The translations under genes and the position numbers were made by a program. From Acidobacteriota bacterium (lineage in GTDB: Bacteria > Acidobacteriota > Terriglobia > Acidiferrales > UBA7541), in the NCBI GenBank assembly GCA_013289585.1, contig JABCZR010000018.1, positions 1-64,000 of the forward strand: a DNA stretch of 64,000 nt, written 5' to 3'. Each line of letters starts with the position of its first letter. Position 1 is the first letter of the stretch. Shown piece by piece: positions 1 to 64,000 of the stretch. The notes beneath the pieces were generated by a model, which searched no databases, had not been told where the DNA came from, and saw only the letters and a list, made by a program, of their open reading frames with translations.

Positions 1-2645
1 GTGCTCGGGATCGCTGACAGTGTGAAGCTCGGCACACTCGGAATCGTCAGTACAACGTAGTTCCCATTCGGGTTGCTCGCCGTCGCTTGCATGAACGTCC
101 CATTGAAATTGCTCGTGTACGTCAGATTGACGCTCGTCGTGGTGATCCCCGCTCCGCTGATCTGGTAGATCCCTGTGTTCGACCCGTTGGCGGACCCATT
201 CGCATAAACGTATACGTTGTATCCGTTCGAGCTCGCCGGCAGCCCGCTCACCGTTACCGTCGTGCTGTTCTGCTGCCCGTTGTCCAAATAGCCTTTCATC
301 ATGCGCATATTGCCAGCCTGATCCAGAATGCTCGAGTCCCACATGTTATCGGAAGTCCAAGTTACGGTCGCCTTCGTCGCCGCACCCGTCTCGTCCACCA
401 AACCCAGTGCCGAGGAGCTGCTGGCACCCCCCGCGTTGTTCCAGTTGCTCATGGGAACGGCCCCGGCCACTTCCGTACTGCCCATGGGTGTTCCCAGGCC
501 TACAAAGTCTATGTTGATCGCATTGGCCGTCGGTAGAGAGGTAACAACGTTTAGCGTAAAGCTCGTAGATTGCGTCGTTGAGCCACTCGTCCCCGTAACC
601 GTTACTGTCGAACTACCCAGCGGAGTACTCGTCGAAGCGCCCAGCGTCAGCACTGAGGTGCCCGACGCGCTGATCGAACTGGGGTTGAATGACGGCGTCA
701 CACCCGACGGAAGGCCGCTGATGCTTAAGGTCACGGTTCCCGTAAATTGACCTACCGGAGTTACGATTACGCTAACCGTCGTGTTGCCACCAGGGACAAG
801 GCTCTGTACAGTGGGGTTCGCTGATATGGAAAAGTCCGGAGTCACCGTGATAGTGCGTGTCGGTGGGCTCGGATCGTTAACACCTGAATTGTCCGTAACT
901 GTGAGCGAGGCGAGATAGATACCTGCGTTCGAGTAGGTCACGGCTCCGGGATTGGCGAGCATGCTTGAGGCAGGGCTGCCGCCAGGGAAAACCCAAGAAT
1001 ATGAAGCGATGGTGCCAGTGGGGCTGCTGCCAGTCCCGGCAAAATTAACGAACTGACCAGGCGCAATCGTTACATTGTTCGCAGGACTCGTGATGTTGCC
1101 CGTCGGGGGCTGGTCTGTGGGAGTCGAGGAAAGCTGCACAAATTGAGCAACGGACGGCACTCCAGCCGAATTCAAAATGAAAAGAAGGTAATATCCCGGA
1201 GGGGCGATACTGCTATTCGGAGGTGCCGTAACGTTAAGCAAGCCACTGCCAGCGGTGAAATTCAATCCCACGAGTCGCTGGTCCATGTCAAACGCGTGAG
1301 TAACGGAACCAGCGCGCACCAATACGACCGAAGAAATGTTCGCCGCATTCGGTGTCGCCACTTGTAATGAGCTTCCGTACCCGATCACGCCGGGAGTCAC
1401 GCTGGTGATCGATGGTCGCGTCGCAAGAGTTCCATTAGAACTAAACAAGTAGGCCGGAGAGTAGACCTCCATATGCGGTTCGTAGGTGCCGCGCTCCGGG
1501 TTACCGCCAAGCACGAGGACCGTAGCGTCAGGGAGTAGCAGAGCGCCCGAGTGGTAGAGTCGCGGGAAGGCATTCGCTCCAGCCGAGCTGAACGTGTTCG
1601 TATTTGGATCGTAAAGGTCTGCATTCAAACTCGCGGTAGTAGCGTCCTCGTCGTTCGTCGAACCGTTGACCGCGAGCACCTTGCCGCTGGGAAGAATGAC
1701 GGCGTCCATCTCGATGCGAGGCTCGGACATGGATGGGCCATACACCCACGTTGGCGTGCTGGCGGAAAGATCGATAAGTTCGGTGGTGTTCGTTGCGGGA
1801 TTTCCTCCACCCATAATCATCACCACTGGCTTATAGTTCTTCGCGGGAGTCAGTGGCAACAGAACTGATGCTCCGTAATGCCGAGATCCGCTGTAATTGG
1901 TCGAGGCAATGCCCGTGTTCCATATATGTGTCGTTGGATTGAAGATGGCCGAACTCGTAGTCTCTCCGGAATAGAAAACTGTGCCGTTCGGAAGTAAGTG
2001 CATGCGCGGATACAACGGCGGCGTCCACTGCGCTGTGTATGGTTGACTCCAGCCGACGCCAACTTGGTAGATCTCCACGGTGCTGTTTGTGTTGCCGTTC
2101 TCGTCGAGACCCGAAAAGATCATGACGCTACCGTCGCTGAGTGTGGTGGCAGTCGGATACCAACGGCCATGCGCCATGGGTTGAAGATCTACAAAAGTTC
2201 CAGTTGCGGGATTGTAGGAAGAAGTTCGCGGGTCGCCGTGGAACGGGTCATATTGCAGCGTGCCACTCATAACGAAAGGGCGGCCGTCTGGCAGAACGAT
2301 CATTCCATTACAAAACATGTCCCATTGCAAAGGTTGCGTGGTAACGCTGTCGGTCCCGGGGTCCCAGACTGCAGCCATGTAATTCGTGTCCGACGGGAGG
2401 TTACCCGAGCCCGAGACAATCAACACCTTGCCGTTATGCATTAGTGCCACGTGAACAGGGTTGATGGGCATCTGGGTGGGCAGCGTCTTCCATTGACCCT
2501 GCACGTTTACCTGGCCCCAAGCAGGCTGCGTAAGAAAGCTGAAAGCGACCAGAAAAAGAAGAAGTTTCGCGCCGCTTGCCATCCGTCGCCGCGCATATGG
2601 CGATAACAAAGAGTTCATTTGATTGCCCGATTTCAGATGGGGCAT
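1..2645 (-). CDS. Secreted galactose/glyoxal oxidase-like protein with PKD and Ig-like domains (3' end outside window)
   Basis: The reading frame stays open from 2645 to the window edge (about 881 codons), so the C-terminus is missing. A hydrophobic signal segment (about residues 25-43, ending PAWGQ) predicts export. The next ~500 residues are a kelch-type propeller with radical-copper oxidase (AA5) signatures: WDMFCNG (candidate Cys of the Cys-Tyr cofactor), RWYPTATTLSDGS (partner Tyr), PRLYHSGALLLPDA (axial Tyr-His pair) and HAFDMDQR in the C-terminal DUF1929-type domain. A PKD-like domain (SYSWVFPGGSP) and Ser/Thr-rich Ig-like repeats follow. The family oxidises alcohols or aldehydes to yield H2O2; the substrate here is unknown. 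The start at 2645 is chosen for the GGGAGG motif just upstream; in-frame ATGs at 2663, 2618 and 2582 are alternatives. Confidence 0.85.
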   Translation of the reverse strand, partial: MPHLKSGNQMNSLLSPYARRRMASGAKLLLFLVAFSFLTQPAWGQVNVQGQWKTLPTQMPINPVHVALMHNGKVLIVSGSGNLPSDTNYMAAVWDPGTDSVTTQPLQWDMFCNGMIVLPDGRPFVMSGTLQYDPFHGDPRTSSYNPATGTFVDLQPMAHGRWYPTATTLSDGSVMIFSGLDENGNTNSTVEIYQVGVGWSQPYTAQWTPPLYPRMHLLPNGTVFYSGETTSSAIFNPTTHIWNTGIASTNYSGSRHYGASVLLPLTPAKNYKPVVMIMGGGNPATNTTELIDLSASTPTWVYGPSMSEPRIEMDAVILPSGKVLAVNGSTNDEDATTASLNADLYDPNTNTFSSAGANAFPRLYHSGALLLPDATVLVLGGNPERGTYEPHMEVYSPAYLFSSNGTLATRPSITSVTPGVIGYGSSLQVATPNAANISSVVLVRAGSVTHAFDMDQRLVGLNFTAGSGLLNVTAPPNSSIAPPGYYLLFILNSAGVPSVAQFVQLSSTPTDQPPTGNITSPANNVTIAPGQFVNFAGTGSSPTGTIASYSWVFPGGSPASSMLANPGAVTYSNAGIYLASLTVTDNSGVNDPSPPTRTITVTPDFSISANPTVQSLVPGGNTTVSVIVTPVGQFTGTVTLSISGLPSGVTPSFNPSSISASGTSVLTLGASTSTPLGSSTVTVTGTSGSTTQSTSFTLNVVTSLPTANAINIDFVGLGTPMGSTEVAGAVPMSNWNNAGGASSSSALGLVDETGAATKATVTWTSDNMWDSSILDQAGNMRMMKGYLDNGQQNSTTVTVSGLPASSNGYNVYVYANGSANGSNTGIYQISGAGITTTSVNLTYTSNFNGTFMQATASNPNGNYVVLTIPSVPSFTLSAIPS

Positions 2646-3168
2646 TCTTCCCTCCCAGTTCATCCGAGAGCCCAGACTAAGGACCATTAAGAAACTTTCC
2701 GGTTGGCTCGCGCAGGCAGTGGAGACAGTCGATGGCAGTTGGGCGCACACGTCTTCCCACACTCATTACTGCATTCCGTTTGCCTAAGACTTTGCACATG
2801 AAACGATGCCCCCTCCACGCCCAGCAAGAAGTGTCAGCCCTGCTGTAAGTTATTGAAAACAAAGTATTTGATAGACTTTTAGAGACGTTAAGCTTACAGC
2901 AAATGCAGGTGACAGCGGGCCTGTAAGCGAACGGTATCGCTAGTGTTTGTCCTAATCCCTTACCCAGGCGGGAAAAATTCTTCCAATTTTCTACACGCAA
3001 CTTCTCTAAGCGGTCGATGACAAGAAATGGCTTGGGAGTAGGTCTGCAGTTCGAAATGCGTGCGATATCCGCAAAACCGAGACCTGTATGCGACCGGAAA
3101 CACCGCAGAGTATTCCTCGTGTCACTTCCTTGACCTTTTAAACGAATAGCTGGTATTAAGCATGTGGC
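2646..3168. other. Intergenic region between divergent genes, with an 8-bp inverted repeat
   Basis: No convincing gene is seen. An AT-rich core lies between GCTGTAAG (2842-2849) and its inverse CTTACAGC (2893-2900), and a further direct CTGTAAG occurs near 2930. A minus-strand open frame crosses the region but runs into the aminotransferase gene in antisense and shows no recognisable protein. The region should hold the promoters of both flanking divergent genes. Confidence 0.5.
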
Positions 3169-4290
3169 ATGACTTTCTCTCGCAGAATTTTGCTGCGCCG
3201 CTTTGCCGCGGGTGCTTTGACGAGTGCAGCGATCACGCCATTGGACGACTATCCTTCTGCAAGCCCGCCTCCCAGACCAATTCGTTTGGATAAGAACGAG
3301 AATGCCTACGGGCCTTCGCCAAAGGCCACCGAAGCAATGCGTGCCAGTTTGCAGCTCGCAAACCGGTATCCAACAGTCGAATACGAGCACCTTGCAGAAC
3401 GGATCGCGAATTTCCACAAGATCAAGCCGGAACAGGTCACCCTTGCCGCCGGATCACGCGAAATTTTGCGGATGGCGGTGACAGCATATCTGCCTCCGGG
3501 CAAGAATCTGGTGCTGGCATCCCCCACGTTTGATGCGATTGCGCACCTCGCTCGACTTGCGGGAGTCGATGATGTCGTAATGGTTCCGCTAAACAAGAGA
3601 TACAGCCACGATTTGGACAGGATGCTCCGTGAATCAGATGCTTCGACCGGGCTGATCTATGTCTGCAATCCCAATAATCCGACTGGCAGCCTTACGCCAA
3701 GGAAGGATCTCGAACTCTTTATTGGCAAGGTGCCGTCAACCGCCGTAATTGTGATAGACGAGGCCTATCACGAGTACGTCGGCGGGGCTTCGGAATATGC
3801 CTCCTTCATCGATCATCCGCTTGATGATGACCGCGTGATCGTCACCCGAACGTTCTCCAAGATCCATGGCCTGGCGGGCATGCGCCTAGGATACGCAGTC
3901 AGTTCGCCACAACGTTCACGCAGTCTTTCCTCGAGCAAGCTGCAATGGGGCGTCAACGTTGTCGCGGCACACGCAGCCGCGGCTGCTCTTGACGACATCG
4001 ACTTTGTCCGACTTTCCGCCAATCGAAACAGCAACGATCGGCAGGAATTCTACAATAAGCTAAACGCACGCATGCTGCGCGCGATCGACTCACTTACGAA
4101 TTTTGTCTTGATAAAAACGGGTCTTCCCGGCACACAGGTTGTCGAGCACTTCCGTAAGAACGAACTCTTGCTGGGCGCGCCAGTTCCGCAGATGGAAAAA
4201 TATGTCCGCGTTTCAATTGGTTCACCGGAAGATATGCGCGAATTCTGGCGGGTTTGGGATCTCCTCCCAGCGCACCAGATGTCTATGTAG
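3169..4290 (+). CDS. HisC-like PLP-dependent aminotransferase with twin-arginine-like signal
   Basis: A 373-residue class I/II fold aminotransferase closest to histidinol-phosphate aminotransferases. Visible motifs are LDKNENAYGPSP near the N-terminus, NPNNPTG (about 168-174), IDEAYHEY (PLP ring contact) and TFSKIHGLAGMRLGYA, whose Lys is the Schiff-base residue. The N-terminus SRRILLRRFAAGALTSAA looks like a short Tat signal, which cytosolic HisC proteins lack, so export to the periplasm is likely. No other his genes are nearby, so a role in histidine synthesis is doubtful. The ATG at 3169 has only a weak upstream purine stretch; another in-frame start is not obvious. Confidence 0.85.
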   Translation: MTFSRRILLRRFAAGALTSAAITPLDDYPSASPPPRPIRLDKNENAYGPSPKATEAMRASLQLANRYPTVEYEHLAERIANFHKIKPEQVTLAAGSREILRMAVTAYLPPGKNLVLASPTFDAIAHLARLAGVDDVVMVPLNKRYSHDLDRMLRESDASTGLIYVCNPNNPTGSLTPRKDLELFIGKVPSTAVIVIDEAYHEYVGGASEYASFIDHPLDDDRVIVTRTFSKIHGLAGMRLGYAVSSPQRSRSLSSSKLQWGVNVVAAHAAAAALDDIDFVRLSANRNSNDRQEFYNKLNARMLRAIDSLTNFVLIKTGLPGTQVVEHFRKNELLLGAPVPQMEKYVRVSIGSPEDMREFWRVWDLLPAHQMSM

Positions 4291-5294
4291 CTTGAAGGAT
4301 CTAGGGACAGCCATCCACGGATTGATTGTGCGGGTAGTTGACTGTTCTATCGTGAGAGAATACGAAGTGATTTTCAACATACAGTAATATTCGCGATCGG
4401 TTCAAAGCGCGTGGTTCAGGCCTGCCATGGTTACGATTCGCTCTGAACGCGAAACGAATTGTTCTTTAAGGTGGCAAGGTTCAAACAGAATAGTGCATGC
4501 GAGGTCAGAGAATGTCCAGGAAGGAGGTTCAATGTACTCTGGAGTTCCCTCTTTGCTTGGGCTTTTCCTTTATGATGCAAACGGCTAGCGAATGGTCCGT
4601 TCGCAGCAATTAGTAGACCCGGCGCCAAAGGAACCTTCGTTGCAAGTTTCATCCTGCCTGAGAATCTAAGGCCGAGCGGAAGAGGCCCACTAGGGTTCGA
4701 GTTTGCATCCTTTCCGGTGGATTTGAACGTGAAAGAACTATACTCAGAGTAGTTTTCGACTACAGCTGATTTGGCGCTGTCGTCCTGGGCATCGAAAGCT
4801 TTTACCTTTTTGGCGCGCAGCTTTTTTTCATGGCCCTCCTGTTTTGCTACTCTGGTCACGTATGTCGGGATTTTCTATCCGTATGTGGCGACTGAAAGTG
4901 TTAGCGCTACCTCTACGGTGACCTGCGCCTGATTCGCCAATTGCAGTCCCCGAGCAATTCCATACCCTCCTTCAGGGCAGGAGGGCACTCATGCCGAATC
5001 GCCGGAAGTTGGCGGCCTGCAGCTGGGGAAGCAATCGGATGTCATATGCCACACTGCCGGGCTCGACCTAAAGCCCGCTGACGTACTGATTCTTCTACGG
5101 ACGGTATGGTAGCGGCCTTCAATGAAGGAGTAGAAGAATTCGAGATTACCCTCTGGCTCAACTCCATTCGCAATCTCCACGAGGGGAAGCCTCAAGAGGC
5201 TCTTCAAGACAGTGTTTTTCTCTCCACGGCTACGATGGAATCTCACATACTGCGGGAGGGCTAGAGTCGATCCAAGAATGAGAACTGGGGATTC
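4291..5294. other. Gene-poor kilobase without recognisable gene
   Basis: Open frames of 85-142 codons exist on the minus strand (4431-4859 and 4989-5246), but neither has a recognisable domain, a good ribosome binding site or a hydrophobic segment that makes sense. Plus-strand frames are broken by many stops. A short inverted repeat (CCCTCC/GGAGGG) is near 4966-4986. The stretch may be gene decay or a long untranslated region. Confidence 0.4.
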
Positions 5295-5729
5295 TTACCT
5301 GGGCGGAAAAATAAATGCTTCCAGCAAGTCCGCCCGCGCCTTTTCGTCTGACGCCACCACTCTTAAAATATCGCTAACGGAGACCATCCCTCGAAACCCT
5401 TGCTGCTCATCCAAAACAATCAAATGGAAGATAGTGTTCTGCTCCATCAACCGCAGGCACTCTTCCATTGTCATCTCCGGGGTCACCGTGACCAGATCAC
5501 GCGTCATGATATCCGAGACCTTCATCCAGGCAGGACACTTGTTTTCCGCGGCCACTTTGTCGGAAACATCGCTATGGGAGATCACTCCGACAAGCTTGCC
5601 GCCCGCATCAACAACTCCCACCGAACGCACCTGTTTCTCCCGCAAATATTGCGCTACCCGATGCACGCTGGTTTCCTCGGTGATTGAGTAGACTTCTTTG
5701 CGCGACCCGATTAGTTCCGACACTTTCAT
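5295..5729 (-). CDS. CBS-domain pair protein
   Basis: A 144-residue protein made almost only of two CBS motifs: residues ~1-65 (VGVVDAGGKLVGVISHSDV) and ~70-135 (VSDIMTRDLVTVTPEMT, then FRGMVSVSDILRVV). Tandem CBS domains usually bind adenosyl nucleotides and act as energy sensors, alone or with a partner enzyme or channel; no partner is fused or adjacent. The ATG at 5729 is preceded by a run of six G residues that can act as a ribosome binding site. The gene stands alone, with a 330-bp gap to the exosortase gene. Confidence 0.88.
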   Translation of the reverse strand: MKVSELIGSRKEVYSITEETSVHRVAQYLREKQVRSVGVVDAGGKLVGVISHSDVSDKVAAENKCPAWMKVSDIMTRDLVTVTPEMTMEECLRLMEQNTIFHLIVLDEQQGFRGMVSVSDILRVVASDEKARADLLEAFIFPPR

Positions 5730-6061
5730 GATACCCCCCGGAAGCTATTCTGGCCGGATACTAGGCCTAACCCCACCATGAATGCAATATGAATTCTAAG
5801 CGGGATTCCTTTTTTTCGTTTGACACAGGAGACGTTATACGCCCTCTTCGCCAGCTCTGACTTTGCGGGTGTGATTTCATCCGGAGCGCGCCGATCGGTT
5901 ACAATCTGTACCAATATTGCCGAAATTGCCCCACTTTGCTCTCCGCTTGTGCAACAAGCTTGCTTCGATGGTTCCACCAGAGCTAAGGAGACCTTTTGCA
6001 CCATAGGCCCGGCCTCGAATTAGTCCAGCCCTTACGAGGGAGTTGGTCTAAGTCATGGTTG
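5730..6061. other. Intergenic region between CBS gene and exosortase gene
   Basis: No supported gene. A perfect plus-strand TTGACA (5820-5825) lacks a -10 element at a usual distance. Short open frames on both strands (up to 92 codons) have no recognisable features. The region should contain the promoter of the CBS gene and the 3' end of the exosortase transcript. Confidence 0.4.
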
Positions 6062-7600
6062 TTAGTTTCCGTTCAAGCGCAGACTCTCCTGCAGCGCAAT
6101 GTGATTCAAGAATTCTTTCAATACCTCAGCCGCTCGCTGTGGACCAAGTGCATCTTCCGTAGCGAGCGCAATGGCAGCAGCACCCTGTCGACTGCGTAAG
6201 AAACGTGCCTTGGCGAGAAGATACTTTGCGATGTATTCATTGTTCGTAAACTTTCCGTCAACCCAATAGCAGTTCCATACCACTAAGGACTGTCGCGCGG
6301 AACGAATAAATGTCTCGTGCACGTAAAAGGACTGTCCTTCAAGAGCCACTGCGGCTTCCTCTTCGCCCGTCCGCCACCAGAATTCTCTGTCAAATAATGA
6401 ATTGGTTGAACTCACCAACTTCGCGTCTTGTCGATCCGGGGCATAGTAGGCTAGATACAACTTCACGGACTGTTCTGGTGAATCGTAGGATTGGATTATT
6501 TCGGCGTTTGACGCGGGGAAACTAGGCCTCCATTCGTACACGTCATTGCTGGTCATACGCCAAGGCGCGGATGCTAGGGGCGCCGCGAGATTCAGCGGCC
6601 GTGTTCCAGCAGGCCGACGCCAAAGAAGCCTGACCGAAACGGGAGCCAGCCCGATCAGCAGAAATAATAGCATTGAGAAGAGAACAGTGCGCTTTGCTGA
6701 AGTCCGGAGCTCTTCTCCTGCTGGCTGGTTTTGTGCCAAATTCCGAGAGTTGGATGTTGAAACCGAATTAGAATCGACTCCTCTTCGCGGTTTCTCTTGC
6801 CACCAGAAGCCGACGGAAAGCAGCAAAAACATCACTATTGTAAAGAAGAGCCAACCGTACAAAAGGTGATCCACTCCGGCAGCGATTCTGTTTCCACTCT
6901 GATAGGCAAGGAGAACAATGCCGTAAACACGGAATCCGTTGGCCAAGATTGGTACAACTGCGGATGCTAGCAGAAAACCGATACGACGAATCCAGGATCG
7001 GTATACTAGCCCCGCATACAAGAATCCTATTGCTACCGAAGACGTAAGATAGCGCATTCCACTGCACGCTTCGGCCACCTCCCAGCGCCCTGAAGGAACA
7101 GAGATAATTCGCCCTTCGAGCAGAACAGGCACGCGGGAAAGATCGAGCATCTTTACCGCAAACCACGCCGAGAAGTCCTGCAATCTCGGGATCAGACTTT
7201 CTCCCATCGGCACCGCAAACACCAGAAAAGCTAACGGCATCACCAGTTCACGCGTCACAATCGTTCCTAGCACTCCCCAAACCGTCACAATAATCATGGC
7301 TATGAGGCAAAATTGTTGGAGAACTCCAGTCGAGGTCAGTTGTCCAAGCAGCCATCCAAAGGCAAACATCGCTATGAATGGAAAGGCCCAGAAGGTGGGA
7401 ATAGGCTTCAGCAATGCGAGACGCTTCCTCCGTGACCACACCAGATACGCGCTGACAGGAATCACTAGAAACCCGTGGGAAAACGTGCTCGTGTTCCAAC
7501 GCGAGATAGTGGCAACTACCGTCGGCCAATACAGCAAGACTAGGAGAATGAAAGAGCAGCACAGAATAATGCAACTGCGACGCCACCACGATGCAGTCAT
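6062..7600 (-). CDS. Exosortase with fused EpsI-type C-terminal domain
   Basis: An integral membrane transpeptidase expected to cleave PEP-CTERM tails and anchor or release exported proteins. About eight membrane segments fill residues ~8-260. The catalytic triad is visible: Cys in EACSGMRYL (about 179), Arg in ANGFRVYG (about 224) and His in DHLLYGW (about 245). After a linker and one more membrane helix comes a ~180-residue EpsI-like extracytoplasmic domain, a fusion common in exosortase A (XrtA). The ATG at 7600 follows a strong GGAGGGG motif; a longer in-frame form begins with GTG at 7735 and adds 45 hydrophilic residues. The two PEP-CTERM proteins and PrsT-like protein nearby are its likely substrates and partner. 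Confidence 0.92.
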   Translation of the reverse strand: MTASWWRRSCIILCCSFILLVLLYWPTVVATISRWNTSTFSHGFLVIPVSAYLVWSRRKRLALLKPIPTFWAFPFIAMFAFGWLLGQLTSTGVLQQFCLIAMIIVTVWGVLGTIVTRELVMPLAFLVFAVPMGESLIPRLQDFSAWFAVKMLDLSRVPVLLEGRIISVPSGRWEVAEACSGMRYLTSSVAIGFLYAGLVYRSWIRRIGFLLASAVVPILANGFRVYGIVLLAYQSGNRIAAGVDHLLYGWLFFTIVMFLLLSVGFWWQEKPRRGVDSNSVSTSNSRNLAQNQPAGEELRTSAKRTVLFSMLLFLLIGLAPVSVRLLWRRPAGTRPLNLAAPLASAPWRMTSNDVYEWRPSFPASNAEIIQSYDSPEQSVKLYLAYYAPDRQDAKLVSSTNSLFDREFWWRTGEEEAAVALEGQSFYVHETFIRSARQSLVVWNCYWVDGKFTNNEYIAKYLLAKARFLRSRQGAAAIALATEDALGPQRAAEVLKEFLNHIALQESLRLNGN

Positions 7601-7863
7601 GAAACTCGGCCCCTCCGCGGAGTATTCGTTGGAATGATCCGCCACTATTTCATCGACCCCACCCTCAGTTAAATGGTATCCAATCGTGGATTCCTTGCGC
7701 ATTGCGGTTTGGGAAGGGCGTTCCGTGTCCGCCACGCAAGAATTGGCTCTTCGATCTGCGAAGAGGATTAACGAACGCCATTTAGAAGAATCTGTCTGCT
7801 AGCGTCGCCCAGCCGAAGGAGCTTTGTCGATGAGTGCCCCTGTGAGATTATCAGAACTAGGCT

Positions 7864-8517
7864 ATGGTCGCGGCTGAGCGCCAACTTTTGATGGGTCTCG
7901 GTCTTCGCTGCCCCACCTGCATGACAGCACAGTTCTACAATCACCCACTGCAGAATGCAGACTTGATATTTGTGCTCGCCGGGCGAGAGTATCGCAAGAG
8001 GTTCGGGCTCGATCTATTCAATCAGGAGCTCGCACCAAGGATCTTGCTCAGCGTCGCTCGATTCGAAATCCGCCGCTTTTCAAAACTGTCGTTGCCTGTT
8101 CCCGTAGACCTCTTGGACTTGGCGTCAAATGTGCCACCTCCTCAGAGACATTTCTTTGTGTTGTTTGAACGTCAGCAAGTTCAAGTGGAGCACGTTCGCC
8201 CGGGGCGCTTAGGCACCCTGACAGAGATCCAAGCCTTGGCGCACTGGCTGGCAGACCATCCAGAAATCCATTCACTGCTGATTGTCAGCAGTGAGGGCCA
8301 TTTGCGCCGAATAACGCTGTGTTGCCAATATTTGCTGGATTCCCGCGTCACGGTGGAGCTCATCGCGTCCCCTAACACGGATTCCGGGAAGCGAGAATCT
8401 AAAACTCCCATCGCTGTTCTTGTCGAGTTGCTCAAGGTTTTATTTTATCGAGCTCTTCTAGGGCTTCGACTCAATCGATGTTGGGCTACCAGCAAGCATC
8501 GAAGGAGGAAACTTTAG
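7864..8517 (+). CDS. DUF218 (YdcF/SanA-like) family protein
   Basis: A 217-residue protein resembling the DUF218 fold: a beta strand NADLIFVLAG, then RFGLDLFNQELAPRILLS (equivalent of the A.ILLSGG region), ERQQVQVEHV, then a conserved Glu in TEIQALAHWL, and LLIVSSEGHLRRI, the S-x-x-H-x-x-R motif. DUF218 proteins are linked to envelope polysaccharide metabolism and often sit in exosortase loci. The usual N-terminal membrane helix is absent. It is divergent from the exosortase gene (about 260 bp apart). The likely start is ATG 7864; no strong ribosome binding site was seen. Confidence 0.72.
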   Translation: MVAAERQLLMGLGLRCPTCMTAQFYNHPLQNADLIFVLAGREYRKRFGLDLFNQELAPRILLSVARFEIRRFSKLSLPVPVDLLDLASNVPPPQRHFFVLFERQQVQVEHVRPGRLGTLTEIQALAHWLADHPEIHSLLIVSSEGHLRRITLCCQYLLDSRVTVELIASPNTDSGKRESKTPIAVLVELLKVLFYRALLGLRLNRCWATSKHRRRKL

Positions 8518-8569
8518 ATTAACTTGTGTTCTGCAACTTCAGGAAGGTTTAAGAACCCCGTTTTCTTGC

Positions 8570-8615
8570 ACGAAACAAAAGAAAACGGCGACTCCTTGAT
8601 GAGGGAGCCGCCGTT
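8570..8615 (-). terminator. Rho-independent terminator of the PEP-CTERM gene
   Basis: Arms 8584-8595 and 8604-8615 pair over 12 bp with one mismatch (AACGGCGxCTCC type), with an 8-nt loop. Reading on the minus strand, the hairpin is followed by a T-rich run (TTTTCTTTTG). It lies about 33 bp past the stop codon of the PEP-CTERM gene. Confidence 0.82.
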
Positions 8616-8648
8616 CGAAACCTGTGACATGATGGAAGCTGTTCCGCG

Positions 8649-9302
8649 TCAGGCCACTACCTTTCGGCGGCGGAACATGATGCCAATCGTCGTCAGCCCA
8701 AGACCCAGCATCAAAAGAGTGGCCGGCTCCGAAACGGTTCGCACACTTGAGCTAAGTTGAATATTGTCGGCAACCCAAAACGGTCCGTCGCCGGCACCTG
8801 TACGTGTAATCCTGATCGCGTCAAAATTTTCATTACTGAATCCGTAAAAATCGCTGTTCGACACGCCCACAGAAGAGGCGGTGAAGGAGTCGACCACGGA
8901 ACCGCCAAGCAGTGCCTCGAAGAGGTAAGGGGTAAAGTCCCCGTCCATGGAGAAGGCAGCAGCAGACAATGCGCCGGTGAATGAAATCGTCACGGGGTCG
9001 GTAGGCCCTTGGCCATTGAAGGTGAAATTGCCAATGTCATTGCCCTGTACATTCCCGAAGCCCGTCTGCGGGCTATAGAACACGTTCGGCGAGAAGGTCA
9101 CCCCAAGACTAGCGTATTGGTTGGTGAGCGTCGTGTTCATCGGCAACAAGATCTCGTCGAATGTAATCGTTTCGGCTGGGCTGGCTAACCCGGTCGGACT
9201 ACCATTGATCGTGTCCGCCTGGGCCAATCCCGCCGTGCCTAGCGCAACCATCGCCAGCCCTACCGCTAAACCAAACAGCCTAACTGTGAACTTAATTCTC
9301 AT
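8649..9302 (-). CDS. PEP-CTERM sorting domain protein 1
   Basis: A 217-residue exported protein. It has an N-terminal signal peptide (basic MRIKFTVRLF, hydrophobic core, cleavage near AQA) and a C-terminal sorting signal: SEPATLLMLGLGL, hydrophobic helix, then FRRRK. The motif is SEP, not the canonical PEP, a known variant. The middle (ITFDEILLP...; SFSMDGDF-like beta segments; FDAIRITRTG) resembles a small beta-sandwich typical of PEP-CTERM cargo of unknown function. It is the likely substrate of the exosortase at 6062-7600. The start ATG 9302 is preceded by a GAAAGAGAG purine tract. A sigma-54-type promoter element lies about 85 bp upstream. Confidence 0.9.
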   Translation of the reverse strand: MRIKFTVRLFGLAVGLAMVALGTAGLAQADTINGSPTGLASPAETITFDEILLPMNTTLTNQYASLGVTFSPNVFYSPQTGFGNVQGNDIGNFTFNGQGPTDPVTISFTGALSAAAFSMDGDFTPYLFEALLGGSVVDSFTASSVGVSNSDFYGFSNENFDAIRITRTGAGDGPFWVADNIQLSSSVRTVSEPATLLMLGLGLTTIGIMFRRRKVVA

Positions 9303-9383
9303 GTGTTCTCTCTTTCACAACAAAAAATTAGGGAGCCCGTTTGCGGATTTCTTTCTCGGGACACCGTCGCTGTGAGGAGTATG

Positions 9384-9399
9384 TGCAATTCAATAACCA
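9384..9399 (-). promoter_or_regulatory. Candidate sigma-54 promoter (-24/-12) of PEP-CTERM gene 1
   Basis: On the minus strand the site reads TGGTTATTGAATTGCA. It has the invariant GG and GC separated by exactly 10 nt and a full TTGCA -12 box. It would start transcription near 9373 and give a leader of about 70 nt. PEP-CTERM systems are known to be associated with the PrsK/PrsR two-component pair, where PrsR is a sigma-54 activator; no such gene is in this window. Confidence 0.55.
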
Positions 9400-9734
9400 A
9401 AATGTGGGTGCTCGAGCCTTCTATAAGTACATGACAATAAAACAGATAGATACGCCATAGTCTTGGGCTTCTCTATGTCTTGTCAATTCACATTCCTTCC
9501 GAGGCAAAGATGTGCAAACTCTTTCCCTGCATGCTGGTAGTAACGGTTGGGATGGCTTACCCCGCGTTTGTCTGGCAAAGCCAGATTGGCAAGGTTGGAC
9601 TGGTGCTAGAATTAGCTTGTTCTATACCACGTTCCCATGGCTTGAGGACGATGTCTGAGAGGTGGTCCGCTTCGCTTAGACGGCGATCTTGTCTTGGGCC
9701 GTGCTCCTGGGTGGGCAGGAGACCAGTTCAACCG
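9400..9734. other. Leader region upstream of prsT-like gene
   Basis: No separate gene is supported. The prsT-like frame stays open upstream to 9480, but the translated stretch 9480-9734 has no signal peptide in the right place and would bury the lipoprotein signal. No element with sigma-54 spacing was found in front of prsT. Confidence 0.4.
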
Positions 9735-12065
9735 ATGACAACTATCGAAATGACGCGACGCCAATTAGCTCATCTTACCTCCAACTCTGCTCTGGTTTTA
9801 TGTCTAACAGCAGCCATTTTCTTCGCCGGCGCTTGTAAGAAAGATCCCCATAAAGTAGCAGAACAGCACTTTTCGCGGGCGCAAGTTTTTCTGAAACAAG
9901 ACAAGTCGGAGGAAGCCTTGCTCGAGCTGCGCCGGGCGATTCAACTCGATCCCCAGCTGACCAAAGCGCATTTTGAATTGGCAAACCTGTATCTTCGCAA
10001 GCGCAATTCCGCGCTGGCTGCGCGTGAGCTGTCGCTCACTATCGAGCAAGACCCGGCTAATCACGATGCGCAACTAGAGCTTGCCGAGCTGATCTTGCAC
10101 TCGGGCGATTACGCAGGCGCTCAACGACATGTCGGTCTGATTCTTCAGAAGTGGCCCGGAGACCATGACGCCATCATGCTCCAAGCCGAAACCAATCTTG
10201 GATTGAAGAACTTCGAAGAAGTGCGCAAAGAACTGGATCCCCTACTCCGCGAAGAGCCGACCAACGCACGCGCGCGATTGGACCTCGCCGCCCTCCAAAT
10301 GATGACCAAGGATTGGAAGGGGGCAGAGAAAAGCTTGCGTCAGGTGCAAGAGTTGAAGCCGGATTCGTTGGTCATTCCGTTGGTGTTGAGTAAGGTCTTG
10401 CAAACTCAGGGCGATAGCAAGGGCGCAGAAGCGGTGGTAAAAGAAGTCGCCGAGCGCATGCACGACAACATACTGGCGCAGGACCTTCTCGCGTCCTTCT
10501 ATGTTGGCCATCACCGATTGCCAGAAGCCGAACAAGTTTACCGTCGCATCCAAGTCCTTGGTTCCGGTAGCCCCCAGCACCGTGGCGTTCTCGCGCTCTT
10601 TTACTTGCAAACCGACAGACGGAAGGAGGCGGAACAGGAATTCGTGCGGATACTCGCGCAATATCCTGACGACATATTAAATCGTCAGAGGCTAGCCGAG
10701 TTCTATCTGCAATCCAGCCGTCGTCCCGAGGCCCAAACTATCGTTGCGGGCTTGCTTAAAGACAATCCCAAGGATTGGCGGGCTCTCGAGCTGCGCGGGC
10801 GCATGGACCTCGACGACAACCATCCGGAAGCCGCATTGCAATCTCTGGAAGCAGCCAGGCAAGGGAACCCCGATGAGCCAAGCAACTATTTTTACCGGGC
10901 GAAGGCTAATCTTGCTCTGGGAAAAACCGACCTTGCCCGCGCGGACATCCTGCAGGCGTTGCGTTTGGCACCCGACTATGGGCCACCCCGACTGCTTCTC
11001 GCGGAACTCGAGGTGCGCAGCGGCCAATTGAACGAAGCCGTTCAGGATCTTAACAAAGTCCTTGAAAAACACCCCACCGGTGCGGCGCCCCAGCTGCTAT
11101 TGGCTGAGGCCTATGCCTTGCAGGGTCAGTTCGACCAGGCGGATAACAGTCTGCGCCAGTTGTCCGATCACCGTCTAAGTCAGGAGGAACTAACCTCTGC
11201 CGTGATGCGCACGACCGCCTGGGTGAAGTTTCGCGAGGGACGATTCGAGGATGCTACAAAAGCCGCCGCTAAGTCATTAGATTCGAATCCCCAAGACCCA
11301 CTCGCGCTTGCCGTACTCGGCCTGGCTTACATCAACATGAAACAACCAGACAAAGGCCTACGGGCTGTGCAGGACGTTCTGCAGCGGACTCCGGATTGGC
11401 CTGCCGGACAAGAGGTTCTAGGCTCGCTTGCCCTCCAAGCTGGCCGGGTGACGGTGGCAGAAACAGCATTTCAGACGACTCTCCAACTGAATCCCAAATC
11501 CGCCAATGCCTCGATAGCACTCGGTGATATTTCCGCGTTGCGGCAACAGCCGGATATAGCTCGTACCTACTATCAAAAAGCAGTTAGCCTGGACCCACAG
11601 TCCGCTGTCTACCACGTTCGACTTGGTCAGCTCGCCGAGAGCGAGTCGGATTGGAACGAAGCCATCACAGAGTACAAAAAAGCGATAGATCTCGACCCTT
11701 CCAGCGGGGTAGCTAAGAATAACCTGGCCTGGGTCTATGCCGAGCATGGCGGCAACCTCAGTGTCGCCTTGGGGTTGGCGCAAGCAGCGCGTCAAGTGAT
11801 GCCTGATAATCCCAGCGCGGCAGACACGCTGGGATGGATTTATGTTAAGGAGGGTTTTCCGCCCACGGCCCTACAATATCTGACCGAATGTGTTTCGAAA
11901 CGACCGGACAATCCAACTTACCACTATCACCTTGGCGTGGCGTATTTCCGAATGGGCCAGAAGGAGAAAGCGAAACTGGAGCTGGGAGCTGCGCTTCGAC
12001 TGAAAGCAGATTTTTCCGAAGCTGGCGACGCAAGAAACCTTCTGTCGCAGATCACCTCCAACTAG
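9735..12065 (+). CDS. prsT: PrsT-like TPR lipoprotein of the exosortase system
   Basis: A TPR-repeat protein of 776 residues when started at ATG 9735. That start is preferred because a CAGGAGA motif lies upstream and because it places a lipoprotein signal (hydrophobic core ending FFAGAC, Cys near residue 28) at the N-terminus; an in-frame start at 9480 would add 85 unlikely residues. About twenty TPR units follow (for example AEQHFSRAQVFLKQDKSEEA and ALLELRRAIQLDPQ). Length, lipobox and TPR content match the PEP-CTERM system protein PrsT, which accompanies exosortase A. It probably sits on the periplasmic face of a membrane as a scaffold for exported proteins or polysaccharide. It stands between the two cargo genes. 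Confidence 0.78.
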   Translation: MTTIEMTRRQLAHLTSNSALVLCLTAAIFFAGACKKDPHKVAEQHFSRAQVFLKQDKSEEALLELRRAIQLDPQLTKAHFELANLYLRKRNSALAARELSLTIEQDPANHDAQLELAELILHSGDYAGAQRHVGLILQKWPGDHDAIMLQAETNLGLKNFEEVRKELDPLLREEPTNARARLDLAALQMMTKDWKGAEKSLRQVQELKPDSLVIPLVLSKVLQTQGDSKGAEAVVKEVAERMHDNILAQDLLASFYVGHHRLPEAEQVYRRIQVLGSGSPQHRGVLALFYLQTDRRKEAEQEFVRILAQYPDDILNRQRLAEFYLQSSRRPEAQTIVAGLLKDNPKDWRALELRGRMDLDDNHPEAALQSLEAARQGNPDEPSNYFYRAKANLALGKTDLARADILQALRLAPDYGPPRLLLAELEVRSGQLNEAVQDLNKVLEKHPTGAAPQLLLAEAYALQGQFDQADNSLRQLSDHRLSQEELTSAVMRTTAWVKFREGRFEDATKAAAKSLDSNPQDPLALAVLGLAYINMKQPDKGLRAVQDVLQRTPDWPAGQEVLGSLALQAGRVTVAETAFQTTLQLNPKSANASIALGDISALRQQPDIARTYYQKAVSLDPQSAVYHVRLGQLAESESDWNEAITEYKKAIDLDPSSGVAKNNLAWVYAEHGGNLSVALGLAQAARQVMPDNPSAADTLGWIYVKEGFPPTALQYLTECVSKRPDNPTYHYHLGVAYFRMGQKEKAKLELGAALRLKADFSEAGDARNLLSQITSN

Positions 12066-12259
12066 CCCCAGATTCCGACCAACAGGGAATTGGTCAGTTA
12101 CAAGGGTCCCCAGCTCACTGCCAGATCAGAGCTTGCACGAAATAGGAACTCCTGATCTTCATCTAGGAAAAATTTTGCGAACATTGAAATTTGAGCCCCT
12201 AGCTGCGCACTTAAACTATCGCAAACAAAGGTGATGTGTTCCGGCAGAGGGATGCACTC

Positions 12260-12275
12260 TGGTAACTAGATTGCT
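12260..12275 (+). promoter_or_regulatory. Candidate sigma-54 promoter (-24/-12) of PEP-CTERM gene 2
   Basis: The site reads TGGTAACTAGATTGCT, with GG and GC exactly 10 nt apart and a TTGCT -12 box. It lies 48 bp before the start codon of the second PEP-CTERM gene and predicts initiation near 12286. It has the same architecture as the site in front of the first PEP-CTERM gene. Confidence 0.6.
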
Positions 12276-12322
12276 CTAGAACTAATGTCCCAGTATAAGT
12301 GTTCTTGTGTGGGGGAATGTTC

Positions 12323-13033
12323 ATGCATATTTCGCGCTGGATCCTAGGTCTTATCCTTCTTGGAGTGTTCTCCTCCGGTGCCAAAGCGGACTCTGTAGAC
12401 CCTAAGTTTGTCCCCATCGGAGGGTGTTGCTCGGTCGTCATCAATTCAATAAATGATTTCTCGGCCTTTACGTTCAGCTACCAGTTTGGGACGACAGCTA
12501 CCACCGATTGTGGTAACGTGAACAATTCCTTTAATGACGCAGGGTTTACATGCATCGATCCCACACATACAAATCTTTCATTCATAAATAATACCCATCA
12601 AACTTGGACTTCCCTTACTCTAGAGTTTACGAACATTTCCGGCGCTTTGATTTTCAGTCCTACCGACAATGCCAATACCATCGATCCTTACTTTAACAAT
12701 TCCAGGTCGGGGATTGACCCGATAACTGAGAATCCCTTCGTCACCTTTTTCGGTCTCGATGCTACACATGGGGGCATCCTGCCTGCATTCAGCTGTGATG
12801 GCGACGTGTGCGATGGGCCGAGAGCCGATGATGGCACACTCCGTTTATATGACGTCTCGATCTTGGCCGACGTCACTGATGCTCAACATACCGGAGACGC
12901 GTTTACTGCTAATGGCAGTGCCACGGTTCCGGAACCACCTACAGTTTTGTTAGCGCTGGCAGGTGGCCTGCTTCTCTTTCTCTTCAAACGCTCTTCAGCT
13001 GTGCCGGGCTCATCCCCTGCCATGAGCAAGTAG
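12323..13033 (+). CDS. PEP-CTERM sorting domain protein 2
   Basis: A 236-residue exported protein with a signal peptide (MHISRWILGLILLGVF, cleavage near AKA) and a canonical C-terminal sorting signal VPEPPTVLLALAGGLLLF followed by FKRS. An extra ~13 residues trail the basic stop-transfer cluster, a slightly long tail. The body is rich in Asn, Thr and Asp with three Cys pairs (GGCCSV, CGNVNNSF, CIDPTH, CDGDVCDG) and resembles a beta-sandwich of unknown function. ATG 12323 is chosen because GGGGGA lies seven bases upstream; ATGs at 12317 and 12299 are too close to or upstream of that motif. It is a presumed substrate of the exosortase. Confidence 0.88.
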   Translation: MHISRWILGLILLGVFSSGAKADSVDPKFVPIGGCCSVVINSINDFSAFTFSYQFGTTATTDCGNVNNSFNDAGFTCIDPTHTNLSFINNTHQTWTSLTLEFTNISGALIFSPTDNANTIDPYFNNSRSGIDPITENPFVTFFGLDATHGGILPAFSCDGDVCDGPRADDGTLRLYDVSILADVTDAQHTGDAFTANGSATVPEPPTVLLALAGGLLLFLFKRSSAVPGSSPAMSK

Positions 13034-13146
13034 GCTAACTCTCTCTAATCCAGCCCTACGATTACGGCTCCAGGCCGCATAGGCAGATGTTTTCCTCCCA
13101 TTGCACCCGGTGAACCTGAGCTGCGGCGGGGGCTTTGATTGTGGGA

Positions 13147-16100
13147 CTAGTGCTTCTTGGAAGTGAAGCGCTTCATCATTGCCTGGAAGTCCGGACGGGC
13201 TGTAAGCGTGAGGAACTCAGGCTCCAATTCTACATCGCTCGGTGAAAAGCCTTTCTCAAGTGCTACTGAGAGTTCCTTGACAGCATCTGCAGGGTGATTG
13301 TCAATTGTGTCCACAACGGCGGCAATATAAATCAAATAGACATTTGAACGATCGATTGCCCTGGCCTTTTTAATGAAGTCCTTGGCCTGCTGCGGATCTC
13401 CTTTTTTGGCATAATACAAGGCTAGTTGACCGACAACGTTCGCGTCTCTAGGATTGACCCTCAGCTGTTTGTATGCCAGGCCGATGGCTTTCTCATAAGT
13501 TGCCTGTGCCATCTCCTTGTTTCCCGACAAGCGATAACCGTCGGCAAGATTTCCCATCAGAGTTTCATCCTCGGGACTCATTGCCACGGCCTTTTCAAAC
13601 ATTGGCAGCGATTCTGAATATCGCTTTAAATAGAAATACGCAGTACCAAGATTCGTGTAGATTTCAGCGGAGGGCGCGATCTTCAAGGCTTTTTGAAATA
13701 CCGTAATGCTGTCTTCATACTTCCCTAGGGCAAAATAGGCCATTCCTAGGTTGTTATAGCCCGCTGAATTGTCCGGCTCGAGCTGGACGACCTGGGCATA
13801 CGACTTCACTGCTTTGTCCGCATCGCCAAATGCAAGATAGGCGTTTCCTAGGGCCGCCTGATTGTTCCAGTAGTATGGATTAAGATCGACTGCCTTCTGA
13901 AGTGCCTGCAGAGCTTGTTCTTTTTGGCCGTTTGCTTTGTAGGCATTCCCTAGACGACGATATGCTTCGTCTGAATTCGGTGCCAATTCAAGCGCCCGCT
14001 TGTCTTCCTCAATGGCTTGGACGGTTTGCCCGGTTGCGGAATAGGCACTTCCCAGAGCGGCGTGCACTTCGGGGAGTTTGCCATTCAGCTGGGCGGCTTT
14101 CCGGGCCGCTTCAACGGCTCTCTCCGACCAGTACTTATCTTTTTTCTGCCTATACATCATGAGATTCGCATCGGCGAGCCCTGTGTAGGCGAGCGCGAAT
14201 CCGGGATCCTTCTGCAAGGCTCCGTTGAAAAAGTTCATCGCCGATTGAATGTTCTTCTCGTCTGGACTGCCGCCCAGGGCATTGCGTCCCTTAAGATACT
14301 CGTTGTATGCCTCCACATTCTCGGTGGGATGCGGGGATGCGGCGGCCATCTCCTCATTGCTGGGTTTTGTCTCCAGTGCATCGACGAGTCGAGTGTAGAT
14401 TTGATCTTCGATCGTCAGCAGATCGCCGCTCACCCCAGCGAACTCTTCTTTCCAAACCTCGCGGTTTTCGGCTACATTTTCCAGGTTAACTGTGACCCGC
14501 AGGTTATTCCCCGAGCCTTGCACTGTTCCATGCACAATCAGGTTCACGCCTAATTCCTTCGCTACTTGTGGAAGAGGAGTCTTCGGGTCGGTCTTGGCAG
14601 CCGCCGTCGATGAGGCTAGTCGTACATCTTTAAGCTGGAAAAGCCTCGCCGACATGGCTTCGACCAATCCTTCGGCTACGTACCCGAGCGACGATTGGTC
14701 GCCCAGCACGCGAAACGGCAGGACTGCCACGAATTTTCCCTGAGAAAGTGATGGAAGACCGTTTGTACCGGGAGCTGAAGTTCTAACGGTCGGAACTGGA
14801 AAAACCCAATGCCTTGTTTTGGGGATAGCAAAAAGCAGGCCGACAAGTAGAAGGGTCCCTCCTCCCGCGGCATACCACCAGCGTTTCTCGACAAGCGGGA
14901 GGTTGATTTGCAGAGTTCGCGTACCCGTGAGCTTAGGACTGCGTCCGGCATCTAGATCCGCCAGAATCTCTTTGGCACTCTGGTAACGATTCGCGGGCTC
15001 TTTCTCGAGACAGTGCATGACAACCCGCGCCACATAGTCCGGCAGGGCTGTATTGACTAGCTTCACATCCTTCGGCCTGACCTGGACGCGCTGATACATC
15101 AATTGCCAAGTCGAATCTCCGGAAAAGGGCGTCGCTCCGGCTACCATTTCATAGAGCACCAAACCCAGAGCGTATAGATCACATCGGCTGTCGACTGGTT
15201 TTCCTTCCACTTGTTCCGGCGACATATAGCGTGGCGTGCCCATTACCGCGCCGGTACGGGTCATCCCCATCTTTGCGCTTTCCAGCGATGTCGCCAGCCC
15301 AAAGTCGGATACGTACACTTGATCTTTATTTCCAACCAGGACGTTCTGCGGCTTGAAATCGCGATGCACCACGCCCTCAGAATGAGCAGCGTCGAGTGCT
15401 TCGCACAGCTGCCTGGCAATCTTTAGAGAGCGCTCCAGCGGGAATGGCTGTTCTTCTTTGAGCGACTGGTTCAGGTCTTTGCCTTCGATGAAGGCCATCG
15501 TGATGAACTTCACGCCATCGACCTCGCCGATGTCGTGAATGCGGAGGATGTTTTTATGGGAGATCTTGCTCGCAAGCAGTAGTTCTTGCTTGAAGCGCTG
15601 GGTCAAGAGGTGATCGCTGACCAGTTCTGGGAGCAGGGTCTTGAGTGCGATCGTGCGCGAGAGCTCCTTATCAAATGCCTTGTAGACCTTGCCCATTCCG
15701 CCCGCGCCGAGCAATTGTTCGATTCGATATCTCGGCCCGAAATCCATCCCCGGTTCCAGTCCTCCCGAGAGATTAGACCCGCTGCCCGCTCTGCTCCCGC
15801 TGGGAGGCCTGCTGCCCGCAGCTGCGGGTGTACTCCCAGGTATTCCTAGGCGTGCGCTCGCAGGCGTCCTGTCCATTGTGCGGTCATCCAACGGAATTGC
15901 TCCAGATGGAGTCTTGCTCAATATCGATACGTCATGCTCATCTTTTCTCCGCGAACCAACAGAGCGGGCACCGCTGTCTATCGTTCGGTCGTCTGGATGA
16001 TCCATTCGAGGAGTCGGTCGGCTGCTCGATGATGGCTTCTGACTATCTCCTCCATTGGAGAACGGCCCAGATCCCAAGCCGTCAGGAGCTTTGCTCGACC

Positions 16101-16182
16101 TAGAGGGAGCTAGTTCTACTCCGCAGTGTTCGCAACGCACGGCGAGGGCAGGGTTTTCGCCTTTGCAAGAAGGACAGATCAT
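13147..16182 (-). CDS. Zinc-ribbon Ser/Thr protein kinase with TolB-like and TPR domains
   Basis: A 1011-residue signalling protein. A zinc ribbon opens the chain (Cys 3, 6, 17, 20), followed by a Pro/Ser-rich linker with two DDRT(I/M)D motifs. The Hanks-type kinase domain covers ~151-415: GAGGMGKVY loop, ATP Lys ~181, HRDFKPQN (273-280), DFG (293-295), GTPRYMSPEQ. One membrane helix is at ~435-453. Outside the membrane are a TolB/FlgO-like segment (VAVLPFRVLG, ~485-590) and about ten TPRs up to residue ~990. All catalytic residues are present, so it should be active. Cytoplasmic kinase with extracytoplasmic sensor is the expected topology. Its targets are not evident from the neighbours. Confidence 0.93.
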   Translation of the reverse strand: MICPSCKGENPALAVRCEHCGVELAPSRSSKAPDGLGSGPFSNGGDSQKPSSSSRPTPRMDHPDDRTIDSGARSVGSRRKDEHDVSILSKTPSGAIPLDDRTMDRTPASARLGIPGSTPAAAGSRPPSGSRAGSGSNLSGGLEPGMDFGPRYRIEQLLGAGGMGKVYKAFDKELSRTIALKTLLPELVSDHLLTQRFKQELLLASKISHKNILRIHDIGEVDGVKFITMAFIEGKDLNQSLKEEQPFPLERSLKIARQLCEALDAAHSEGVVHRDFKPQNVLVGNKDQVYVSDFGLATSLESAKMGMTRTGAVMGTPRYMSPEQVEGKPVDSRCDLYALGLVLYEMVAGATPFSGDSTWQLMYQRVQVRPKDVKLVNTALPDYVARVVMHCLEKEPANRYQSAKEILADLDAGRSPKLTGTRTLQINLPLVEKRWWYAAGGGTLLLVGLLFAIPKTRHWVFPVPTVRTSAPGTNGLPSLSQGKFVAVLPFRVLGDQSSLGYVAEGLVEAMSARLFQLKDVRLASSTAAAKTDPKTPLPQVAKELGVNLIVHGTVQGSGNNLRVTVNLENVAENREVWKEEFAGVSGDLLTIEDQIYTRLVDALETKPSNEEMAAASPHPTENVEAYNEYLKGRNALGGSPDEKNIQSAMNFFNGALQKDPGFALAYTGLADANLMMYRQKKDKYWSERAVEAARKAAQLNGKLPEVHAALGSAYSATGQTVQAIEEDKRALELAPNSDEAYRRLGNAYKANGQKEQALQALQKAVDLNPYYWNNQAALGNAYLAFGDADKAVKSYAQVVQLEPDNSAGYNNLGMAYFALGKYEDSITVFQKALKIAPSAEIYTNLGTAYFYLKRYSESLPMFEKAVAMSPEDETLMGNLADGYRLSGNKEMAQATYEKAIGLAYKQLRVNPRDANVVGQLALYYAKKGDPQQAKDFIKKARAIDRSNVYLIYIAAVVDTIDNHPADAVKELSVALEKGFSPSDVELEPEFLTLTARPDFQAMMKRFTSKKH

Positions 16183-16328
16183 GATTGAGGGCTGGCTAGA
16201 AGTGCGCCATCCGGCAGATTATCCTGTAGGACCAACCCCGTCAGCAAGCAATATCTGCGGATTGATTGACGAAATGGCCAGTCTGAAAGCTCTCGAATCG
16301 CGAGTGCTCATGCGACCGGGAAATCGAC

Positions 16329-19300
16329 CTATATTTCGCTTACCTCTCCGACACTGAAATACGAGCAATCGGGATGCTGAAAGACGAGCGCACTCACACT
16401 CGCCTCCGGATCCATCATCATTCCTTCTGTGAGCTGCACGCCGATTTCTTCCGGTTGCAATAATTTCCAGAGCCCCGACTGATCCTCAAGGTTTGGGCAC
16501 GCTGGATACCCGAAGCTGTAGCGCTTCCCGCGATAACGCGACGTGAATCTCTGCGCCATGGTCATCTCCGGTGGATCTGGAAAGCCCCAATCTTCGCGGA
16601 TTCGCCGGTGCAGCCACTCCGCGCAGCCCTCCGCGGCCTCAATCGCCAGCGCCTGCAAGCCGTGGGACTTGAAGTAATATCCCTCATTCTTCGCCCGCTC
16701 CGCGCGATCCCGCACTCCCTCACCCGCTGTCACCACGAAGAGCGCGATATGGTCGCGTTGTCCGTTCTGCGCCGGCAGGACATAATCGCTCAAGCACAAA
16801 TAATCGCCAAGCCGTTGTCGAGGAAACCGGAACGTGTGCAAAGGTTCCCCAGCTCCCGGCGCAAACAGGTGAATGGATTCGCCTGCGGCCTCGGCTTCGA
16901 AGAATTGCCATACCGCGCGAACCTTCATGAATTCAGCCGCTTCCTTCTTTACCTCTTCCATGCTCTCAAATAATTCCACCGCCTTCGGGTCGCGCTCCTC
17001 AAGCCGTTTTTCGAAATCGCCGCGAAATCCCATATGACGCCCGTAAAGCATGAATGGATTGATGTAACTCCACACCTCGCGCAAATCCGGAACCAAGCGC
17101 ACCTTGCGCTCGAGAGTCGCCACACGCGGAATCGGCAAATCCGTCCGCACCCGCGGTGACCGGGTGACCTTCGGAATTTCCAATACCTTTACTGTGGTCG
17201 TCACCCCAAAGCCATTTCCAGTGGAAGTGTGCTCGCGTACCACCGTCTCCCGCGTAGCCGGATCCATCAGCTGATTCATCAAGCTCAGCCCAGTCATGGC
17301 GTCTTTCGCGAAACACACCGCTTTCCCATAGCTCGGCGCGATCTTCGTCTGCGTGAATTTCGCCGAGAGCGCGGCTCCGCCTACCAGCAGGGGAACCTTA
17401 ATCCCCGCATCCTTCAAATCTCCTGCCGTAATCACCATCTGTTGCGCGCTCTTCACGAGCAGTCCGGACAATCCAATCGCGTCCGGTTGGTGCTCTTGAT
17501 ACGCCTTGATCAAATCCTCCGGTGGCACCTTAATCCCCAGGTTCACCACGTCATAGCCGTTGTTCTTCAGAATAATCTCGACAAGATTTTTCCCGATGTC
17601 GTGCACGTCACCTTTGACCGTCGCCAGCACGACCTTGCCGCGCTTCGCCGTGTCTGCCTTTTCCATGAATTGTTCGAGATGGCTCACCGCAGCCTTCATC
17701 GCTTCCGCGGACTGCAGCACTTCCGCGACAATCAATTCATTCGCGTTGAACAGCCGCCCAACCTCCGCCATCCCTGCCATCAGCGGCCCGTTCACAATAT
17801 CCAGCGGTGCCGCACCTTCCGCCCGTTTTTTCTCCAGGTCGCCGATCAGCCCGTCCCGCGTTCCTTCAATGATGTAATTTGCCAGCCTCTCATCTAATGG
17901 CAAATCCGCTGCACGGACTTTTTCTTTTTTTGTCGCCGTCCGGAAATGCTCCGCAATCGCTTGAATGTAATACTGATTGACCGCCGCGCGCTGTTCCTTG
18001 CGTTGCTTGCGCCAGTCCGCCGGAACATCCCGCAGCAACTCGGCATTCGAATGGTCCGCAGGCGCATCCTTCGGCGGATGAGAAAACAGCAGATTCTCCG
18101 CTAGTTCTCTCTCATGCGGCGGAATCGATGCGAACCGTTCGAGCCTCTCCGTATTTACAATCGCCAGGTCCAGCCCCGCCTTCGTGCAGTAATACAGAAA
18201 AACTGAATTCACCACCGCGCGCGCCCCTGCCGGCAGCCCAAACGAGACGTTCGAAATCCCCAGAATGGTCCGCACATCCGGCAAAGCCTGCTTGATCAGC
18301 CGGATTCCCTCCATCGTCTCCACTGCGCCGCCGATGTAGTTCTCATCCCCCGTGGCGCAGGGGAAAACCAGCGGATCGAAAATGATGTCCTCGGGGCCGA
18401 GTCCATATTTCTCGGTTAGCAGTTTGTACGAACGCTGCGCAATCGCCAGCTTTCGCTCTCGCGTGAATGCTTGCGCCTGCAACTTGTCTTCATCAATACA
18501 GCCGACCACCACCGCCGCCCCGAACTGATGCGCCACCGGCACCACGCGTTCGAATTTTTCTTCGCCGTCTTCCAGGTTGATGGAATTGATGATTGCCTTG
18601 CCCTGGCAATACGTCAGCGCCAGCTCAATCGCCGTTGGATCGGTCGTATCGATCATCACCGGCGCTTTCACTTTTCGAATCAGCTTCTCGTAAAACGGCG
18701 GAATATCCTTCTTCTCATCCCGCTCCGTGCTTTGCAGGCACACATCCACGATATGCGCGCCACCCCGCACTTGCCTGCGCGCAATCTCGCTGGCCTCTTC
18801 CCATTTTTCTTCCGCCACTAAATTCTTGAAGAGCCGCGAGCCGATCACGTTCGTCCGCTCCCCCACCAGCAGCGGCCGCGTGCTCTCTTCTGCTTCAATC
18901 GTTTCAATCCCGGAATACACTGCGCGGTGCGCTTCCGCAGGTCGTACCCTCGGCTTCTTTCCTTCCACCATCTGCGCAATTGCCCGAATGTGCTTTTCCG
19001 TCGTCCCGCAGCAACCGCCAATAAAGTTCAGCCAGCCATGATCGACAAATTTCTCCAACTGCGCGGCCAGCGTTGTTGGCGTTTCCAGGTACTTGCCTTC
19101 TTCATTTGGCAAACCTGCATTCGGGTAGCAAGAGACGAATTCACCCGTGAGCTGGCTCAGCGTTCGAATGTGGTCGGTCATGAACTCTGGCCCTGTCGCG
19201 CAGTTCATTCCGAAGGCCAACGGTTTAGCATGCCGCAGCGAAGCCCACATCGCTTCCACAGTCTGCCCCGCCAGCATCGCCCCCATCGGCTCGATCGTCA

Positions 19301-19934
19301 CCGACACGATGAACGGCACATCGCTGCCAATCTCTTTCGAGAGTTTTTGGATTGCGAGAATGGCCGCTTTGATGTTTCGCGTGTCCTGGCAAGTCTCCAC
19401 TAACAGCAAATCCACGCCACCCTCAACCAGTCCCTTCGCCTGCGCGAAATAAGCCTCGCGCAATTCGTCGAAGGTCACGCCTCCCGTCACGGTAATCGCT
19501 TTGGTTGTTGGACCTATCGAACCTGCCACGAACCGTGGTTTCCCGGGCGCGCTGAACTCGTCCGCCGCCCGTCGCGCCAATTCCGCCGCGCGCTTGTTCA
19601 GGAAATGCGTGTCCGCCGCTAGCCCGTACTCCGCCAGGACAATGGGTGCTCCGCCAAAACTGTTCGTTTCGACAATGTCCGCTCCGGCCTCGAAGTATTT
19701 CCGGTGAATATCCAGCACCACGTCCGGACGCGTTCGAACCAGATTCTCGTTGCACCCTTCAAGCGCAGCGCCGCCAAAGTCCTCCGCAGTCAGATTTCGC
19801 TGCTGCAGCATCGTCCCCATCGCGCCATCAAGCACCAGGATTCGCTGCTGGAGCAATTCCCGGATGGCTTTGGCCGATTCGTTCACATTACGCATTGGCT
19901 GGAAAGCGGTACTCTCTTTCTGGTTCGCCGGCAC
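16329..19934 (-). CDS. metH: Cobalamin-dependent methionine synthase
   Basis: A full-length 1201-residue enzyme that moves a methyl group from methyltetrahydrofolate to homocysteine through cobalamin. Domains in order are: homocysteine/zinc domain (DGAMGTMLQ near residue 37; zinc Cys in NCATGP and GGCCGTT), pterin domain (VGERTNVIGSRLF), cap domain (GTRDGLIGDLEKK), B12 domain (GDVHDIGKN with the axial His, then GLSGLLVKSAQQM) and the C-terminal reactivation domain (NPFMLYGRHMG, GKRYSFGYPACP). The start is GTG at 19934; an ATG 13 codons later (19895) is an alternative. No cobalamin riboswitch is seen in the 180 bp upstream. It is divergent from wecB. Confidence 0.97.
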   Translation of the reverse strand: MPANQKESTAFQPMRNVNESAKAIRELLQQRILVLDGAMGTMLQQRNLTAEDFGGAALEGCNENLVRTRPDVVLDIHRKYFEAGADIVETNSFGGAPIVLAEYGLAADTHFLNKRAAELARRAADEFSAPGKPRFVAGSIGPTTKAITVTGGVTFDELREAYFAQAKGLVEGGVDLLLVETCQDTRNIKAAILAIQKLSKEIGSDVPFIVSVTIEPMGAMLAGQTVEAMWASLRHAKPLAFGMNCATGPEFMTDHIRTLSQLTGEFVSCYPNAGLPNEEGKYLETPTTLAAQLEKFVDHGWLNFIGGCCGTTEKHIRAIAQMVEGKKPRVRPAEAHRAVYSGIETIEAEESTRPLLVGERTNVIGSRLFKNLVAEEKWEEASEIARRQVRGGAHIVDVCLQSTERDEKKDIPPFYEKLIRKVKAPVMIDTTDPTAIELALTYCQGKAIINSINLEDGEEKFERVVPVAHQFGAAVVVGCIDEDKLQAQAFTRERKLAIAQRSYKLLTEKYGLGPEDIIFDPLVFPCATGDENYIGGAVETMEGIRLIKQALPDVRTILGISNVSFGLPAGARAVVNSVFLYYCTKAGLDLAIVNTERLERFASIPPHERELAENLLFSHPPKDAPADHSNAELLRDVPADWRKQRKEQRAAVNQYYIQAIAEHFRTATKKEKVRAADLPLDERLANYIIEGTRDGLIGDLEKKRAEGAAPLDIVNGPLMAGMAEVGRLFNANELIVAEVLQSAEAMKAAVSHLEQFMEKADTAKRGKVVLATVKGDVHDIGKNLVEIILKNNGYDVVNLGIKVPPEDLIKAYQEHQPDAIGLSGLLVKSAQQMVITAGDLKDAGIKVPLLVGGAALSAKFTQTKIAPSYGKAVCFAKDAMTGLSLMNQLMDPATRETVVREHTSTGNGFGVTTTVKVLEIPKVTRSPRVRTDLPIPRVATLERKVRLVPDLREVWSYINPFMLYGRHMGFRGDFEKRLEERDPKAVELFESMEEVKKEAAEFMKVRAVWQFFEAEAAGESIHLFAPGAGEPLHTFRFPRQRLGDYLCLSDYVLPAQNGQRDHIALFVVTAGEGVRDRAERAKNEGYYFKSHGLQALAIEAAEGCAEWLHRRIREDWGFPDPPEMTMAQRFTSRYRGKRYSFGYPACPNLEDQSGLWKLLQPEEIGVQLTEGMMMDPEASVSALVFQHPDCSYFSVGEVSEI

Positions 19935-20113
19935 AGCGGAAGCAGGAGCAAAAACGCCTCTTTCTCTAACCTCCCATTTTACGCAGGTTTACGCCGGATT
20001 CGAACGCCCTTGCACCGAACTAGTGCTTTTTTCGCGCGAACGGCGCTTAGGCGGCCCCGAAAGCGCAATTTCCGGATGCTATACTGCGCTTTGACGCCGG
20101 AATCGAACCTCTC

Positions 20114-21235
20114 ATGAGCCAACGCCTGAAAATCCTGAATATCGTCGGCGCCCGCCCCAATCTCCCGAAAATCGCGCCGCTCATGCGCGAGATGCAGCTC
20201 CACCCGGAGATCGATCCCATCCTCGTCCATACCGGCCAGCACTACGACGAAAAACTCTCCGACATTTTCTTTCGGCAGATGGGCATTCCCGCTCCGCACG
20301 TAAATCTCGAAGTCGGCTCCGGCTCGCACGCATCGCAAACCGCTGAAATCTTGAAGCGTATCGAGCCTGTTCTCCTCGAGCGCAAGCCCGACCTTGTCCT
20401 CGTCGTCGGGGACGTCAATTCCACCATTGCCGTCTCACTCGCCGCCGTAAAACTAGGCATTCGGGTCGCCCACGTCGAAGCCGGTCTGCGCAGCTTCGAC
20501 CGCACCATGCCCGAAGAGATCAATCGCATCCTCACCGATGCCCTGGCCGACTATCTTTTCGTTACAGAAGAAGATGCCATCGGCCACCTCCTCAAAGAAG
20601 GCCGCCCGCGCGAAGCCATCCATTTCGTCGGCAACGTGATGATCGATTCACTTCGTCATTTCCTGCCCGTTGCTCAAGAGTCCGCCATCGGAGATGAGCT
20701 CGGACTCAAGAATGGAGCAGGGTGGCGCCCGTTCGGCGTCCTGACCCTTCACCGCCCTTCAAACGTCGACTCCACGGAGAAGCTGAGCCAGCTTCTTGGC
20801 GCCATCGACGCCGTCGCCGCAGAAATGCCCGTAATCTTCCCTGTACATCCCCGCACCCAGCAGATTCTTACCCGCGGGGGCATTACGCATCATCCGCAAC
20901 TACGCCTCATCGCGCCCGTCGGCTATCTCGATTTTCTTTGCCTGCTCAGCAAAGCATCGCTCGTGCTCACCGATTCCGGCGGCATCCAGGAAGAAACCAC
21001 CGCTCTCGGAGTTCCTTGCCTAACGTTGAGAGAGAACACCGAGCGTCCCATCACTATTTCCGAAGGCACAAATCTCCTCGTTGGCACCGATCCCGCCAAA
21101 ATCGTCGCTGCCGCGCATGCCACTTTGGCAGGCAAAGGCAAAGCCGGCCGGATTCCCCCTCTTTGGGACGGCCACGCCGCCCAGCGGATTGTCGAGATTC
21201 TCTTGAGGCAGGTACCCCGGGGAAAAGCGTCGTAG
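20114..21235 (+). CDS. wecB: UDP-N-acetylglucosamine 2-epimerase (non-hydrolysing)
   Basis: A 373-residue cytosolic epimerase that interconverts UDP-GlcNAc and UDP-ManNAc for surface polysaccharide synthesis. Family motifs are clear: GARPNLPKIAPLMRE at the N-terminus, VHTGQHYDEKLSD, VGDVNST, HVEAGLRSFDRTMPEEINR, LTLHRPSNVD, FPVHPRT and LTDSGGIQEE with TLRENTERP. All substrate-binding residues appear present. With galE and the family 2 glycosyltransferase downstream it points to envelope glycan synthesis. Followed by a terminator hairpin at 21264-21287. Confidence 0.95.
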   Translation: MSQRLKILNIVGARPNLPKIAPLMREMQLHPEIDPILVHTGQHYDEKLSDIFFRQMGIPAPHVNLEVGSGSHASQTAEILKRIEPVLLERKPDLVLVVGDVNSTIAVSLAAVKLGIRVAHVEAGLRSFDRTMPEEINRILTDALADYLFVTEEDAIGHLLKEGRPREAIHFVGNVMIDSLRHFLPVAQESAIGDELGLKNGAGWRPFGVLTLHRPSNVDSTEKLSQLLGAIDAVAAEMPVIFPVHPRTQQILTRGGITHHPQLRLIAPVGYLDFLCLLSKASLVLTDSGGIQEETTALGVPCLTLRENTERPITISEGTNLLVGTDPAKIVAAAHATLAGKGKAGRIPPLWDGHAAQRIVEILLRQVPRGKAS

Positions 21236-21263
21236 GCGTCAGTAACAATTCGAGAACAGCCTT

Positions 21264-21287
21264 GCCAAAGGCACTTGCCCCTTTGGC
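21264..21287 (+). terminator. Hairpin after wecB
   Basis: Perfect 8-bp arms GCCAAAGG / CCTTTGGC with an 8-nt loop, then AGTTTTC. It lies 28 bp after the wecB stop and 24 bp before the LuxR-type gene. The T run is short, so termination may be partial. Confidence 0.55.
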
Positions 21288-21311
21288 CAGTTTTCACTAC
21301 GCTGGCAAACA

Positions 21312-21986
21312 GTGACTACGAAACGGGCATCCTCCAAATTGACGGTTTGCATCCTCTCGCCGCACCCACTGGTGCTGAGCGAGTTTGAGCGCATTCTCGC
21401 GAAGGCGGCGTTCAAAGTCGTCGCCAAGCAGCTGGAATCCACGCTTGCGCCGGACTTGCGTAATCTCGAGCCGCCCAAGGCGCAGGTTTACGTGATTGAC
21501 GCGCATGCCGCGAAGCCCGCCACCGGGGCGCTCCTCGCCAATATTCTTGAACGCCATCCCGAAGCCCGTCTGATCGTGGTCGGCGAACAGCACAACGAAG
21601 CCAACAGTTTTTCGCTCCTGCGCCTTGGTGTGAAGGGCCTTCTCACCTACGTCGAAGCTCGCGATCAGCTGATCCGCGCTCTTCCCTTGGTTGCTAGTGG
21701 CGGCTTCTGGGTTCCGCGCCAGCTCCTCTCCGGTTTCGTGGATTCCATCCTGACCGGGCAGGGGCGCCGCCTGAAAACGGATTCCGTCACTAATCTCAGC
21801 CGCCGCGAGCAGGAAGTTCTCGATTCGCTTCTCGAAAATCTCTCCAACAAGGAAATCGCCAGCAAGCTCAACATCGCGGAACGCACTGTGAAGTTTCACG
21901 TTTCGAATCTTCTCAACAAGTTTGGCGTGCGCCGCCGCGCCGATCTCATTCTCCTCACCTTCCAGCGCCGCTTGTCCCAGGTCTAA
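21312..21986 (+). CDS. LuxR/NarL-family regulator with degenerate receiver domain
   Basis: A 224-residue DNA-binding protein starting at GTG 21312. Residues ~10-130 resemble a response-regulator receiver and ~158-215 form a LuxR HTH (LSRREQEVLDSLLENLSNKEIA, then ERTVKFHVSNLLNKFGV). A possible phosphoacceptor Asp is at 63 (VYVIDAH), but the acidic pair normally after strand 1 is replaced by SPHP and the conserved Lys near the end of the receiver is missing (GVKGLLTYVE). Phosphorylation control is therefore doubtful. No sensor kinase is adjacent. The position between wecB and galE suggests, without proof, a link to polysaccharide genes. Confidence 0.85.
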   Translation: MTTKRASSKLTVCILSPHPLVLSEFERILAKAAFKVVAKQLESTLAPDLRNLEPPKAQVYVIDAHAAKPATGALLANILERHPEARLIVVGEQHNEANSFSLLRLGVKGLLTYVEARDQLIRALPLVASGGFWVPRQLLSGFVDSILTGQGRRLKTDSVTNLSRREQEVLDSLLENLSNKEIASKLNIAERTVKFHVSNLLNKFGVRRRADLILLTFQRRLSQV

Positions 21987-22115
21987 CTCCCGTTTAGCCT
22001 TTGTTGATTTTGCAGACTTGGTGTCCAATACAAGGGTGCGGATCTTGTCGTTGCATTGTGCAGTTTTGAGCGCCATGAAATCCTAGGCTAGGTCCCGCGC
22101 GAGGAGAATCCACCG

Positions 22116-23114
22116 TTGAATATTCTCGTTACCGGAGCAGCAGGCTACATTGGCAGCGTTTGTTCCGAAGTCTTACTCGCGCGTGGCATGCGCGTCATCG
22201 CCCTGGACAGTTTGCTGGAAGGCCACCGTGCCGCTGTCCCACCAAACGCAACATTTTGCCAGGTCGACTTGGGCGATCGCCCGCAACTAGAAGCGGTTTT
22301 CTCGCAAAACAAAATTGACGCCGTGATGCACTTTGCAGCCGAAGCCCTCGTCGCCAAATCCGTCAGCGAACCCAGCATCTTTTATGCTACCAACGTGGCC
22401 TGCGGCGTGAATCTGCTCGACACCATGACTCGTCACGGCGTAAGAAAATTCATCTTTTCTTCCACCGCGGCCACCTATGGCGAACCCGAAATCGTTCCGA
22501 TCCCTGAAGACCATCGCAAGGCACCCATCAATCCCTATGGTAAGTCCAAACTCGTGTTCGAACAAATCCTCGCCGATTATCGCGCTTACACCGATTTGCA
22601 ATATGTCACTCTCCGATACTTCAACGCCGCCGGCGCTTCAATAGAGCGCGGCGAAGATCATCGCGTCGAAACTCACCTCATCCCGCGCGTCCTGCACGCC
22701 GCCGCTGGCAATCTCCCGTATGTAGATGTTTTCGGCACCGACTACCCCACGCCCGACGGAACCTGCGTCCGCGACTACATACACGTCCTCGATATCGCTG
22801 ATTCGCATGTCCGCGCTCTCGAGGAAATCGACCGTGTCACTGGCGAAGCGTTCAACGTTGGCAACAGCCGTGGATTCTCCATCCTCGAAGTCGTTGCCGC
22901 GGCCGAGCGCATTACCGGCCGCAAAATCCCCAGCAAACTCGGTCCTCGACGTCCCGGCGATCCTGCCGTTCTGGTGGCCAGTAAGGAAAAACTCAAGAAA
23001 TCTCTCGGCTGGGAGGCCGCGCATTCCTCCCTCGAGGAAATCATCCAGTCCGCTTGGGCGTGGAAGCAGGCACACCCCCGCGGCTACGCCGGTAACGCCA
23101 CCGCCCACGTTTAG
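22116..23114 (+). CDS. galE: UDP-glucose 4-epimerase
   Basis: A 332-residue extended short-chain dehydrogenase that interconverts UDP-glucose and UDP-galactose. It shows the NAD motif VTGAAGYIGS, the catalytic Ser/Thr region FSSTAATYG, YGKSK with catalytic Tyr and Lys, RYFNAAGA and DGTCVRDYIHV, all typical of GalE. The start is TTG at 22116, selected by the GAGGAG motif nine bases upstream and by homology to the NILVTGAAGYIG beginning. Its stop overlaps the end of the convergent glycosyltransferase gene by 4 bp. Confidence 0.94.
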   Translation: MNILVTGAAGYIGSVCSEVLLARGMRVIALDSLLEGHRAAVPPNATFCQVDLGDRPQLEAVFSQNKIDAVMHFAAEALVAKSVSEPSIFYATNVACGVNLLDTMTRHGVRKFIFSSTAATYGEPEIVPIPEDHRKAPINPYGKSKLVFEQILADYRAYTDLQYVTLRYFNAAGASIERGEDHRVETHLIPRVLHAAAGNLPYVDVFGTDYPTPDGTCVRDYIHVLDIADSHVRALEEIDRVTGEAFNVGNSRGFSILEVVAAAERITGRKIPSKLGPRRPGDPAVLVASKEKLKKSLGWEAAHSSLEEIIQSAWAWKQAHPRGYAGNATAHV

Positions 23115-23890
23115 TCGCTGAATTTATACCGGATGATGCACCACAACGCCTGCACGCCGTCTTTCCAGGTAATTTTCTTTCCCTCTTCGTACGTGCGGCC
23201 CGCATAACTGATCGGCACTTCGTAGATGCGCCATTTGTGCTTTGCGATCTTCGCCGTAATTTCCGGTTCGAATCCGAACCGGTTGGACTTGATCTCGATT
23301 CCCGTCAGCACTTCTTTGCGAAACACCTTGTAGCACGTCTCCATGTCCGTCAGCTTCAGGTTCGTGAAGATGTCCGAAAGCAGCGTCAACATGCGGTTCG
23401 CTACGTAATGCCAGAAGTAGTGCACCCGCTGCGGCCCGCTCAGGAATCGCGAGCCATACACCACGTCCGCGCGCCCGTCGATCAGCGGCTCGAGCAACAC
23501 CCCGTAATCGCGGGGGTCGTACTCCAGGTCCGCGTCCTGCACCAGCACAATCTCACCCGTGGCTTGCGCAAATCCGCGCCGCAGCGCCGCGCCCTTCCCC
23601 TGGTTCGGCGCTTGAAAGAAAAATCGCAAATCGCGCAGCCCGATCGAATCGCTCCCGTCCTGCGCAGGAGCTGTGGCCTCGCCATTCGCTTGCCGCGCCG
23701 CCATGTTCTCCAGAATCTGCCGCGTCCCGTCCGTAGAGCAATCATCCACGATGATCACTTCCTTGCGAATTTCCGTGTCCAGCACGCGCCGCAGGATTTC
23801 GTCAATCGTCCCTTTTTCGTTGTACACCGGTATGACGATCGAAACTTTCGGATTGTCCAGCGCGAGTGGATTGTGTCGTTGGCGGGTCAT
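23111..23890 (-). CDS. Family 2 glycosyltransferase, dolichyl-phosphate-mannose-synthase-like
   Basis: A 259-residue GT-A glycosyltransferase without membrane helices. Features are VSIVIPVYNEKGTI (nucleotide-sugar site), EVIIVDDCSTDGT, NQGKGAALRRGF, the metal site QDADLEYDP, YGSRFLSG, and the acceptor region DMETCYKVFRKEV. This set is characteristic of polyprenyl-phosphate glycosyltransferases (DPM1/ArnC type), which load a sugar on a lipid carrier. A ~15-residue insertion (ANGEATAPAQDGSDS) sits between conserved strands. It is convergent with galE (4-bp overlap). The sugar donor is not determined by sequence. Confidence 0.92.
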   Translation of the reverse strand: MTRQRHNPLALDNPKVSIVIPVYNEKGTIDEILRRVLDTEIRKEVIIVDDCSTDGTRQILENMAARQANGEATAPAQDGSDSIGLRDLRFFFQAPNQGKGAALRRGFAQATGEIVLVQDADLEYDPRDYGVLLEPLIDGRADVVYGSRFLSGPQRVHYFWHYVANRMLTLLSDIFTNLKLTDMETCYKVFRKEVLTGIEIKSNRFGFEPEITAKIAKHKWRIYEVPISYAGRTYEEGKKITWKDGVQALWCIIRYKFSD

Positions 23891-24067
23891 GAAGGTTTAA
23901 AGATTGTAGCGGCGCACCCTCCGGCGAGTAAAGCCAACTCCTTCTAGCCGATGAATTTCAGTTACCCGTGCTTTCCAGCTGTGCCTCAAACCCGCTATCC
24001 TATTCAGCGCCGCTGCAAACGGGTTGCAGCGTTGCGCGAGTCCGCCCAAATTACAGCGTGGAATTTC

Positions 24068-24110
24068 CTCTTCGCTGTGATCTCTGCGTACCCCGCGAAC
24101 TCCGTGTAAA
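24068..24110. repeat. CTCTGCGT-type repeat copy upstream of mtaB
   Basis: The stretch contains ATCTCTGCGTACCCC then CGAACTCCGTGT. The same type of phrase (CTCTGCGT followed by a C(T/C)CTGTG-type word) recurs just after mtaB at 25562-25628. It looks like a dispersed intergenic repeat. The mtaB -10-like TAAAAT follows directly. Confidence 0.35.
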
Positions 24111-24140
24111 ATATTTCCTGTTCGGATGCCCTGGTTCCAG

Positions 24141-25574
24141 ATGACGACTTTCTTCATCCAACAATTCGGTTGCCGCGCCACGCAAGCCGACGGCGCCGCC
24201 ATCGAGCGCCAGTTGCTCGACCGCGGCTGCACTACGGCCTCCGAAGCCGCCCTTGCCGACATCCTGGTTCTCAACACCTGCACCGTGACCGCCTCCGCTG
24301 ACTCCCAGGCCCGCGACGCCATTCGAAAGCTTCACGCCGCCAACCCCGCCGCACGCTTCATCGTCACCGGCTGCTACGCCCAGCGCGCTCCCGAAGAAAT
24401 CGCCGCCCTCCCTGGTGTTTCCTGGGTAGTCGGCAATTCCCACAAGCCGCAAATTCCTGATCTAGTCGATTCGTTCTCGTCCGCCGCGACCGACGAATCC
24501 ACAACCGATTTTCTCCCTATAGCCGCATTGCGTTCTCACTCGGCCGTTCCGTTCCGCTCCTTTGTAGGGACGCAGCATGCTGCGCCCTTGCTCGGCAACA
24601 TCCTCACCGGCAATATCTTCGCCCGGACCGAATTTCTTACCGCTCCCGTCCTGGGCGGGGAAGGGAACCACACTCGCCCCACCCTGAAGATCCAGGATGG
24701 CTGCGATTCTCGCTGCTCCTACTGCGTCATCCCCTTCGTCCGCGGAAAAAGCCGCAGCCTCCCGCCCGAGACCGTTCTTCAAGAAATCCGGAGCCTCAGC
24801 AATTCCGGCTTCCGCGAAATCGTCCTCAGCGGCATCAACCTCGGCACCTACGGCCGCGATCTTTCCCTTCGCGTCGAATTCGAATCCCTCCTTCGCCGCA
24901 TTCTCGGTGAAACCTCCGTCGAGCGTCTCCGTATCAGCTCTATCGAACCGCTAGACGTCACGCAGGACCTCATCGACCTCTTCGCTTCCACCGATCTCAT
25001 CGCCCAGCACTTCCACATGCCCCTGCAGTCCGCCTCGAACCGCATCCTCGCCGCCATGCACCGCTGGTATCGCGCCGAGCACTACGCTCGCCGCGTCGAG
25101 CTCATCCGCGAACGCCTTCCGCATGCCGCCATCGGCGCCGACGTCATCACCGGCTTCCCCGGCGAAACCGAAGAAGATCACGCCACTACAATAAATTTTA
25201 TCGCATCGCTGCCGTTCACCTATCTGCATGTCTTCTCGTTCTCAAAACGCCCCGGCACCAAGGCCGCAGCTCTCGCCAACGAAGTCCCCGGCCACATCAT
25301 CAAGCGCCGCGCCCGCGAACTCCGCGCCCTCGCCGAAAAAAAAGCCGCCGCCTTCCGCCAATCCCAAATCGGCCGCACCCTTCGCGTCCTCACCCTCCGG
25401 CCCGACGACGCTATCGAATCGCACTCCACGCCCGCCCTCTCCACCAACTATCTAAAAGTTCGGCTGGAAGAAAGCCATTCAGCCAATCTCTGGTTCGATG
25501 TTTTGATTTCTGGTGAATCCGGAACTGCTTTGGTGGGCGAGCCTGTTCTTTCCTGTTCAGCATCTCTGCGTTGA
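24141..25574 (+). CDS. mtaB: tRNA ct6A/t6A37 methylthiotransferase
   Basis: A radical SAM methylthiotransferase of 477 residues that adds a methylthio group to threonylcarbamoyl-adenosine 37 of ANN-decoding tRNAs. N-terminal UPF0004 cluster Cys are in QFGCRATQ, LNTCTV and VTGCYAQR. The radical SAM Cys triad is GCDSRCSYCVIPFVRG, followed by LSGINLGTYG and HFHMPLQSAS. A C-terminal TRAM-like segment includes LRVLTLRP and NYLKVRLE. A poorly conserved ~45-residue linker precedes the SAM motif and encloses a palindromic repeat (24562-24590). The ATG at 24141 gives the family-typical N-terminus; ATG 24126 would add five residues. Confidence 0.93.
   Translation: MTTFFIQQFGCRATQADGAAIERQLLDRGCTTASEAALADILVLNTCTVTASADSQARDAIRKLHAANPAARFIVTGCYAQRAPEEIAALPGVSWVVGNSHKPQIPDLVDSFSSAATDESTTDFLPIAALRSHSAVPFRSFVGTQHAAPLLGNILTGNIFARTEFLTAPVLGGEGNHTRPTLKIQDGCDSRCSYCVIPFVRGKSRSLPPETVLQEIRSLSNSGFREIVLSGINLGTYGRDLSLRVEFESLLRRILGETSVERLRISSIEPLDVTQDLIDLFASTDLIAQHFHMPLQSASNRILAAMHRWYRAEHYARRVELIRERLPHAAIGADVITGFPGETEEDHATTINFIASLPFTYLHVFSFSKRPGTKAAALANEVPGHIIKRRARELRALAEKKAAAFRQSQIGRTLRVLTLRPDDAIESHSTPALSTNYLKVRLEESHSANLWFDVLISGESGTALVGEPVLSCSASLR
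24562..24590. repeat. Palindromic repeat inside the mtaB reading frame
   Basis: A 14-bp perfect palindrome CGCAGCATGCTGCG (24571-24584) preceded by TTGTAGGGA. It keeps the mtaB frame open and codes for VGTQHAAPL in the variable linker. Short palindromes led by GTAGG or GGAG also occur between genes at 26041, 30565, 35349 and 48969. Confidence 0.55.
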
Positions 25575-25628
25575 GTTTGTTTTTCTTCTCTTCTACGTTT
25601 GCTCTGCGTCCTCTGTGGTTTCCGTGCC
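25562..25628. repeat. CTCTGCGT-type repeat copies downstream of mtaB
   Basis: Two CTCTGCGT words, the second followed by CCTCTGTGGTTTCCGTGCC, lie in the T-rich gap between mtaB and acpS. They match the style of the element upstream of mtaB. The first word overlaps the mtaB stop codon area. Confidence 0.35.
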
Positions 25629-25648
25629 AAATCTCTTCGCCTTTGCTT

Positions 25649-26026
25649 TCAACTCTCGAAAATTACCTGCGCCAGCGCCTGACTCTCCGTATGCGTAATG
25701 CTCAGCGAAATATTCTTCACTCCCAGCTGCGCCGCAATCTTCCCCGCCTCACCAGCCAGCGCCAGCGTCGGACGCCCACTCGCCTCCCGCACCACTTCCA
25801 GATCCACCCAGCGCACCCCGCGCCGCCATCCCGTCCCTAGCGCCTTCATCGCCGCTTCCTTCGCCGCAAACCGCCCCGCATACCGCTCATACTTATTCTT
25901 GAATTGCTCGCAATACGCCCTCTCCCTCTCCGTATAAATCCGCCTCAAAAACACTTCCCCATGCCGCTCAATCGCCCTCCGAACACGCTCCACCTCCGCA
26001 ATGTCCACTCCCATCCCAACAATCAA
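25649..26026 (-). CDS. acpS: Holo-[acyl-carrier-protein] synthase
   Basis: A 125-residue 4'-phosphopantetheinyl transferase that activates acyl carrier protein for fatty acid synthesis. It shows VGMGVDIAEVERVR (metal Asp), RRIYTERERAYC, RFAAKEAAMKALGTG (catalytic Glu and Lys) and ISLSITHTESQALAQVIF. The start is TTG at 26026, giving the usual LIVGMGVDI beginning and a standard length of ~125; the longer frame from 26095 would translate a palindromic repeat and is unlikely. An ATG at 26014 is a second alternative. It is divergent from the pgeF-type gene. Confidence 0.92.
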   Translation of the reverse strand: MIVGMGVDIAEVERVRRAIERHGEVFLRRIYTERERAYCEQFKNKYERYAGRFAAKEAAMKALGTGWRRGVRWVDLEVVREASGRPTLALAGEAGKIAAQLGVKNISLSITHTESQALAQVIFES

Positions 26027-26040
26027 TTCAGCGCCCCCAT

Positions 26041-26070
26041 TTGGAGTGCGGCAGCTCGCTGCCGCTTTTC
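26041..26070. repeat. Palindromic repeat upstream of acpS
   Basis: GCGGCAG, CTCG loop, CTGCCGC (26049-26066) gives a perfect 7-bp stem, preceded by TTTGGAGT and followed by TTTT. It sits in the acpS/pgeF intergenic region and resembles the other GC-rich palindromes in this window. Confidence 0.55.
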
Positions 26071-26164
26071 CGTCAGCCGCAATCGCAACGATCATCCGCC
26101 AATTCGAATGTCATGCCACACTTTTGAACTTCCGTATTCCTCTTGGCATTATACTTATAAGATT

Positions 26165-27109
26165 GTGCCTCCCACGAAAACACTGAACGCAAAACACAGC
26201 GACCGCAAGCAACGCGCTCAAGTCACTTCGACCTCCAGCTGGACCGAGCGCAAGGTGGGTGGCGTTCGCATCCTCCAAGTCCCCGCCCTAACCAAACTCC
26301 CCTGGCTCCTCCACGGCTTCAGCACCAAACCCGGTGGAGTCTCCGATCTTAACGGCGAAAAAGTCCTCAACCTCGGCTTCACCGACTGGGACTCCCGCGA
26401 AAACGTCCTCGAAAACCGCCGACGCTTTCAATCCGCTCTTGACGCGACCGACCTGACACTCATCTCGCTCAAACAAATCCACTCCGACGTAATCCATGTC
26501 TTCAACACCGCCCCCAACGAGCCCTGCAAAGGCGACGCCTCCATCACCAACCGCCCCGGCCTCCTCCTCGGCGTCCAAACCGCCGACTGCGTCCCCATCC
26601 TCCTCGTTGACCCTAGAAAACGTGCGATAGCCGCTATCCACGCCGGTTGGCGCGGCACCCTGGCCCGAATCGCCATCAAAGCCATCGGCCAAATGCAGAT
26701 GCACTTCGGCACCAACGCCGCCGACCTCCTCGCCGCCATCGGCCCATCCATCGGCGGCTGCTGCTATGAAGTCGGGACCGAAGTTGCCACTCAATTCCTT
26801 TCCCAATTCGCCGACGCCCCCGACTGGTTCGACGAATTCCGCACCGGCGACGAACCCAATCCGGTCCAATGGCTCAACATGATGCCCCCCGGCCACCAGC
26901 CCCCACCCAAAAACGTCCACCTCGACCTCAAAAAGGCCAATCGCGCCCAACTCCTGACCCTCGGCCTCCGTCCCCAAAACATCTTCGTAAGCGACCTCTG
27001 TACTGCCTGTTGCCCCGACCTTCTCTTCAGCTACCGAAAACAAGGCCCCCGCTCCGCGCGCCTCCTCTCCGTCGTCGGCATCAGCCCGCGAATGTCTTCA
27101 CGACCCTGA
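26165..27109 (+). CDS. pgeF: Polyphenol oxidase/laccase-domain protein, PgeF (YfiH) family
   Basis: A family member of about 314 residues. The metal/purine site motifs are complete: TADCVPILL with the Cys, HAGWRGT (His) and GPSIGGCCYEVG, followed by VSDLCTACCPDLLFSYR near the C-terminus. Members act as purine nucleoside phosphorylases/deaminases or as peptidoglycan editing factors in the cytosol; which activity applies here is not decidable. The start is uncertain: GTG 26165 is used because the conserved part begins shortly after, but an in-frame ATG exists at 26108. The pair with acpS is divergent. Confidence 0.85.
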   Translation: MPPTKTLNAKHSDRKQRAQVTSTSSWTERKVGGVRILQVPALTKLPWLLHGFSTKPGGVSDLNGEKVLNLGFTDWDSRENVLENRRRFQSALDATDLTLISLKQIHSDVIHVFNTAPNEPCKGDASITNRPGLLLGVQTADCVPILLVDPRKRAIAAIHAGWRGTLARIAIKAIGQMQMHFGTNAADLLAAIGPSIGGCCYEVGTEVATQFLSQFADAPDWFDEFRTGDEPNPVQWLNMMPPGHQPPPKNVHLDLKKANRAQLLTLGLRPQNIFVSDLCTACCPDLLFSYRKQGPRSARLLSVVGISPRMSSRP

Positions 27110-27311
27110 ATTCCGCAACGGGTCGGCCCGACACTTCCGCGTCGTAGGAAAATACTTCCTCAATTACTCTTGTCCCTCGGCCGCCAAACCAATTGTATGG
27201 AAATCCGGCTGACCAGGAGCGGCGCAGTCACCGGCAAGCCCGAAGAATTACCTGTTGTTTTCCCAATGGAAGTATGGCATCTTTCCTGTTGGAAACCAAA
27301 ATGGCGGTGCT

Positions 27312-27659
27312 ATGAAGCAAAAAGCGGATGTCCTGCAAGGCACGTTGGCGTTGATGGTCCTCAAGACTCTCGATGTTTTGGGCCCGCTGCATGGCTATGG
27401 AATCGCGCGGCGCATCGAGCAGATCAGCGGGGATCTGCTGGCCGTGAATCAGGGCACTCTGTATCCCGTGCTGTTGAAACTGGAGCAGGAAGGCGCGATC
27501 GCGTCCGCGTGGGGCGCCTCGGAGAATAATCGCAGGGCGCGCTTCTATCGGCTAACACGGGATGGACGCAAGCAGTTGCAGGCCGAAACCAAGGACTGGG
27601 AACAAACGGCGGCCATCATCGCCCGGTTCTTCGAAGCCAAAGCGGAGAACTTGTCATGA
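27312..27659 (+). CDS. PadR-family transcriptional regulator
   Basis: A 115-residue winged-helix protein: LQGTLALMVLKTLDVLGPLHGYGIARRI is the PadR HTH start, NQGTLYPVLLKLEQEGAI the recognition and wing region, and RRARFYRLTRDGRKQL the end of the wing, followed by a short C-terminal helix for dimerisation. Regulators of this type usually repress the linked transporter genes. Its stop overlaps the start of the downstream permease gene by 4 bp (ATGA), so both are one translationally coupled operon. ATG 27312 is chosen to match the PadR N-terminus (MKQKADVLQG). Confidence 0.92.
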   Translation: MKQKADVLQGTLALMVLKTLDVLGPLHGYGIARRIEQISGDLLAVNQGTLYPVLLKLEQEGAIASAWGASENNRRARFYRLTRDGRKQLQAETKDWEQTAAIIARFFEAKAENLS

Positions 27660-30298
27660 AATCTCTGAGGCGTTTTCTCACACGTCTGTTCAACACGGCG
27701 ACGATGCGAGCCCAGGAAGAACGATTGCGCGAAGAGATTGCCGAACATATCGCTCTGCAGACCGCCGAAAATCTTCGGGCCGGCTTGTCTTCGGTTGAGG
27801 CGCGACGCCAGGCGATGCTGAAGTTTGGAGGCGTGGAAGCGATGAAACAAGACTTCCGGGCCGAGCGAAGCCTGCTGTTCATCGAAAATCTGCTGGGGGA
27901 TTTGCGGAATGCAGGGCGCTCGATCTCCCGAATGCCAGGGCTAGCTGCGGTGATCATCCTTTCGCTGGCCATCGGGATTGGGGTGAATACAACGATTTTT
28001 TCATGGATTCAAATGATCCTGTTCCAACCGATGCCCGCCGTGCATGGGGCAGCGAACTTTCTGATGGTCGAGCCACGCTCGGAGACGGGCGGGTATCCTG
28101 GCGCTTCCTGGCTGGAATACCGCGACTTGCAGACGCAAGTGCCGGCACTGCGCGACATCGTGGCATCTCAGATGGTGCCTTTCAACGTGGGCCGGCCCGG
28201 CCAGACCGAGCGGACGCACGGGCAACTCGTCTCCGGCAATTACTTTTCTGCTCTGGGACTGAAGCCCGTGGTCGGCCGATTTATCCGGCCCGAGGAGGCG
28301 GAGCGTCCCGGAACTGAGCCTGTCATTGTCATTTCGTATGATTACTGGCAAACACGGTTTCGCGGCGCGCCAGAGGCTGTGGGACAAAAACTTCGCGTTA
28401 ACGATCGCGACCTGATCGTCATTGGCGTGGCACCCAGGGAATTCCAGGGAACAATGGTCCCGTTAAAGTTCGAACTGTGGGCCCCGGCCACCATGGCGCC
28501 TGCGTTGCTCGGCGGAACACGCGACATCGAAGATCGCGGCTCGCGCGCTTTTTCGTTAATCGGAATGTTAAAGCCTGGCGCGACACCCCAGGAAGCACAA
28601 GCCGAGTTCAGCACCGCGATGGCTCAGCTTGCACGCGACTATCCTGACGCCAGCGCCGGAATTGGCGGCGAAATTCTTCCCTTCTGGAGCACTCCGCGCG
28701 GTCCGCAGCGTTTGCTGATCAGCGGTCTAGTCATCCTGCAAGGCGTTATGCTGCTTCTGCTGTTGGCGGTCTGCGGCAACACCGCAAACCTCATGCTCGC
28801 CCGCGGAAGCACCCGCCAGCGCGAGATGGCCGTGCGCGTAGCCCTCGGCGCGGGGCGCTGGCGCATCGTCAGCCTGGTGCTCTCGGAAAATATGCTCCTC
28901 GCTCTCCTGGGAGCAGGTCTCGGGGCAGCCTTCGCCGTTTGGGGCACCACGGCACTGCGCATCGCCCCAATGATTGGTGCATTTCCGATCCTGTTTCCGA
29001 CAAGAGTGGATGCATTTACCCTCGTCTTCGCGATATTGCTCGGCACTGCCTGCGGTCTGATTTTCAGCGCGGCGCCGGCAGTCCATCTGGCGCGGCTCGA
29101 TCCGCAGGACGGGCTTCGCTCCAGTTCCAACACTCCGCCCCGCAGCCGTGCGCGCAAAGTCCTGATGGGGGTGGAAGTCGGACTTGCGATGGTTGTCCTG
29201 ATCGCCGCGGCGCTCTTCTTGCAAAGTTTTCGCTTGGCAAGTCAATCGGATCCCAGATTCCGCCCCGACGGCGTTTTGCTGGCCGCCTACGACTTAAGCG
29301 GACGGAATCCCGACGAGGCCTCCGACCGCGAATTTGCCGCGCGACTCCTGGAACGGCTGCGATCTTTGCCGGACGTCGAAGCCGCCGCCATCGCCACAAA
29401 TGTTCCGGTGGACTTGCATGGAATTCCGCACCGGTCCTTCACGCTACAAGGCCGCGTGCGCACGGAACCCGGGCAGGATCGAGCTATTTCCAACACCGTC
29501 ACGCCGGGATACTTCAAGGTCATGGCCATCCCGCTCCTCGAGGGAAACGACTTTGCTGAAATGAGGGATAAGGCGGCGCCCGCGCAGGCCATCGTCAACG
29601 AGGAGTTTGTGCGCCGCTACCTCGATGGCGCCGATGCCATCGGCCACCGTATCCAGACGCGCACGCAAAGCTTCGCGATCATCGCCGTGGCGCGCAATTC
29701 GGCCTACGACGCGCTCGGGGAGCCCGCGCAGCCGGCGATTTATTTCTCCTACCGCGATCGTCCACAGGACCAGGGAGAGATTCACCTGCGGACACGCAGC
29801 GGCAATGAAACCGCGCTCACCTCCGAAGCGCGTGCCGTTCTGCGCGATCTCGATCCCATGCTCCCTCTTTACGACGTGCGAACCTTCTCCCAGCACATCG
29901 AACGAAACCTCTATCTTCGCCGCATTCCCGCACGCATGTTCGCCGTGCTCGGGCCGCTCCTCCTCGGCCTCGCGGCCATCGGAATCTACGCCGTGGTTTC
30001 CTACGCCGTGGCCAGGAGAACGAGAGAGATTGGCGTGCGGCTGGCGTTCGGGGCCACCAGCGGGCGAGTCGTCCTGCAAATTATTTGCGAGAACTTGGGT
30101 GGAATCACTTGGGGCGCGGCCATTGGATGGGTACTTGCGCTCGTGATTTCCCTTCGCCTAATTGCGAAGGGCGCGGTCAACTTTCCGGTTTTTATCGGAG
30201 TCCCGGCGATTCTGCTGTGTGTCGCCGCGCTGGCCTGCTGGATTCCGGCAAGGCGAGCTAGCCGCATTGATCCGATGGCAGCGCTCAGGCACGAGTAA
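27656..30298 (+). CDS. ADOP-type ABC transporter permease (MacB/FtsX family)
   Basis: An 880-residue membrane protein. It begins with an acidic helical domain (MRAQEERLREEIAEHIALQ; EARRQAMLKFGGVEAMKQDF), typical of acidobacterial ADOP permeases. Two MacB_PCD/FtsX units follow: a first membrane helix (LAAVIILSLAIGIGVNTTIF), a large extracytoplasmic domain (~130-330), three helices near 355-480 with LMLARGSTRQREMAVRVALGAG, then a second unit with [18 protein letters not shown] and ending WIPARRASRIDPMAALRHE. No ATPase or periplasmic adaptor gene is adjacent. The substrate is unknown. Confidence 0.9.
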   Translation: MKSLRRFLTRLFNTATMRAQEERLREEIAEHIALQTAENLRAGLSSVEARRQAMLKFGGVEAMKQDFRAERSLLFIENLLGDLRNAGRSISRMPGLAAVIILSLAIGIGVNTTIFSWIQMILFQPMPAVHGAANFLMVEPRSETGGYPGASWLEYRDLQTQVPALRDIVASQMVPFNVGRPGQTERTHGQLVSGNYFSALGLKPVVGRFIRPEEAERPGTEPVIVISYDYWQTRFRGAPEAVGQKLRVNDRDLIVIGVAPREFQGTMVPLKFELWAPATMAPALLGGTRDIEDRGSRAFSLIGMLKPGATPQEAQAEFSTAMAQLARDYPDASAGIGGEILPFWSTPRGPQRLLISGLVILQGVMLLLLLAVCGNTANLMLARGSTRQREMAVRVALGAGRWRIVSLVLSENMLLALLGAGLGAAFAVWGTTALRIAPMIGAFPILFPTRVDAFTLVFAILLGTACGLIFSAAPAVHLARLDPQDGLRSSSNTPPRSRARKVLMGVEVGLAMVVLIAAALFLQSFRLASQSDPRFRPDGVLLAAYDLSGRNPDEASDREFAARLLERLRSLPDVEAAAIATNVPVDLHGIPHRSFTLQGRVRTEPGQDRAISNTVTPGYFKVMAIPLLEGNDFAEMRDKAAPAQAIVNEEFVRRYLDGADAIGHRIQTRTQSFAIIAVARNSAYDALGEPAQPAIYFSYRDRPQDQGEIHLRTRSGNETALTSEARAVLRDLDPMLPLYDVRTFSQHIERNLYLRRIPARMFAVLGPLLLGLAAIGIYAVVSYAVARRTREIGVRLAFGATSGRVVLQIICENLGGITWGAAIGWVLALVISLRLIAKGAVNFPVFIGVPAILLCVAALACWIPARRASRIDPMAALRHE

Positions 30299-30564
30299 AA
30301 GCAGCCATGCCTGCCCTTTCTTTCATACACTGAAGAATTGCAAATTCCTTGATTTCTCTGTTTTGAAATTCATCCAAATTGGTGGGGGCGGTGTACCCGC
30401 ATCTCCTAAATTCCGCCCAGTTCAGAGATTCCTGTCCCTTTCATGGCGTTTGAACGGTGCTCCAAGGTCGAGAATCGTCACGCAATCTTGCGATGTCCTT
30501 GGTCGGCGCACTCCCGAAGAAGCGGCTAAATTTTTTGGCTTCGTTCGATTCGAGGTTTAGTCTG

Positions 30565-31995
<1,431 letters not shown>

Positions 31996-33471
31996 CTACC
32001 CCACGCGCAACTCCGCCTCCTGGCTCACCTCGTTTCCGTCTCCTCGTTTCAATGCCCGGAAAACGATAGTGGACAGGATCGTCATTCCCCCCAGCACAAA
32101 GAATGCGCGGTGAATCCCGTGAATGAACTGCAATGGATCGGAGCGATAGCGGTCCGGAAGAAAGAACGCCGTGACCAGCGACGCCGATGCCACCCCAAAA
32201 CTGATGGACATCTGCTGCGCCGTGCTCGCGATCGAGCTGGCGCTACTCGCCTGTTCCTCTGTGACGTCGGCGTATACCAGCGTGTTCATGCTTGTATACT
32301 GCAGCGAAGTGAAGAACCCGTAGCAAAACACTTCCCCGACCACCAGCCATACCGGCGTGCTTTTCCCGATCGTCGCGAAGAGCAGGATCTGAAGGCCGAT
32401 CAGCAGCGTGTTGGAAACCAGCACAGTGCGGTAACCAAAGCGCGCCAGGATTCTCGGCATTGTCAGCTTCAAGCTCATGGCTGCGATCGCTTGCGGCATC
32501 ATCATCAGCCCGGATTGAATCGGAGTGAAACCGAGCCCCACCTGATACAACAGTGGAAAAAGAAACGGGATGCCGCCGATGCCCAGGCGAGTCAGGAAAC
32601 TGCCCGCCACCGCCGCGCGAAACGTGCGAATCCGAAACAGCGCGAGCTGCAGCATCGGATATGCCGTCCTTGTTGCGTGGAATCCGTAGCTCGCCAGGAG
32701 AACGATGGAAACCGCAAGAAGCCCGAGAATTTCGCTCCCGCTGAGCGTGTGTTCGCCAAATACTTCCAGCACGTAGGAGAGCAGCGCGACGCCCGATCCG
32801 AAAAGAATCAGTCCTGCCACATCGAGGGGATTGGCGCGCTCTTCACGGTAATCCGGCAAATGCCGGTAGACCAGGTACAAACCCGCCAGCCCAATCGGGA
32901 TATTCACGAAGAAAATGAATCTCCAGTGAAGGTATGCGACGATCAGTCCGCCGGCGATCGGTCCCAGCATGGGTCCAATCAAACCCGGGATAGCTACGAA
33001 GCTCATCGCGCGAACCAGTTCGGATTTCGCGAATGTCCGCACCATGGTGAGCCGCCCAACGGGCACCATCATGGCCCCGCCGCAGCCCTGCAGGATGCGG
33101 CACGCGACCAGCGCATGAATATTGCTCGAGATTCCGCAAAGAAAGGACCCCAGCGTGAAGATGCCGATTGCCGACGCGAACACTCGCCGTGTTCCGAAGC
33201 GGTCCGCCATCCATCCGCTGATCGGAATGAAAACTGCCAGGCTTAGCGTGTAGCTGGCAAGCACCGACTTCATGCTCAGCGGCGCAACGTGGAGCGCCGC
33301 CGCAATCGTCGGCACCCCGGTATTCAGAATCGTGGTGTCCAGCGACTCCATAAAAAACGCCACCGCGATCAGCCACGGCAGCAATCGCCTGCTGGAATCG
33401 GCCATCCCCGGTTGCAAGGAGAAAACTTCGATCGGACTCGTTGGGCTTACATTCGGTGGGTTCGGCTGCAT
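31996..33471 (-). CDS. DHA2-type MFS drug exporter
   Basis: A 491-residue transporter with about 14 membrane helices. Motif A is WMADRFGTRRVF after helix 2, motif C-like IPGLIGPMLGPIAGG in helix 5, and motif D1-like SLDTTILNTGVPTIA in helix 1, as in EmrB/QacA proton-driven multidrug exporters. It has no adjacent membrane-fusion protein or regulator. ATG 33471 follows a GGAG motif; a TTG one codon upstream is also possible. The gene lies 36 bp after rlmN on the same strand, so they may be cotranscribed. Confidence 0.92.
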   Translation of the reverse strand: MQPNPPNVSPTSPIEVFSLQPGMADSSRRLLPWLIAVAFFMESLDTTILNTGVPTIAAALHVAPLSMKSVLASYTLSLAVFIPISGWMADRFGTRRVFASAIGIFTLGSFLCGISSNIHALVACRILQGCGGAMMVPVGRLTMVRTFAKSELVRAMSFVAIPGLIGPMLGPIAGGLIVAYLHWRFIFFVNIPIGLAGLYLVYRHLPDYREERANPLDVAGLILFGSGVALLSYVLEVFGEHTLSGSEILGLLAVSIVLLASYGFHATRTAYPMLQLALFRIRTFRAAVAGSFLTRLGIGGIPFLFPLLYQVGLGFTPIQSGLMMMPQAIAAMSLKLTMPRILARFGYRTVLVSNTLLIGLQILLFATIGKSTPVWLVVGEVFCYGFFTSLQYTSMNTLVYADVTEEQASSASSIASTAQQMSISFGVASASLVTAFFLPDRYRSDPLQFIHGIHRAFFVLGGMTILSTIVFRALKRGDGNEVSQEAELRVG

Positions 33472-33507
33472 CAATCTCCGACTCGCCTCAGCGGTCTTTC
33501 GATTTGT

Positions 33508-34587
33508 TCAGTGGGGACTCGCAACGGATAACGGAGAACCGTCAATCTGCAGCAGCGCCAGTTGTCCGCAAGCCGCCATCACATCGCGCCCGCGCGAATA
33601 GCGCACAAACGCCGGCACGCCGCGATCCACGAGGATTCGCCGGAACTCTTCAATTCGCTCGGGGGGCGATTGGCGGTAGGGAAGTTCTCCCGGATTCCAC
33701 GGAATCAAATTTACCTTCACGCTTTTCAACGGCGCAAGCAGCCGCACCACGCGCCGCGCATCTTCCGCCGCATCATTCAATCTGCCGAGCATCACGTACT
33801 CAAATGTCAGATGCTCCCACGTCCGCAACGGATAATTCCTGCAAGCTTCCATCAACACCGGGAGCGGATACTTCTTGTTGATCGGCATCAACGCGTCGCG
33901 CTGCTCGTCATTCGAGGCGTTGAGAGAAATCGCCAGCTTCGGCCGCACTGTTTCCAGCGCGAGCCGCTCGACACCCGGCACGATTCCGCTCGTCGAAAGC
34001 GTTACGTGCTTCGGCGAAATCCCAATCCCTCCGGGATCAAGAATGATGCGCACCGCCGCCATCACCGCCTCAAAATTCAGCAGCGGCTCCCCCTGCCCCA
34101 TCAGCACAATATTTGTCTGCGGCGCGAGCTGCGCTTTGTGCTCCTCAAGCGGCAACAGCACCTGCGCCAGAATTTCTCCCGCCGTCAAATTTCGGATCAA
34201 CCCGAGCTGTGCCGTCAAACAAAAATGGCAATCCACTGCGCAACCCGCCTGCGTCGAAATACAAATCGTCTGCCGCCCCTCACTCGGCATAAACACCGCT
34301 TCCACCGACGCCGGCCTTGTAATCTGCTCTTCACTCGATTTCAGTGCGTACAAATACCGCACCGACCCATCCGTCGATTCAAATCTTTGTTTCACCTCCG
34401 GCAGGGTAATCCGCGCCTCGCTCGCCAGCCGTGCGCGCAGCGCCGCGGGAAGGTTCGTAATCTGCGCAACATCGAATTTTCGCTCGGAGTACAGCGCGTG
34501 ATAAATCTGCGCTCCGCGAAACGCGGGCTCCCCCAGTTCCGCGCAAAATTCGCGCAACTCTTCTTTCGATTTTCCGAGCAATTCCAT
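33508..34587 (-). CDS. rlmN: 23S rRNA A2503 / tRNA A37 C2-methyltransferase
   Basis: A 359-residue radical SAM methyltransferase. The cluster triad is CAVDCHFCLTAQLG; also present are STQAGC, MGQGEPLLN and VTLSTSGIVPG. The C-terminal RGRDVMAACGQL holds the Cys that forms the covalent adduct in the family. Methylation of A2503 tunes ribosomal accuracy. The end is separated from the MFS gene by 36 bp. Not Cfr-like: the length and N-terminal helical domain fit RlmN. Confidence 0.94.
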   Translation of the reverse strand: MELLGKSKEELREFCAELGEPAFRGAQIYHALYSERKFDVAQITNLPAALRARLASEARITLPEVKQRFESTDGSVRYLYALKSSEEQITRPASVEAVFMPSEGRQTICISTQAGCAVDCHFCLTAQLGLIRNLTAGEILAQVLLPLEEHKAQLAPQTNIVLMGQGEPLLNFEAVMAAVRIILDPGGIGISPKHVTLSTSGIVPGVERLALETVRPKLAISLNASNDEQRDALMPINKKYPLPVLMEACRNYPLRTWEHLTFEYVMLGRLNDAAEDARRVVRLLAPLKSVKVNLIPWNPGELPYRQSPPERIEEFRRILVDRGVPAFVRYSRGRDVMAACGQLALLQIDGSPLSVASPH

Positions 34588-34703
34588 CTTTTCGTCTCTG
34601 CCGCCGATCCTCGATTCGCACCTTCACGATGCGTAATCTAAAGATTACCTCTTTTCCTCACCTCGTTTCCCCCTTACCTCATTACTTCGCCTTTGATTCA
34701 CGC

Positions 34704-34709
34704 TATAAT
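34704..34709 (+). promoter_or_regulatory. Consensus -10 box upstream of cysteine dioxygenase
   Basis: A perfect TATAAT 47 bp before the start codon. No good -35 hexamer is seen at 16-18 bp upstream (ATTACT at 17), so it is a candidate only. Confidence 0.4.
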
Positions 34710-34755
34710 TCTTCGGCAACCCCGCTTTTTCAGGGACGTCTTCCGGAGGCGCCAC

Positions 34756-35352
34756 ATGTCATCACACGTCGCAATCGAGCAGCTCACCATCACCGATTGG
34801 GTCACGGGCCTCGCCGCCATTCCCGAGCGCGATTTCACCCTCCAGGGTGTCCAGGACTACATCGTTCGCCACGCGGTTCGCCCGGAGACGATTGAAAAGT
34901 ACTGTTTTTTTTCCCAGGGCAATTACACCCGCAATCTGATTTTCAAGAATGAGATCTTCGAATGCATGACTGTCTGCTGGGAAATTGGGCAGCACAGCCG
35001 CATCCACAATCACCGCGATCAGAACTGCTGGATGTCGGCGCCCATCGGCCGGCTTCGCGTCCAGAACTACCGCGTCGCCGATCAGGACTCTTCACACGGC
35101 ACCTGCAGAATTATCCCCACCGACTGCTACGATCTCGACGCCACCCACCCGGCTTACGTGAATCCCATCGAACCCGTCCACGAAGTTCAGAATCTCGCCG
35201 AATTCAAGCAGCGTGCCGTCACGATTCACGTGTACTCGAAGCCTTTCGATAGCTGCGAAGTGTATCTTCGCGATCAAGGAACTTACTCTGACGTTCCACT
35301 CTTTTACACCAGCGAATACGGCAAGCTCAACACAGCCGAAAAGCTTTTGTAG
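34756..35352 (+). CDS. Cysteine dioxygenase type I
   Basis: A 198-residue cupin non-heme iron enzyme oxidising cysteine to cysteine sulfinate. Metal ligands are in RIHNHRDQNCW (His-x-His) and IEPVHEV (third His). The Cys five residues after the second His and the Tyr in HVYSKPFDSCEVY correspond to the Cys-Tyr cofactor of mammalian cysteine dioxygenase, and an Arg in RNLIF fits substrate carboxylate binding. The start ATG 34756 follows CGGAGG at good spacing; earlier frames lack a binding site. Cysteine catabolism neighbours are absent. Confidence 0.9.
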   Translation: MSSHVAIEQLTITDWVTGLAAIPERDFTLQGVQDYIVRHAVRPETIEKYCFFSQGNYTRNLIFKNEIFECMTVCWEIGQHSRIHNHRDQNCWMSAPIGRLRVQNYRVADQDSSHGTCRIIPTDCYDLDATHPAYVNPIEPVHEVQNLAEFKQRAVTIHVYSKPFDSCEVYLRDQGTYSDVPLFYTSEYGKLNTAEKLL

Positions 35353-35378
35353 GTGCCGGGCTTTAGTCCGGTTCTTGT
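35349..35378. repeat. Palindromic repeat after cysteine dioxygenase
   Basis: TTGTAGGTG leads into CCGGGCTTTAGTCCGG (35356-35371), a seven-pair stem including one G-T pair. It begins at the stop codon and may act as a transcript end. It matches the style of the other palindromes in this window. Confidence 0.45.
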
Positions 35379-35460
35379 CGTACGGCGTCACGCGCTTTGA
35401 ACTCCGGTAATTGGTTGCTTCCCTTTATCCTTTCTCCCCAGCCTGTGTCACAATCTCTAT

Positions 35461-36738
35461 ATGGCAACGGAAACGCGCGACATCCAAAAGCACGTTTTGC
35501 CCAACGGACTGGTGGTCATCACCGAGACCATGTCCCACGTCCGCTCCGTTTCCGTGGGCGTGTGGGTCCGCAACGGCTCGCGCCGCGAAGTCCCCGAAGA
35601 AAACGGCCTCGCGCACTTTATCGAGCACATGGTTTTCAAGGGCACGGAGCGCCGCTCCGCCGAAGCCATCGCGCGCGAAATGGATTCCGTCGGCGGGATG
35701 CTGGACGCGTTCACTTCGAAAGAGCAAATCTGTTTCAACGCCAAGATTCTCGATGAGCATTTGCCCATCGCTTTTGACGTCATCGCCGACCTTGTCCTCA
35801 GGCCAAAATTCGATTCCGATGACGTTAAAAAAGAGCGTCAGGTCGTCCTCGAAGAAATCAAGATGGACATGGACAATCCTGAATATCTCCTTCATGACAT
35901 TTTCACGCGAGGATTCTGGCCGGAGCATCCGCTCGGCCGTCCAATCCTCGGCACTCCGGAAACGGTAAAAAATTTCAATCGCGACGGGCTTCGCACACGC
36001 TTCGGTGACTGGTTCGCTCCGGATCATCTGGTGGTCACCGCCGCGGGCAACGTTGCGCACGAACAAGTAATGGATTTAGTCCAGCGGGAATTCGGCCACC
36101 TGAAACCCGCCGGTTTCGCGGACAGGGAAGTCGCTCCGCAAACGTGTGCTCCGATTCATCTCGAACCCAAGCGCGACCTTGAACAGGTTCATCTCTGCAT
36201 CGGCGTTCCTTCTGTTCCGCTGGGACACGAGCACCGCTTCGGCATCGCCGTGCTCAACAATCTTCTCGGTGGCGGTATGTCCTCGCGTCTTTTCCAGAAC
36301 ATTCGCGAGAAGCAAGGCCTTGCTTATGCGGTATTCAGCGAACTGACGCCGTATTCCGACGCCGGCATGATGACTGTTTACGCCGGCACCGCCAAAGACA
36401 CCATCGGCCAGGTGATCGATCTTACCATCCAGGAATTTCGGTCATTGAAGGAATCTCTGGTAACGGAAGAAGAGTTGCGCCGCTCGAAAAATCACCTAAA
36501 GGGTTCGCTGATGCTTTCGCTAGAATCCACCAGCTCGCGCATGTCCAATCTCGCGCGCCAGGAGCTGTACTTCGGCCGCTTCTATTCGCTCGATGAAATC
36601 CTTGCCGGCATTGAAGCCGTCCGTCGCGAAGAACTCCAGTCCCTCGCCCGCCAATATTTTCAGCCCGGCCAAATCGCCGTCACCGTTCTCGGCCCCCTGA
36701 ATGGCTTCACCCTCGACCGCTCGCGTCTGGCTTGTTAA
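35461..36738 (+). CDS. M16-family zinc peptidase
   Basis: A 425-residue protein of the mitochondrial-processing-peptidase/PqqL type. The inverted zinc motif HFIEH is at ~53-57 and the third ligand Glu lies in VVLEEIKMD (~131). The second half holds LLGGGMSSRLFQNIREKQGLAY, the typical inactive C-terminal unit loop. There is no signal peptide, so it is probably cytosolic. A beta-partner gene is not adjacent, so it may form a homodimer. Confidence 0.93.
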   Translation: MATETRDIQKHVLPNGLVVITETMSHVRSVSVGVWVRNGSRREVPEENGLAHFIEHMVFKGTERRSAEAIAREMDSVGGMLDAFTSKEQICFNAKILDEHLPIAFDVIADLVLRPKFDSDDVKKERQVVLEEIKMDMDNPEYLLHDIFTRGFWPEHPLGRPILGTPETVKNFNRDGLRTRFGDWFAPDHLVVTAAGNVAHEQVMDLVQREFGHLKPAGFADREVAPQTCAPIHLEPKRDLEQVHLCIGVPSVPLGHEHRFGIAVLNNLLGGGMSSRLFQNIREKQGLAYAVFSELTPYSDAGMMTVYAGTAKDTIGQVIDLTIQEFRSLKESLVTEEELRRSKNHLKGSLMLSLESTSSRMSNLARQELYFGRFYSLDEILAGIEAVRREELQSLARQYFQPGQIAVTVLGPLNGFTLDRSRLAC

Positions 36739-36796
36739 CATTACTGTCTTTCTCGCTTGTTACTGGGAATCCACAGTCCCATTTTAGAGGCCGATC

Positions 36797-37651
36797 ATGA
36801 GTGAGGCTCAAAAGACGCGAATCGGCGCACATCGGGAACACGTACTCAAACCGGATGAGAGGAAACTTCTTGATGACGTAGAGAAATATGGCTGCCACAT
36901 TATCCACGTTCGCGAGGAAGGCGGTCTGCCCGGTTGGTCATACACTGTTGGTTTGTACGAGATATTCCGCCAACCAGAAATCATCATAGTCGGATTAAAA
37001 GACGACACCGCTCAGTTTGTGCTCAACGAAATCGCGGATCGGCTCAAAACAGGACTTCAGATCCAAGAGGTCTTGCGTCAGAGAGAGCTGCTTGGGAAGG
37101 TCGAATGCGAACTTAGAAGGGTTGAGGAGCGCCCCGAACTTCGTGCAGTCGTTGAATATGCAACCTGGTTCTACGGATCTGACCTGTTCCCGGTCTTTCA
37201 GTGTATATATCCCGACCTCGAGAATAGATTCCCATGGGAAGACTCCTTTGACGAGAGCTGGCGCAACCGGCAGGCTTTGTTGTTTTCAACGACATCGATC
37301 ACCACTTTAGAAAGGGACTTTTGGGCATCTCACGACCCTGAGAGCAGCCTCTACGATTGGAAGTTTTCAGGCCTACCACATACTGGTGTGTACACCACGA
37401 AAAGGATCATGGGCGGAGATGAGCCTATTCTCTATGTGTACCACGACCAGGATGATGGTGCCTGGCAATTCCACGGGCCCAGCGAATCGAAGGCTGAATC
37501 CGCTGCGCTAGTTTGCTTTCATCACATCGTGGACAAAGATCCCTCGATAATGGAATTAATCGATTTGCCCCCTGGTTGGAGCGCGGTGAGGGAGAATGTC
37601 GGGTGTGCCTGGAGCAGGGAACTTACTCCTGTCGATTCCGAGCAAGAATAG
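36797..37651 (+). CDS. DUF4262 domain protein
   Basis: A 284-residue soluble protein whose N-terminal ~150 residues carry the DUF4262 signature (DVEKYGCHIIHV, GWSYTVGLYEIFRQPEIIIVGL). The C-terminal part repeats the same style (WQFHGPSESK, FHHIVDKDP), as in two-part members with an added ~120-residue extension. The function is unknown in the literature known to me. Base composition and codon usage look more AT-rich than the neighbours, consistent with acquisition by transfer. Confidence 0.8.
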   Translation: MSEAQKTRIGAHREHVLKPDERKLLDDVEKYGCHIIHVREEGGLPGWSYTVGLYEIFRQPEIIIVGLKDDTAQFVLNEIADRLKTGLQIQEVLRQRELLGKVECELRRVEERPELRAVVEYATWFYGSDLFPVFQCIYPDLENRFPWEDSFDESWRNRQALLFSTTSITTLERDFWASHDPESSLYDWKFSGLPHTGVYTTKRIMGGDEPILYVYHDQDDGAWQFHGPSESKAESAALVCFHHIVDKDPSIMELIDLPPGWSAVRENVGCAWSRELTPVDSEQE

Positions 37652-37724
37652 TCCGGGGATATTTCGTTCCGACCATCGAAATCCCTCCTTGCCATTTCCA
37701 TGGTGCGCGAACAGCTAAGCCGGG

Positions 37725-38621
37725 CTAGTGTTGCACGGCGCGGTTGGCGTTGACGGCGGCGCCGATGATTCCCATTTCGTCGGAGGTGGGGATGAGTTCG
37801 AAGCGGCTGCCTTGCAGCGGACTCATCTTGACCATTTCGTGCAGCAACCTGTCCAGCAAGGCGAGATCGATGAACTTCACGTCCGGCCCGGTGATGAAAA
37901 ATGTTCCCGGGCCTTCCATGTGGATGTTGGTGGCGGTGGCAGCCGCCAACGCGCGGTGGCAAAGCATCAGAAATTCCGTACAGCGCGCATCGCCGGAGCG
38001 CGCATTTTCGAATACTTCTTCTGGTTCGAGGTCCAAAAAGCGCATGCGCATGGACCGGCGTCCGAGAATTCCTTCCAGGTGGCCCCTGCCACCGCATCCG
38101 CAAAAGTTCTCCTTGGGATCCAGAGTCACGACGGAATGACCGCCCTCCCAGATGCCTTCGCTGGAAGGATAGCGTCCGAACCCGATGCCATTTCCGAGGG
38201 TCCACACGCGCGTGAGTTTATTTAGCTTTCCCTGCGTCGCGGCGATTCCCGCGGCCATAACATCCGCGTCATTGAACACGCGAACCTGCGCCCCGGCAAG
38301 TTTTCCGCCCAGCGCGACGGACAATGCTGCCTGCAACGCAAACCCTTTTGCCTGCTGGAAGTTGGGCGAATCCTCCACCACGCCATCGCGAATGATTCCC
38401 GGAAAACCGATTCCAACAGCTTCGATCTTTTCTCCCCCTGCAATTTTTTCCACCTGGCCGCGAATGCAGTCCACGATGCCTTCCGCGGGCATCGATTGCA
38501 GTGGGTCGAGCGATTCCTTCTTTTGCGGGAAAATGCCAGGTGAGCCAAGGACCTTGTGACCTTCCACAAGGCCAACGGCGACGTGTTCCATCACGAGTAC
38601 ACCGACTGTCCTGCGCATCAT
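37725..38621 (-). CDS. ROK-family sugar kinase
   Basis: A 298-residue ASKHA-fold protein. GIGFPGIIRDG and FNDADVMAAG (catalytic Asp region) are visible, as are the zinc-type loop FCGCGGRGHLEG and TGPDVKF near the C-terminus. Unusually, the N-terminal phosphate-1 loop is MRRTVGVLVMEHVAVGLV and lacks the usual DIGGT consensus, so kinase activity is uncertain. The start has two ATG codons (38621, 38618) after AGGAG. No sugar transporter is close. Confidence 0.78.
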   Translation of the reverse strand: MMRRTVGVLVMEHVAVGLVEGHKVLGSPGIFPQKKESLDPLQSMPAEGIVDCIRGQVEKIAGGEKIEAVGIGFPGIIRDGVVEDSPNFQQAKGFALQAALSVALGGKLAGAQVRVFNDADVMAAGIAATQGKLNKLTRVWTLGNGIGFGRYPSSEGIWEGGHSVVTLDPKENFCGCGGRGHLEGILGRRSMRMRFLDLEPEEVFENARSGDARCTEFLMLCHRALAAATATNIHMEGPGTFFITGPDVKFIDLALLDRLLHEMVKMSPLQGSRFELIPTSDEMGIIGAAVNANRAVQH

Positions 38622-38679
38622 GCTCCTGCCAATCTCAGAGAATCAAAAACTTAACTCTCTACTCCCGACTCAGGCCTGA

Positions 38680-40068
38680 TTACGTCCTGACCAGTTTGTT
38701 GAGCCCATTAAACGCCGCGGCCTTGTAACATTCCGCCAGCGTCGGATAATTGAAAACCGTATCCACGAAATATTCCACGGTACCCTTCATCGCGAAAATC
38801 GCCTGCCCGATGTGCAATAGTTCCGAAGCGCCTTCTCCAATGATGTGTACGCCAAGCAAGTACTTGGTGGCGGGATCGAAGATAAGTTTCAGGCGGCCGG
38901 TGGTGTCACCGCGGATCTGGCCCCGGGCAATTTCACGAAAATAAGCCATTCCTACTTCGTAGGGCACGCCTTCGTCGGTGAGTTGTTCTTCGGTTTTTCC
39001 GATGAAGGAAATTTCGGGGATGGTGTAAATGCCGTAGGGATAATTCGCGCGATTCGAATTGGTCGGCATGCCGAATGCTCTTGCAGCGGCGATGCGGCCC
39101 TGCTCCATGGAGACGGAGCCGAGGCTGGGAAATCCAATCACGTCTCCGACGGCAAAAATGTGGGGTTGCTTCGTGCGGTAGTCTTCATCCACGGTAATCC
39201 TGCCGCGCGCGTCGGCTTCCAGTCCGCCAGCGGCAAGATTCAATTCGTCCACGTTACCTTGGCGGCCCACGGCGTATAAGAGCGCTTCGCCGGAGACTTT
39301 TTTCTTGCTCTTGAGATTGGCCACGACCAAGTGCTCGGGAGTTTCTTCGACGCTTTCGACTTCCTCGTTGAGGCGCAGCGTGACGCGGCGGTCCCGCAGA
39401 TGGTAGCAAAGCGCTTCCACCATTTCGGCATCGGCAAATTCAAGCAAGCGCGGACGTTTCTCGATCAACGTGACGCGCACGCCGAGCGTCGCAAACATGC
39501 AGGTGTACTCGACGCCGATCACTCCGCCGCCAACGACGATCATGGATTTTGGGATTTCGGGCATGCGAAGGATCTGATCGCTGTTGATGATGGTTTTGTC
39601 GTTAAAGGGGACCAAGGGGGAAACGGCGGGTTTCGTGCCCGTGGCGATGACGATATAGTCTCCCTCAAGTTCGGATTGGCCCCGCGAGCCTGCCACATGC
39701 ATGTGGTGCGGATCGATAAAGCTGGCAGTTCCCGTCAGGACGTCGATGCCGTTGCGGGAAAGCTGGGCGCGAATCACATCGATTTCGGTCTTGATCACAT
39801 TGAGCGCGCGGAAGGATAGGTCGGCCATGGTGATCGGTTCCTTCACGCGATAGTTGACGCCGTAAATGCTCTGATATTGATAGCCGGAAAGATGCAGGAC
39901 CGCTTCGCGGATGGTTTTGCTGGGGATGGTGCCGGTGTTGACGGCGGTTCCGCCGATTACTTCCAGTTTTTCAATGAGCGCGGCTCGTTTTCCAAACTTC
40001 GCCGCCTGGATTGCGGCGCGCTGCCCACCGGGTCCGGAACCCACGACGATAAGATCGTACTTTTCCAT
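38680..40068 (-). CDS. sthA: Soluble pyridine nucleotide transhydrogenase-like flavoprotein
   Basis: A 462-residue FAD protein. FAD motif VVGSGPGGQRAA, then VIGGTAVNTGTIPSKTIRE, where the disulfide Cys pair of lipoamide dehydrogenase is absent. NAD motif VVGGGVIGVEYTCMFATLG, FAVGDVIG, and C-terminal HIIGEGASELLHIG complete the fold. It fits the Si-specific NAD(P) transhydrogenase group, which balances NADH and NADPH, but differs from E. coli SthA in lacking the single Cys too. It is divergent from the MBL gene. Confidence 0.85.
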   Translation of the reverse strand: MEKYDLIVVGSGPGGQRAAIQAAKFGKRAALIEKLEVIGGTAVNTGTIPSKTIREAVLHLSGYQYQSIYGVNYRVKEPITMADLSFRALNVIKTEIDVIRAQLSRNGIDVLTGTASFIDPHHMHVAGSRGQSELEGDYIVIATGTKPAVSPLVPFNDKTIINSDQILRMPEIPKSMIVVGGGVIGVEYTCMFATLGVRVTLIEKRPRLLEFADAEMVEALCYHLRDRRVTLRLNEEVESVEETPEHLVVANLKSKKKVSGEALLYAVGRQGNVDELNLAAGGLEADARGRITVDEDYRTKQPHIFAVGDVIGFPSLGSVSMEQGRIAAARAFGMPTNSNRANYPYGIYTIPEISFIGKTEEQLTDEGVPYEVGMAYFREIARGQIRGDTTGRLKLIFDPATKYLLGVHIIGEGASELLHIGQAIFAMKGTVEYFVDTVFNYPTLAECYKAAAFNGLNKLVRT

Positions 40069-40200
40069 AGTGCGCGGCGGGAGTATATCACCGTTACAAT
40101 CGGGGAGTCTGTGTTGACGGGCGCCGCGCGCTCTGCCATGATTCTGAAAATTTGTTTTGTGGCTGGATTGCGCGAAGAAGTTTGGGAGAAAACGATCGGC

Positions 40201-41004
40201 TTGCGGGTATCCATACTGGCGTCGGGCAGCTCGGGGAATATCACGTTACTCGAGACGGAGCGCACCCGACTCCTCGTGGATTGCGGACTCGGCAAGCGCG
40301 AAACTTTAGCCCGCCTGGCTGCTGCTGGAAGGACCGTCGAGCGCCTCGACGGCATCCTCATTACTCACGAGCACACGGACCATTGCAACGGGTTGCCGCA
40401 AATGCTCGGCCTGTGGAAAGCGCCGTTGTACGTCACCGAACCCACGATGGGGGCGATGCAGCGCACCCTGCCGGAAACTTTGGGCAAGCGGCTGAACCGC
40501 GTGGAAACGATTCAGCCCGGGCAACATTTCATGATTGGCGATATTGATGTGCATGCGTTTGCGATTCCGCATGACGCCGCCGATCCCATCGGTTTTACGT
40601 TCCGTTCGAATGGCGCGAAAATGGCGATCGTGACGGATCTCGGTTACATGCCGGAGCTGGTCAAAGTTCATTTGCGCGGCGCAAACTGTCTGGTGCTGGA
40701 ATCCAATCATGATCTGGACATGCTGAAAGTGGGGCCATATCCGTGGGTAGTCAAGCAGCGAGTCCTCAGCCGCACCGGGCATCTTTCGAATCACGCGGTC
40801 AGCGAATACTTATGCGATCCCGATGGCTTCGATGCGATTGCGCGTTACCTGGTGCTCGCGCACGTCTCGCAGGAAAATAACAACCCCGATCTCGTGCGAC
40901 TGTCGGCCGAAGAAGCGCTGAACCGCCGGCCAGCGGAATGTTCTTTTACCGGGGAACTCCTCGTGGCGTCCCAGCACGTTCCGCTGAAGTCGCTCGAGCT
41001 GTAG
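40201..41004 (+). CDS. MBL-fold metallohydrolase, YycJ/WalJ-like
   Basis: A 267-residue beta-lactamase-fold hydrolase. SILASGSSGNITLLE begins the conserved part; the metal motif is THEHTDHCNGLPQ, with VTDLGYMP, SNHDLDMLK and HVSQENNNP downstream, typical of YycJ-like proteins, which are linked to cell wall signalling and DNA repair. The start is uncertain: TTG 40201 matches the usual N-terminus and has GGGAG upstream; ATG 40138 would add 21 residues. It lies upstream of the lysine-riboswitch leader. Confidence 0.88.
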   Translation: MRVSILASGSSGNITLLETERTRLLVDCGLGKRETLARLAAAGRTVERLDGILITHEHTDHCNGLPQMLGLWKAPLYVTEPTMGAMQRTLPETLGKRLNRVETIQPGQHFMIGDIDVHAFAIPHDAADPIGFTFRSNGAKMAIVTDLGYMPELVKVHLRGANCLVLESNHDLDMLKVGPYPWVVKQRVLSRTGHLSNHAVSEYLCDPDGFDAIARYLVLAHVSQENNNPDLVRLSAEEALNRRPAECSFTGELLVASQHVPLKSLEL

Positions 41005-41069
41005 ATTTATTTCGATTTGTTCCATTCGAAATCCCGTTCGCTTTTTCCGCGGCGTTCCCTTAAACTCAA

Positions 41070-41300
41070 TGTGTCTTGGTAGAGGTGCGGAGGCCATGAG
41101 TAGCCGGGCGAGCAATTCCGAGCAGCTTCGGACGCCCGTGCAAAAGGGGCACTTTTTCGACCGGTAAGGTCGAGAGCAACGAAATGTTGTCCGCCGAAAT
41201 CGCAGCGGCAGCTGAAACCGCGGCGGTTGGGGGCCAGGTACAAGACCTGTCCACTGTCGTCCGAAAAATGCCGGCCGGTACGCGGCCGCGTGAGAGACGG
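41070..41300 (+). promoter_or_regulatory. Lysine riboswitch (L box) in the leader of the dap operon
   Basis: The conserved landmarks appear in order: AGAGGTGCGGAGG and ATGAGTAG (41081-41104 region), a hairpin closed by CGGGCG/CGCCCG, GCCGAAAT, GGTTGGGGG (41225-41234) and CCACTGTCG (41251-41259). Order and spacing match lysine riboswitches such as that of Thermotoga maritima as I recall it. P1 would pair GTCT upstream with AGAC near 41295. A following helix made of GAGGC and two alternative GCCTC copies (about 41312-41340) may be the expression platform. The downstream genes make lysine, which supports the call. Confidence 0.82.
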
Positions 41301-41388
41301 ATGAAGCGCTATCGAGAGGCAGTGGCCTCGAGTTGAAGCCTCGTGGTTCCTTCCTTTCGTTTCGCTCCTCCAGAAAAACCGGAATCGA

Positions 41389-42411
41389 ATGAATGTTTTC
41401 GAGCTAACGCGCGCACTCGTGGACATGGAGTCCATCACCAACCACGAAAAAAATGTGGGCGACTACGTTTTCGCGCACGTGTCGACGCTTGCCTCGCGCT
41501 ACGGCGGCCAGATTGAGCGGATGCCCGTCGAGCCTAATCGCGACAATCTATTTGCATGCTGGGGCGAGCCGTTGGTCACGCTTTCGACGCATATGGACAC
41601 GGTGCCGCCATTCTTCGCGTCCCTCGAGGACGGGGAATTTATTTGGGGGCGCGGATCGTGCGACGCAAAGGGCATCGTCGCGGCGATGGTTGCGGCGGCG
41701 GAAAACCTGCTCGGCGCCGGTACCCGGAATTTTGGTTTGCTTTTTGTCGTCGGCGAAGAACGCAACAGCGCGGGAGCGAGAGCTGCCGCGTCGAATCCTC
41801 GAGGCTCACGATTTCTCATTAATGGGGAGCCCACGGAGAACCGGCTGGCGCTTGGCTGCAAAGGTGCGCTGCGGTACGAGATTACGACACGAGGCAAGCT
41901 CGCGCACTCGGCTTATCCCGAGCTGGGGCATTCGGCGATCCACACTTTGCTCGATGTGCTCGACGATATTCGAAAGATCCCACTGCCGGAAGATGTTTTG
42001 CTCGGCCGAAGCACGATGAATATCGGGACGATCGAGGGCGGCCGAGCGCCGAACGTAGTTGCGGATCTTGCTGGGGCGGAGATCATGTTTCGAACGGTGG
42101 GCGATCCTGGCGGGACTCGCGAAGCGGTTTCCAAGGCAACCGCGGACCGCGCGGAAGCCCGCGAGGTGCTGCACACGCCGGCGGTGCAATTGGCAAAGTT
42201 CGAAGGTTTACCCACAACGATTGTGGCGTTCACGACGGACATTCCGACGTTTCATGGCGCCTGGGGAGAGCCGTTTCTGATTGGTCCCGGCAGCATCCAC
42301 GTGGCGCACACTTCGGAAGAGCGGATTTCAAAGAAAGAATTGTCGGAAGCGGTTGAGATTTACGCGCGGATGGTTGTGCAGCTCCTGGCGAACGGGCGGT
42401 GCGAAGCATGA
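41389..42411 (+). CDS. dapE: Succinyl-diaminopimelate desuccinylase-like M20 peptidase
   Basis: A 340-residue di-zinc enzyme, probably removing succinate from N-succinyl-LL-diaminopimelate. Metal and catalytic residues are in STHMDTVPP, GRGSCDAKG, GEERNSAGA, NGEPTE and the C-terminal HTSEERISK. Other M20 members (acetylornithine deacetylase, carboxypeptidases) look similar; the operon makes dapE most likely. Its stop overlaps dapB by 4 bp. Confidence 0.82.
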   Translation: MNVFELTRALVDMESITNHEKNVGDYVFAHVSTLASRYGGQIERMPVEPNRDNLFACWGEPLVTLSTHMDTVPPFFASLEDGEFIWGRGSCDAKGIVAAMVAAAENLLGAGTRNFGLLFVVGEERNSAGARAAASNPRGSRFLINGEPTENRLALGCKGALRYEITTRGKLAHSAYPELGHSAIHTLLDVLDDIRKIPLPEDVLLGRSTMNIGTIEGGRAPNVVADLAGAEIMFRTVGDPGGTREAVSKATADRAEAREVLHTPAVQLAKFEGLPTTIVAFTTDIPTFHGAWGEPFLIGPGSIHVAHTSEERISKKELSEAVEIYARMVVQLLANGRCEA

Positions 42412-43109
42412 GCCGAGGTCTTGCGATTGTGGGACATGGAAAGATGGGGCGGCTGATTGAACAGTTTGCGCCCGAGTACGGATTCGATGTGCGGGCAAAA
42501 TTCAGCCGCGCGGATAACCTGCATGTCGCTGCGATCAGTAGAGAATCCTTGCGTGGCGTTGATGTAGCGGTGGAATTCACAACCCCCGATGCCGCGCCGG
42601 ACAATCTGCGACGACTGGCTTCGCTTGGAATCAATTCGGTGTGCGGCACGACAGGCTGGTTCGAACATCTCCCGGCGGTCAAGGAATCCGTTCTTGCTGC
42701 CGGCACTGCACTGGCCTATAGCGCCAATTTCTCCGTGGGCGTCAACATTTTTATTCAGACGGTCACACTCGCCGCTTCGCTGTTCGCTAAATATCCAGAG
42801 TACGAAGCCTGGGGCTGGGAGATGCATCACTCCGCAAAAAAGGACGCGCCTTCCGGGACGCTGAAGAAACTTGCCGAAGAAATCCGGGCCTCCGGTTATG
42901 AACGGACACTCACGTTGACTGCAAATCGCGCGGGATCGCATCCAGGCACGCACGAAATCGGATTCGATTCCGGCGCGGACACGATCACGCTGCGGCACAC
43001 GGCGCGGAACCGCGAAGGGTTTGCGCGCGGGGCGCTGCAGGCGGCGCGATGGGCCATCGGCAAGCGCGGCGTGTACGAATTTCGCGAGATTCTGGGTGAA
43101 TTGGGGTAA
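42408..43109 (+). CDS. dapB: 4-hydroxy-tetrahydrodipicolinate reductase
   Basis: A 233-residue reductase for the second step after aspartate semialdehyde. The NAD(P) loop is LAIVGHGKMGRL, FTTPDAAPDNL and CGTTGWFEHLP follow, ANFSVGVN is present, and the catalytic EMHHSAKKDAPSGT with the His-His and Lys is intact. The 4-bp ATGA overlap with dapE fixes the start at 42408. It is shorter than E. coli DapB (273 residues) because loops are short. Confidence 0.94.
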   Translation: MSRGLAIVGHGKMGRLIEQFAPEYGFDVRAKFSRADNLHVAAISRESLRGVDVAVEFTTPDAAPDNLRRLASLGINSVCGTTGWFEHLPAVKESVLAAGTALAYSANFSVGVNIFIQTVTLAASLFAKYPEYEAWGWEMHHSAKKDAPSGTLKKLAEEIRASGYERTLTLTANRAGSHPGTHEIGFDSGADTITLRHTARNREGFARGALQAARWAIGKRGVYEFREILGELG

Positions 43110-43203
43110 CGAATCTTGTTGAAAGAAAGCTGGCTGGAGAAATTCGGGATTCAGTGATTTTCATTTTCGGCGGTTGAAATTCGATCCAGCAAGGAGAATC
43201 GCA

Positions 43204-44106
43204 ATGTTTACCGGCACGGGCACCGCGCTTGTCACTCCGTTTCGAATGGACGGTTCGCTCGACGAACCGACGCTGCGGCGATTAGTCGAGAGGCAGATCG
43301 AAGCGGGAGTCGAATTCCTGGTTCCTTGCGGAACGACGGGGGAGAGCCCAACGCTTTCGCGTGAAGAGCATCTCCGCATTGTGGAGATCACGGTGGAGAT
43401 TGCGAGGGGAAAGGTTCCCATCCTAGGCGGCGCTGGCGGGTACAACACTGCCGAAGTACTTGCGCTGGCGCGCGAGCTTGCTGGGATTGGAGTGGATGGG
43501 ATTCTGTCTGTCACTCCTTATTACAACAAGCCTACGCAGGAAGGACTGTTCCAGCACTATCGCGCGATTGCCAAGGCGATATCGCTGCCGGTCATACTTT
43601 ATAGCGTGCAGGGCCGCACTGGTGTGAACATCGAGCCCGCAACAGTGAAGCGGCTGGCGCAGATCGAAAACATCGTGGGGATCAAGGAAGCGTCGGCCAA
43701 CGTTTCGCAGATGGCTGCAATTCTGAACGCGGTTCCAGACGAATTCATAGTTCTCTCCGGAGACGATGCCATCACGCTGCCGGTTATTTCGCTGGGCGGG
43801 AGGGGAGTGATCTCGGTGGTATCGAACGAGATTCCCGCAGAGATGTCGCGGCTCACGCGCGCGGCGTTGCAGGGAGATTTCCAGACGGCGCGCGAGATAC
43901 ACCGGCGATTTCATCCGCTGATGGAAATCAATTTCGTGGAGTCGAATCCCATTCCGGTGAAGGCCGCGATGGCGGAGATGGGGTTGCTCGAGCCCGCGTG
44001 GCGCTTGCCGCTGGTGGCGCCGAAGGCGGAGAATCGAGCGCGCGTCCGGGAAGTTCTGGAATCGCTGGATCTTGCGCAGAGGGTTCATGCTGCCAACGCA
44101 AATTGA
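43204..44106 (+). CDS. dapA: 4-hydroxy-tetrahydrodipicolinate synthase
   Basis: A 300-residue aldolase joining pyruvate and aspartate semialdehyde. Motifs are GTGTALVTPF at the start, PCGTTGESPTLSREEH, VTPYYNKP, the Tyr in LYSVQGRTG (the usual NVPGRT is SVQGRT here) and the Schiff-base Lys in GIKEASAN. The start ATG 43204 follows AAGGAG. Its 3' end overlaps the start of dapD by 20 bp. Confidence 0.95.
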   Translation: MFTGTGTALVTPFRMDGSLDEPTLRRLVERQIEAGVEFLVPCGTTGESPTLSREEHLRIVEITVEIARGKVPILGGAGGYNTAEVLALARELAGIGVDGILSVTPYYNKPTQEGLFQHYRAIAKAISLPVILYSVQGRTGVNIEPATVKRLAQIENIVGIKEASANVSQMAAILNAVPDEFIVLSGDDAITLPVISLGGRGVISVVSNEIPAEMSRLTRAALQGDFQTAREIHRRFHPLMEINFVESNPIPVKAAMAEMGLLEPAWRLPLVAPKAENRARVREVLESLDLAQRVHAANAN

Positions 44107-44926
44107 GCGCTTGTTCGATGAAGCGCCCGCTCACTATGAGGAGGAACACTTCTGGCTATTCCGAGACTTCAAAGCGGGATTGAACCGGGGAGAAATTCGC
44201 GCGGCGGAGCCGGACGCCACGATGAAGTCCGGCTGGCGCGCGAACGCCTGGGTCAAGAAGGGAATACTTCTTGGTTTTCGAATGGGGGCGATCGCGGACA
44301 TGTCCGTCGATGCGACGAAGCAGCCTTTTTTCGACAAGTCTACTTATCCCGTTCGCGCTTTTACGGCGGGAGATGGCGTTCGCATTGTTCCGGGCGGGTC
44401 CAGCGTTCGCGATGGGAGCTACGTCGGGCGAGGTGTCATTTGTATGCCGCCGATGTTTGTAAATGTTGGAGCTTACGTTGGTGAAGGGACGATGATCGAT
44501 TCGCACGCGCTGGTGGGGAGTTGCGCACAGATTGGACGCAACTGCCATATTTCGGCAGGGACTCAGATCGGCGGCGTTCTTGAGCCGGTCGGAGCGCTGC
44601 CAGTCATTATTGAAGACGAAGTTTTGGCAGGTGGGAATTCCGGAGTGTATGAAGGGACGGTCGTAAAGCGCCGCGCGGTGCTGGGCACGGGGACGATTCT
44701 CAATCGGTCGATCCCAGTTTACGATTTGGTTCGCGACATGCTTTACAACGCGACGGAGACCGAGCCGTTGGTCATCCCGGAAGATGCGATTGTGGTGCCA
44801 GGTTCGCGGGCGGTCACCCATCCTTCGGGAGCAAAATGGGGGCTTTCGCTGCAGGCGGCAGTGATTGTGAAGTATCGGGATGCCAAGACGGACGCGCGCG
44901 TGCAGCTCGAAGATCTCTTGCGCTAG
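44087..44926 (+). CDS. dapD: Tetrahydrodipicolinate N-succinyltransferase
   Basis: A 279-residue left-handed beta-helix acyltransferase that makes the succinylated intermediate processed by DapE. The hexapeptide repeats are visible from GVRIVPGGSSVRDGSYVGRG to VGAYVGEGTMIDSHALVGSCAQIG, with SAGTQIGGVLEPVGA and AGGNSGVYEGTVV following. Its presence sets the succinylase branch. A 10-bp palindrome GCGCTAGCGC (44920-44929) covers the stop. The convergent HEAT gene ends 4 bp further on. Confidence 0.93.
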   Translation: MLPTQIERLFDEAPAHYEEEHFWLFRDFKAGLNRGEIRAAEPDATMKSGWRANAWVKKGILLGFRMGAIADMSVDATKQPFFDKSTYPVRAFTAGDGVRIVPGGSSVRDGSYVGRGVICMPPMFVNVGAYVGEGTMIDSHALVGSCAQIGRNCHISAGTQIGGVLEPVGALPVIIEDEVLAGGNSGVYEGTVVKRRAVLGTGTILNRSIPVYDLVRDMLYNATETEPLVIPEDAIVVPGSRAVTHPSGAKWGLSLQAAVIVKYRDAKTDARVQLEDLLR

Positions 44927-44930
44927 CGCG

Positions 44931-46046
44931 TTACTGCGTCAATACTTTTTCGAAAAAGTCCAGCGCTCGGCGATCGTGGGATTGGCCGAGCCAGAACATG
45001 GCCTGCTTTCGAACTTCGGGGTTGCGGTTGGTCTGGGCGACTTCGATCAATTTCGGGACACCTTCTTCTCGGGGCAGTTGACTCAACGCAAAGACGGCCT
45101 TCTTTTTCACTTCGGTGTCCGGATCGTTTTCGATGGCGCCGGCAATTGTGCCGACAGCTTTTTGCCCGGCTTTTTGCGCGAGCCAAAAGAGCGCCTGGCC
45201 GCGCACGTGGGCGCTCGCGTCATCGTGGGCCATTCGAATCATTTCGTCGATGGCTCCGGGTTCATGGCTGACGTAGAGCGCAAAGGCCACTTGCGCGCGC
45301 ACGTCGGAGCAGGGATCGGTTTTCGCCATTCGCAGCAAGAGGTTCAATCCTGCTTTGCCGCGCGCCGCGCCCATCCAGAATGAGGCCTGCCTCCGCAGCG
45401 CTTCTTTTTGATCGGGTGCGACGAAGGATTCGAGAGCACGGTCAGCCGACGCATCGGCGTGGAGCGCAATCGCGGTCAACGCTCCGTTGCCGAGCCCGTG
45501 GTCACCGTGACCTTCGAACGCCGCTCCGTGGACGAAAGTATCGAGTAATGCCACGCTTTCCGCAGGCTTGACACTAGTCAGCCAGACAAAGGGCAATCCG
45601 CCTGCGTCGAGCGTGCAATTTTGCGAGGCGACTCGAATCTTCACTACCTGCTTTGTTTCGAGGCGGAGGAGCACGACGAGCTGCCGCGCGCCTTCGAGTT
45701 TTATGGTGCCGCTCTTTTGCGGCCTGCCGGTTACTCTGTCATGGTCATTTTCGAGATTGCAGGTTCCGCAGCTTCCGTCATCGTGATAATTGCCGCAGCA
45801 CGCGTTGTGCTCACCGGGAATTTGATCAACGCTGTAGCCAATCCATTCCGGCTTGTCGGCTTTTGCGGCGAGTTCGCGGAAGGTTGCGTCGAGACTGCTC
45901 GTTACGGAGCGCGTTTCGAGCTCTGCGTTATCGATACGCGGCATATCGGTTGCCTGCTGTGCGCTCTGCGCGGTGGCGGTCAGCATCACTGCAAGCACAA
46001 ACTGCCCAATCAGGATTGTTCGCAGGGTTTGCACGTTGCGCCTCAC
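44931..46046 (-). CDS. Exported HEAT-repeat protein (operon gene 4)
   Basis: A 371-residue protein starting at GTG 46046, which overlaps the stop of the preceding gene by 4 bp. A signal peptide (RTILIGQFVLAVMLTATAQS) predicts export. Residues ~60-135 hold a Cys/His cluster, EHNACCGNYHDDGSCGTC, that may bind metal. The second half has four or five HEAT units such as RQASFWMGAARG, VRGQALFWLAQK and VRKQAMFWLGQS. HEAT repeats usually bind proteins. Function unknown; the last gene of the sigma/anti-sigma operon. Confidence 0.82.
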   Translation of the reverse strand: MRRNVQTLRTILIGQFVLAVMLTATAQSAQQATDMPRIDNAELETRSVTSSLDATFRELAAKADKPEWIGYSVDQIPGEHNACCGNYHDDGSCGTCNLENDHDRVTGRPQKSGTIKLEGARQLVVLLRLETKQVVKIRVASQNCTLDAGGLPFVWLTSVKPAESVALLDTFVHGAAFEGHGDHGLGNGALTAIALHADASADRALESFVAPDQKEALRRQASFWMGAARGKAGLNLLLRMAKTDPCSDVRAQVAFALYVSHEPGAIDEMIRMAHDDASAHVRGQALFWLAQKAGQKAVGTIAGAIENDPDTEVKKKAVFALSQLPREEGVPKLIEVAQTNRNPEVRKQAMFWLGQSHDRRALDFFEKVLTQ

Positions 46047-47416
46047 TTTTGCAGAAGTTCCATCAAATAGTCGGTTGCTTCCTTCGAACGCATGAGCGAC
46101 AGTTTCTGCACCGCTGCTTTCTTCAGTTCGGGGTCCTTCTCATTGCGAGCGATGGCCACAAGCGCAGCCGCGTTGCCTTGAATAAAGAAGGCGTTCAGGA
46201 CTTCTTCGTGGACGCCGCGGTCCGCGTCTTTCGAATAAATGGACTGCAACGCTTTACCGGAATCGTCGGAGTGAATAAGCCCCAGGTTGCGGACGGCGGC
46301 GCGGCGGAGTTCCGAATCTTTTTCCGATTGCGCAGCTTGCATGAGCCTGGCCGAGTCGCCCGCGAGGAAAAACGCTTGGAGAATCTCCCGTCGGACTTCC
46401 AAGGATGTCTCCATTTGGTACAACTGTTCGAGTTCACTGGTGCCGTGGACGAGGCCAAGCTGGCGGATGGCTTCGCGGCGCAACGATTCGTCCTTCTCGG
46501 ACTTCGCCGCCGCGAAAATGCGTTCGCGATCGCCGCCGATCATGTAGCTGCGGAGAATCGCGCGTTTCACGGAAGCGTCGCTGGTCGAAGCATAGACATC
46601 GGCGAGGGTTTTCCGTGATTCCGCCCCGCCGAAAATACCTAGATATTCCACAGCTTTTCGCTGCAGTTCGGGGTTGCTCTGCCCGCGCGCTATCTTTGCG
46701 AGAATCTCGCGCGCTTCAGGTCTGCCGCTCTGCGCTGCCATGAAGAGGGCGTGCGATTTCAGTTTGGGCGTCCCCGATCCATTTAGAATATTCTCCAGGA
46801 TGGAAATGCCTCGTTGCGGATCGCTGTTCATCATTCCTTGAAGCGCAAGCACTTTTAGTTCTTCGTCACTCTGATTTTCTGGATGCGCTGGGTTGCCTGT
46901 GGATTGACGCACTTCGATTTCCAGAGCGCTGGCATCTTTTTGCCAGCGGCTTTGCGGAAAGCGCTTCTTCAGGTCGGCGATGGTGGCGAGCGCGGTGTCG
47001 CGTTTGCCCATTCTGTTTTCCGCGTAGGCTTTCCAGTAGAGTGCCGCGTCGGTCTGCGGGCCGTTCATTTCAGCGAGTTGCTTGAATTTGGATTCTGCCT
47101 GGTCGTAGCGGTCCTCGTCGAGGTTCTCGCGGCCGTCGTCATACAATTCCTGCAAGCGATCAGCCCGGTCCTGCGCGCGGTCACGTGCTTCCTGTTCACG
47201 ATCCCGTTTTTCTTCTGCTCTGTCGCGAGCTTCCTGCTCGCGGTCGCGCTTCTCTTGCGCTTTGTCCTGGGCCTCCTGTGGGTCCTGCAGATATTCTGCG
47301 GGCTGCAACCGCGCTGCTGCGAGCCGATGCGCGCGCGAGCCTGCGGGCGACAACAGGAGCGCCGTGATGGCAATGCAGGCGATGTTCGTCATTCGAAAGG
47401 GATTTCCGATGGTCAT
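46043..47416 (-). CDS. Exported HEAT-repeat protein with charged coiled coil (operon gene 3)
   Basis: A 457-residue protein with an N-terminal signal (NIACIAITALLLSPAGSRA), then a highly charged coiled coil of EKRDREQEARDRA-type units (~50-95), a TPR-like pair (~95-165: YWKAYAENRMGKRDTALA) and about eight HEAT units (~185-455) such as LRREAIRQLGLVHG, LRRAAVRNLGLIHS and LKKAAVQKLSLMRS. It overlaps both neighbours by 4 bp, so translation is coupled. No enzymatic motif. A periplasmic scaffold or sensor is an inference. Confidence 0.83.
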   Translation of the reverse strand: MTIGNPFRMTNIACIAITALLLSPAGSRAHRLAAARLQPAEYLQDPQEAQDKAQEKRDREQEARDRAEEKRDREQEARDRAQDRADRLQELYDDGRENLDEDRYDQAESKFKQLAEMNGPQTDAALYWKAYAENRMGKRDTALATIADLKKRFPQSRWQKDASALEIEVRQSTGNPAHPENQSDEELKVLALQGMMNSDPQRGISILENILNGSGTPKLKSHALFMAAQSGRPEAREILAKIARGQSNPELQRKAVEYLGIFGGAESRKTLADVYASTSDASVKRAILRSYMIGGDRERIFAAAKSEKDESLRREAIRQLGLVHGTSELEQLYQMETSLEVRREILQAFFLAGDSARLMQAAQSEKDSELRRAAVRNLGLIHSDDSGKALQSIYSKDADRGVHEEVLNAFFIQGNAAALVAIARNEKDPELKKAAVQKLSLMRSKEATDYLMELLQK

Positions 47417-48204
47417 ACCTTGTTCCTTTCCTTCTTCGCGGAGTCGTTTTGCGCCGGCGCAGGCTGCGATGCCTCTTGCCGTTGTTGCAATTCCTTGCCG
47501 ACCACCCGGACTTCGAACAGAATTCCTCGCGCTTCGATCTTCTGGCGAATGGCTTCGAGTTGTTTCGGAGTGACCTCCGAAGGGCTGTGGGCTACGTCCA
47601 GGAGCACGCGCTCGAGATCGTCCAGCACGTTGGCGAGGCCAGCGTCACCCTCTTGCAGCGCGGTCTGCCGGTACATGCGATTTTCTTCGAGCAGATCCTC
47701 AGCGCGCCGCTGTTCGGCGGAAATATTCACTTGTTTCTGCGCTGGATCGCTAGGCCCGGCGTTCGAAAGCTCGACGAGCATCCGCTCGGAGTGGCCCAGG
47801 TGTTCGCCGACGGCAACGATCAATACACGTTCGCGGACTTGTTCTCTGCTCGCGATGTTGTCAACACCGTGGTCTCTCCTGCTCATGCGCCCAGCGAGGA
47901 ACGCGGCGATAATCAGTGCCGCAACGGCAGCCAACGCCACCAGACGCCGCGGGGCCATCCACATCTGCCACCATCGTCCACGTTTTTCCGGCAAGCGCGG
48001 CCCGATTTGCTGCCAGACGTGCCGGCCATAATCGGCTCCGGGGTCGGGCACCGGGAGCGTATCCAGCGCGGAAAGAACGGCTTCAATGCGCTCCATCTCG
48101 GCGCGGCACTCTTCGCAGGCCGCGAGATGATCCGAAATCGCAGCGCGCTGCTCCGCGATTCCCTCGCGATATGCAATCAACTGTTCTTCGGTCATGTGAT
48201 TCAT
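47413..48204 (-). CDS. Zinc-finger anti-sigma factor, membrane-anchored (operon gene 2)
   Basis: A 263-residue protein with a zinc-finger anti-sigma domain (HLAACEEC, His-x3-Cys-x2-Cys, about residues 26-33), one membrane helix (RRLVALAAVAALIIAAFLAG, ~105-125) and an extracytoplasmic helical part with LLEENRMYRQTALQ and LDDLERVLLDVA, which looks like a coiled coil. It should hold the adjacent sigma factor at the membrane until a signal. ATG 48204 overlaps the sigma stop by 4 bp (ATGA); the frame is open to 48360, but that stretch lies inside the sigma gene. Confidence 0.85.
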   Translation of the reverse strand: MNHMTEEQLIAYREGIAEQRAAISDHLAACEECRAEMERIEAVLSALDTLPVPDPGADYGRHVWQQIGPRLPEKRGRWWQMWMAPRRLVALAAVAALIIAAFLAGRMSRRDHGVDNIASREQVRERVLIVAVGEHLGHSERMLVELSNAGPSDPAQKQVNISAEQRRAEDLLEENRMYRQTALQEGDAGLANVLDDLERVLLDVAHSPSEVTPKQLEAIRQKIEARGILFEVRVVGKELQQRQEASQPAPAQNDSAKKERNKV

Positions 48205-48848
48205 GATTCCGTTCCCATCGCGCGAGCCTGTATTTTTGTCCCCACCATCGGTTCCAGTGCGAGCCGTAACTTCTGCACGGCGCGAAAAACGGTGTTCTTC
48301 GCTGCGCCGGAATTCGATTTCAAGACTACGGCGATCTCCTCGATGCCGCAGCCTTCCCAATGGCGCATCACGAATGCGGTTCGTTCCGCGTGCGAAAGAG
48401 CGGCAAGCGCCTGTTCCATCTGTTTGCGCAGCTCGAGACTTTGCGTCAGTCGCTCGGGAGTTGGCGCATCGTCCGCAACACGATTCATGGGATCGTCTTC
48501 CACTCCTTCCGCGCGGGGCGGTTCTCGCCGCGCGTCTTCTTTCTGCCTCTGGCGCATACGGTCAATGGCATAGTTGGCGGCGATGCGATAGACCCAAGTT
48601 CCGAAGTTCGCGCGCGCTTCGAATTGACCGAGTTTTTGATACGCTCGCAGAAACGCCTCCTGGACGACTTCTTCCGCATCTTGCCGGTTCCCGGTCATGC
48701 GGTAGGCCAGCCGAAAAACATTTTGGCTGTGCCGCTCGACAAGAACACGAAAGGCATCGCGCTCACCCGCGAGAGTGCGCTCGACGGCGAGGGCGTCGCT
48801 TGTGGCGATGGCCTGGGCATTCTCGATGCTCTGTTGCATCCGATTCAT
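48201..48848 (-). CDS. ECF-type RNA polymerase sigma factor (operon gene 1)
   Basis: A 215-residue sigma-70 family protein with regions 2 and 4 only. Region 2: RLAYRMTGNRQDAEEVVQEA, then YRIAANYAIDRMRQR; region 4: LSHAERTAFVMRHWEGCGIE, ending in NTVFRAVQKLRLAL. The ~45-residue linker is acidic. It is the first gene of a four-gene operon and likely autoregulates it. The start is ATG 48848; ATG four codons later is possible. The region upstream (48849-49020) was not found to contain a clear ECF-type -35. Confidence 0.9.
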   Translation of the reverse strand: MNRMQQSIENAQAIATSDALAVERTLAGERDAFRVLVERHSQNVFRLAYRMTGNRQDAEEVVQEAFLRAYQKLGQFEARANFGTWVYRIAANYAIDRMRQRQKEDARREPPRAEGVEDDPMNRVADDAPTPERLTQSLELRKQMEQALAALSHAERTAFVMRHWEGCGIEEIAVVLKSNSGAAKNTVFRAVQKLRLALEPMVGTKIQARAMGTES

Positions 48849-48954
48849 TAGACAGGATTCGAGGGTTGCGGTTAGGTCTGGGTTACGGCCTTATCTGGCA
48901 ACAAGATAGCGCAGATCAGGGATTCGACAAGGAAGAAGGATGTGATGTGGTGAG

Positions 48955-48992
48955 CCGAGAGAAGCGGCCCGCCTCAGTAGGCGGACGGTACA
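48955..48992. repeat. Palindromic repeat upstream of the sigma operon
   Basis: CCGCCT, loop CAGT, AGGCGG (48969-48984) forms a perfect 6-bp stem between GCGGCC and GGTAC flanks. It lies between the sigma gene and the permease array and fits the dispersed GC-rich palindromes of the window. Confidence 0.4.
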
Positions 48993-49020
48993 AAAGGAAG
49001 TGGCACGTTGGATGGTGGCC

Positions 49021-51681
49021 CTACTCGTAGCGCAGGGCGACAATTGGATCAACTCGCATGGCACGACGTGCAGGGACGTAGCAAGCGACGAGTGCGACGA
49101 CGGTCAAGACAATGGCTACTACGGCGAAGGTGAGGGGGTCGGTGGCCTTCACTCCGAATAGCAGGTTGGCCATCAGGTGGGTCAATCCGAGGGAGATGAT
49201 CACGCCGACGCCTACACCGATTACCGTCATCTTCATGCCTTCGCTGAAGACCATGCGCAACACATCACCACGCTTTGCGCCGAGAGCTATGCGGATTCCG
49301 ATTTCGCGCGTGCGCTGGCCGACGAGATAGGAAATCACGCCGTAGATTCCCATGCTCGCCAATCCCAGCGCGAGCGCCGCGAAAACTCCTAGTACAATCA
49401 TGGAAAAACGGCGTTCGGCGAGCGTGTCCGCGATGACTTCTTCCATGGTCTGGACTTCATACATCACCTGGTCGCTGCTCATGTTTCGAAGGCTAGAGCG
49501 AATGGCTGTCGTGACTGCCTGGGGATCTCCTTCGAAGCGCACCAGCACCCCGGTGCCGCTCCAGGAGGATGGCTGCATGGCGGCTTCTGGCAGCTGCATG
49601 AAAGGAAAATATAGCTGGGCGCGAAGCGATTGCTTTTCGTCTGAATCGAGTCCCCACTGCTTGACGTGGCCTACCACGCCGACGATCTCCGCTACGCCGC
49701 CTTTGCTATTTAGAATCACGCGCTTTCCAATGGGGTCCTGATTGCCAAAGAATTTACGGGCGAAGACGTCATCCACGACGATGACATGCGGAGAGCGTTC
49801 ATTATCCTGCGCTGTAAGGAATCGCCCGCGCTGGAGTGGAATCCCCATTACCTTCAGGTAGTCCTCTTGCACGACATAACTGAGCGCCCAGCTCATGTCG
49901 TTCTCGCTTGATGGTTTGGGTTGGCCTTCGAGGTAGAAGAGATCTTCATCGTCCACCGAGAGCGGCACCGCTCCCCAGGAAAGCGAAGCGGCCTGCACTC
50001 CCGGAGTCGCTGCCAGCGTGCTTTGGAGCTGGCGGAGTTTCGCGCGAACCGAGTCGGTGTTTGCGTCTTTCGGAGACGGGGCAAGAGCCACACCAAACGA
50101 CAAAACGTTGTGAGAGTCAAAGCCGGGGTCCACGCCCCAGAGAGCACTGAGGCTGCGGATCATCAATCCCGCGGCGATAAGAAGCACCAAAGCCATGGCC
50201 ATTTCCGCAACGACAAAAATTCCTTGTGCGCGATGCCTGGCTCCGCCGGAGCCGCGGCCTCCTTCTTTCAGCGTCTCCTGCAGGTTTGGTCTGGAGATTC
50301 TCAACGCAGGCGTTAAACCAAAAAGAATTCCGCAGAGCAGGGCCACCGTCATTGTGAATACCAAGACGCGGGCGTCCAAGCCGACTTCAACGGCGCGCGG
50401 TAACGCGGAGGGCAGATGGCGGAGAGCGGCCTTAGTGCCCCAGGCCGCAAAAAGCAAACCAAGGAATCCGCCGGCTAACGCGAGAATGAGGCTCTCCGTC
50501 AGAAGCTGGCGAACGATTCGCAGTCGCCCGGCGCCAAGTGCAGCACGGACTGCGAATTCGCGCGCGCGCCCGGTCGAGCGGGCCACGAGCAGGTTTGCCA
50601 CGTTCACGCAAGCAATCAAGAGCACGAAGCCCACTGCCGCGAGCAGGACGAGCAGAATCGGGCGCAAGTAGCCAACCATCTGTTCTTTGAGAGGCATCAG
50701 TGTCGCGCCGATTCCCGTGTCGGCGTCGGGATAAGCTGAGGTCAAATCGGCCGTGACGCGCTTCATGTCGGCTCGCGCTTGCTGAATGGTTACGCCCGGC
50801 TTTAGGCGGCCAATGCCATGGAAGCCAAGTCCTGCCGCGCGGATAGGAAGCAGCGGATTCGTCCACTGGCCGACAGGGGCATACACATCGCTGGCGCGGA
50901 AGCTCACGATTTGCAGCTTAAGACTTGCCGGAACGACGCCGACGATGGTGAACGTTCGCCCGTCGAGAGTGAGTCCTTGGCCGACGATGTCCGGGGCGCC
51001 GCCAAATTTTCGGTTCCATAGTCCTTCACTGATCAGGACGATGGGACTTGCGCCGATCTCGTCTTCGCCGTCTGCGAACAGGCGCCCAATCACCGGCTTG
51101 ACGCCGAGGAGCGTCAGGAAGTCTGACGATACGAATTCCGCTCTGACTTGTTCCGCATCGCCCTTGCCGGTCAAGTTGTACGAGTAGCTCCGGGAAACAC
51201 CCATCATGGAAAACGTGCGGTTATCCCTGCACCAGTCGCGAAAATTCGGAAAGGAGATGGAACCACTGTCAAAATTGGATTTGCTCTCATCCAAGGTCAC
51301 GAGCCGATCCGGTTCCGGATAGGGCAAAGAGTTCAGCAGCACTCCATTGACTACGGAGAAGAGAGCAGTGTTTGCGCCAATTCCGAGCGCGAGGGTCAGA
51401 ATCGCGACGGCTGCAAAGCCCGGCGACTTCGCCAGCATGCGCAATCCGAAACGCAGGTCCTGCGTCAGACGCTCGACTGAACCCCAACTCCACACGTCAC
51501 GCGTTACTTCCTTGACGAGACTGACATTTCCAAACTCACGCCGCGCCGCGCGCGCTGCTTCCCGGTGATCTTCGCCGCGTTCCGCACGGTCCTGCGCGGC
51601 CATCTCCAGATGGCTACGTACTTCTTCTTCGAGTTCCGTCTCTTGCTTCCGCCTGCGGAAAAGGCCACTCAGCCAGCTCAT
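49021..51681 (-). CDS. ADOP-type ABC transporter permease, third of array
   Basis: An ~886-residue permease. The N-terminal acidic helical region is [20 protein letters not shown] with [15 protein letters not shown], then two MacB/FtsX units: [20 protein letters not shown], a periplasmic domain up to ~350, NVANLLVARSTGRAREFAVR, and a second unit ending VGQRTREIGIRIALGA and [20 protein letters not shown]. No ATPase is encoded near it. ATG 51681 is preferred because GGAG lies five bases upstream; ATG 51696 is also in frame. Last gene of the PadR-led array. Confidence 0.9.
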   Translation of the reverse strand: MSWLSGLFRRRKQETELEEEVRSHLEMAAQDRAERGEDHREAARAARREFGNVSLVKEVTRDVWSWGSVERLTQDLRFGLRMLAKSPGFAAVAILTLALGIGANTALFSVVNGVLLNSLPYPEPDRLVTLDESKSNFDSGSISFPNFRDWCRDNRTFSMMGVSRSYSYNLTGKGDAEQVRAEFVSSDFLTLLGVKPVIGRLFADGEDEIGASPIVLISEGLWNRKFGGAPDIVGQGLTLDGRTFTIVGVVPASLKLQIVSFRASDVYAPVGQWTNPLLPIRAAGLGFHGIGRLKPGVTIQQARADMKRVTADLTSAYPDADTGIGATLMPLKEQMVGYLRPILLVLLAAVGFVLLIACVNVANLLVARSTGRAREFAVRAALGAGRLRIVRQLLTESLILALAGGFLGLLFAAWGTKAALRHLPSALPRAVEVGLDARVLVFTMTVALLCGILFGLTPALRISRPNLQETLKEGGRGSGGARHRAQGIFVVAEMAMALVLLIAAGLMIRSLSALWGVDPGFDSHNVLSFGVALAPSPKDANTDSVRAKLRQLQSTLAATPGVQAASLSWGAVPLSVDDEDLFYLEGQPKPSSENDMSWALSYVVQEDYLKVMGIPLQRGRFLTAQDNERSPHVIVVDDVFARKFFGNQDPIGKRVILNSKGGVAEIVGVVGHVKQWGLDSDEKQSLRAQLYFPFMQLPEAAMQPSSWSGTGVLVRFEGDPQAVTTAIRSSLRNMSSDQVMYEVQTMEEVIADTLAERRFSMIVLGVFAALALGLASMGIYGVISYLVGQRTREIGIRIALGAKRGDVLRMVFSEGMKMTVIGVGVGVIISLGLTHLMANLLFGVKATDPLTFAVVAIVLTVVALVACYVPARRAMRVDPIVALRYE

Positions 51682-51763
51682 TGCGACTCCGTCCATTTTT
51701 CACAGTCCCAATTTCTGATTGCCATTTTCTACTCATACCTCAGCGCCACGATAGGATCGACCC
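51599..51763. repeat. 165-bp direct repeat, copy A, at permease 2/permease 3 junction
   Basis: It covers the end of permease 2, the spacer and the start of permease 3. It is near-identical to 54271-54435, at a constant offset of 2672 bp. In the last 94 bp I count about nine differences by eye. The spacer itself, including ATTTCTGATTGCCATTTTCT, is nearly invariant. Confidence 0.75.
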
Positions 51764-54353
51764 TCATGGCCCTGCGCGCGGGGATGTAACACGCGGTCAG
51801 CGCCACAACAGCAACGAGGATCGCCACGCCGCAAAACGTCAGTGGGTCCGTCGCACTCACGCCATACAATTCACCCGACAAGACGCGCATGATCGCAAAT
51901 GCGCCCGCCATTCCTAAAGCGATTCCAGCCAGCGATAACTTTGCTCCTTCTCCCATCACGGACCGCAGCACGTCCCCTCGTTGTGCGCCCAGCGCCATGC
52001 GAACGCCGATCTCGCGGGTGCGGTTCGAAACGAGAAAGGAAAGAACACCATAAATGCCGATTGTGCCCAGGACCAGCGCCAAAGCAGCAAAGACGGCCAT
52101 GAGGGCGGTCGTGGATGCCGGCGTAGATACAGCTTCCGAGATCACCGCGCGCATGGTTTTCACCTCACTGACGGGCACTTCCTGGTTTATGGCGGCAACG
52201 GTATTGCGAAGCATCATCGCAATTTGCGAGTCATCCGATGCAGTGCGGATAGCAATGGTCATTTCCGAAGGTATCCGGCGGTCTTCGAGGGTAGCCATCC
52301 GGTTGTACGGCACATAGGCTGTGCCGCCAATCCAGTCTGGCGCGTTTCGCTGGAGATCGTAGGCGCGCACATCGGGAATGACACCAACGACGGTGCGCCA
52401 GTCCTTGTCGTCGAGCAGCCGGATGTGTTTCCCGACGGCGTTCTGATGGGGCCAGAATCGCCGAGCCGTCTCGTCGGTGATGACCGCCACCGGAGCTCCG
52501 TTGACATCGGAATCGGCAAACGCTCTGCCCGAGAGGAGAGGAATTCCCATCACACGAAAGTATTCGGGAGTCACGACATTCAGCCAGAATAGGGGAACGT
52601 CCTCACCCGCGGGAACGTCGTAGCCCTCCACATCGAGAGAGCGCTTGCTCACCCTTCCTCCGAGAGGAAGCGTGTTTACAAGTGCGACACCGCTTGTGCC
52701 AGGAAAGGCCTCAACTTGATCTTGCACGTTGCGATAGAACGCCAGGCAACGCATCGGGTCCACGCAGAAGGATTCATTCGGCGTGATGCGCGCAGTCAAA
52801 ATGTGTTCAGGATGAAAGCCGGGATTCACGTGTGATATCGCCCAGAAGCTTCGGATCATGAGTCCAGCGGCGATTACCAGCAGCACGGCGAATGCAACTT
52901 CGGCAACCACCAAACCGCTCCGCAGGCGCTGGGACACTGGTGCAGCGGAGCCGCGGCCGCCGGAGTTTAATGCGTCCGTTAGGGCCGCGCGAGCAGAGTG
53001 AAGAGTCGGCGCAAGTCCGAAAACAATGCCTGTCAGTATGGCCAGCACAGCCGTAAAGAGGAGTACCCGCCAATCGATTTGCGTTTCGGCCAGACGTGGC
53101 GTGTCCGAGGGGAGCATGGACCTGAGCAGCGCGAGTCCCTCCTTGGCAAATGCCAGTCCGAGCAATCCCCCGAACAACGCCTGCAAAACGCTTTCCGTGA
53201 GAAGTTGCCGGGTAATTCGCCGCCGTCCAGCGCCCAGCGCGGAGCGGATGCTGATTTCTTTCTCGCGCGTCGCTGCACGGGAGAGAGTCAAATTGGCCAC
53301 GTTTGAACACGCGATCAGCAGGACCAATGCGACCGCTCCGAGCAGAATCAGGAGTCGTGCGCGCACGTCGGCAACCATTTCGTTTTGCAGAGCTACGACA
53401 CTGACACCGGCGTTCCAGCTCGCAGGCATCGGCCAGGGAAACAACGCTCCCACATGCGACTGGAACATTCGAATCTCAGTGCGCGCTTGTTCGATCGTCG
53501 ATCCCGGACGAAGCCGGCCAATGATGGGCATGAAAGCGCCTGCCCACGAATTCACCGTGTCTCGCGGATCGTTGTGCAGCGGAATCCATACCTGCGTTTT
53601 GTTGGAAGGGAAACGAAAATCAGCGGGCATCACGCCAATTACCTGGCGGCTTATGCCTCCCAGTTCGATCGATCGGCCAAGAATGCTCGCATCGCCTCCG
53701 AAGCGTTGCTGCCAAAGCGCGCGGCTCAGAATCACGACATTGTCCCGGCCCGGCACGTCCTCGCCCTGATAAAACGTTCGCCCGAACTCTGGCCGCGCAC
53801 CGAGAATTGAAAACAATTCCGCGGATACAGGAGTTCCCGTCAGCCGCACGGGCTCGCCGAACCCAGTCAAGTTGAGTTCCTGACCTTCAACGTAAGCCCC
53901 CACATCCATCGTGCGCATCTGCTCGCGCATCGCGACAAACGCGCCTTGCGGATAGGTGCCTGTTACGCTGACCAGACGTTCCGGGCTGGGGTAGGGCAAG
54001 GAAACAAGCAGAATGCCGTTCACCAGGCTGAAGATCGCAGTGTTGGCCCCGATGCCCAACGCGAGTGTCAGCACGGCAATCGCGGTAAAGCCGGGCGACC
54101 TGCGCATCCTTCTCAGCCCATACCGCGCGTCTTCGATAAGATCCTCCAGCCACCGCCATCCGTTCATGTCGCGCGTGACCTCCTTCACCAATTCCACATT
54201 CCCGAATTCTCGCCGCGCCGCGTGCTCCGCCTCCTGCCGATCTACTCCTTGCTCAGTGCGCTCCTGCGCGGCCATCTCCAAATGGCTTCGCACTTCCTCC
54301 TCAAGTTCCGTCTCTTGCTTCCGTCTGCGGAAAAGTCGACTCAGCCAGCCCAT
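51729..54353 (-). CDS. ADOP-type ABC transporter permease, second of array
   Basis: An ~874-residue permease with the N-terminal [20 protein letters not shown] (same as the third copy), a [19 protein letters not shown] segment and two MacB/FtsX units with [41 protein letters not shown] and [15 protein letters not shown]; it ends [23 protein letters not shown] 54353 follows AAGGAG by five bases, the preferred start over ATG 54368. The periplasmic domains differ strongly from the third copy although the N-terminus is almost the same. Confidence 0.9.
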
Positions 54354-54435
54354 CGCGACTCCTTGCATTTTTCACAGTTCCAATTTCTGATTGCCATTTT
54401 CTACTCGTACCTCAGCGCCACGATCGGATCCACCG
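54271..54435. repeat. 165-bp direct repeat, copy B, at permease 1/permease 2 junction
   Basis: Partner of copy A (51599-51763). It covers the end of permease 1, the spacer and the start of permease 2. Confidence 0.75.
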
Positions 54436-57028
54436 ACGAAGCTCTTCGCGCGGGGATGAGACATGACAAGCCGGAAGTGGCGACTAGCAGCAGAATCACG
54501 CCCACGAGGATCAGCGCATCGAGGGAGCTGCCGTGAATCCAGCGCGCGAGCAGACGATTGAGCGTGATCGTCAGCAGCACACCGGCCAGAACACCTCCGG
54601 CCACGCTCATCGCGGCCGAACGAAATACCATCAGCAGGACATCTCCGCGCCCGGCGCCTAGCGCCATGCGGATACCAAATTCGCCTGTTCGCTGAGCGAC
54701 AGTGTAGGAAATGACGCTGTATAGGCCAGTTGCGGCGAGCGCCAGCGCCAGGATGGCAAATCCCGCAAACAAGGTTGCAACCAGATGTCCCTGCTCCCAT
54801 TCCGGCTGCGTGGTAATCCAGCCGTCCAGGTCGCGAACGTCGCGCTCCGCTTGCTGGTCGGGATCAATTCTGTGAATCTGCTCGCGGACGGCGTGAAGCG
54901 TCGTAAGCGGCGGGACCTGGGTTCGCACGAGTATTTGGGTAAAGACCGGCATCATGATGGTGTAGGGGACATATAAGCCGGGCTTGGTCGGTTTCTGAAG
55001 GCCGTCATTGCGAGCATCGCTGACGACGCCGATCACCTGGAACCAACCGTCGCTCCCGGGCACGGCCAATTGAAATGGAGGCTCGCCTTTCAGTTGCGGT
55101 ACGCGGAGCTCGCTACCGATGGCATCGCCGCTCGGAAAACACTGGTGGGCCAGGGACTGATTGATCAGAGCGAGCTTGGCGCCCCGCAGAGTCTCGCTTT
55201 CGTCCCAGACTCTTCCTTGCAGCAGCGGTATTCGAAGTACGGTGAAGTACGCAGGGCTGACGAAGTTGATGCGCGCTCGCTGTTCCTCGGAGGAAGGCTT
55301 GCCGGAAATCTCTAAGCGCTGCTCCCAGCCGTTGTTTGGGGGCGTGGCGTTTGTCGAAAGTCCGGCGGCAACAACTTCGGGCATCGCACTGACTCTCTTC
55401 AGAAGCTGATTGAAGAAGGCTCCTCTGGCCTCCCAAGTCGTGTAGGTATTGTCGTGCACGGGGATACCCACGGACATGGTGTTGTGCGGGTCGTAACCGA
55501 GGTTCACGCGCATCATGCGAACGAAGCCTTGCATCGCAACGCCCGCCGCGGCCAGCAACAGAAGCGTCAGGGCAATCTGGCTCGCGATGAGGAGGCTGTG
55601 AATCCGGCGGCCATGAAGGCCGGTCGTCATTTTGCGCGTGGTCGATTGCATAACCTGGGCTACGTCCGGACGCGCGGATTGAAGAGCCGGTGAGATACCG
55701 AACACAATGCCGGTCAGCAACGCGAGGCCCACGCTGAACCACAGAACAGGCAGATTGATGCTGATCGCCGCTTCGTGAGGAAAAGAAAATTCCGGAAGCC
55801 AATTGACGATGAGCTTCACCAGGCCATTCGCCAGCGCTACGCCAATGGCCGCGCCGGTGAACGACAGCATCAGCGCCTCCGTGAGCAGCTGCCGCAGGAT
55901 CCGAGAGCGCTCGGCGCCGATGGCCGAGCGAACCGCCATCTCGTGCTGGCGCCCCGTGGCACGGGCCAGGAGCAGAATCGAAACGTTACCGCAGCCAATC
56001 AATAACAACAGAGCCACCGCGGAGAGCAGCAGGAACAATGTTCCACCGATGTCTTCCACGAAGTGGTCGTTCAATCCTTCGAGAGTTGAACGGAAATGTT
56101 CCGGGAAATGGCTCGGCGTTTGCTTTGCGAATTGCTCGAGCAACGACTGGAACTCCGCATTTGCGGCTGCGCGCGTGACTCCGGGTTTGAGCCGAAGCAT
56201 AGGGAAGACAGTTCGCACCGGATCGGCGGTGAGTTTGAGCGGCAGATAGACTTCGCCGTCGCCCCAGGTGAAGCGCGGGCGGACCACGCCAACAATTTCG
56301 TAGTTCTTGTGGACCAACTGGATCTTCTTGCCCACAATGTCGGGATCGCCGTTGTAATGCCTCTGCCAGAACCGATAACCCAGCACGGCCACATTCTCGG
56401 GATCCTGACCATCGGGTCCGTCCGAGGGCAGCAGTCCACGCCCCAGAAGCATGGGTACGCCAAAATAGTTGAAGGCATTCGAAGTGAGATATATGCCCTG
56501 GACGTCTTCGGGAAGATCGCCCCCGGTCGTGCTGAGGTTCCATCCATCCATCGCGGCGACACTCTCGACGGAACTGGCCTGCCGCAGCTGTTGCAATTGC
56601 GGTCCGTTAAGGTTTACAAAACGGCGATTACCGGCCGCGTCGTGGACGACCAGGTGCACCATACGGTCTGAGTTGGCATACGGATACGGGTTTACGAGGA
56701 CCCCGTAGACCACGCTAAACACTGCGGTGGTGGCGCCAATGCCAAGCGCCAGCGAGAGGATGGCAACGCACGTAAAGCCCGGGTTTTTCAGCAGCATCCG
56801 CATTCCATACCGCGCATCATTGCCGATGTCACTCAGCCACCGCCATCCCCAGATGTCGCGTGTCACTTCTTTGACCAGGCTGGTATTGCCAAACTCCCGG
56901 CGGGCGGCGTGCTCCGCCTCTTTGCGATCCTCGCCCCGCTCCGCGCGTTCCCCCGCCGCCATCGCCAGATGGCTTCGCAGTTCTTCGTCAAGCTCCGCTT
57001 CCCGCTTCTTTCGCCGCCAGAAACTCAC
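54401..57028 (-). CDS. ADOP-type ABC transporter permease, first of array
   Basis: An 875-residue permease starting at GTG 57028 with GAGAGGT just upstream. The N-terminal acidic domain differs from the other two (KKREAELDEELRSHLAMA), then FTCVAILSLALGIGATTAVF, a periplasmic domain, GNVSILLLARATGRQHEMAVR and a second unit with AQRTGEFGIRMALGA; the end is [20 protein letters not shown]. It is 33 bp downstream of padR. Functions of such permeases are not established, and the cognate ATPase may be elsewhere or absent. Confidence 0.9.
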   Translation of the reverse strand: MSFWRRKKREAELDEELRSHLAMAAGERAERGEDRKEAEHAARREFGNTSLVKEVTRDIWGWRWLSDIGNDARYGMRMLLKNPGFTCVAILSLALGIGATTAVFSVVYGVLVNPYPYANSDRMVHLVVHDAAGNRRFVNLNGPQLQQLRQASSVESVAAMDGWNLSTTGGDLPEDVQGIYLTSNAFNYFGVPMLLGRGLLPSDGPDGQDPENVAVLGYRFWQRHYNGDPDIVGKKIQLVHKNYEIVGVVRPRFTWGDGEVYLPLKLTADPVRTVFPMLRLKPGVTRAAANAEFQSLLEQFAKQTPSHFPEHFRSTLEGLNDHFVEDIGGTLFLLLSAVALLLLIGCGNVSILLLARATGRQHEMAVRSAIGAERSRILRQLLTEALMLSFTGAAIGVALANGLVKLIVNWLPEFSFPHEAAISINLPVLWFSVGLALLTGIVFGISPALQSARPDVAQVMQSTTRKMTTGLHGRRIHSLLIASQIALTLLLLAAAGVAMQGFVRMMRVNLGYDPHNTMSVGIPVHDNTYTTWEARGAFFNQLLKRVSAMPEVVAAGLSTNATPPNNGWEQRLEISGKPSSEEQRARINFVSPAYFTVLRIPLLQGRVWDESETLRGAKLALINQSLAHQCFPSGDAIGSELRVPQLKGEPPFQLAVPGSDGWFQVIGVVSDARNDGLQKPTKPGLYVPYTIMMPVFTQILVRTQVPPLTTLHAVREQIHRIDPDQQAERDVRDLDGWITTQPEWEQGHLVATLFAGFAILALALAATGLYSVISYTVAQRTGEFGIRMALGAGRGDVLLMVFRSAAMSVAGGVLAGVLLTITLNRLLARWIHGSSLDALILVGVILLLVATSGLSCLIPARRASSVDPIVALRYE

Positions 57029-57061
57029 GGGCCACCTCTCGTCATTCCGTCGCTATCTTCG

Positions 57062-57418
57062 TCATCTCTCTTCCGGATACAACACTCCTGCAATCGCGTC
57101 CGACAGTTGAGACCACTTTGACCGTTCCCTGGTAAGTTGCTTCTTGCCGGTGGCTGTCAGGCGGTAATACTTAGCTCGCTGATTGTTCTCGGAAATCTTC
57201 CAGGCTGCCGCGATCCACTTCTGCTTTTCAAGACGGTGCAGGGCCGGGTAGAGCGATCCTGTATCTACCTGTAGCAACTCGCCGGAACGGTTACGGATGG
57301 CTACGCTGATGCCGTAACCGTGCTGCGGGCCCCATTGCAACGTTTGAAGAATCAGCATGTCCAGCGTCCCTTGGAGCAGCTCAATGCGGTTCTGGTACCG
57401 CTCCCGCTTTTCAGCCAT
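57062..57418 (-). CDS. PadR-family transcriptional regulator
   Basis: A 118-residue winged-helix regulator with LLQGTLDMLILQTLQWGPQHGYGISVAI, DTGSLYPALHRLEKQKWI and QRAKYYRLTATGKKQL, plus a C-terminal helix. It leads the permease array (33-bp gap) and likely controls it. The start at ATG 57418 has GGGGAG upstream. It is similar in layout to the PadR at 27312, but the sequences differ (dimer helix and loop), so they are paralogues and not copies. Confidence 0.93.
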   Translation of the reverse strand: MAEKRERYQNRIELLQGTLDMLILQTLQWGPQHGYGISVAIRNRSGELLQVDTGSLYPALHRLEKQKWIAAAWKISENNQRAKYYRLTATGKKQLTRERSKWSQLSDAIAGVLYPEER

Positions 57419-57781
57419 CGTCACTCCCCTCGCCCGTGTGCACGGTCCTGTTATTACTTTGACGTTGCGACCCCGCCCGGGGTCTTGTCCAGGCTGTCGA
57501 CATTCTACCCCCCCAGCCTGTAGGGGTTCTACATCCTTGCCCGTTGCAACTTTTGTGCCCGTCTCCATGACTGGCCAACCCTTTTTTTCACAGCACTTTA
57601 TCTAGGCTTCCCCCGTGGCCCTCTCACCACCGGCGCCCGTTTCCGCTCAGCGCCATCCCAAATCCGGACACTCCCGTCCCCGCCGTCCTCCACGCCCCGG
57701 ACTTGCCATCTGCGGTATTATGGAACTGGCAGCGATCTGGAAGTCTCTTGCTGTTTGTCCCTTTGGTCCGAGGAGAAGGCA
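57419..57781. other. Intergenic region between divergent padR and purB
   Basis: A perfect hairpin GACCCC, GCCC, GGGGTC lies at 57469-57484, 50 bp before padR, and a CCCC/GGGG pair at ~57511-57526; either may be an operator for PadR autoregulation. A TATTAT hexamer at 57716-57721 could be the -10 of purB. No gene was found here. Confidence 0.4.
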
Positions 57782-59128
57782 GTGATTCCACGCTACACGC
57801 GCGAAGAGATGGGCCGGGTCTGGAGCGACGCGAACAAATTCGCCAGGTGGCTGGAAGTCGAACTGGCGGCTACCGAAACTCTGGCCGAGGCGGGGCAAGT
57901 CCCCAAGGAAGCCGCGGCCAAGATTCGCGCCCGAGCGAAAGTCGACGTCACCAGGATCCGCGATCTGGAAGCGCGCGTTAAGCACGACGTCATCGCGTTC
58001 ACCATGACCGTGGGTGAATCGATTGGCGATCCCGACGCTGCGCGCTGGCTGCACTATGGTATGACGTCGAACGACGTCGTGGACACCGCGCAGGCGTTGC
58101 AGATTCGTGACGCTTCGAAACTGATCGAACGCGCCCTCGTGCTGTTCGGCGAAATTCTTGACCTGCGGGCCCATGAATTCCGCAATACACCGCAGATCGG
58201 ACGCACTCACGGCATTCACGCCGAGCCCATCACCTTTGGGCTGAAGATCGCCAACTGGTTTGCGGAGAATCAGCGAAATATCGGCCGCTTCCGCCAAGCT
58301 GCCGCCGAGATGGCGGTGGGAAAAATTTCCGGCGCGGTCGGCAATGCATCGCATCTCGGCCCGGAAATGGAAGAGCGCATCTGCAAGCGGCTCGGGCTGA
58401 AGGTTGCGCCGGTCGCTTCCCAGGTGATTCAGCGTGACCGCCACGCGAACTATCTGAGCGCGCTGGCGCTGATCGCGGCGACTCTGGAAAAAATCGCGCT
58501 CGAAATTCGCCACCTGCAGCGCACGGAAGTTCGTGAAGCTGAAGAGCCCTTCAGCGGCGAACAGCGTGGCAGTTCCGCGATGCCGCACAAGCGCAATCCC
58601 GTCACCTGCGAACAAGTCTGCGGGATGGCGCGGCTGGTGCGTTCGAATATGCTCGCCGGATTCGAAAACATCGCGTTGTGGCACGAACGCGACATTTCTC
58701 ATAGTTCCGTCGAGCGTGTCATTCTTCCCGATTCCACAATTCTTGTGGACTACATGCTCGCCAAAATGACTACTGTAGTCGGAGACATGCGCGTTTTCCC
58801 GGAGCGCATGCTGCGCAACCTGGAATCCACGCACGGCCTGGTTTATTCCGGCCAGCTGTTGCAGGATCTGGTGGAGAAGGGCATGCCGCACGACGATGCC
58901 TACAAAGCGGTGCAGGAAAACGCCATGGCCGCCTGGGAAACGGACGGCAGTTTCCGCGATCGCGTTGCCGCCGATGCGCGCATCACGAAATACCTCGATG
59001 CTAAGGCGCTGGCGCACACTTTTGATTTGCACCGGCAACTGCGTTATGTGGATGCTATCTTCGACCGAGTATTTGGAGCGCACCCTGCCGGCGAGAAATC
59101 CGCAGCGGGCTCCGCAGGAACGCACTGA
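57782..59128 (+). CDS. purB: Adenylosuccinate lyase
   Basis: A 448-residue fumarase/aspartase superfamily enzyme for two purine steps. Signature GSSAMPHKRNP with the catalytic Ser loop (residues ~259-268), TSNDVVDTAQALQ and GRTHGIHAEPITFG with catalytic His. The start is GTG 57782, right after AGGAGAAGG; the reading frame before it lacks a binding site. It is followed by a hairpin that can also end the convergent efp transcript. Confidence 0.95.
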   Translation: MIPRYTREEMGRVWSDANKFARWLEVELAATETLAEAGQVPKEAAAKIRARAKVDVTRIRDLEARVKHDVIAFTMTVGESIGDPDAARWLHYGMTSNDVVDTAQALQIRDASKLIERALVLFGEILDLRAHEFRNTPQIGRTHGIHAEPITFGLKIANWFAENQRNIGRFRQAAAEMAVGKISGAVGNASHLGPEMEERICKRLGLKVAPVASQVIQRDRHANYLSALALIAATLEKIALEIRHLQRTEVREAEEPFSGEQRGSSAMPHKRNPVTCEQVCGMARLVRSNMLAGFENIALWHERDISHSSVERVILPDSTILVDYMLAKMTTVVGDMRVFPERMLRNLESTHGLVYSGQLLQDLVEKGMPHDDAYKAVQENAMAAWETDGSFRDRVAADARITKYLDAKALAHTFDLHRQLRYVDAIFDRVFGAHPAGEKSAAGSAGTH

Positions 59129-59163
59129 CGAACGACCAGTGCGCTTGACCTGGCGCCGTTCTC

Positions 59164-59202
59164 CACAAAAACAAAAGGCGCCCCGGTTTGGCCCGGGACG
59201 CC
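59164..59202 (-). terminator. Terminator hairpin between efp and purB
   Basis: Arms starting GGCG and CGCC (59177-59202) pair over ~10 bp with one mismatch. On the minus strand it is followed by TTTTGTTTTTG, a good terminator for efp; on the plus strand the T run is weak. Confidence 0.8.
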
Positions 59203-59294
59203 GTTCTGCCTCTTCTAATTCCGGCTTGCGCTGAAATTAGCTGCGGAGGCGGAAAGTCAACTGTACCTCAAGACCTCAATCAAGAATACACGCA

Positions 59295-59861
59295 CTACTC
59301 GACGCGCTGGACGTAACGCGCTTCCGAGGTGTCCACCTTGATGCGGTCGCCTTCGTTCACAAATGGCGGCACCTGAACGACCAGGCCGGTCTCCAGTGTT
59401 GCGGGCTTCATGACCGCGCTGGCCGTAGCCTTCTGCAGCGTTGGTTCGGTCTGGATCACTTTCATGTCCATGGTGTCGGGCAAGTCCACGCCGATGGCTT
59501 TTTCCTCGAAAAACTCCACCTTCACCAGCGTGCTGGGAATAAGGTAGTACACGGTTTCGCCCAGCTCCTCGCGGCTCATCTGCATTTGTTCGTAATTCTT
59601 CGTATTCATGAAGTGAAAATCGTCGCCTTCGCTGTAGAGGTATTCGAACTCGACTTCATCGAGAATGGCGCGGTCCACGAATTCCTCCGCGCGAAACCGG
59701 TAATCGATGATCGAACCCGTACGCAGGTTTCGCATCCGCGTCTGCATCGATCCGCGCTTGTTACCCGGGGTGCGATGATCGACGCTGAATATGGAGTAAA
59801 GCTGGCCCTCGTGCTGGATCACCATGCCGGGGCGGAGTTGCGTGGCTTTAACGTTACTCAT
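59295..59861 (-). CDS. efp: Translation elongation factor P
   Basis: A 188-residue factor that relieves ribosome stalling at polyproline. KOW-like domain I (ATQLRPGMVIQHEGQL), then two OB domains; the signature GDRIKVDTSEARYVQRV ends the protein. The tip of domain I is HRTPGNKRGSMQ, one residue longer than the PGKG loop of E. coli, with Lys and Arg adjacent at the tip. ATG 59861 is chosen because it yields the usual N-terminus; the frame extends to 59972. Confidence 0.95.
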   Translation of the reverse strand: MSNVKATQLRPGMVIQHEGQLYSIFSVDHRTPGNKRGSMQTRMRNLRTGSIIDYRFRAEEFVDRAILDEVEFEYLYSEGDDFHFMNTKNYEQMQMSREELGETVYYLIPSTLVKVEFFEEKAIGVDLPDTMDMKVIQTEPTLQKATASAVMKPATLETGLVVQVPPFVNEGDRIKVDTSEARYVQRVE

Positions 59862-60032
59862 GTTTTGTGTGACCCCGGCCAGACCGGCGTCAAAAGCTCC
59901 GTAGGTTGATTTCAATTTTCGGAAATTCCGGCTGGCCTGGAACCAAGCCGCATCCAGAATGACTCGAGGCACGCGGGAGAGAATTTCATTCCCAGCGCGA
60001 AACTATAGTATAAAGGCGCTGAATCCGCCGGG

Positions 60033-61463
60033 TCAATCGTCGCCCTTCTTGGCATCCTTGGAGCGCTGTTTCGCTGCGCCGGCCATGATCTTTTCGATTT
60101 CCTCGGGATCGCGGGGAAGGCGCTCGCTGAGAAACTTGTAGCCGGTATCGGTGATCAGCACATCGTCTTCGATGCGCACCCCGAGGTTTTCTTCCGGAAT
60201 ATAGATGCCCGGCTCCATGGTGACGACCTGGCCCGGGACAAGCGCTTTGCAGGACTCGCCGGGATCGTGCACATCGAGCCCAATGTTGTGGCCCAGACCG
60301 TGGATGTAATACTGGCCGAGCGACTTTCCGTGTAAATCCTTGCCATGCGTGTTGATGTAGTCGTAAGAAATTCTGTAGACGCTCTTGTCGCCTTTCTGGC
60401 ACATGTCCATACCCGGTTTCAGAGCAGCAAGAGCGGCGTTTTGCGCGCCAAGAACGATGTCGTAAATTTCGCGCTGGCGCGGAGTGAACTTGCCGTTGGC
60501 AGGCAGGGTGCGCGTGATATCCGCGGAGTAGCCGGCGAATTGCGCACCAACATCCAGGACGACGATGTCGCCATCCTCGATCTTGCGCGCGAGCTTGTCG
60601 TAATGCAGCGCCGTCGAGTTTGGCCCAGCGCCTACGATGGGCGCGTACCCTTCGGCTTCAGAGCCGCCCCAGGCATGAATTTCCACCATTTTCGCGGCGA
60701 TCTGATATTCGTACAAGCCCGGCCGCATTAATTTCATCGCTTCGAATTGTGCATCGAGGGAGAGATCGATGGCCTCTTTCAGGAATGCGACTTCGCCGAG
60801 TGACTTGACCTGGCGAAGCGCGCTAATCTGCGCGCGAATGTCTTTCAACTTGGCTTGTGGCGCACCAAGCTGCAGCCACTCCATCACCGCCTTCTCATGC
60901 GGGTATCCGCCGTTTTCCTTTTCGTAGGGAAGAATCGTCCAAATGGAAGGATAGATCTTCGCGAGCCTCTCGACGTTCGCGCGCATTTCGGAGAAAGGCT
61001 TCACCGTGCCAAAACCGGTGCGCGCTTCGATCCCCGGATCGGAGGGAGACATGCGCAGGCCGTTCCATTTTTCCCTGGCAGGATTTTTTGCGGGTAGGAA
61101 GAGAACCTCGCGCGGCCCATCCCAACCATCACTTGCTGCGCCATTCTTGAGCGCGGGGAGAACGATGATTCCAGCGCCTTCCTCGTTGTGGCCGGTGAGG
61201 TAATAAAAGTTGTCTTCCTGCGCGAAGATGTAGGCTTGCGAATGTTCCTCGCGTCCGGTAAACCCCCACAAAATGAGGGGTCCGTCCGCTTGCGCGGCGA
61301 GCTTGGCGCGCCGCTCGGCGTAGACACTATTGGGCTCCCGCTCGCGGCGTTCTTGGGCGCTCAGCGAAGGGGCCAGGCAGGCGATCCACACCAATCCCAG
61401 GACAACAAGTCCTCGTAAACGCCAAACGCCTCGCGAACCTACCCGTCTCGGGCGACCACTCAT
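60033..61463 (-). CDS. Secreted M24B aminopeptidase P-family protein
   Basis: A 476-residue protein with a signal peptide (LRGLVVLGLVWIACLAPSLSAQ), a creatinase-type N-terminal domain (~45-200) and the pita-bread domain (~215-460). The metal ligands are all seen: Asp in VLDVGAQFAGYSADITRT (two), His in GLGHNIGLDVHD, Glu in TMEPGIY and Glu in GVRIEDDVLI. Likely releases N-terminal residues before proline, in the periplasm. A GAGG motif precedes ATG 61463. The C-terminal ~20 residues are Lys-rich. Confidence 0.93.
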   Translation of the reverse strand: MSGRPRRVGSRGVWRLRGLVVLGLVWIACLAPSLSAQERREREPNSVYAERRAKLAAQADGPLILWGFTGREEHSQAYIFAQEDNFYYLTGHNEEGAGIIVLPALKNGAASDGWDGPREVLFLPAKNPAREKWNGLRMSPSDPGIEARTGFGTVKPFSEMRANVERLAKIYPSIWTILPYEKENGGYPHEKAVMEWLQLGAPQAKLKDIRAQISALRQVKSLGEVAFLKEAIDLSLDAQFEAMKLMRPGLYEYQIAAKMVEIHAWGGSEAEGYAPIVGAGPNSTALHYDKLARKIEDGDIVVLDVGAQFAGYSADITRTLPANGKFTPRQREIYDIVLGAQNAALAALKPGMDMCQKGDKSVYRISYDYINTHGKDLHGKSLGQYYIHGLGHNIGLDVHDPGESCKALVPGQVVTMEPGIYIPEENLGVRIEDDVLITDTGYKFLSERLPRDPEEIEKIMAGAAKQRSKDAKKGDD

Positions 61464-61669
61464 TGATGCACCTCAAATCCACCGGTTGATTGTTGCACCC
61501 ACAGGGCATGCGGGTTTGCAGCGCCATGCGCAGACACGCGATTGTACCCGAAACAACTGGCTGGCCGAAATTGTCACCAAACAGTGCCGCGGCGCCTGTT
61601 CCCCAGATCGTAGACTCCCGTTAGCGGCGCGGGAATACCCTTTCCAGGACCAGATGAATCTAACAATAA

Positions 61670-62785
61670 ATGCGCATAAGAGCAGGACTCATAGGCTTCA
61701 TCGGTTTCTTCCAGTCGGTGCTCCTTCTGATTCATTTTTTCCTGTACGAGACGTGGACGTATTCCTCCGCGGGCAGCGATCCCCCGGTTACGTTCTGGCT
61801 CAAGGCCGCCGTGGGCTTGCTCTCTGTCAGCTTTTTAGCGACATCGCTGCTGGCCTTTCGCTATACCAATGCCCTGTTGCGGGCTGTTTATCGCGTCGCT
61901 GCGGCTTGGCTGGGCTGCTTGAGTTTCCTGTTTTTTGCGGCCTGCCTGTCCTGGCTGATTTTCGGAATAGTTCGGCTGGCCGGCATGAACGTCAATTTGC
62001 ATAGAATCGTGGAAGTGTTGTTCGGAGCGGCGGTGGTGTTGGGCTTCTCCGGCCTCGTGAATGCAGGCTGGACGCGGATTCGGCGGATCACTGTTCGATT
62101 GGAAAATCTTCCTCAAGTCTGGCGCGGGCGGACGGCCGCGTTGGTCAGCGACCTGCACCTGGGGCACGTTCGAAACGGCAGCTTTTTGCGGCGCATCGTG
62201 GCGAAAACGATGCGAGAAAAGCCGGATGTGGTTTTCGTTGCCGGGGATTTGTTCGATGGCACCGCAATCGATGCCGCGCGAGCCGCCGAGCCATTACGCG
62301 AGCTGCGTGCGCCGCAGGGAGCCTACTTTGTTGCGGGCAATCACGAACAGTTCGGCGACGATTCCAAATACCTGAGGGCTATCGCGGGCGCCGGAGTTCG
62401 CGTGCTCGAAAACGAAAAAGTGGAAGCCGACGGATTGCAAATTGTCGGCGTGCCCTACAAGCACGCCACTCACGACGATCATCTGCGTTCTATTCTGCAG
62501 AAGATTGGCGTGGACCGGAATCGGGCCAGCATTCTGCTGACGCACGCCCCGGATCGCCCGCATATCCCCGCCGAGGCTGGGTTTTCACTCCAACTCTCCG
62601 GGCATACTCACCTCGGCCAGTTTTTCCCGTGGACCTGGATGGCCCGAAGGATTTACCGGCAGTTTGCCTATGGGTTGAGCCGCATCGGAAACATGCAGGT
62701 CTATACTTCCAGCGGTGCGGGGACTTGGGGCCCGCCGCTACGCCTGGGTTCCAGTCCGGAGATCGTAATGCTCAGCTTTGAGTGA
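61670..62785 (+). CDS. Membrane-anchored metallophosphoesterase (YkuE-like)
   Basis: A 371-residue protein with four predicted membrane helices in the first ~150 residues, then a calcineurin-like domain: VSDLHLGHV, VAGDLFDG, VAGNHEQFGDD, LLTHAPD and LSGHTHLGQFFP. All metal ligands are present. Related proteins hydrolyse lipid-linked or nucleotide phosphoesters such as UDP-diacylglucosamine; the substrate here is not known. The ATG at 61670 lacks a clear ribosome site. Confidence 0.9.
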   Translation: MRIRAGLIGFIGFFQSVLLLIHFFLYETWTYSSAGSDPPVTFWLKAAVGLLSVSFLATSLLAFRYTNALLRAVYRVAAAWLGCLSFLFFAACLSWLIFGIVRLAGMNVNLHRIVEVLFGAAVVLGFSGLVNAGWTRIRRITVRLENLPQVWRGRTAALVSDLHLGHVRNGSFLRRIVAKTMREKPDVVFVAGDLFDGTAIDAARAAEPLRELRAPQGAYFVAGNHEQFGDDSKYLRAIAGAGVRVLENEKVEADGLQIVGVPYKHATHDDHLRSILQKIGVDRNRASILLTHAPDRPHIPAEAGFSLQLSGHTHLGQFFPWTWMARRIYRQFAYGLSRIGNMQVYTSSGAGTWGPPLRLGSSPEIVMLSFE

Positions 62786-62919
62786 ATATCATCTTGCGGC
62801 ATCCCGCCGCCGTTCAGTCACTAGTACATTCATATTATTCCCATCCCCTCTCCATGTGACTACAGTTGCGCGGTCCTCGGGCTCCAGGTTCGCATTTCGC
62901 ACCGCTCAGGAGGCGTACT

Positions 62920-64000
62920 GTGTCCATGCCGTCTACCGCCATCAGTTTCGAATTGCCCTCCATTCGAACGAATGTGTGGCGCAGCCGCATCGTCGCCATC
63001 TTCCTGTTAGCCCTGATCGGCGGCATTTTCTGGGTGGATTCCCGCTATCCGTCTCTAATGAAGAAATACCACTCGGGCACGCACGTCAAAGTTGTGGGCG
63101 CAATTACCTTTGACGCGGTGTACCAGGTCGACCGCACCATGCCTCTTGCGCAAAGGGTGTGGCGCACTTCGGTCAATTGGCTCAACGCCAACCGGATCGG
63201 GATGACCTTTGCGTTTCTCTTTGGCCCTGCCGCACTCACCTTTCTTGGCACGCTGCCGCGGCGCCGCACAAAATCCCGCCACCTTAACGCGCTGCTTGGC
63301 ACTCTTGCCGGAATGCCTCTCGGGGTCTGCGCCAATTGCGTCGCGCCCATCGGGCGTGGCCTCTACGCTTCGGGGATGAGTACCGAATCCGTCCTCGCGG
63401 CCATGTTTAGCTCCCCGGCTCTGAACGTTGTGGTGTTGGCGATGACCTTCGCGTTATTCCCGCTGCAAATTGCGCTCATAAAACTCGCCAGCGTGTTGTT
63501 GCTGATATTTGTTTTTGCACCCTATATGGCCTCGCGCCAAACGCCGCCGGCAAACACGGAAATGGATTGCCCCGTAGAGTGGGCGGCTTCAGAGACCTGG
63601 CCGCAGGCTTTGGTCAACACCTTGAAGAGTTACACGAAAAGCTTTTGGATCGTGTTTCGTGCGGGGTTCCCGTTAATGCTATTGGCAGCGTTTCTGGGAG
63701 CTCTGCTCATCGAGCTCGTTCCGCCACAGGCCGTCAACGCGCCCGTCTCGCTTGTTGGCATCCTTCTGGTTGCTTTGGTCGGCGCATTCCTGCCCGTTCC
63801 CATGGCCTTTGACGTGGTCATTGCGTACATTGCCATGACCCACGGCGTTCCACTCCCTTACGTGGTTGTGATGCTTTGCACCCTTGGCATCTACAGCGTC
63901 TACTCGGTTGCCGTCGTCGGAAAGACCATCTCCTGGAAGGTGGCCACCGCTACTTATGCCGCCGTCGCCGCACTCGGCATTGCGGCAGGAATAGTGACGC
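62920..64000 (+). CDS. ArsP-type permease (DUF318), 3' end outside window
   Basis: An open frame from GTG 62920 to the window edge (360 residues). Several membrane helices, with the conserved pattern GVCANCVAPIGRGLY, followed by FSSPALNVVVLAM, as in the DUF318/ArsP family, whose members export trivalent organoarsenicals or act as other permeases. The Cys pair is CANC, not the usual CSC. AGGAGG six bases before GTG fixes the start; ATG 62926 is in frame. It opens 134 bp after the phosphoesterase gene. Confidence 0.85.
   Translation, partial: MSMPSTAISFELPSIRTNVWRSRIVAIFLLALIGGIFWVDSRYPSLMKKYHSGTHVKVVGAITFDAVYQVDRTMPLAQRVWRTSVNWLNANRIGMTFAFLFGPAALTFLGTLPRRRTKSRHLNALLGTLAGMPLGVCANCVAPIGRGLYASGMSTESVLAAMFSSPALNVVVLAMTFALFPLQIALIKLASVLLLIFVFAPYMASRQTPPANTEMDCPVEWAASETWPQALVNTLKSYTKSFWIVFRAGFPLMLLAAFLGALLIELVPPQAVNAPVSLVGILLVALVGAFLPVPMAFDVVIAYIAMTHGVPLPYVVVMLCTLGIYSVYSVAVVGKTISWKVATATYAAVAALGIAAGIVT

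Follow-up and report, generated by a model that had tools for sequence, protein, structure and literature searches.

A probable autoregulated ECF sigma factor switch with a predicted exported pair of HEAT-repeat proteins as its output in Acidobacteriota

The four-gene locus and the closest described systems

In the SigW/RsiW system of Bacillus subtilis, the SigW regulon is broad, and the anti-sigma factor RsiW combines a zinc motif with one membrane helix. In the RpoE-RseA-RseB system of E. coli, RseB has a LolA-like beta fold and is not a HEAT protein. The E. coli system is encoded by an autoregulated ECF operon, in which the sigma gene is accompanied by genes for a membrane-bound anti-sigma factor and for a protein of the periplasm (PMC8103513).

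Soils are rich in Acidobacteriota, which are difficult to grow in the laboratory, and their sensing of envelope damage is little known. The window analysed in this study, a stretch of 64,000 nucleotides from an Acidobacteriota genome, contains four ORFs on the minus strand at 44931-48848, which encode a sigma factor, an anti-sigma factor, and two HEAT-repeat proteins (designated H1 and H2); these coordinates were confirmed. The anti-sigma factor has the zinc motif and the single membrane helix in common with RsiW, whereas its extracytoplasmic domain is different and dedicated HEAT partners are encoded in its operon. The locus likewise resembles RpoE-RseA-RseB as an autoregulated ECF operon with genes for a membrane anti-sigma factor and for predicted exported proteins; however, the partners are HEAT solenoids, and an exact-pattern search detected no broad regulon. 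Neither H1 nor H2 matched the RseB family in searches of Pfam, NCBIfam, and PDB. The locus would operate as an autoregulated switch of the RsiW/RseA type with periplasmic partners, but differs from such switches in its HEAT solenoid partners and its apparently minimal regulon.

H1 is similar in its N-terminal TPR region to the periplasmic TPR proteins BamD and CpoB/YbgF, from which it differs by an added HEAT solenoid and by predicted sigma control. Both HEAT proteins are related to the HEAT families (HEAT_2, HEAT_PBS; CpcE/CpcF, NblB) through HEAT_2 matches and, for H2, through fold matches to designed alphaRep and to CpcE/CpcF, whereas the proteins studied here are predicted to be exported, include a beta-rich cap (in H2), and lack a phycobilisome-lyase context. 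No description of an ECF/HEAT system was found in the open papers searched, and the system may correspond to a numbered group in the 2021 ECF reclassification. A 'SigW' of Granulicella sp. WH15 was induced by high sugar in a transcriptome study (PMC7074687). No link between that gene and the HEAT operon was established.

Gene products and conservation of the operon

The sigma ORF (48848-48201, minus strand) was annotated as 215 aa starting from ATG 48848. Pfam analysis indicated Sigma70_r2 (2.9e-21) and r4_2 (2.1e-11) and no other sigma region, and a protein of about 200 aa with sigma2 and sigma4 only is an ECF (group IV) sigma factor. The sequence also scored well with SigW models, below their cut-off. 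The adjoining anti-sigma gene (47413..48204, minus strand; 263 aa) overlaps the sigma gene by the 4 bp of an ATGA (48201..48204). Its product carries an HxxxCxxC zinc motif at residues 26-33 (48106..48129), located by alignment of the homologues, and H3, H26, C30, and C33 were conserved in 97-100% of 38 homologues (97% for H26, C30, and C33). A membrane helix was placed at residues 85-108 (47881..47952) by an AlphaFold helix of the same extent and by hydropathy, and a similar hydrophobic segment was present in 35 of the 38 homologues. This helix is followed by a conserved helical-bundle domain, predicted to be extracytoplasmic, at residues 117-246 (47467..47856; alignment, model pLDDT of 86.9). 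A profile search against PDB retrieved RsiW (5wuq, E=8.5e-5); the family models zf-HC2 (Pfam, E 0.09) and NF052375 (NCBIfam, 3.7e-8) were below threshold, and a fold search of PDB with the model gave no match at E<=0.001. With its N-terminal Hx3Cx2C domain, the ATGA overlap with the sigma gene, and the RsiW match, the protein is predicted to be a class I (zinc-motif) anti-sigma factor, which would bind and inhibit its cognate sigma factor. The sequence-only reading had proposed exported HEAT proteins behind an anti-sigma factor in the membrane; the HxxxCxxC motif, the one membrane helix, and the RsiW match agree with this, and export of the HEAT proteins is predicted as described below.

H1 (46043..47416, minus strand; 457 aa) overlaps the anti-sigma gene by ATGA (47413..47416) and consists of TPR and HEAT regions, which form its conserved body (Pfam: TPR, and HEAT_2 at 4e-25). 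Profile matches of the N-terminal TPR region were to BamD (5.9e-9), YbgF (4e-4), and CpoB (1e-3). The score with the BamD model TIGR03302 was 19.3 against a cut-off of 81.4, so that H1 is not assigned to BamD, and H1 was also far under the curated YbgF cut-off. Reading of the sequence revealed no lipobox Cys in the signal region of the H1 in the window. No H1 paralogue was found in the same genome apart from a weak similarity to H2. A charged coil near the N terminus, which had earlier been taken as a key feature of H1, occurs in some lineages only and is not conserved.

H2 (44931..46046, minus strand; 371 aa) overlaps H1 by GTGA (46043..46046) and consists of a beta-rich N-terminal cap (residues ~36-160) followed by a C-terminal HEAT solenoid (HEAT_2 at 2e-18; model pLDDT of 88.5, pTM of 0.83). 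The conserved parts are a cap motif around W68-x-G-Y, a C-x-L-D-A-G-G stretch, and the HEAT repeats. In PDB, the H2 model matched only repeat proteins of the HEAT/ARM type, CpcE/CpcF among them, and designs (alphaRep). The fold search against PDB gave nothing that explains the cap, which lies outside every Pfam match, and the cap is novel. Hydrophobic N termini were found in 35/35 H2 and 26/41 H1 sequences, and neither protein has a later membrane helix; from these features we infer that H1 and H2 are exported.

The overlaps of 4 bp at all three junctions (ATGA, ATGA, and GTGA) were confirmed. Across the loci, only the sigma/anti-sigma overlap was widely kept (92/123 loci), compared with 51/122 for anti-sigma/H1 and 48/114 for H1/H2. 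Since two of the junction overlaps are kept in fewer loci, overlap at all three junctions does not define the system and gives no information on stoichiometry. The overlaps indicate probable co-transcription and coupling, and the fixed stoichiometry that had been predicted from them was not upheld. Convergent to the operon, the window contains lysine/DAP pathway genes for a DapB-like protein, DapA, and DapD (42399-44926, plus strand), with the DapD stop 5 bp from that of H2; the DapA/DapD synteny was present in the locus of a congener (L062) and absent from the other fetched loci. A gene for a duplicated permease of the ADOP family (49021-51696, minus strand; NCBIfam, 3e-289) precedes the operon in the same orientation. 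This permease was rejected as a fifth operon gene: related permeases were present in just 7/40 loci, in either orientation.

Across the class, 299 genomes were used to assess how far the module is conserved. H1 was found in 101 genomes besides that of the window and the anti-sigma factor in 100, all of which also had H1; the two genes thus occur together in 100 of 101 carrier genomes. H2 was found in 88 genomes, 84 of them with H1. As H2 was undetected in 17 of the 101 H1-bearing genomes, H2 is either not strictly required or diverged beyond detection. The order sigma-anti-sigma-H1-H2 was kept, with few exceptions, in 40 loci from many families and in 36 further loci throughout the phylum, and both order and strand were the same in all 114 complete quartets among the distinct loci of the phylum. 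No flanking gene family was widely common to the loci, and the neighbours turned over. The neighbourhood conservation on which the sequence-only reading had made its proposal depend was thus found, and the co-occurrence of the anti-sigma factor and H1, the invariant order, and a phylum-wide promoter support a functional four-gene module.

Several loci deviated from this pattern. Divergent sigma-anti-sigma-HEAT modules were present in other classes of Acidobacteriota (L212, L217-L220, L226, L229-L231, L236, and L237); most of them lack the exact promoter, L217, L218, and L237 have the variant CCAAC...GTCTAA, and these modules may represent a sister system. In L066 (8741-10116, with an anti-sigma-like gene) and in L079 (6492-7103), a further and more distant ECF sigma gene lies near the quartet. 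Three MAGs titled Betaproteobacteria, Verrucomicrobia, and Zixiibacteriota (L115, L133, and L174) carry module genes of the acidobacterial type, and these records are probably misnamed or contaminated.

Autogenous promoter and its occurrence in the genomes

A bipartite motif search was conducted over 118 distinct regions upstream of the sigma gene, with shuffled sequence as the control. The top signal was CTAAC-N17-GTCT, the best sub-motif occurring in 35 loci compared with 4 for shuffled sequence, and TAAC-N16-18-GTC was present in 101 of the 118 regions, phylum-wide. An AAC-type -35 box and a GTC-type -10 box in an autogenous promoter are characteristic of ECF sigma factors. In the window, the putative promoter is CTAACCG-N15-GTCTAA (48848..48875, minus strand), with the -35 box CTAACCG at 48875-48869 and the -10 box GTCTAA at 48853-48848. 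In 88/115 loci, a spacing of 7-9 nt separated the -10 box from the sigma start codon; given the usual distance of initiation from the box, this implies that the sigma mRNA would be leaderless or nearly so. Because ATG 48848 overlaps the -10 box, the start of the sigma factor in the window is likely ATG 48839 (sigma gene at 48201..48839, with Sigma70 r2 and r4).

The genome of the window contained one exact match to CTAAC-N17-GTCTAA, that of its own operon, and the matches with one mismatch were mostly within or antisense to ORFs and included no convincing targets. Nine genomes of the genus each had their own promoter match, with three extra matches in total. In 30 genomes of a Bryobacteraceae-type family (f7), 29 exact matches to TAACCG-N15-GTCTAA were observed: 22 at the sigma gene, four before separated HEAT pairs, and three elsewhere, so that 26 of the 29 belong to the sigma operon or to split-off HEAT genes. 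In G069, G252, G282, and G285, the promoter is directly upstream of the separated HEAT genes, and where the HEAT genes have separated, the sigma-anti-sigma-H1 part is elsewhere in the genome. A genome of another class (G525) has a lone H2 with the promoter and sigma-anti-sigma-H1 on another contig. The promoter was present in 29/40 genomes with the quartet compared with 3/111 others (p=9e-19), and the presence of this putative promoter is dependent on the module. The reversed motif, used as a control, gave more matches than the motif itself, and the matches were hence judged by position and not by number; the excess plausibly arises from stop codons in the motif, which would deplete it in coding DNA. 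Read together, these data show the four genes as one predicted transcription unit with one autogenous promoter, and the HEAT genes as predicted targets of the sigma factor even after relocation.

The sites outside the module were few and lineage-specific, and many precede exported or envelope proteins. The genes that follow them encode an exported TPR protein, DUF4097 and BON proteins, an outer membrane beta-barrel, an amidohydrolase, and a beta-lactamase-fold protein; some sites were common to two genomes (G135/G155 and G127/G167). A perfect copy of the promoter (L287, 1968-1995, plus strand) was found in G117, a genome with no detectable anti-sigma factor or H1, and may mark a decayed sigma gene. 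G233 has two copies 11 kb apart (L302 and L297; C4:2116036 and 2127124), the second of which precedes a small exported protein without a Pfam match.

Output and sensor roles of the HEAT proteins

We consider it probable that the locus is an autoregulated, self-contained ECF switch whose conserved output is the pair of exported HEAT-repeat proteins. By analogy with class I anti-sigma factors, the membrane zinc-motif protein would hold the sigma factor when there is no signal, and a signal at its extracytoplasmic helical domain would release it. The free sigma factor would then direct the synthesis of one leaderless transcript covering all four genes, which would amplify the switch, restore the brake, and fill the periplasm with H1 and H2. 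The BamD/CpoB-like TPR region, the HEAT solenoid, and the predicted location suggest that H1 and H2 could serve as an envelope scaffold or chaperone, and H1 might also feed back on the anti-sigma factor. Since the promoter is located at the sigma operon and at split HEAT genes, the HEAT genes appear to be the main conserved output of the sigma factor. Most genomes have no other strong target, so the effector is expected to be H1, H2, or both. The periplasmic sensing or scaffold unit proposed from the sequence to release the sigma factor stands as a module, whereas the promoter evidence moves the HEAT proteins from upstream of sigma release to its output.

A reading that places the HEAT proteins primarily as sensors or co-anti-sigma factors, with H1, alone or with H2, binding the anti-sigma factor at its extracytoplasmic domain and controlling release, appears rather unlikely to us. 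It has a precedent in E. coli RseB, a product of the rpoE operon that binds RseA at its periplasmic domain (PMC8103513), and it accords with the all-or-none occurrence of the anti-sigma factor and H1 (100/101). The distances of the extracytoplasmic domain also showed a modest residual correlation with those of H1 (partial r of 0.29 vs 0.08 for H2); however, this mirror-tree signal is weak, confounded by phylogeny, and at most suggestive of a link between H1 and the anti-sigma factor. Against it, HEAT pairs with this promoter also occur at sites remote from the anti-sigma gene, and a switch with HEAT proteins acting purely in feedback would control nothing in genomes where its own promoter is the only strong one. 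A sensing or feedback role, especially of H1, is possible beside the output role. It is also conceivable, if on balance doubtful, that a wider envelope-stress regulon with degenerate promoters exists, of which the HEAT operon is the conserved core, the sigma factor being a general stress factor similar to SigW/RpoE. The RsiW-like anti-sigma factor and the extra exact sites before exported or envelope proteins, some of them common to two genomes, are consistent with this, and our exact-pattern search misses weaker sites, so that the regulon may be larger than detected; yet the extra sites are few and lineage-specific, with none in the genome of the window and most of its relatives.

Two other explanations are far less probable. 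H2 as a metal or redox sensor through its Cys/His cluster was suggested by the CCGNYHDDGSCGTC cluster of the copy in the window; this Cys cluster is present in some lineages only and is missing from many homologues that keep the operon (e.g., L080, L081, L090, and L091), which makes such a function very improbable and removes the cluster as a key feature of H2. That inheritance alone keeps the four genes adjacent, with no functional link, is scarcely credible: the ancestry common to members of one phylum would favour adjacency, but the flanking genes are unconserved while the order is invariant in the 114 quartets, and the promoter travels with the HEAT genes on relocation. As judged from the genomes, this explanation is already contradicted by the quartet order and the promoter distribution.

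Returning to the switch with a HEAT-protein output, we propose only tentatively, and with considerable doubt, that it forms a closed envelope-homeostasis loop across Acidobacteriota, in which the HEAT pair would be the sole essential output and H1 would also be the sensor gating the anti-sigma factor. With a detectable regulon close to its own operon, the purpose of the sigma factor must reside in the co-travelling genes, and this makes it directly testable what the two predicted exported HEAT proteins, so far unstudied, do. The system is phylum-wide, with a defined promoter, few targets, and orthologues in cultured strains, among them Edaphobacter modestus DSM 18101 and Acidobacteriaceae TAA 166 (quartets in L163 and L180).
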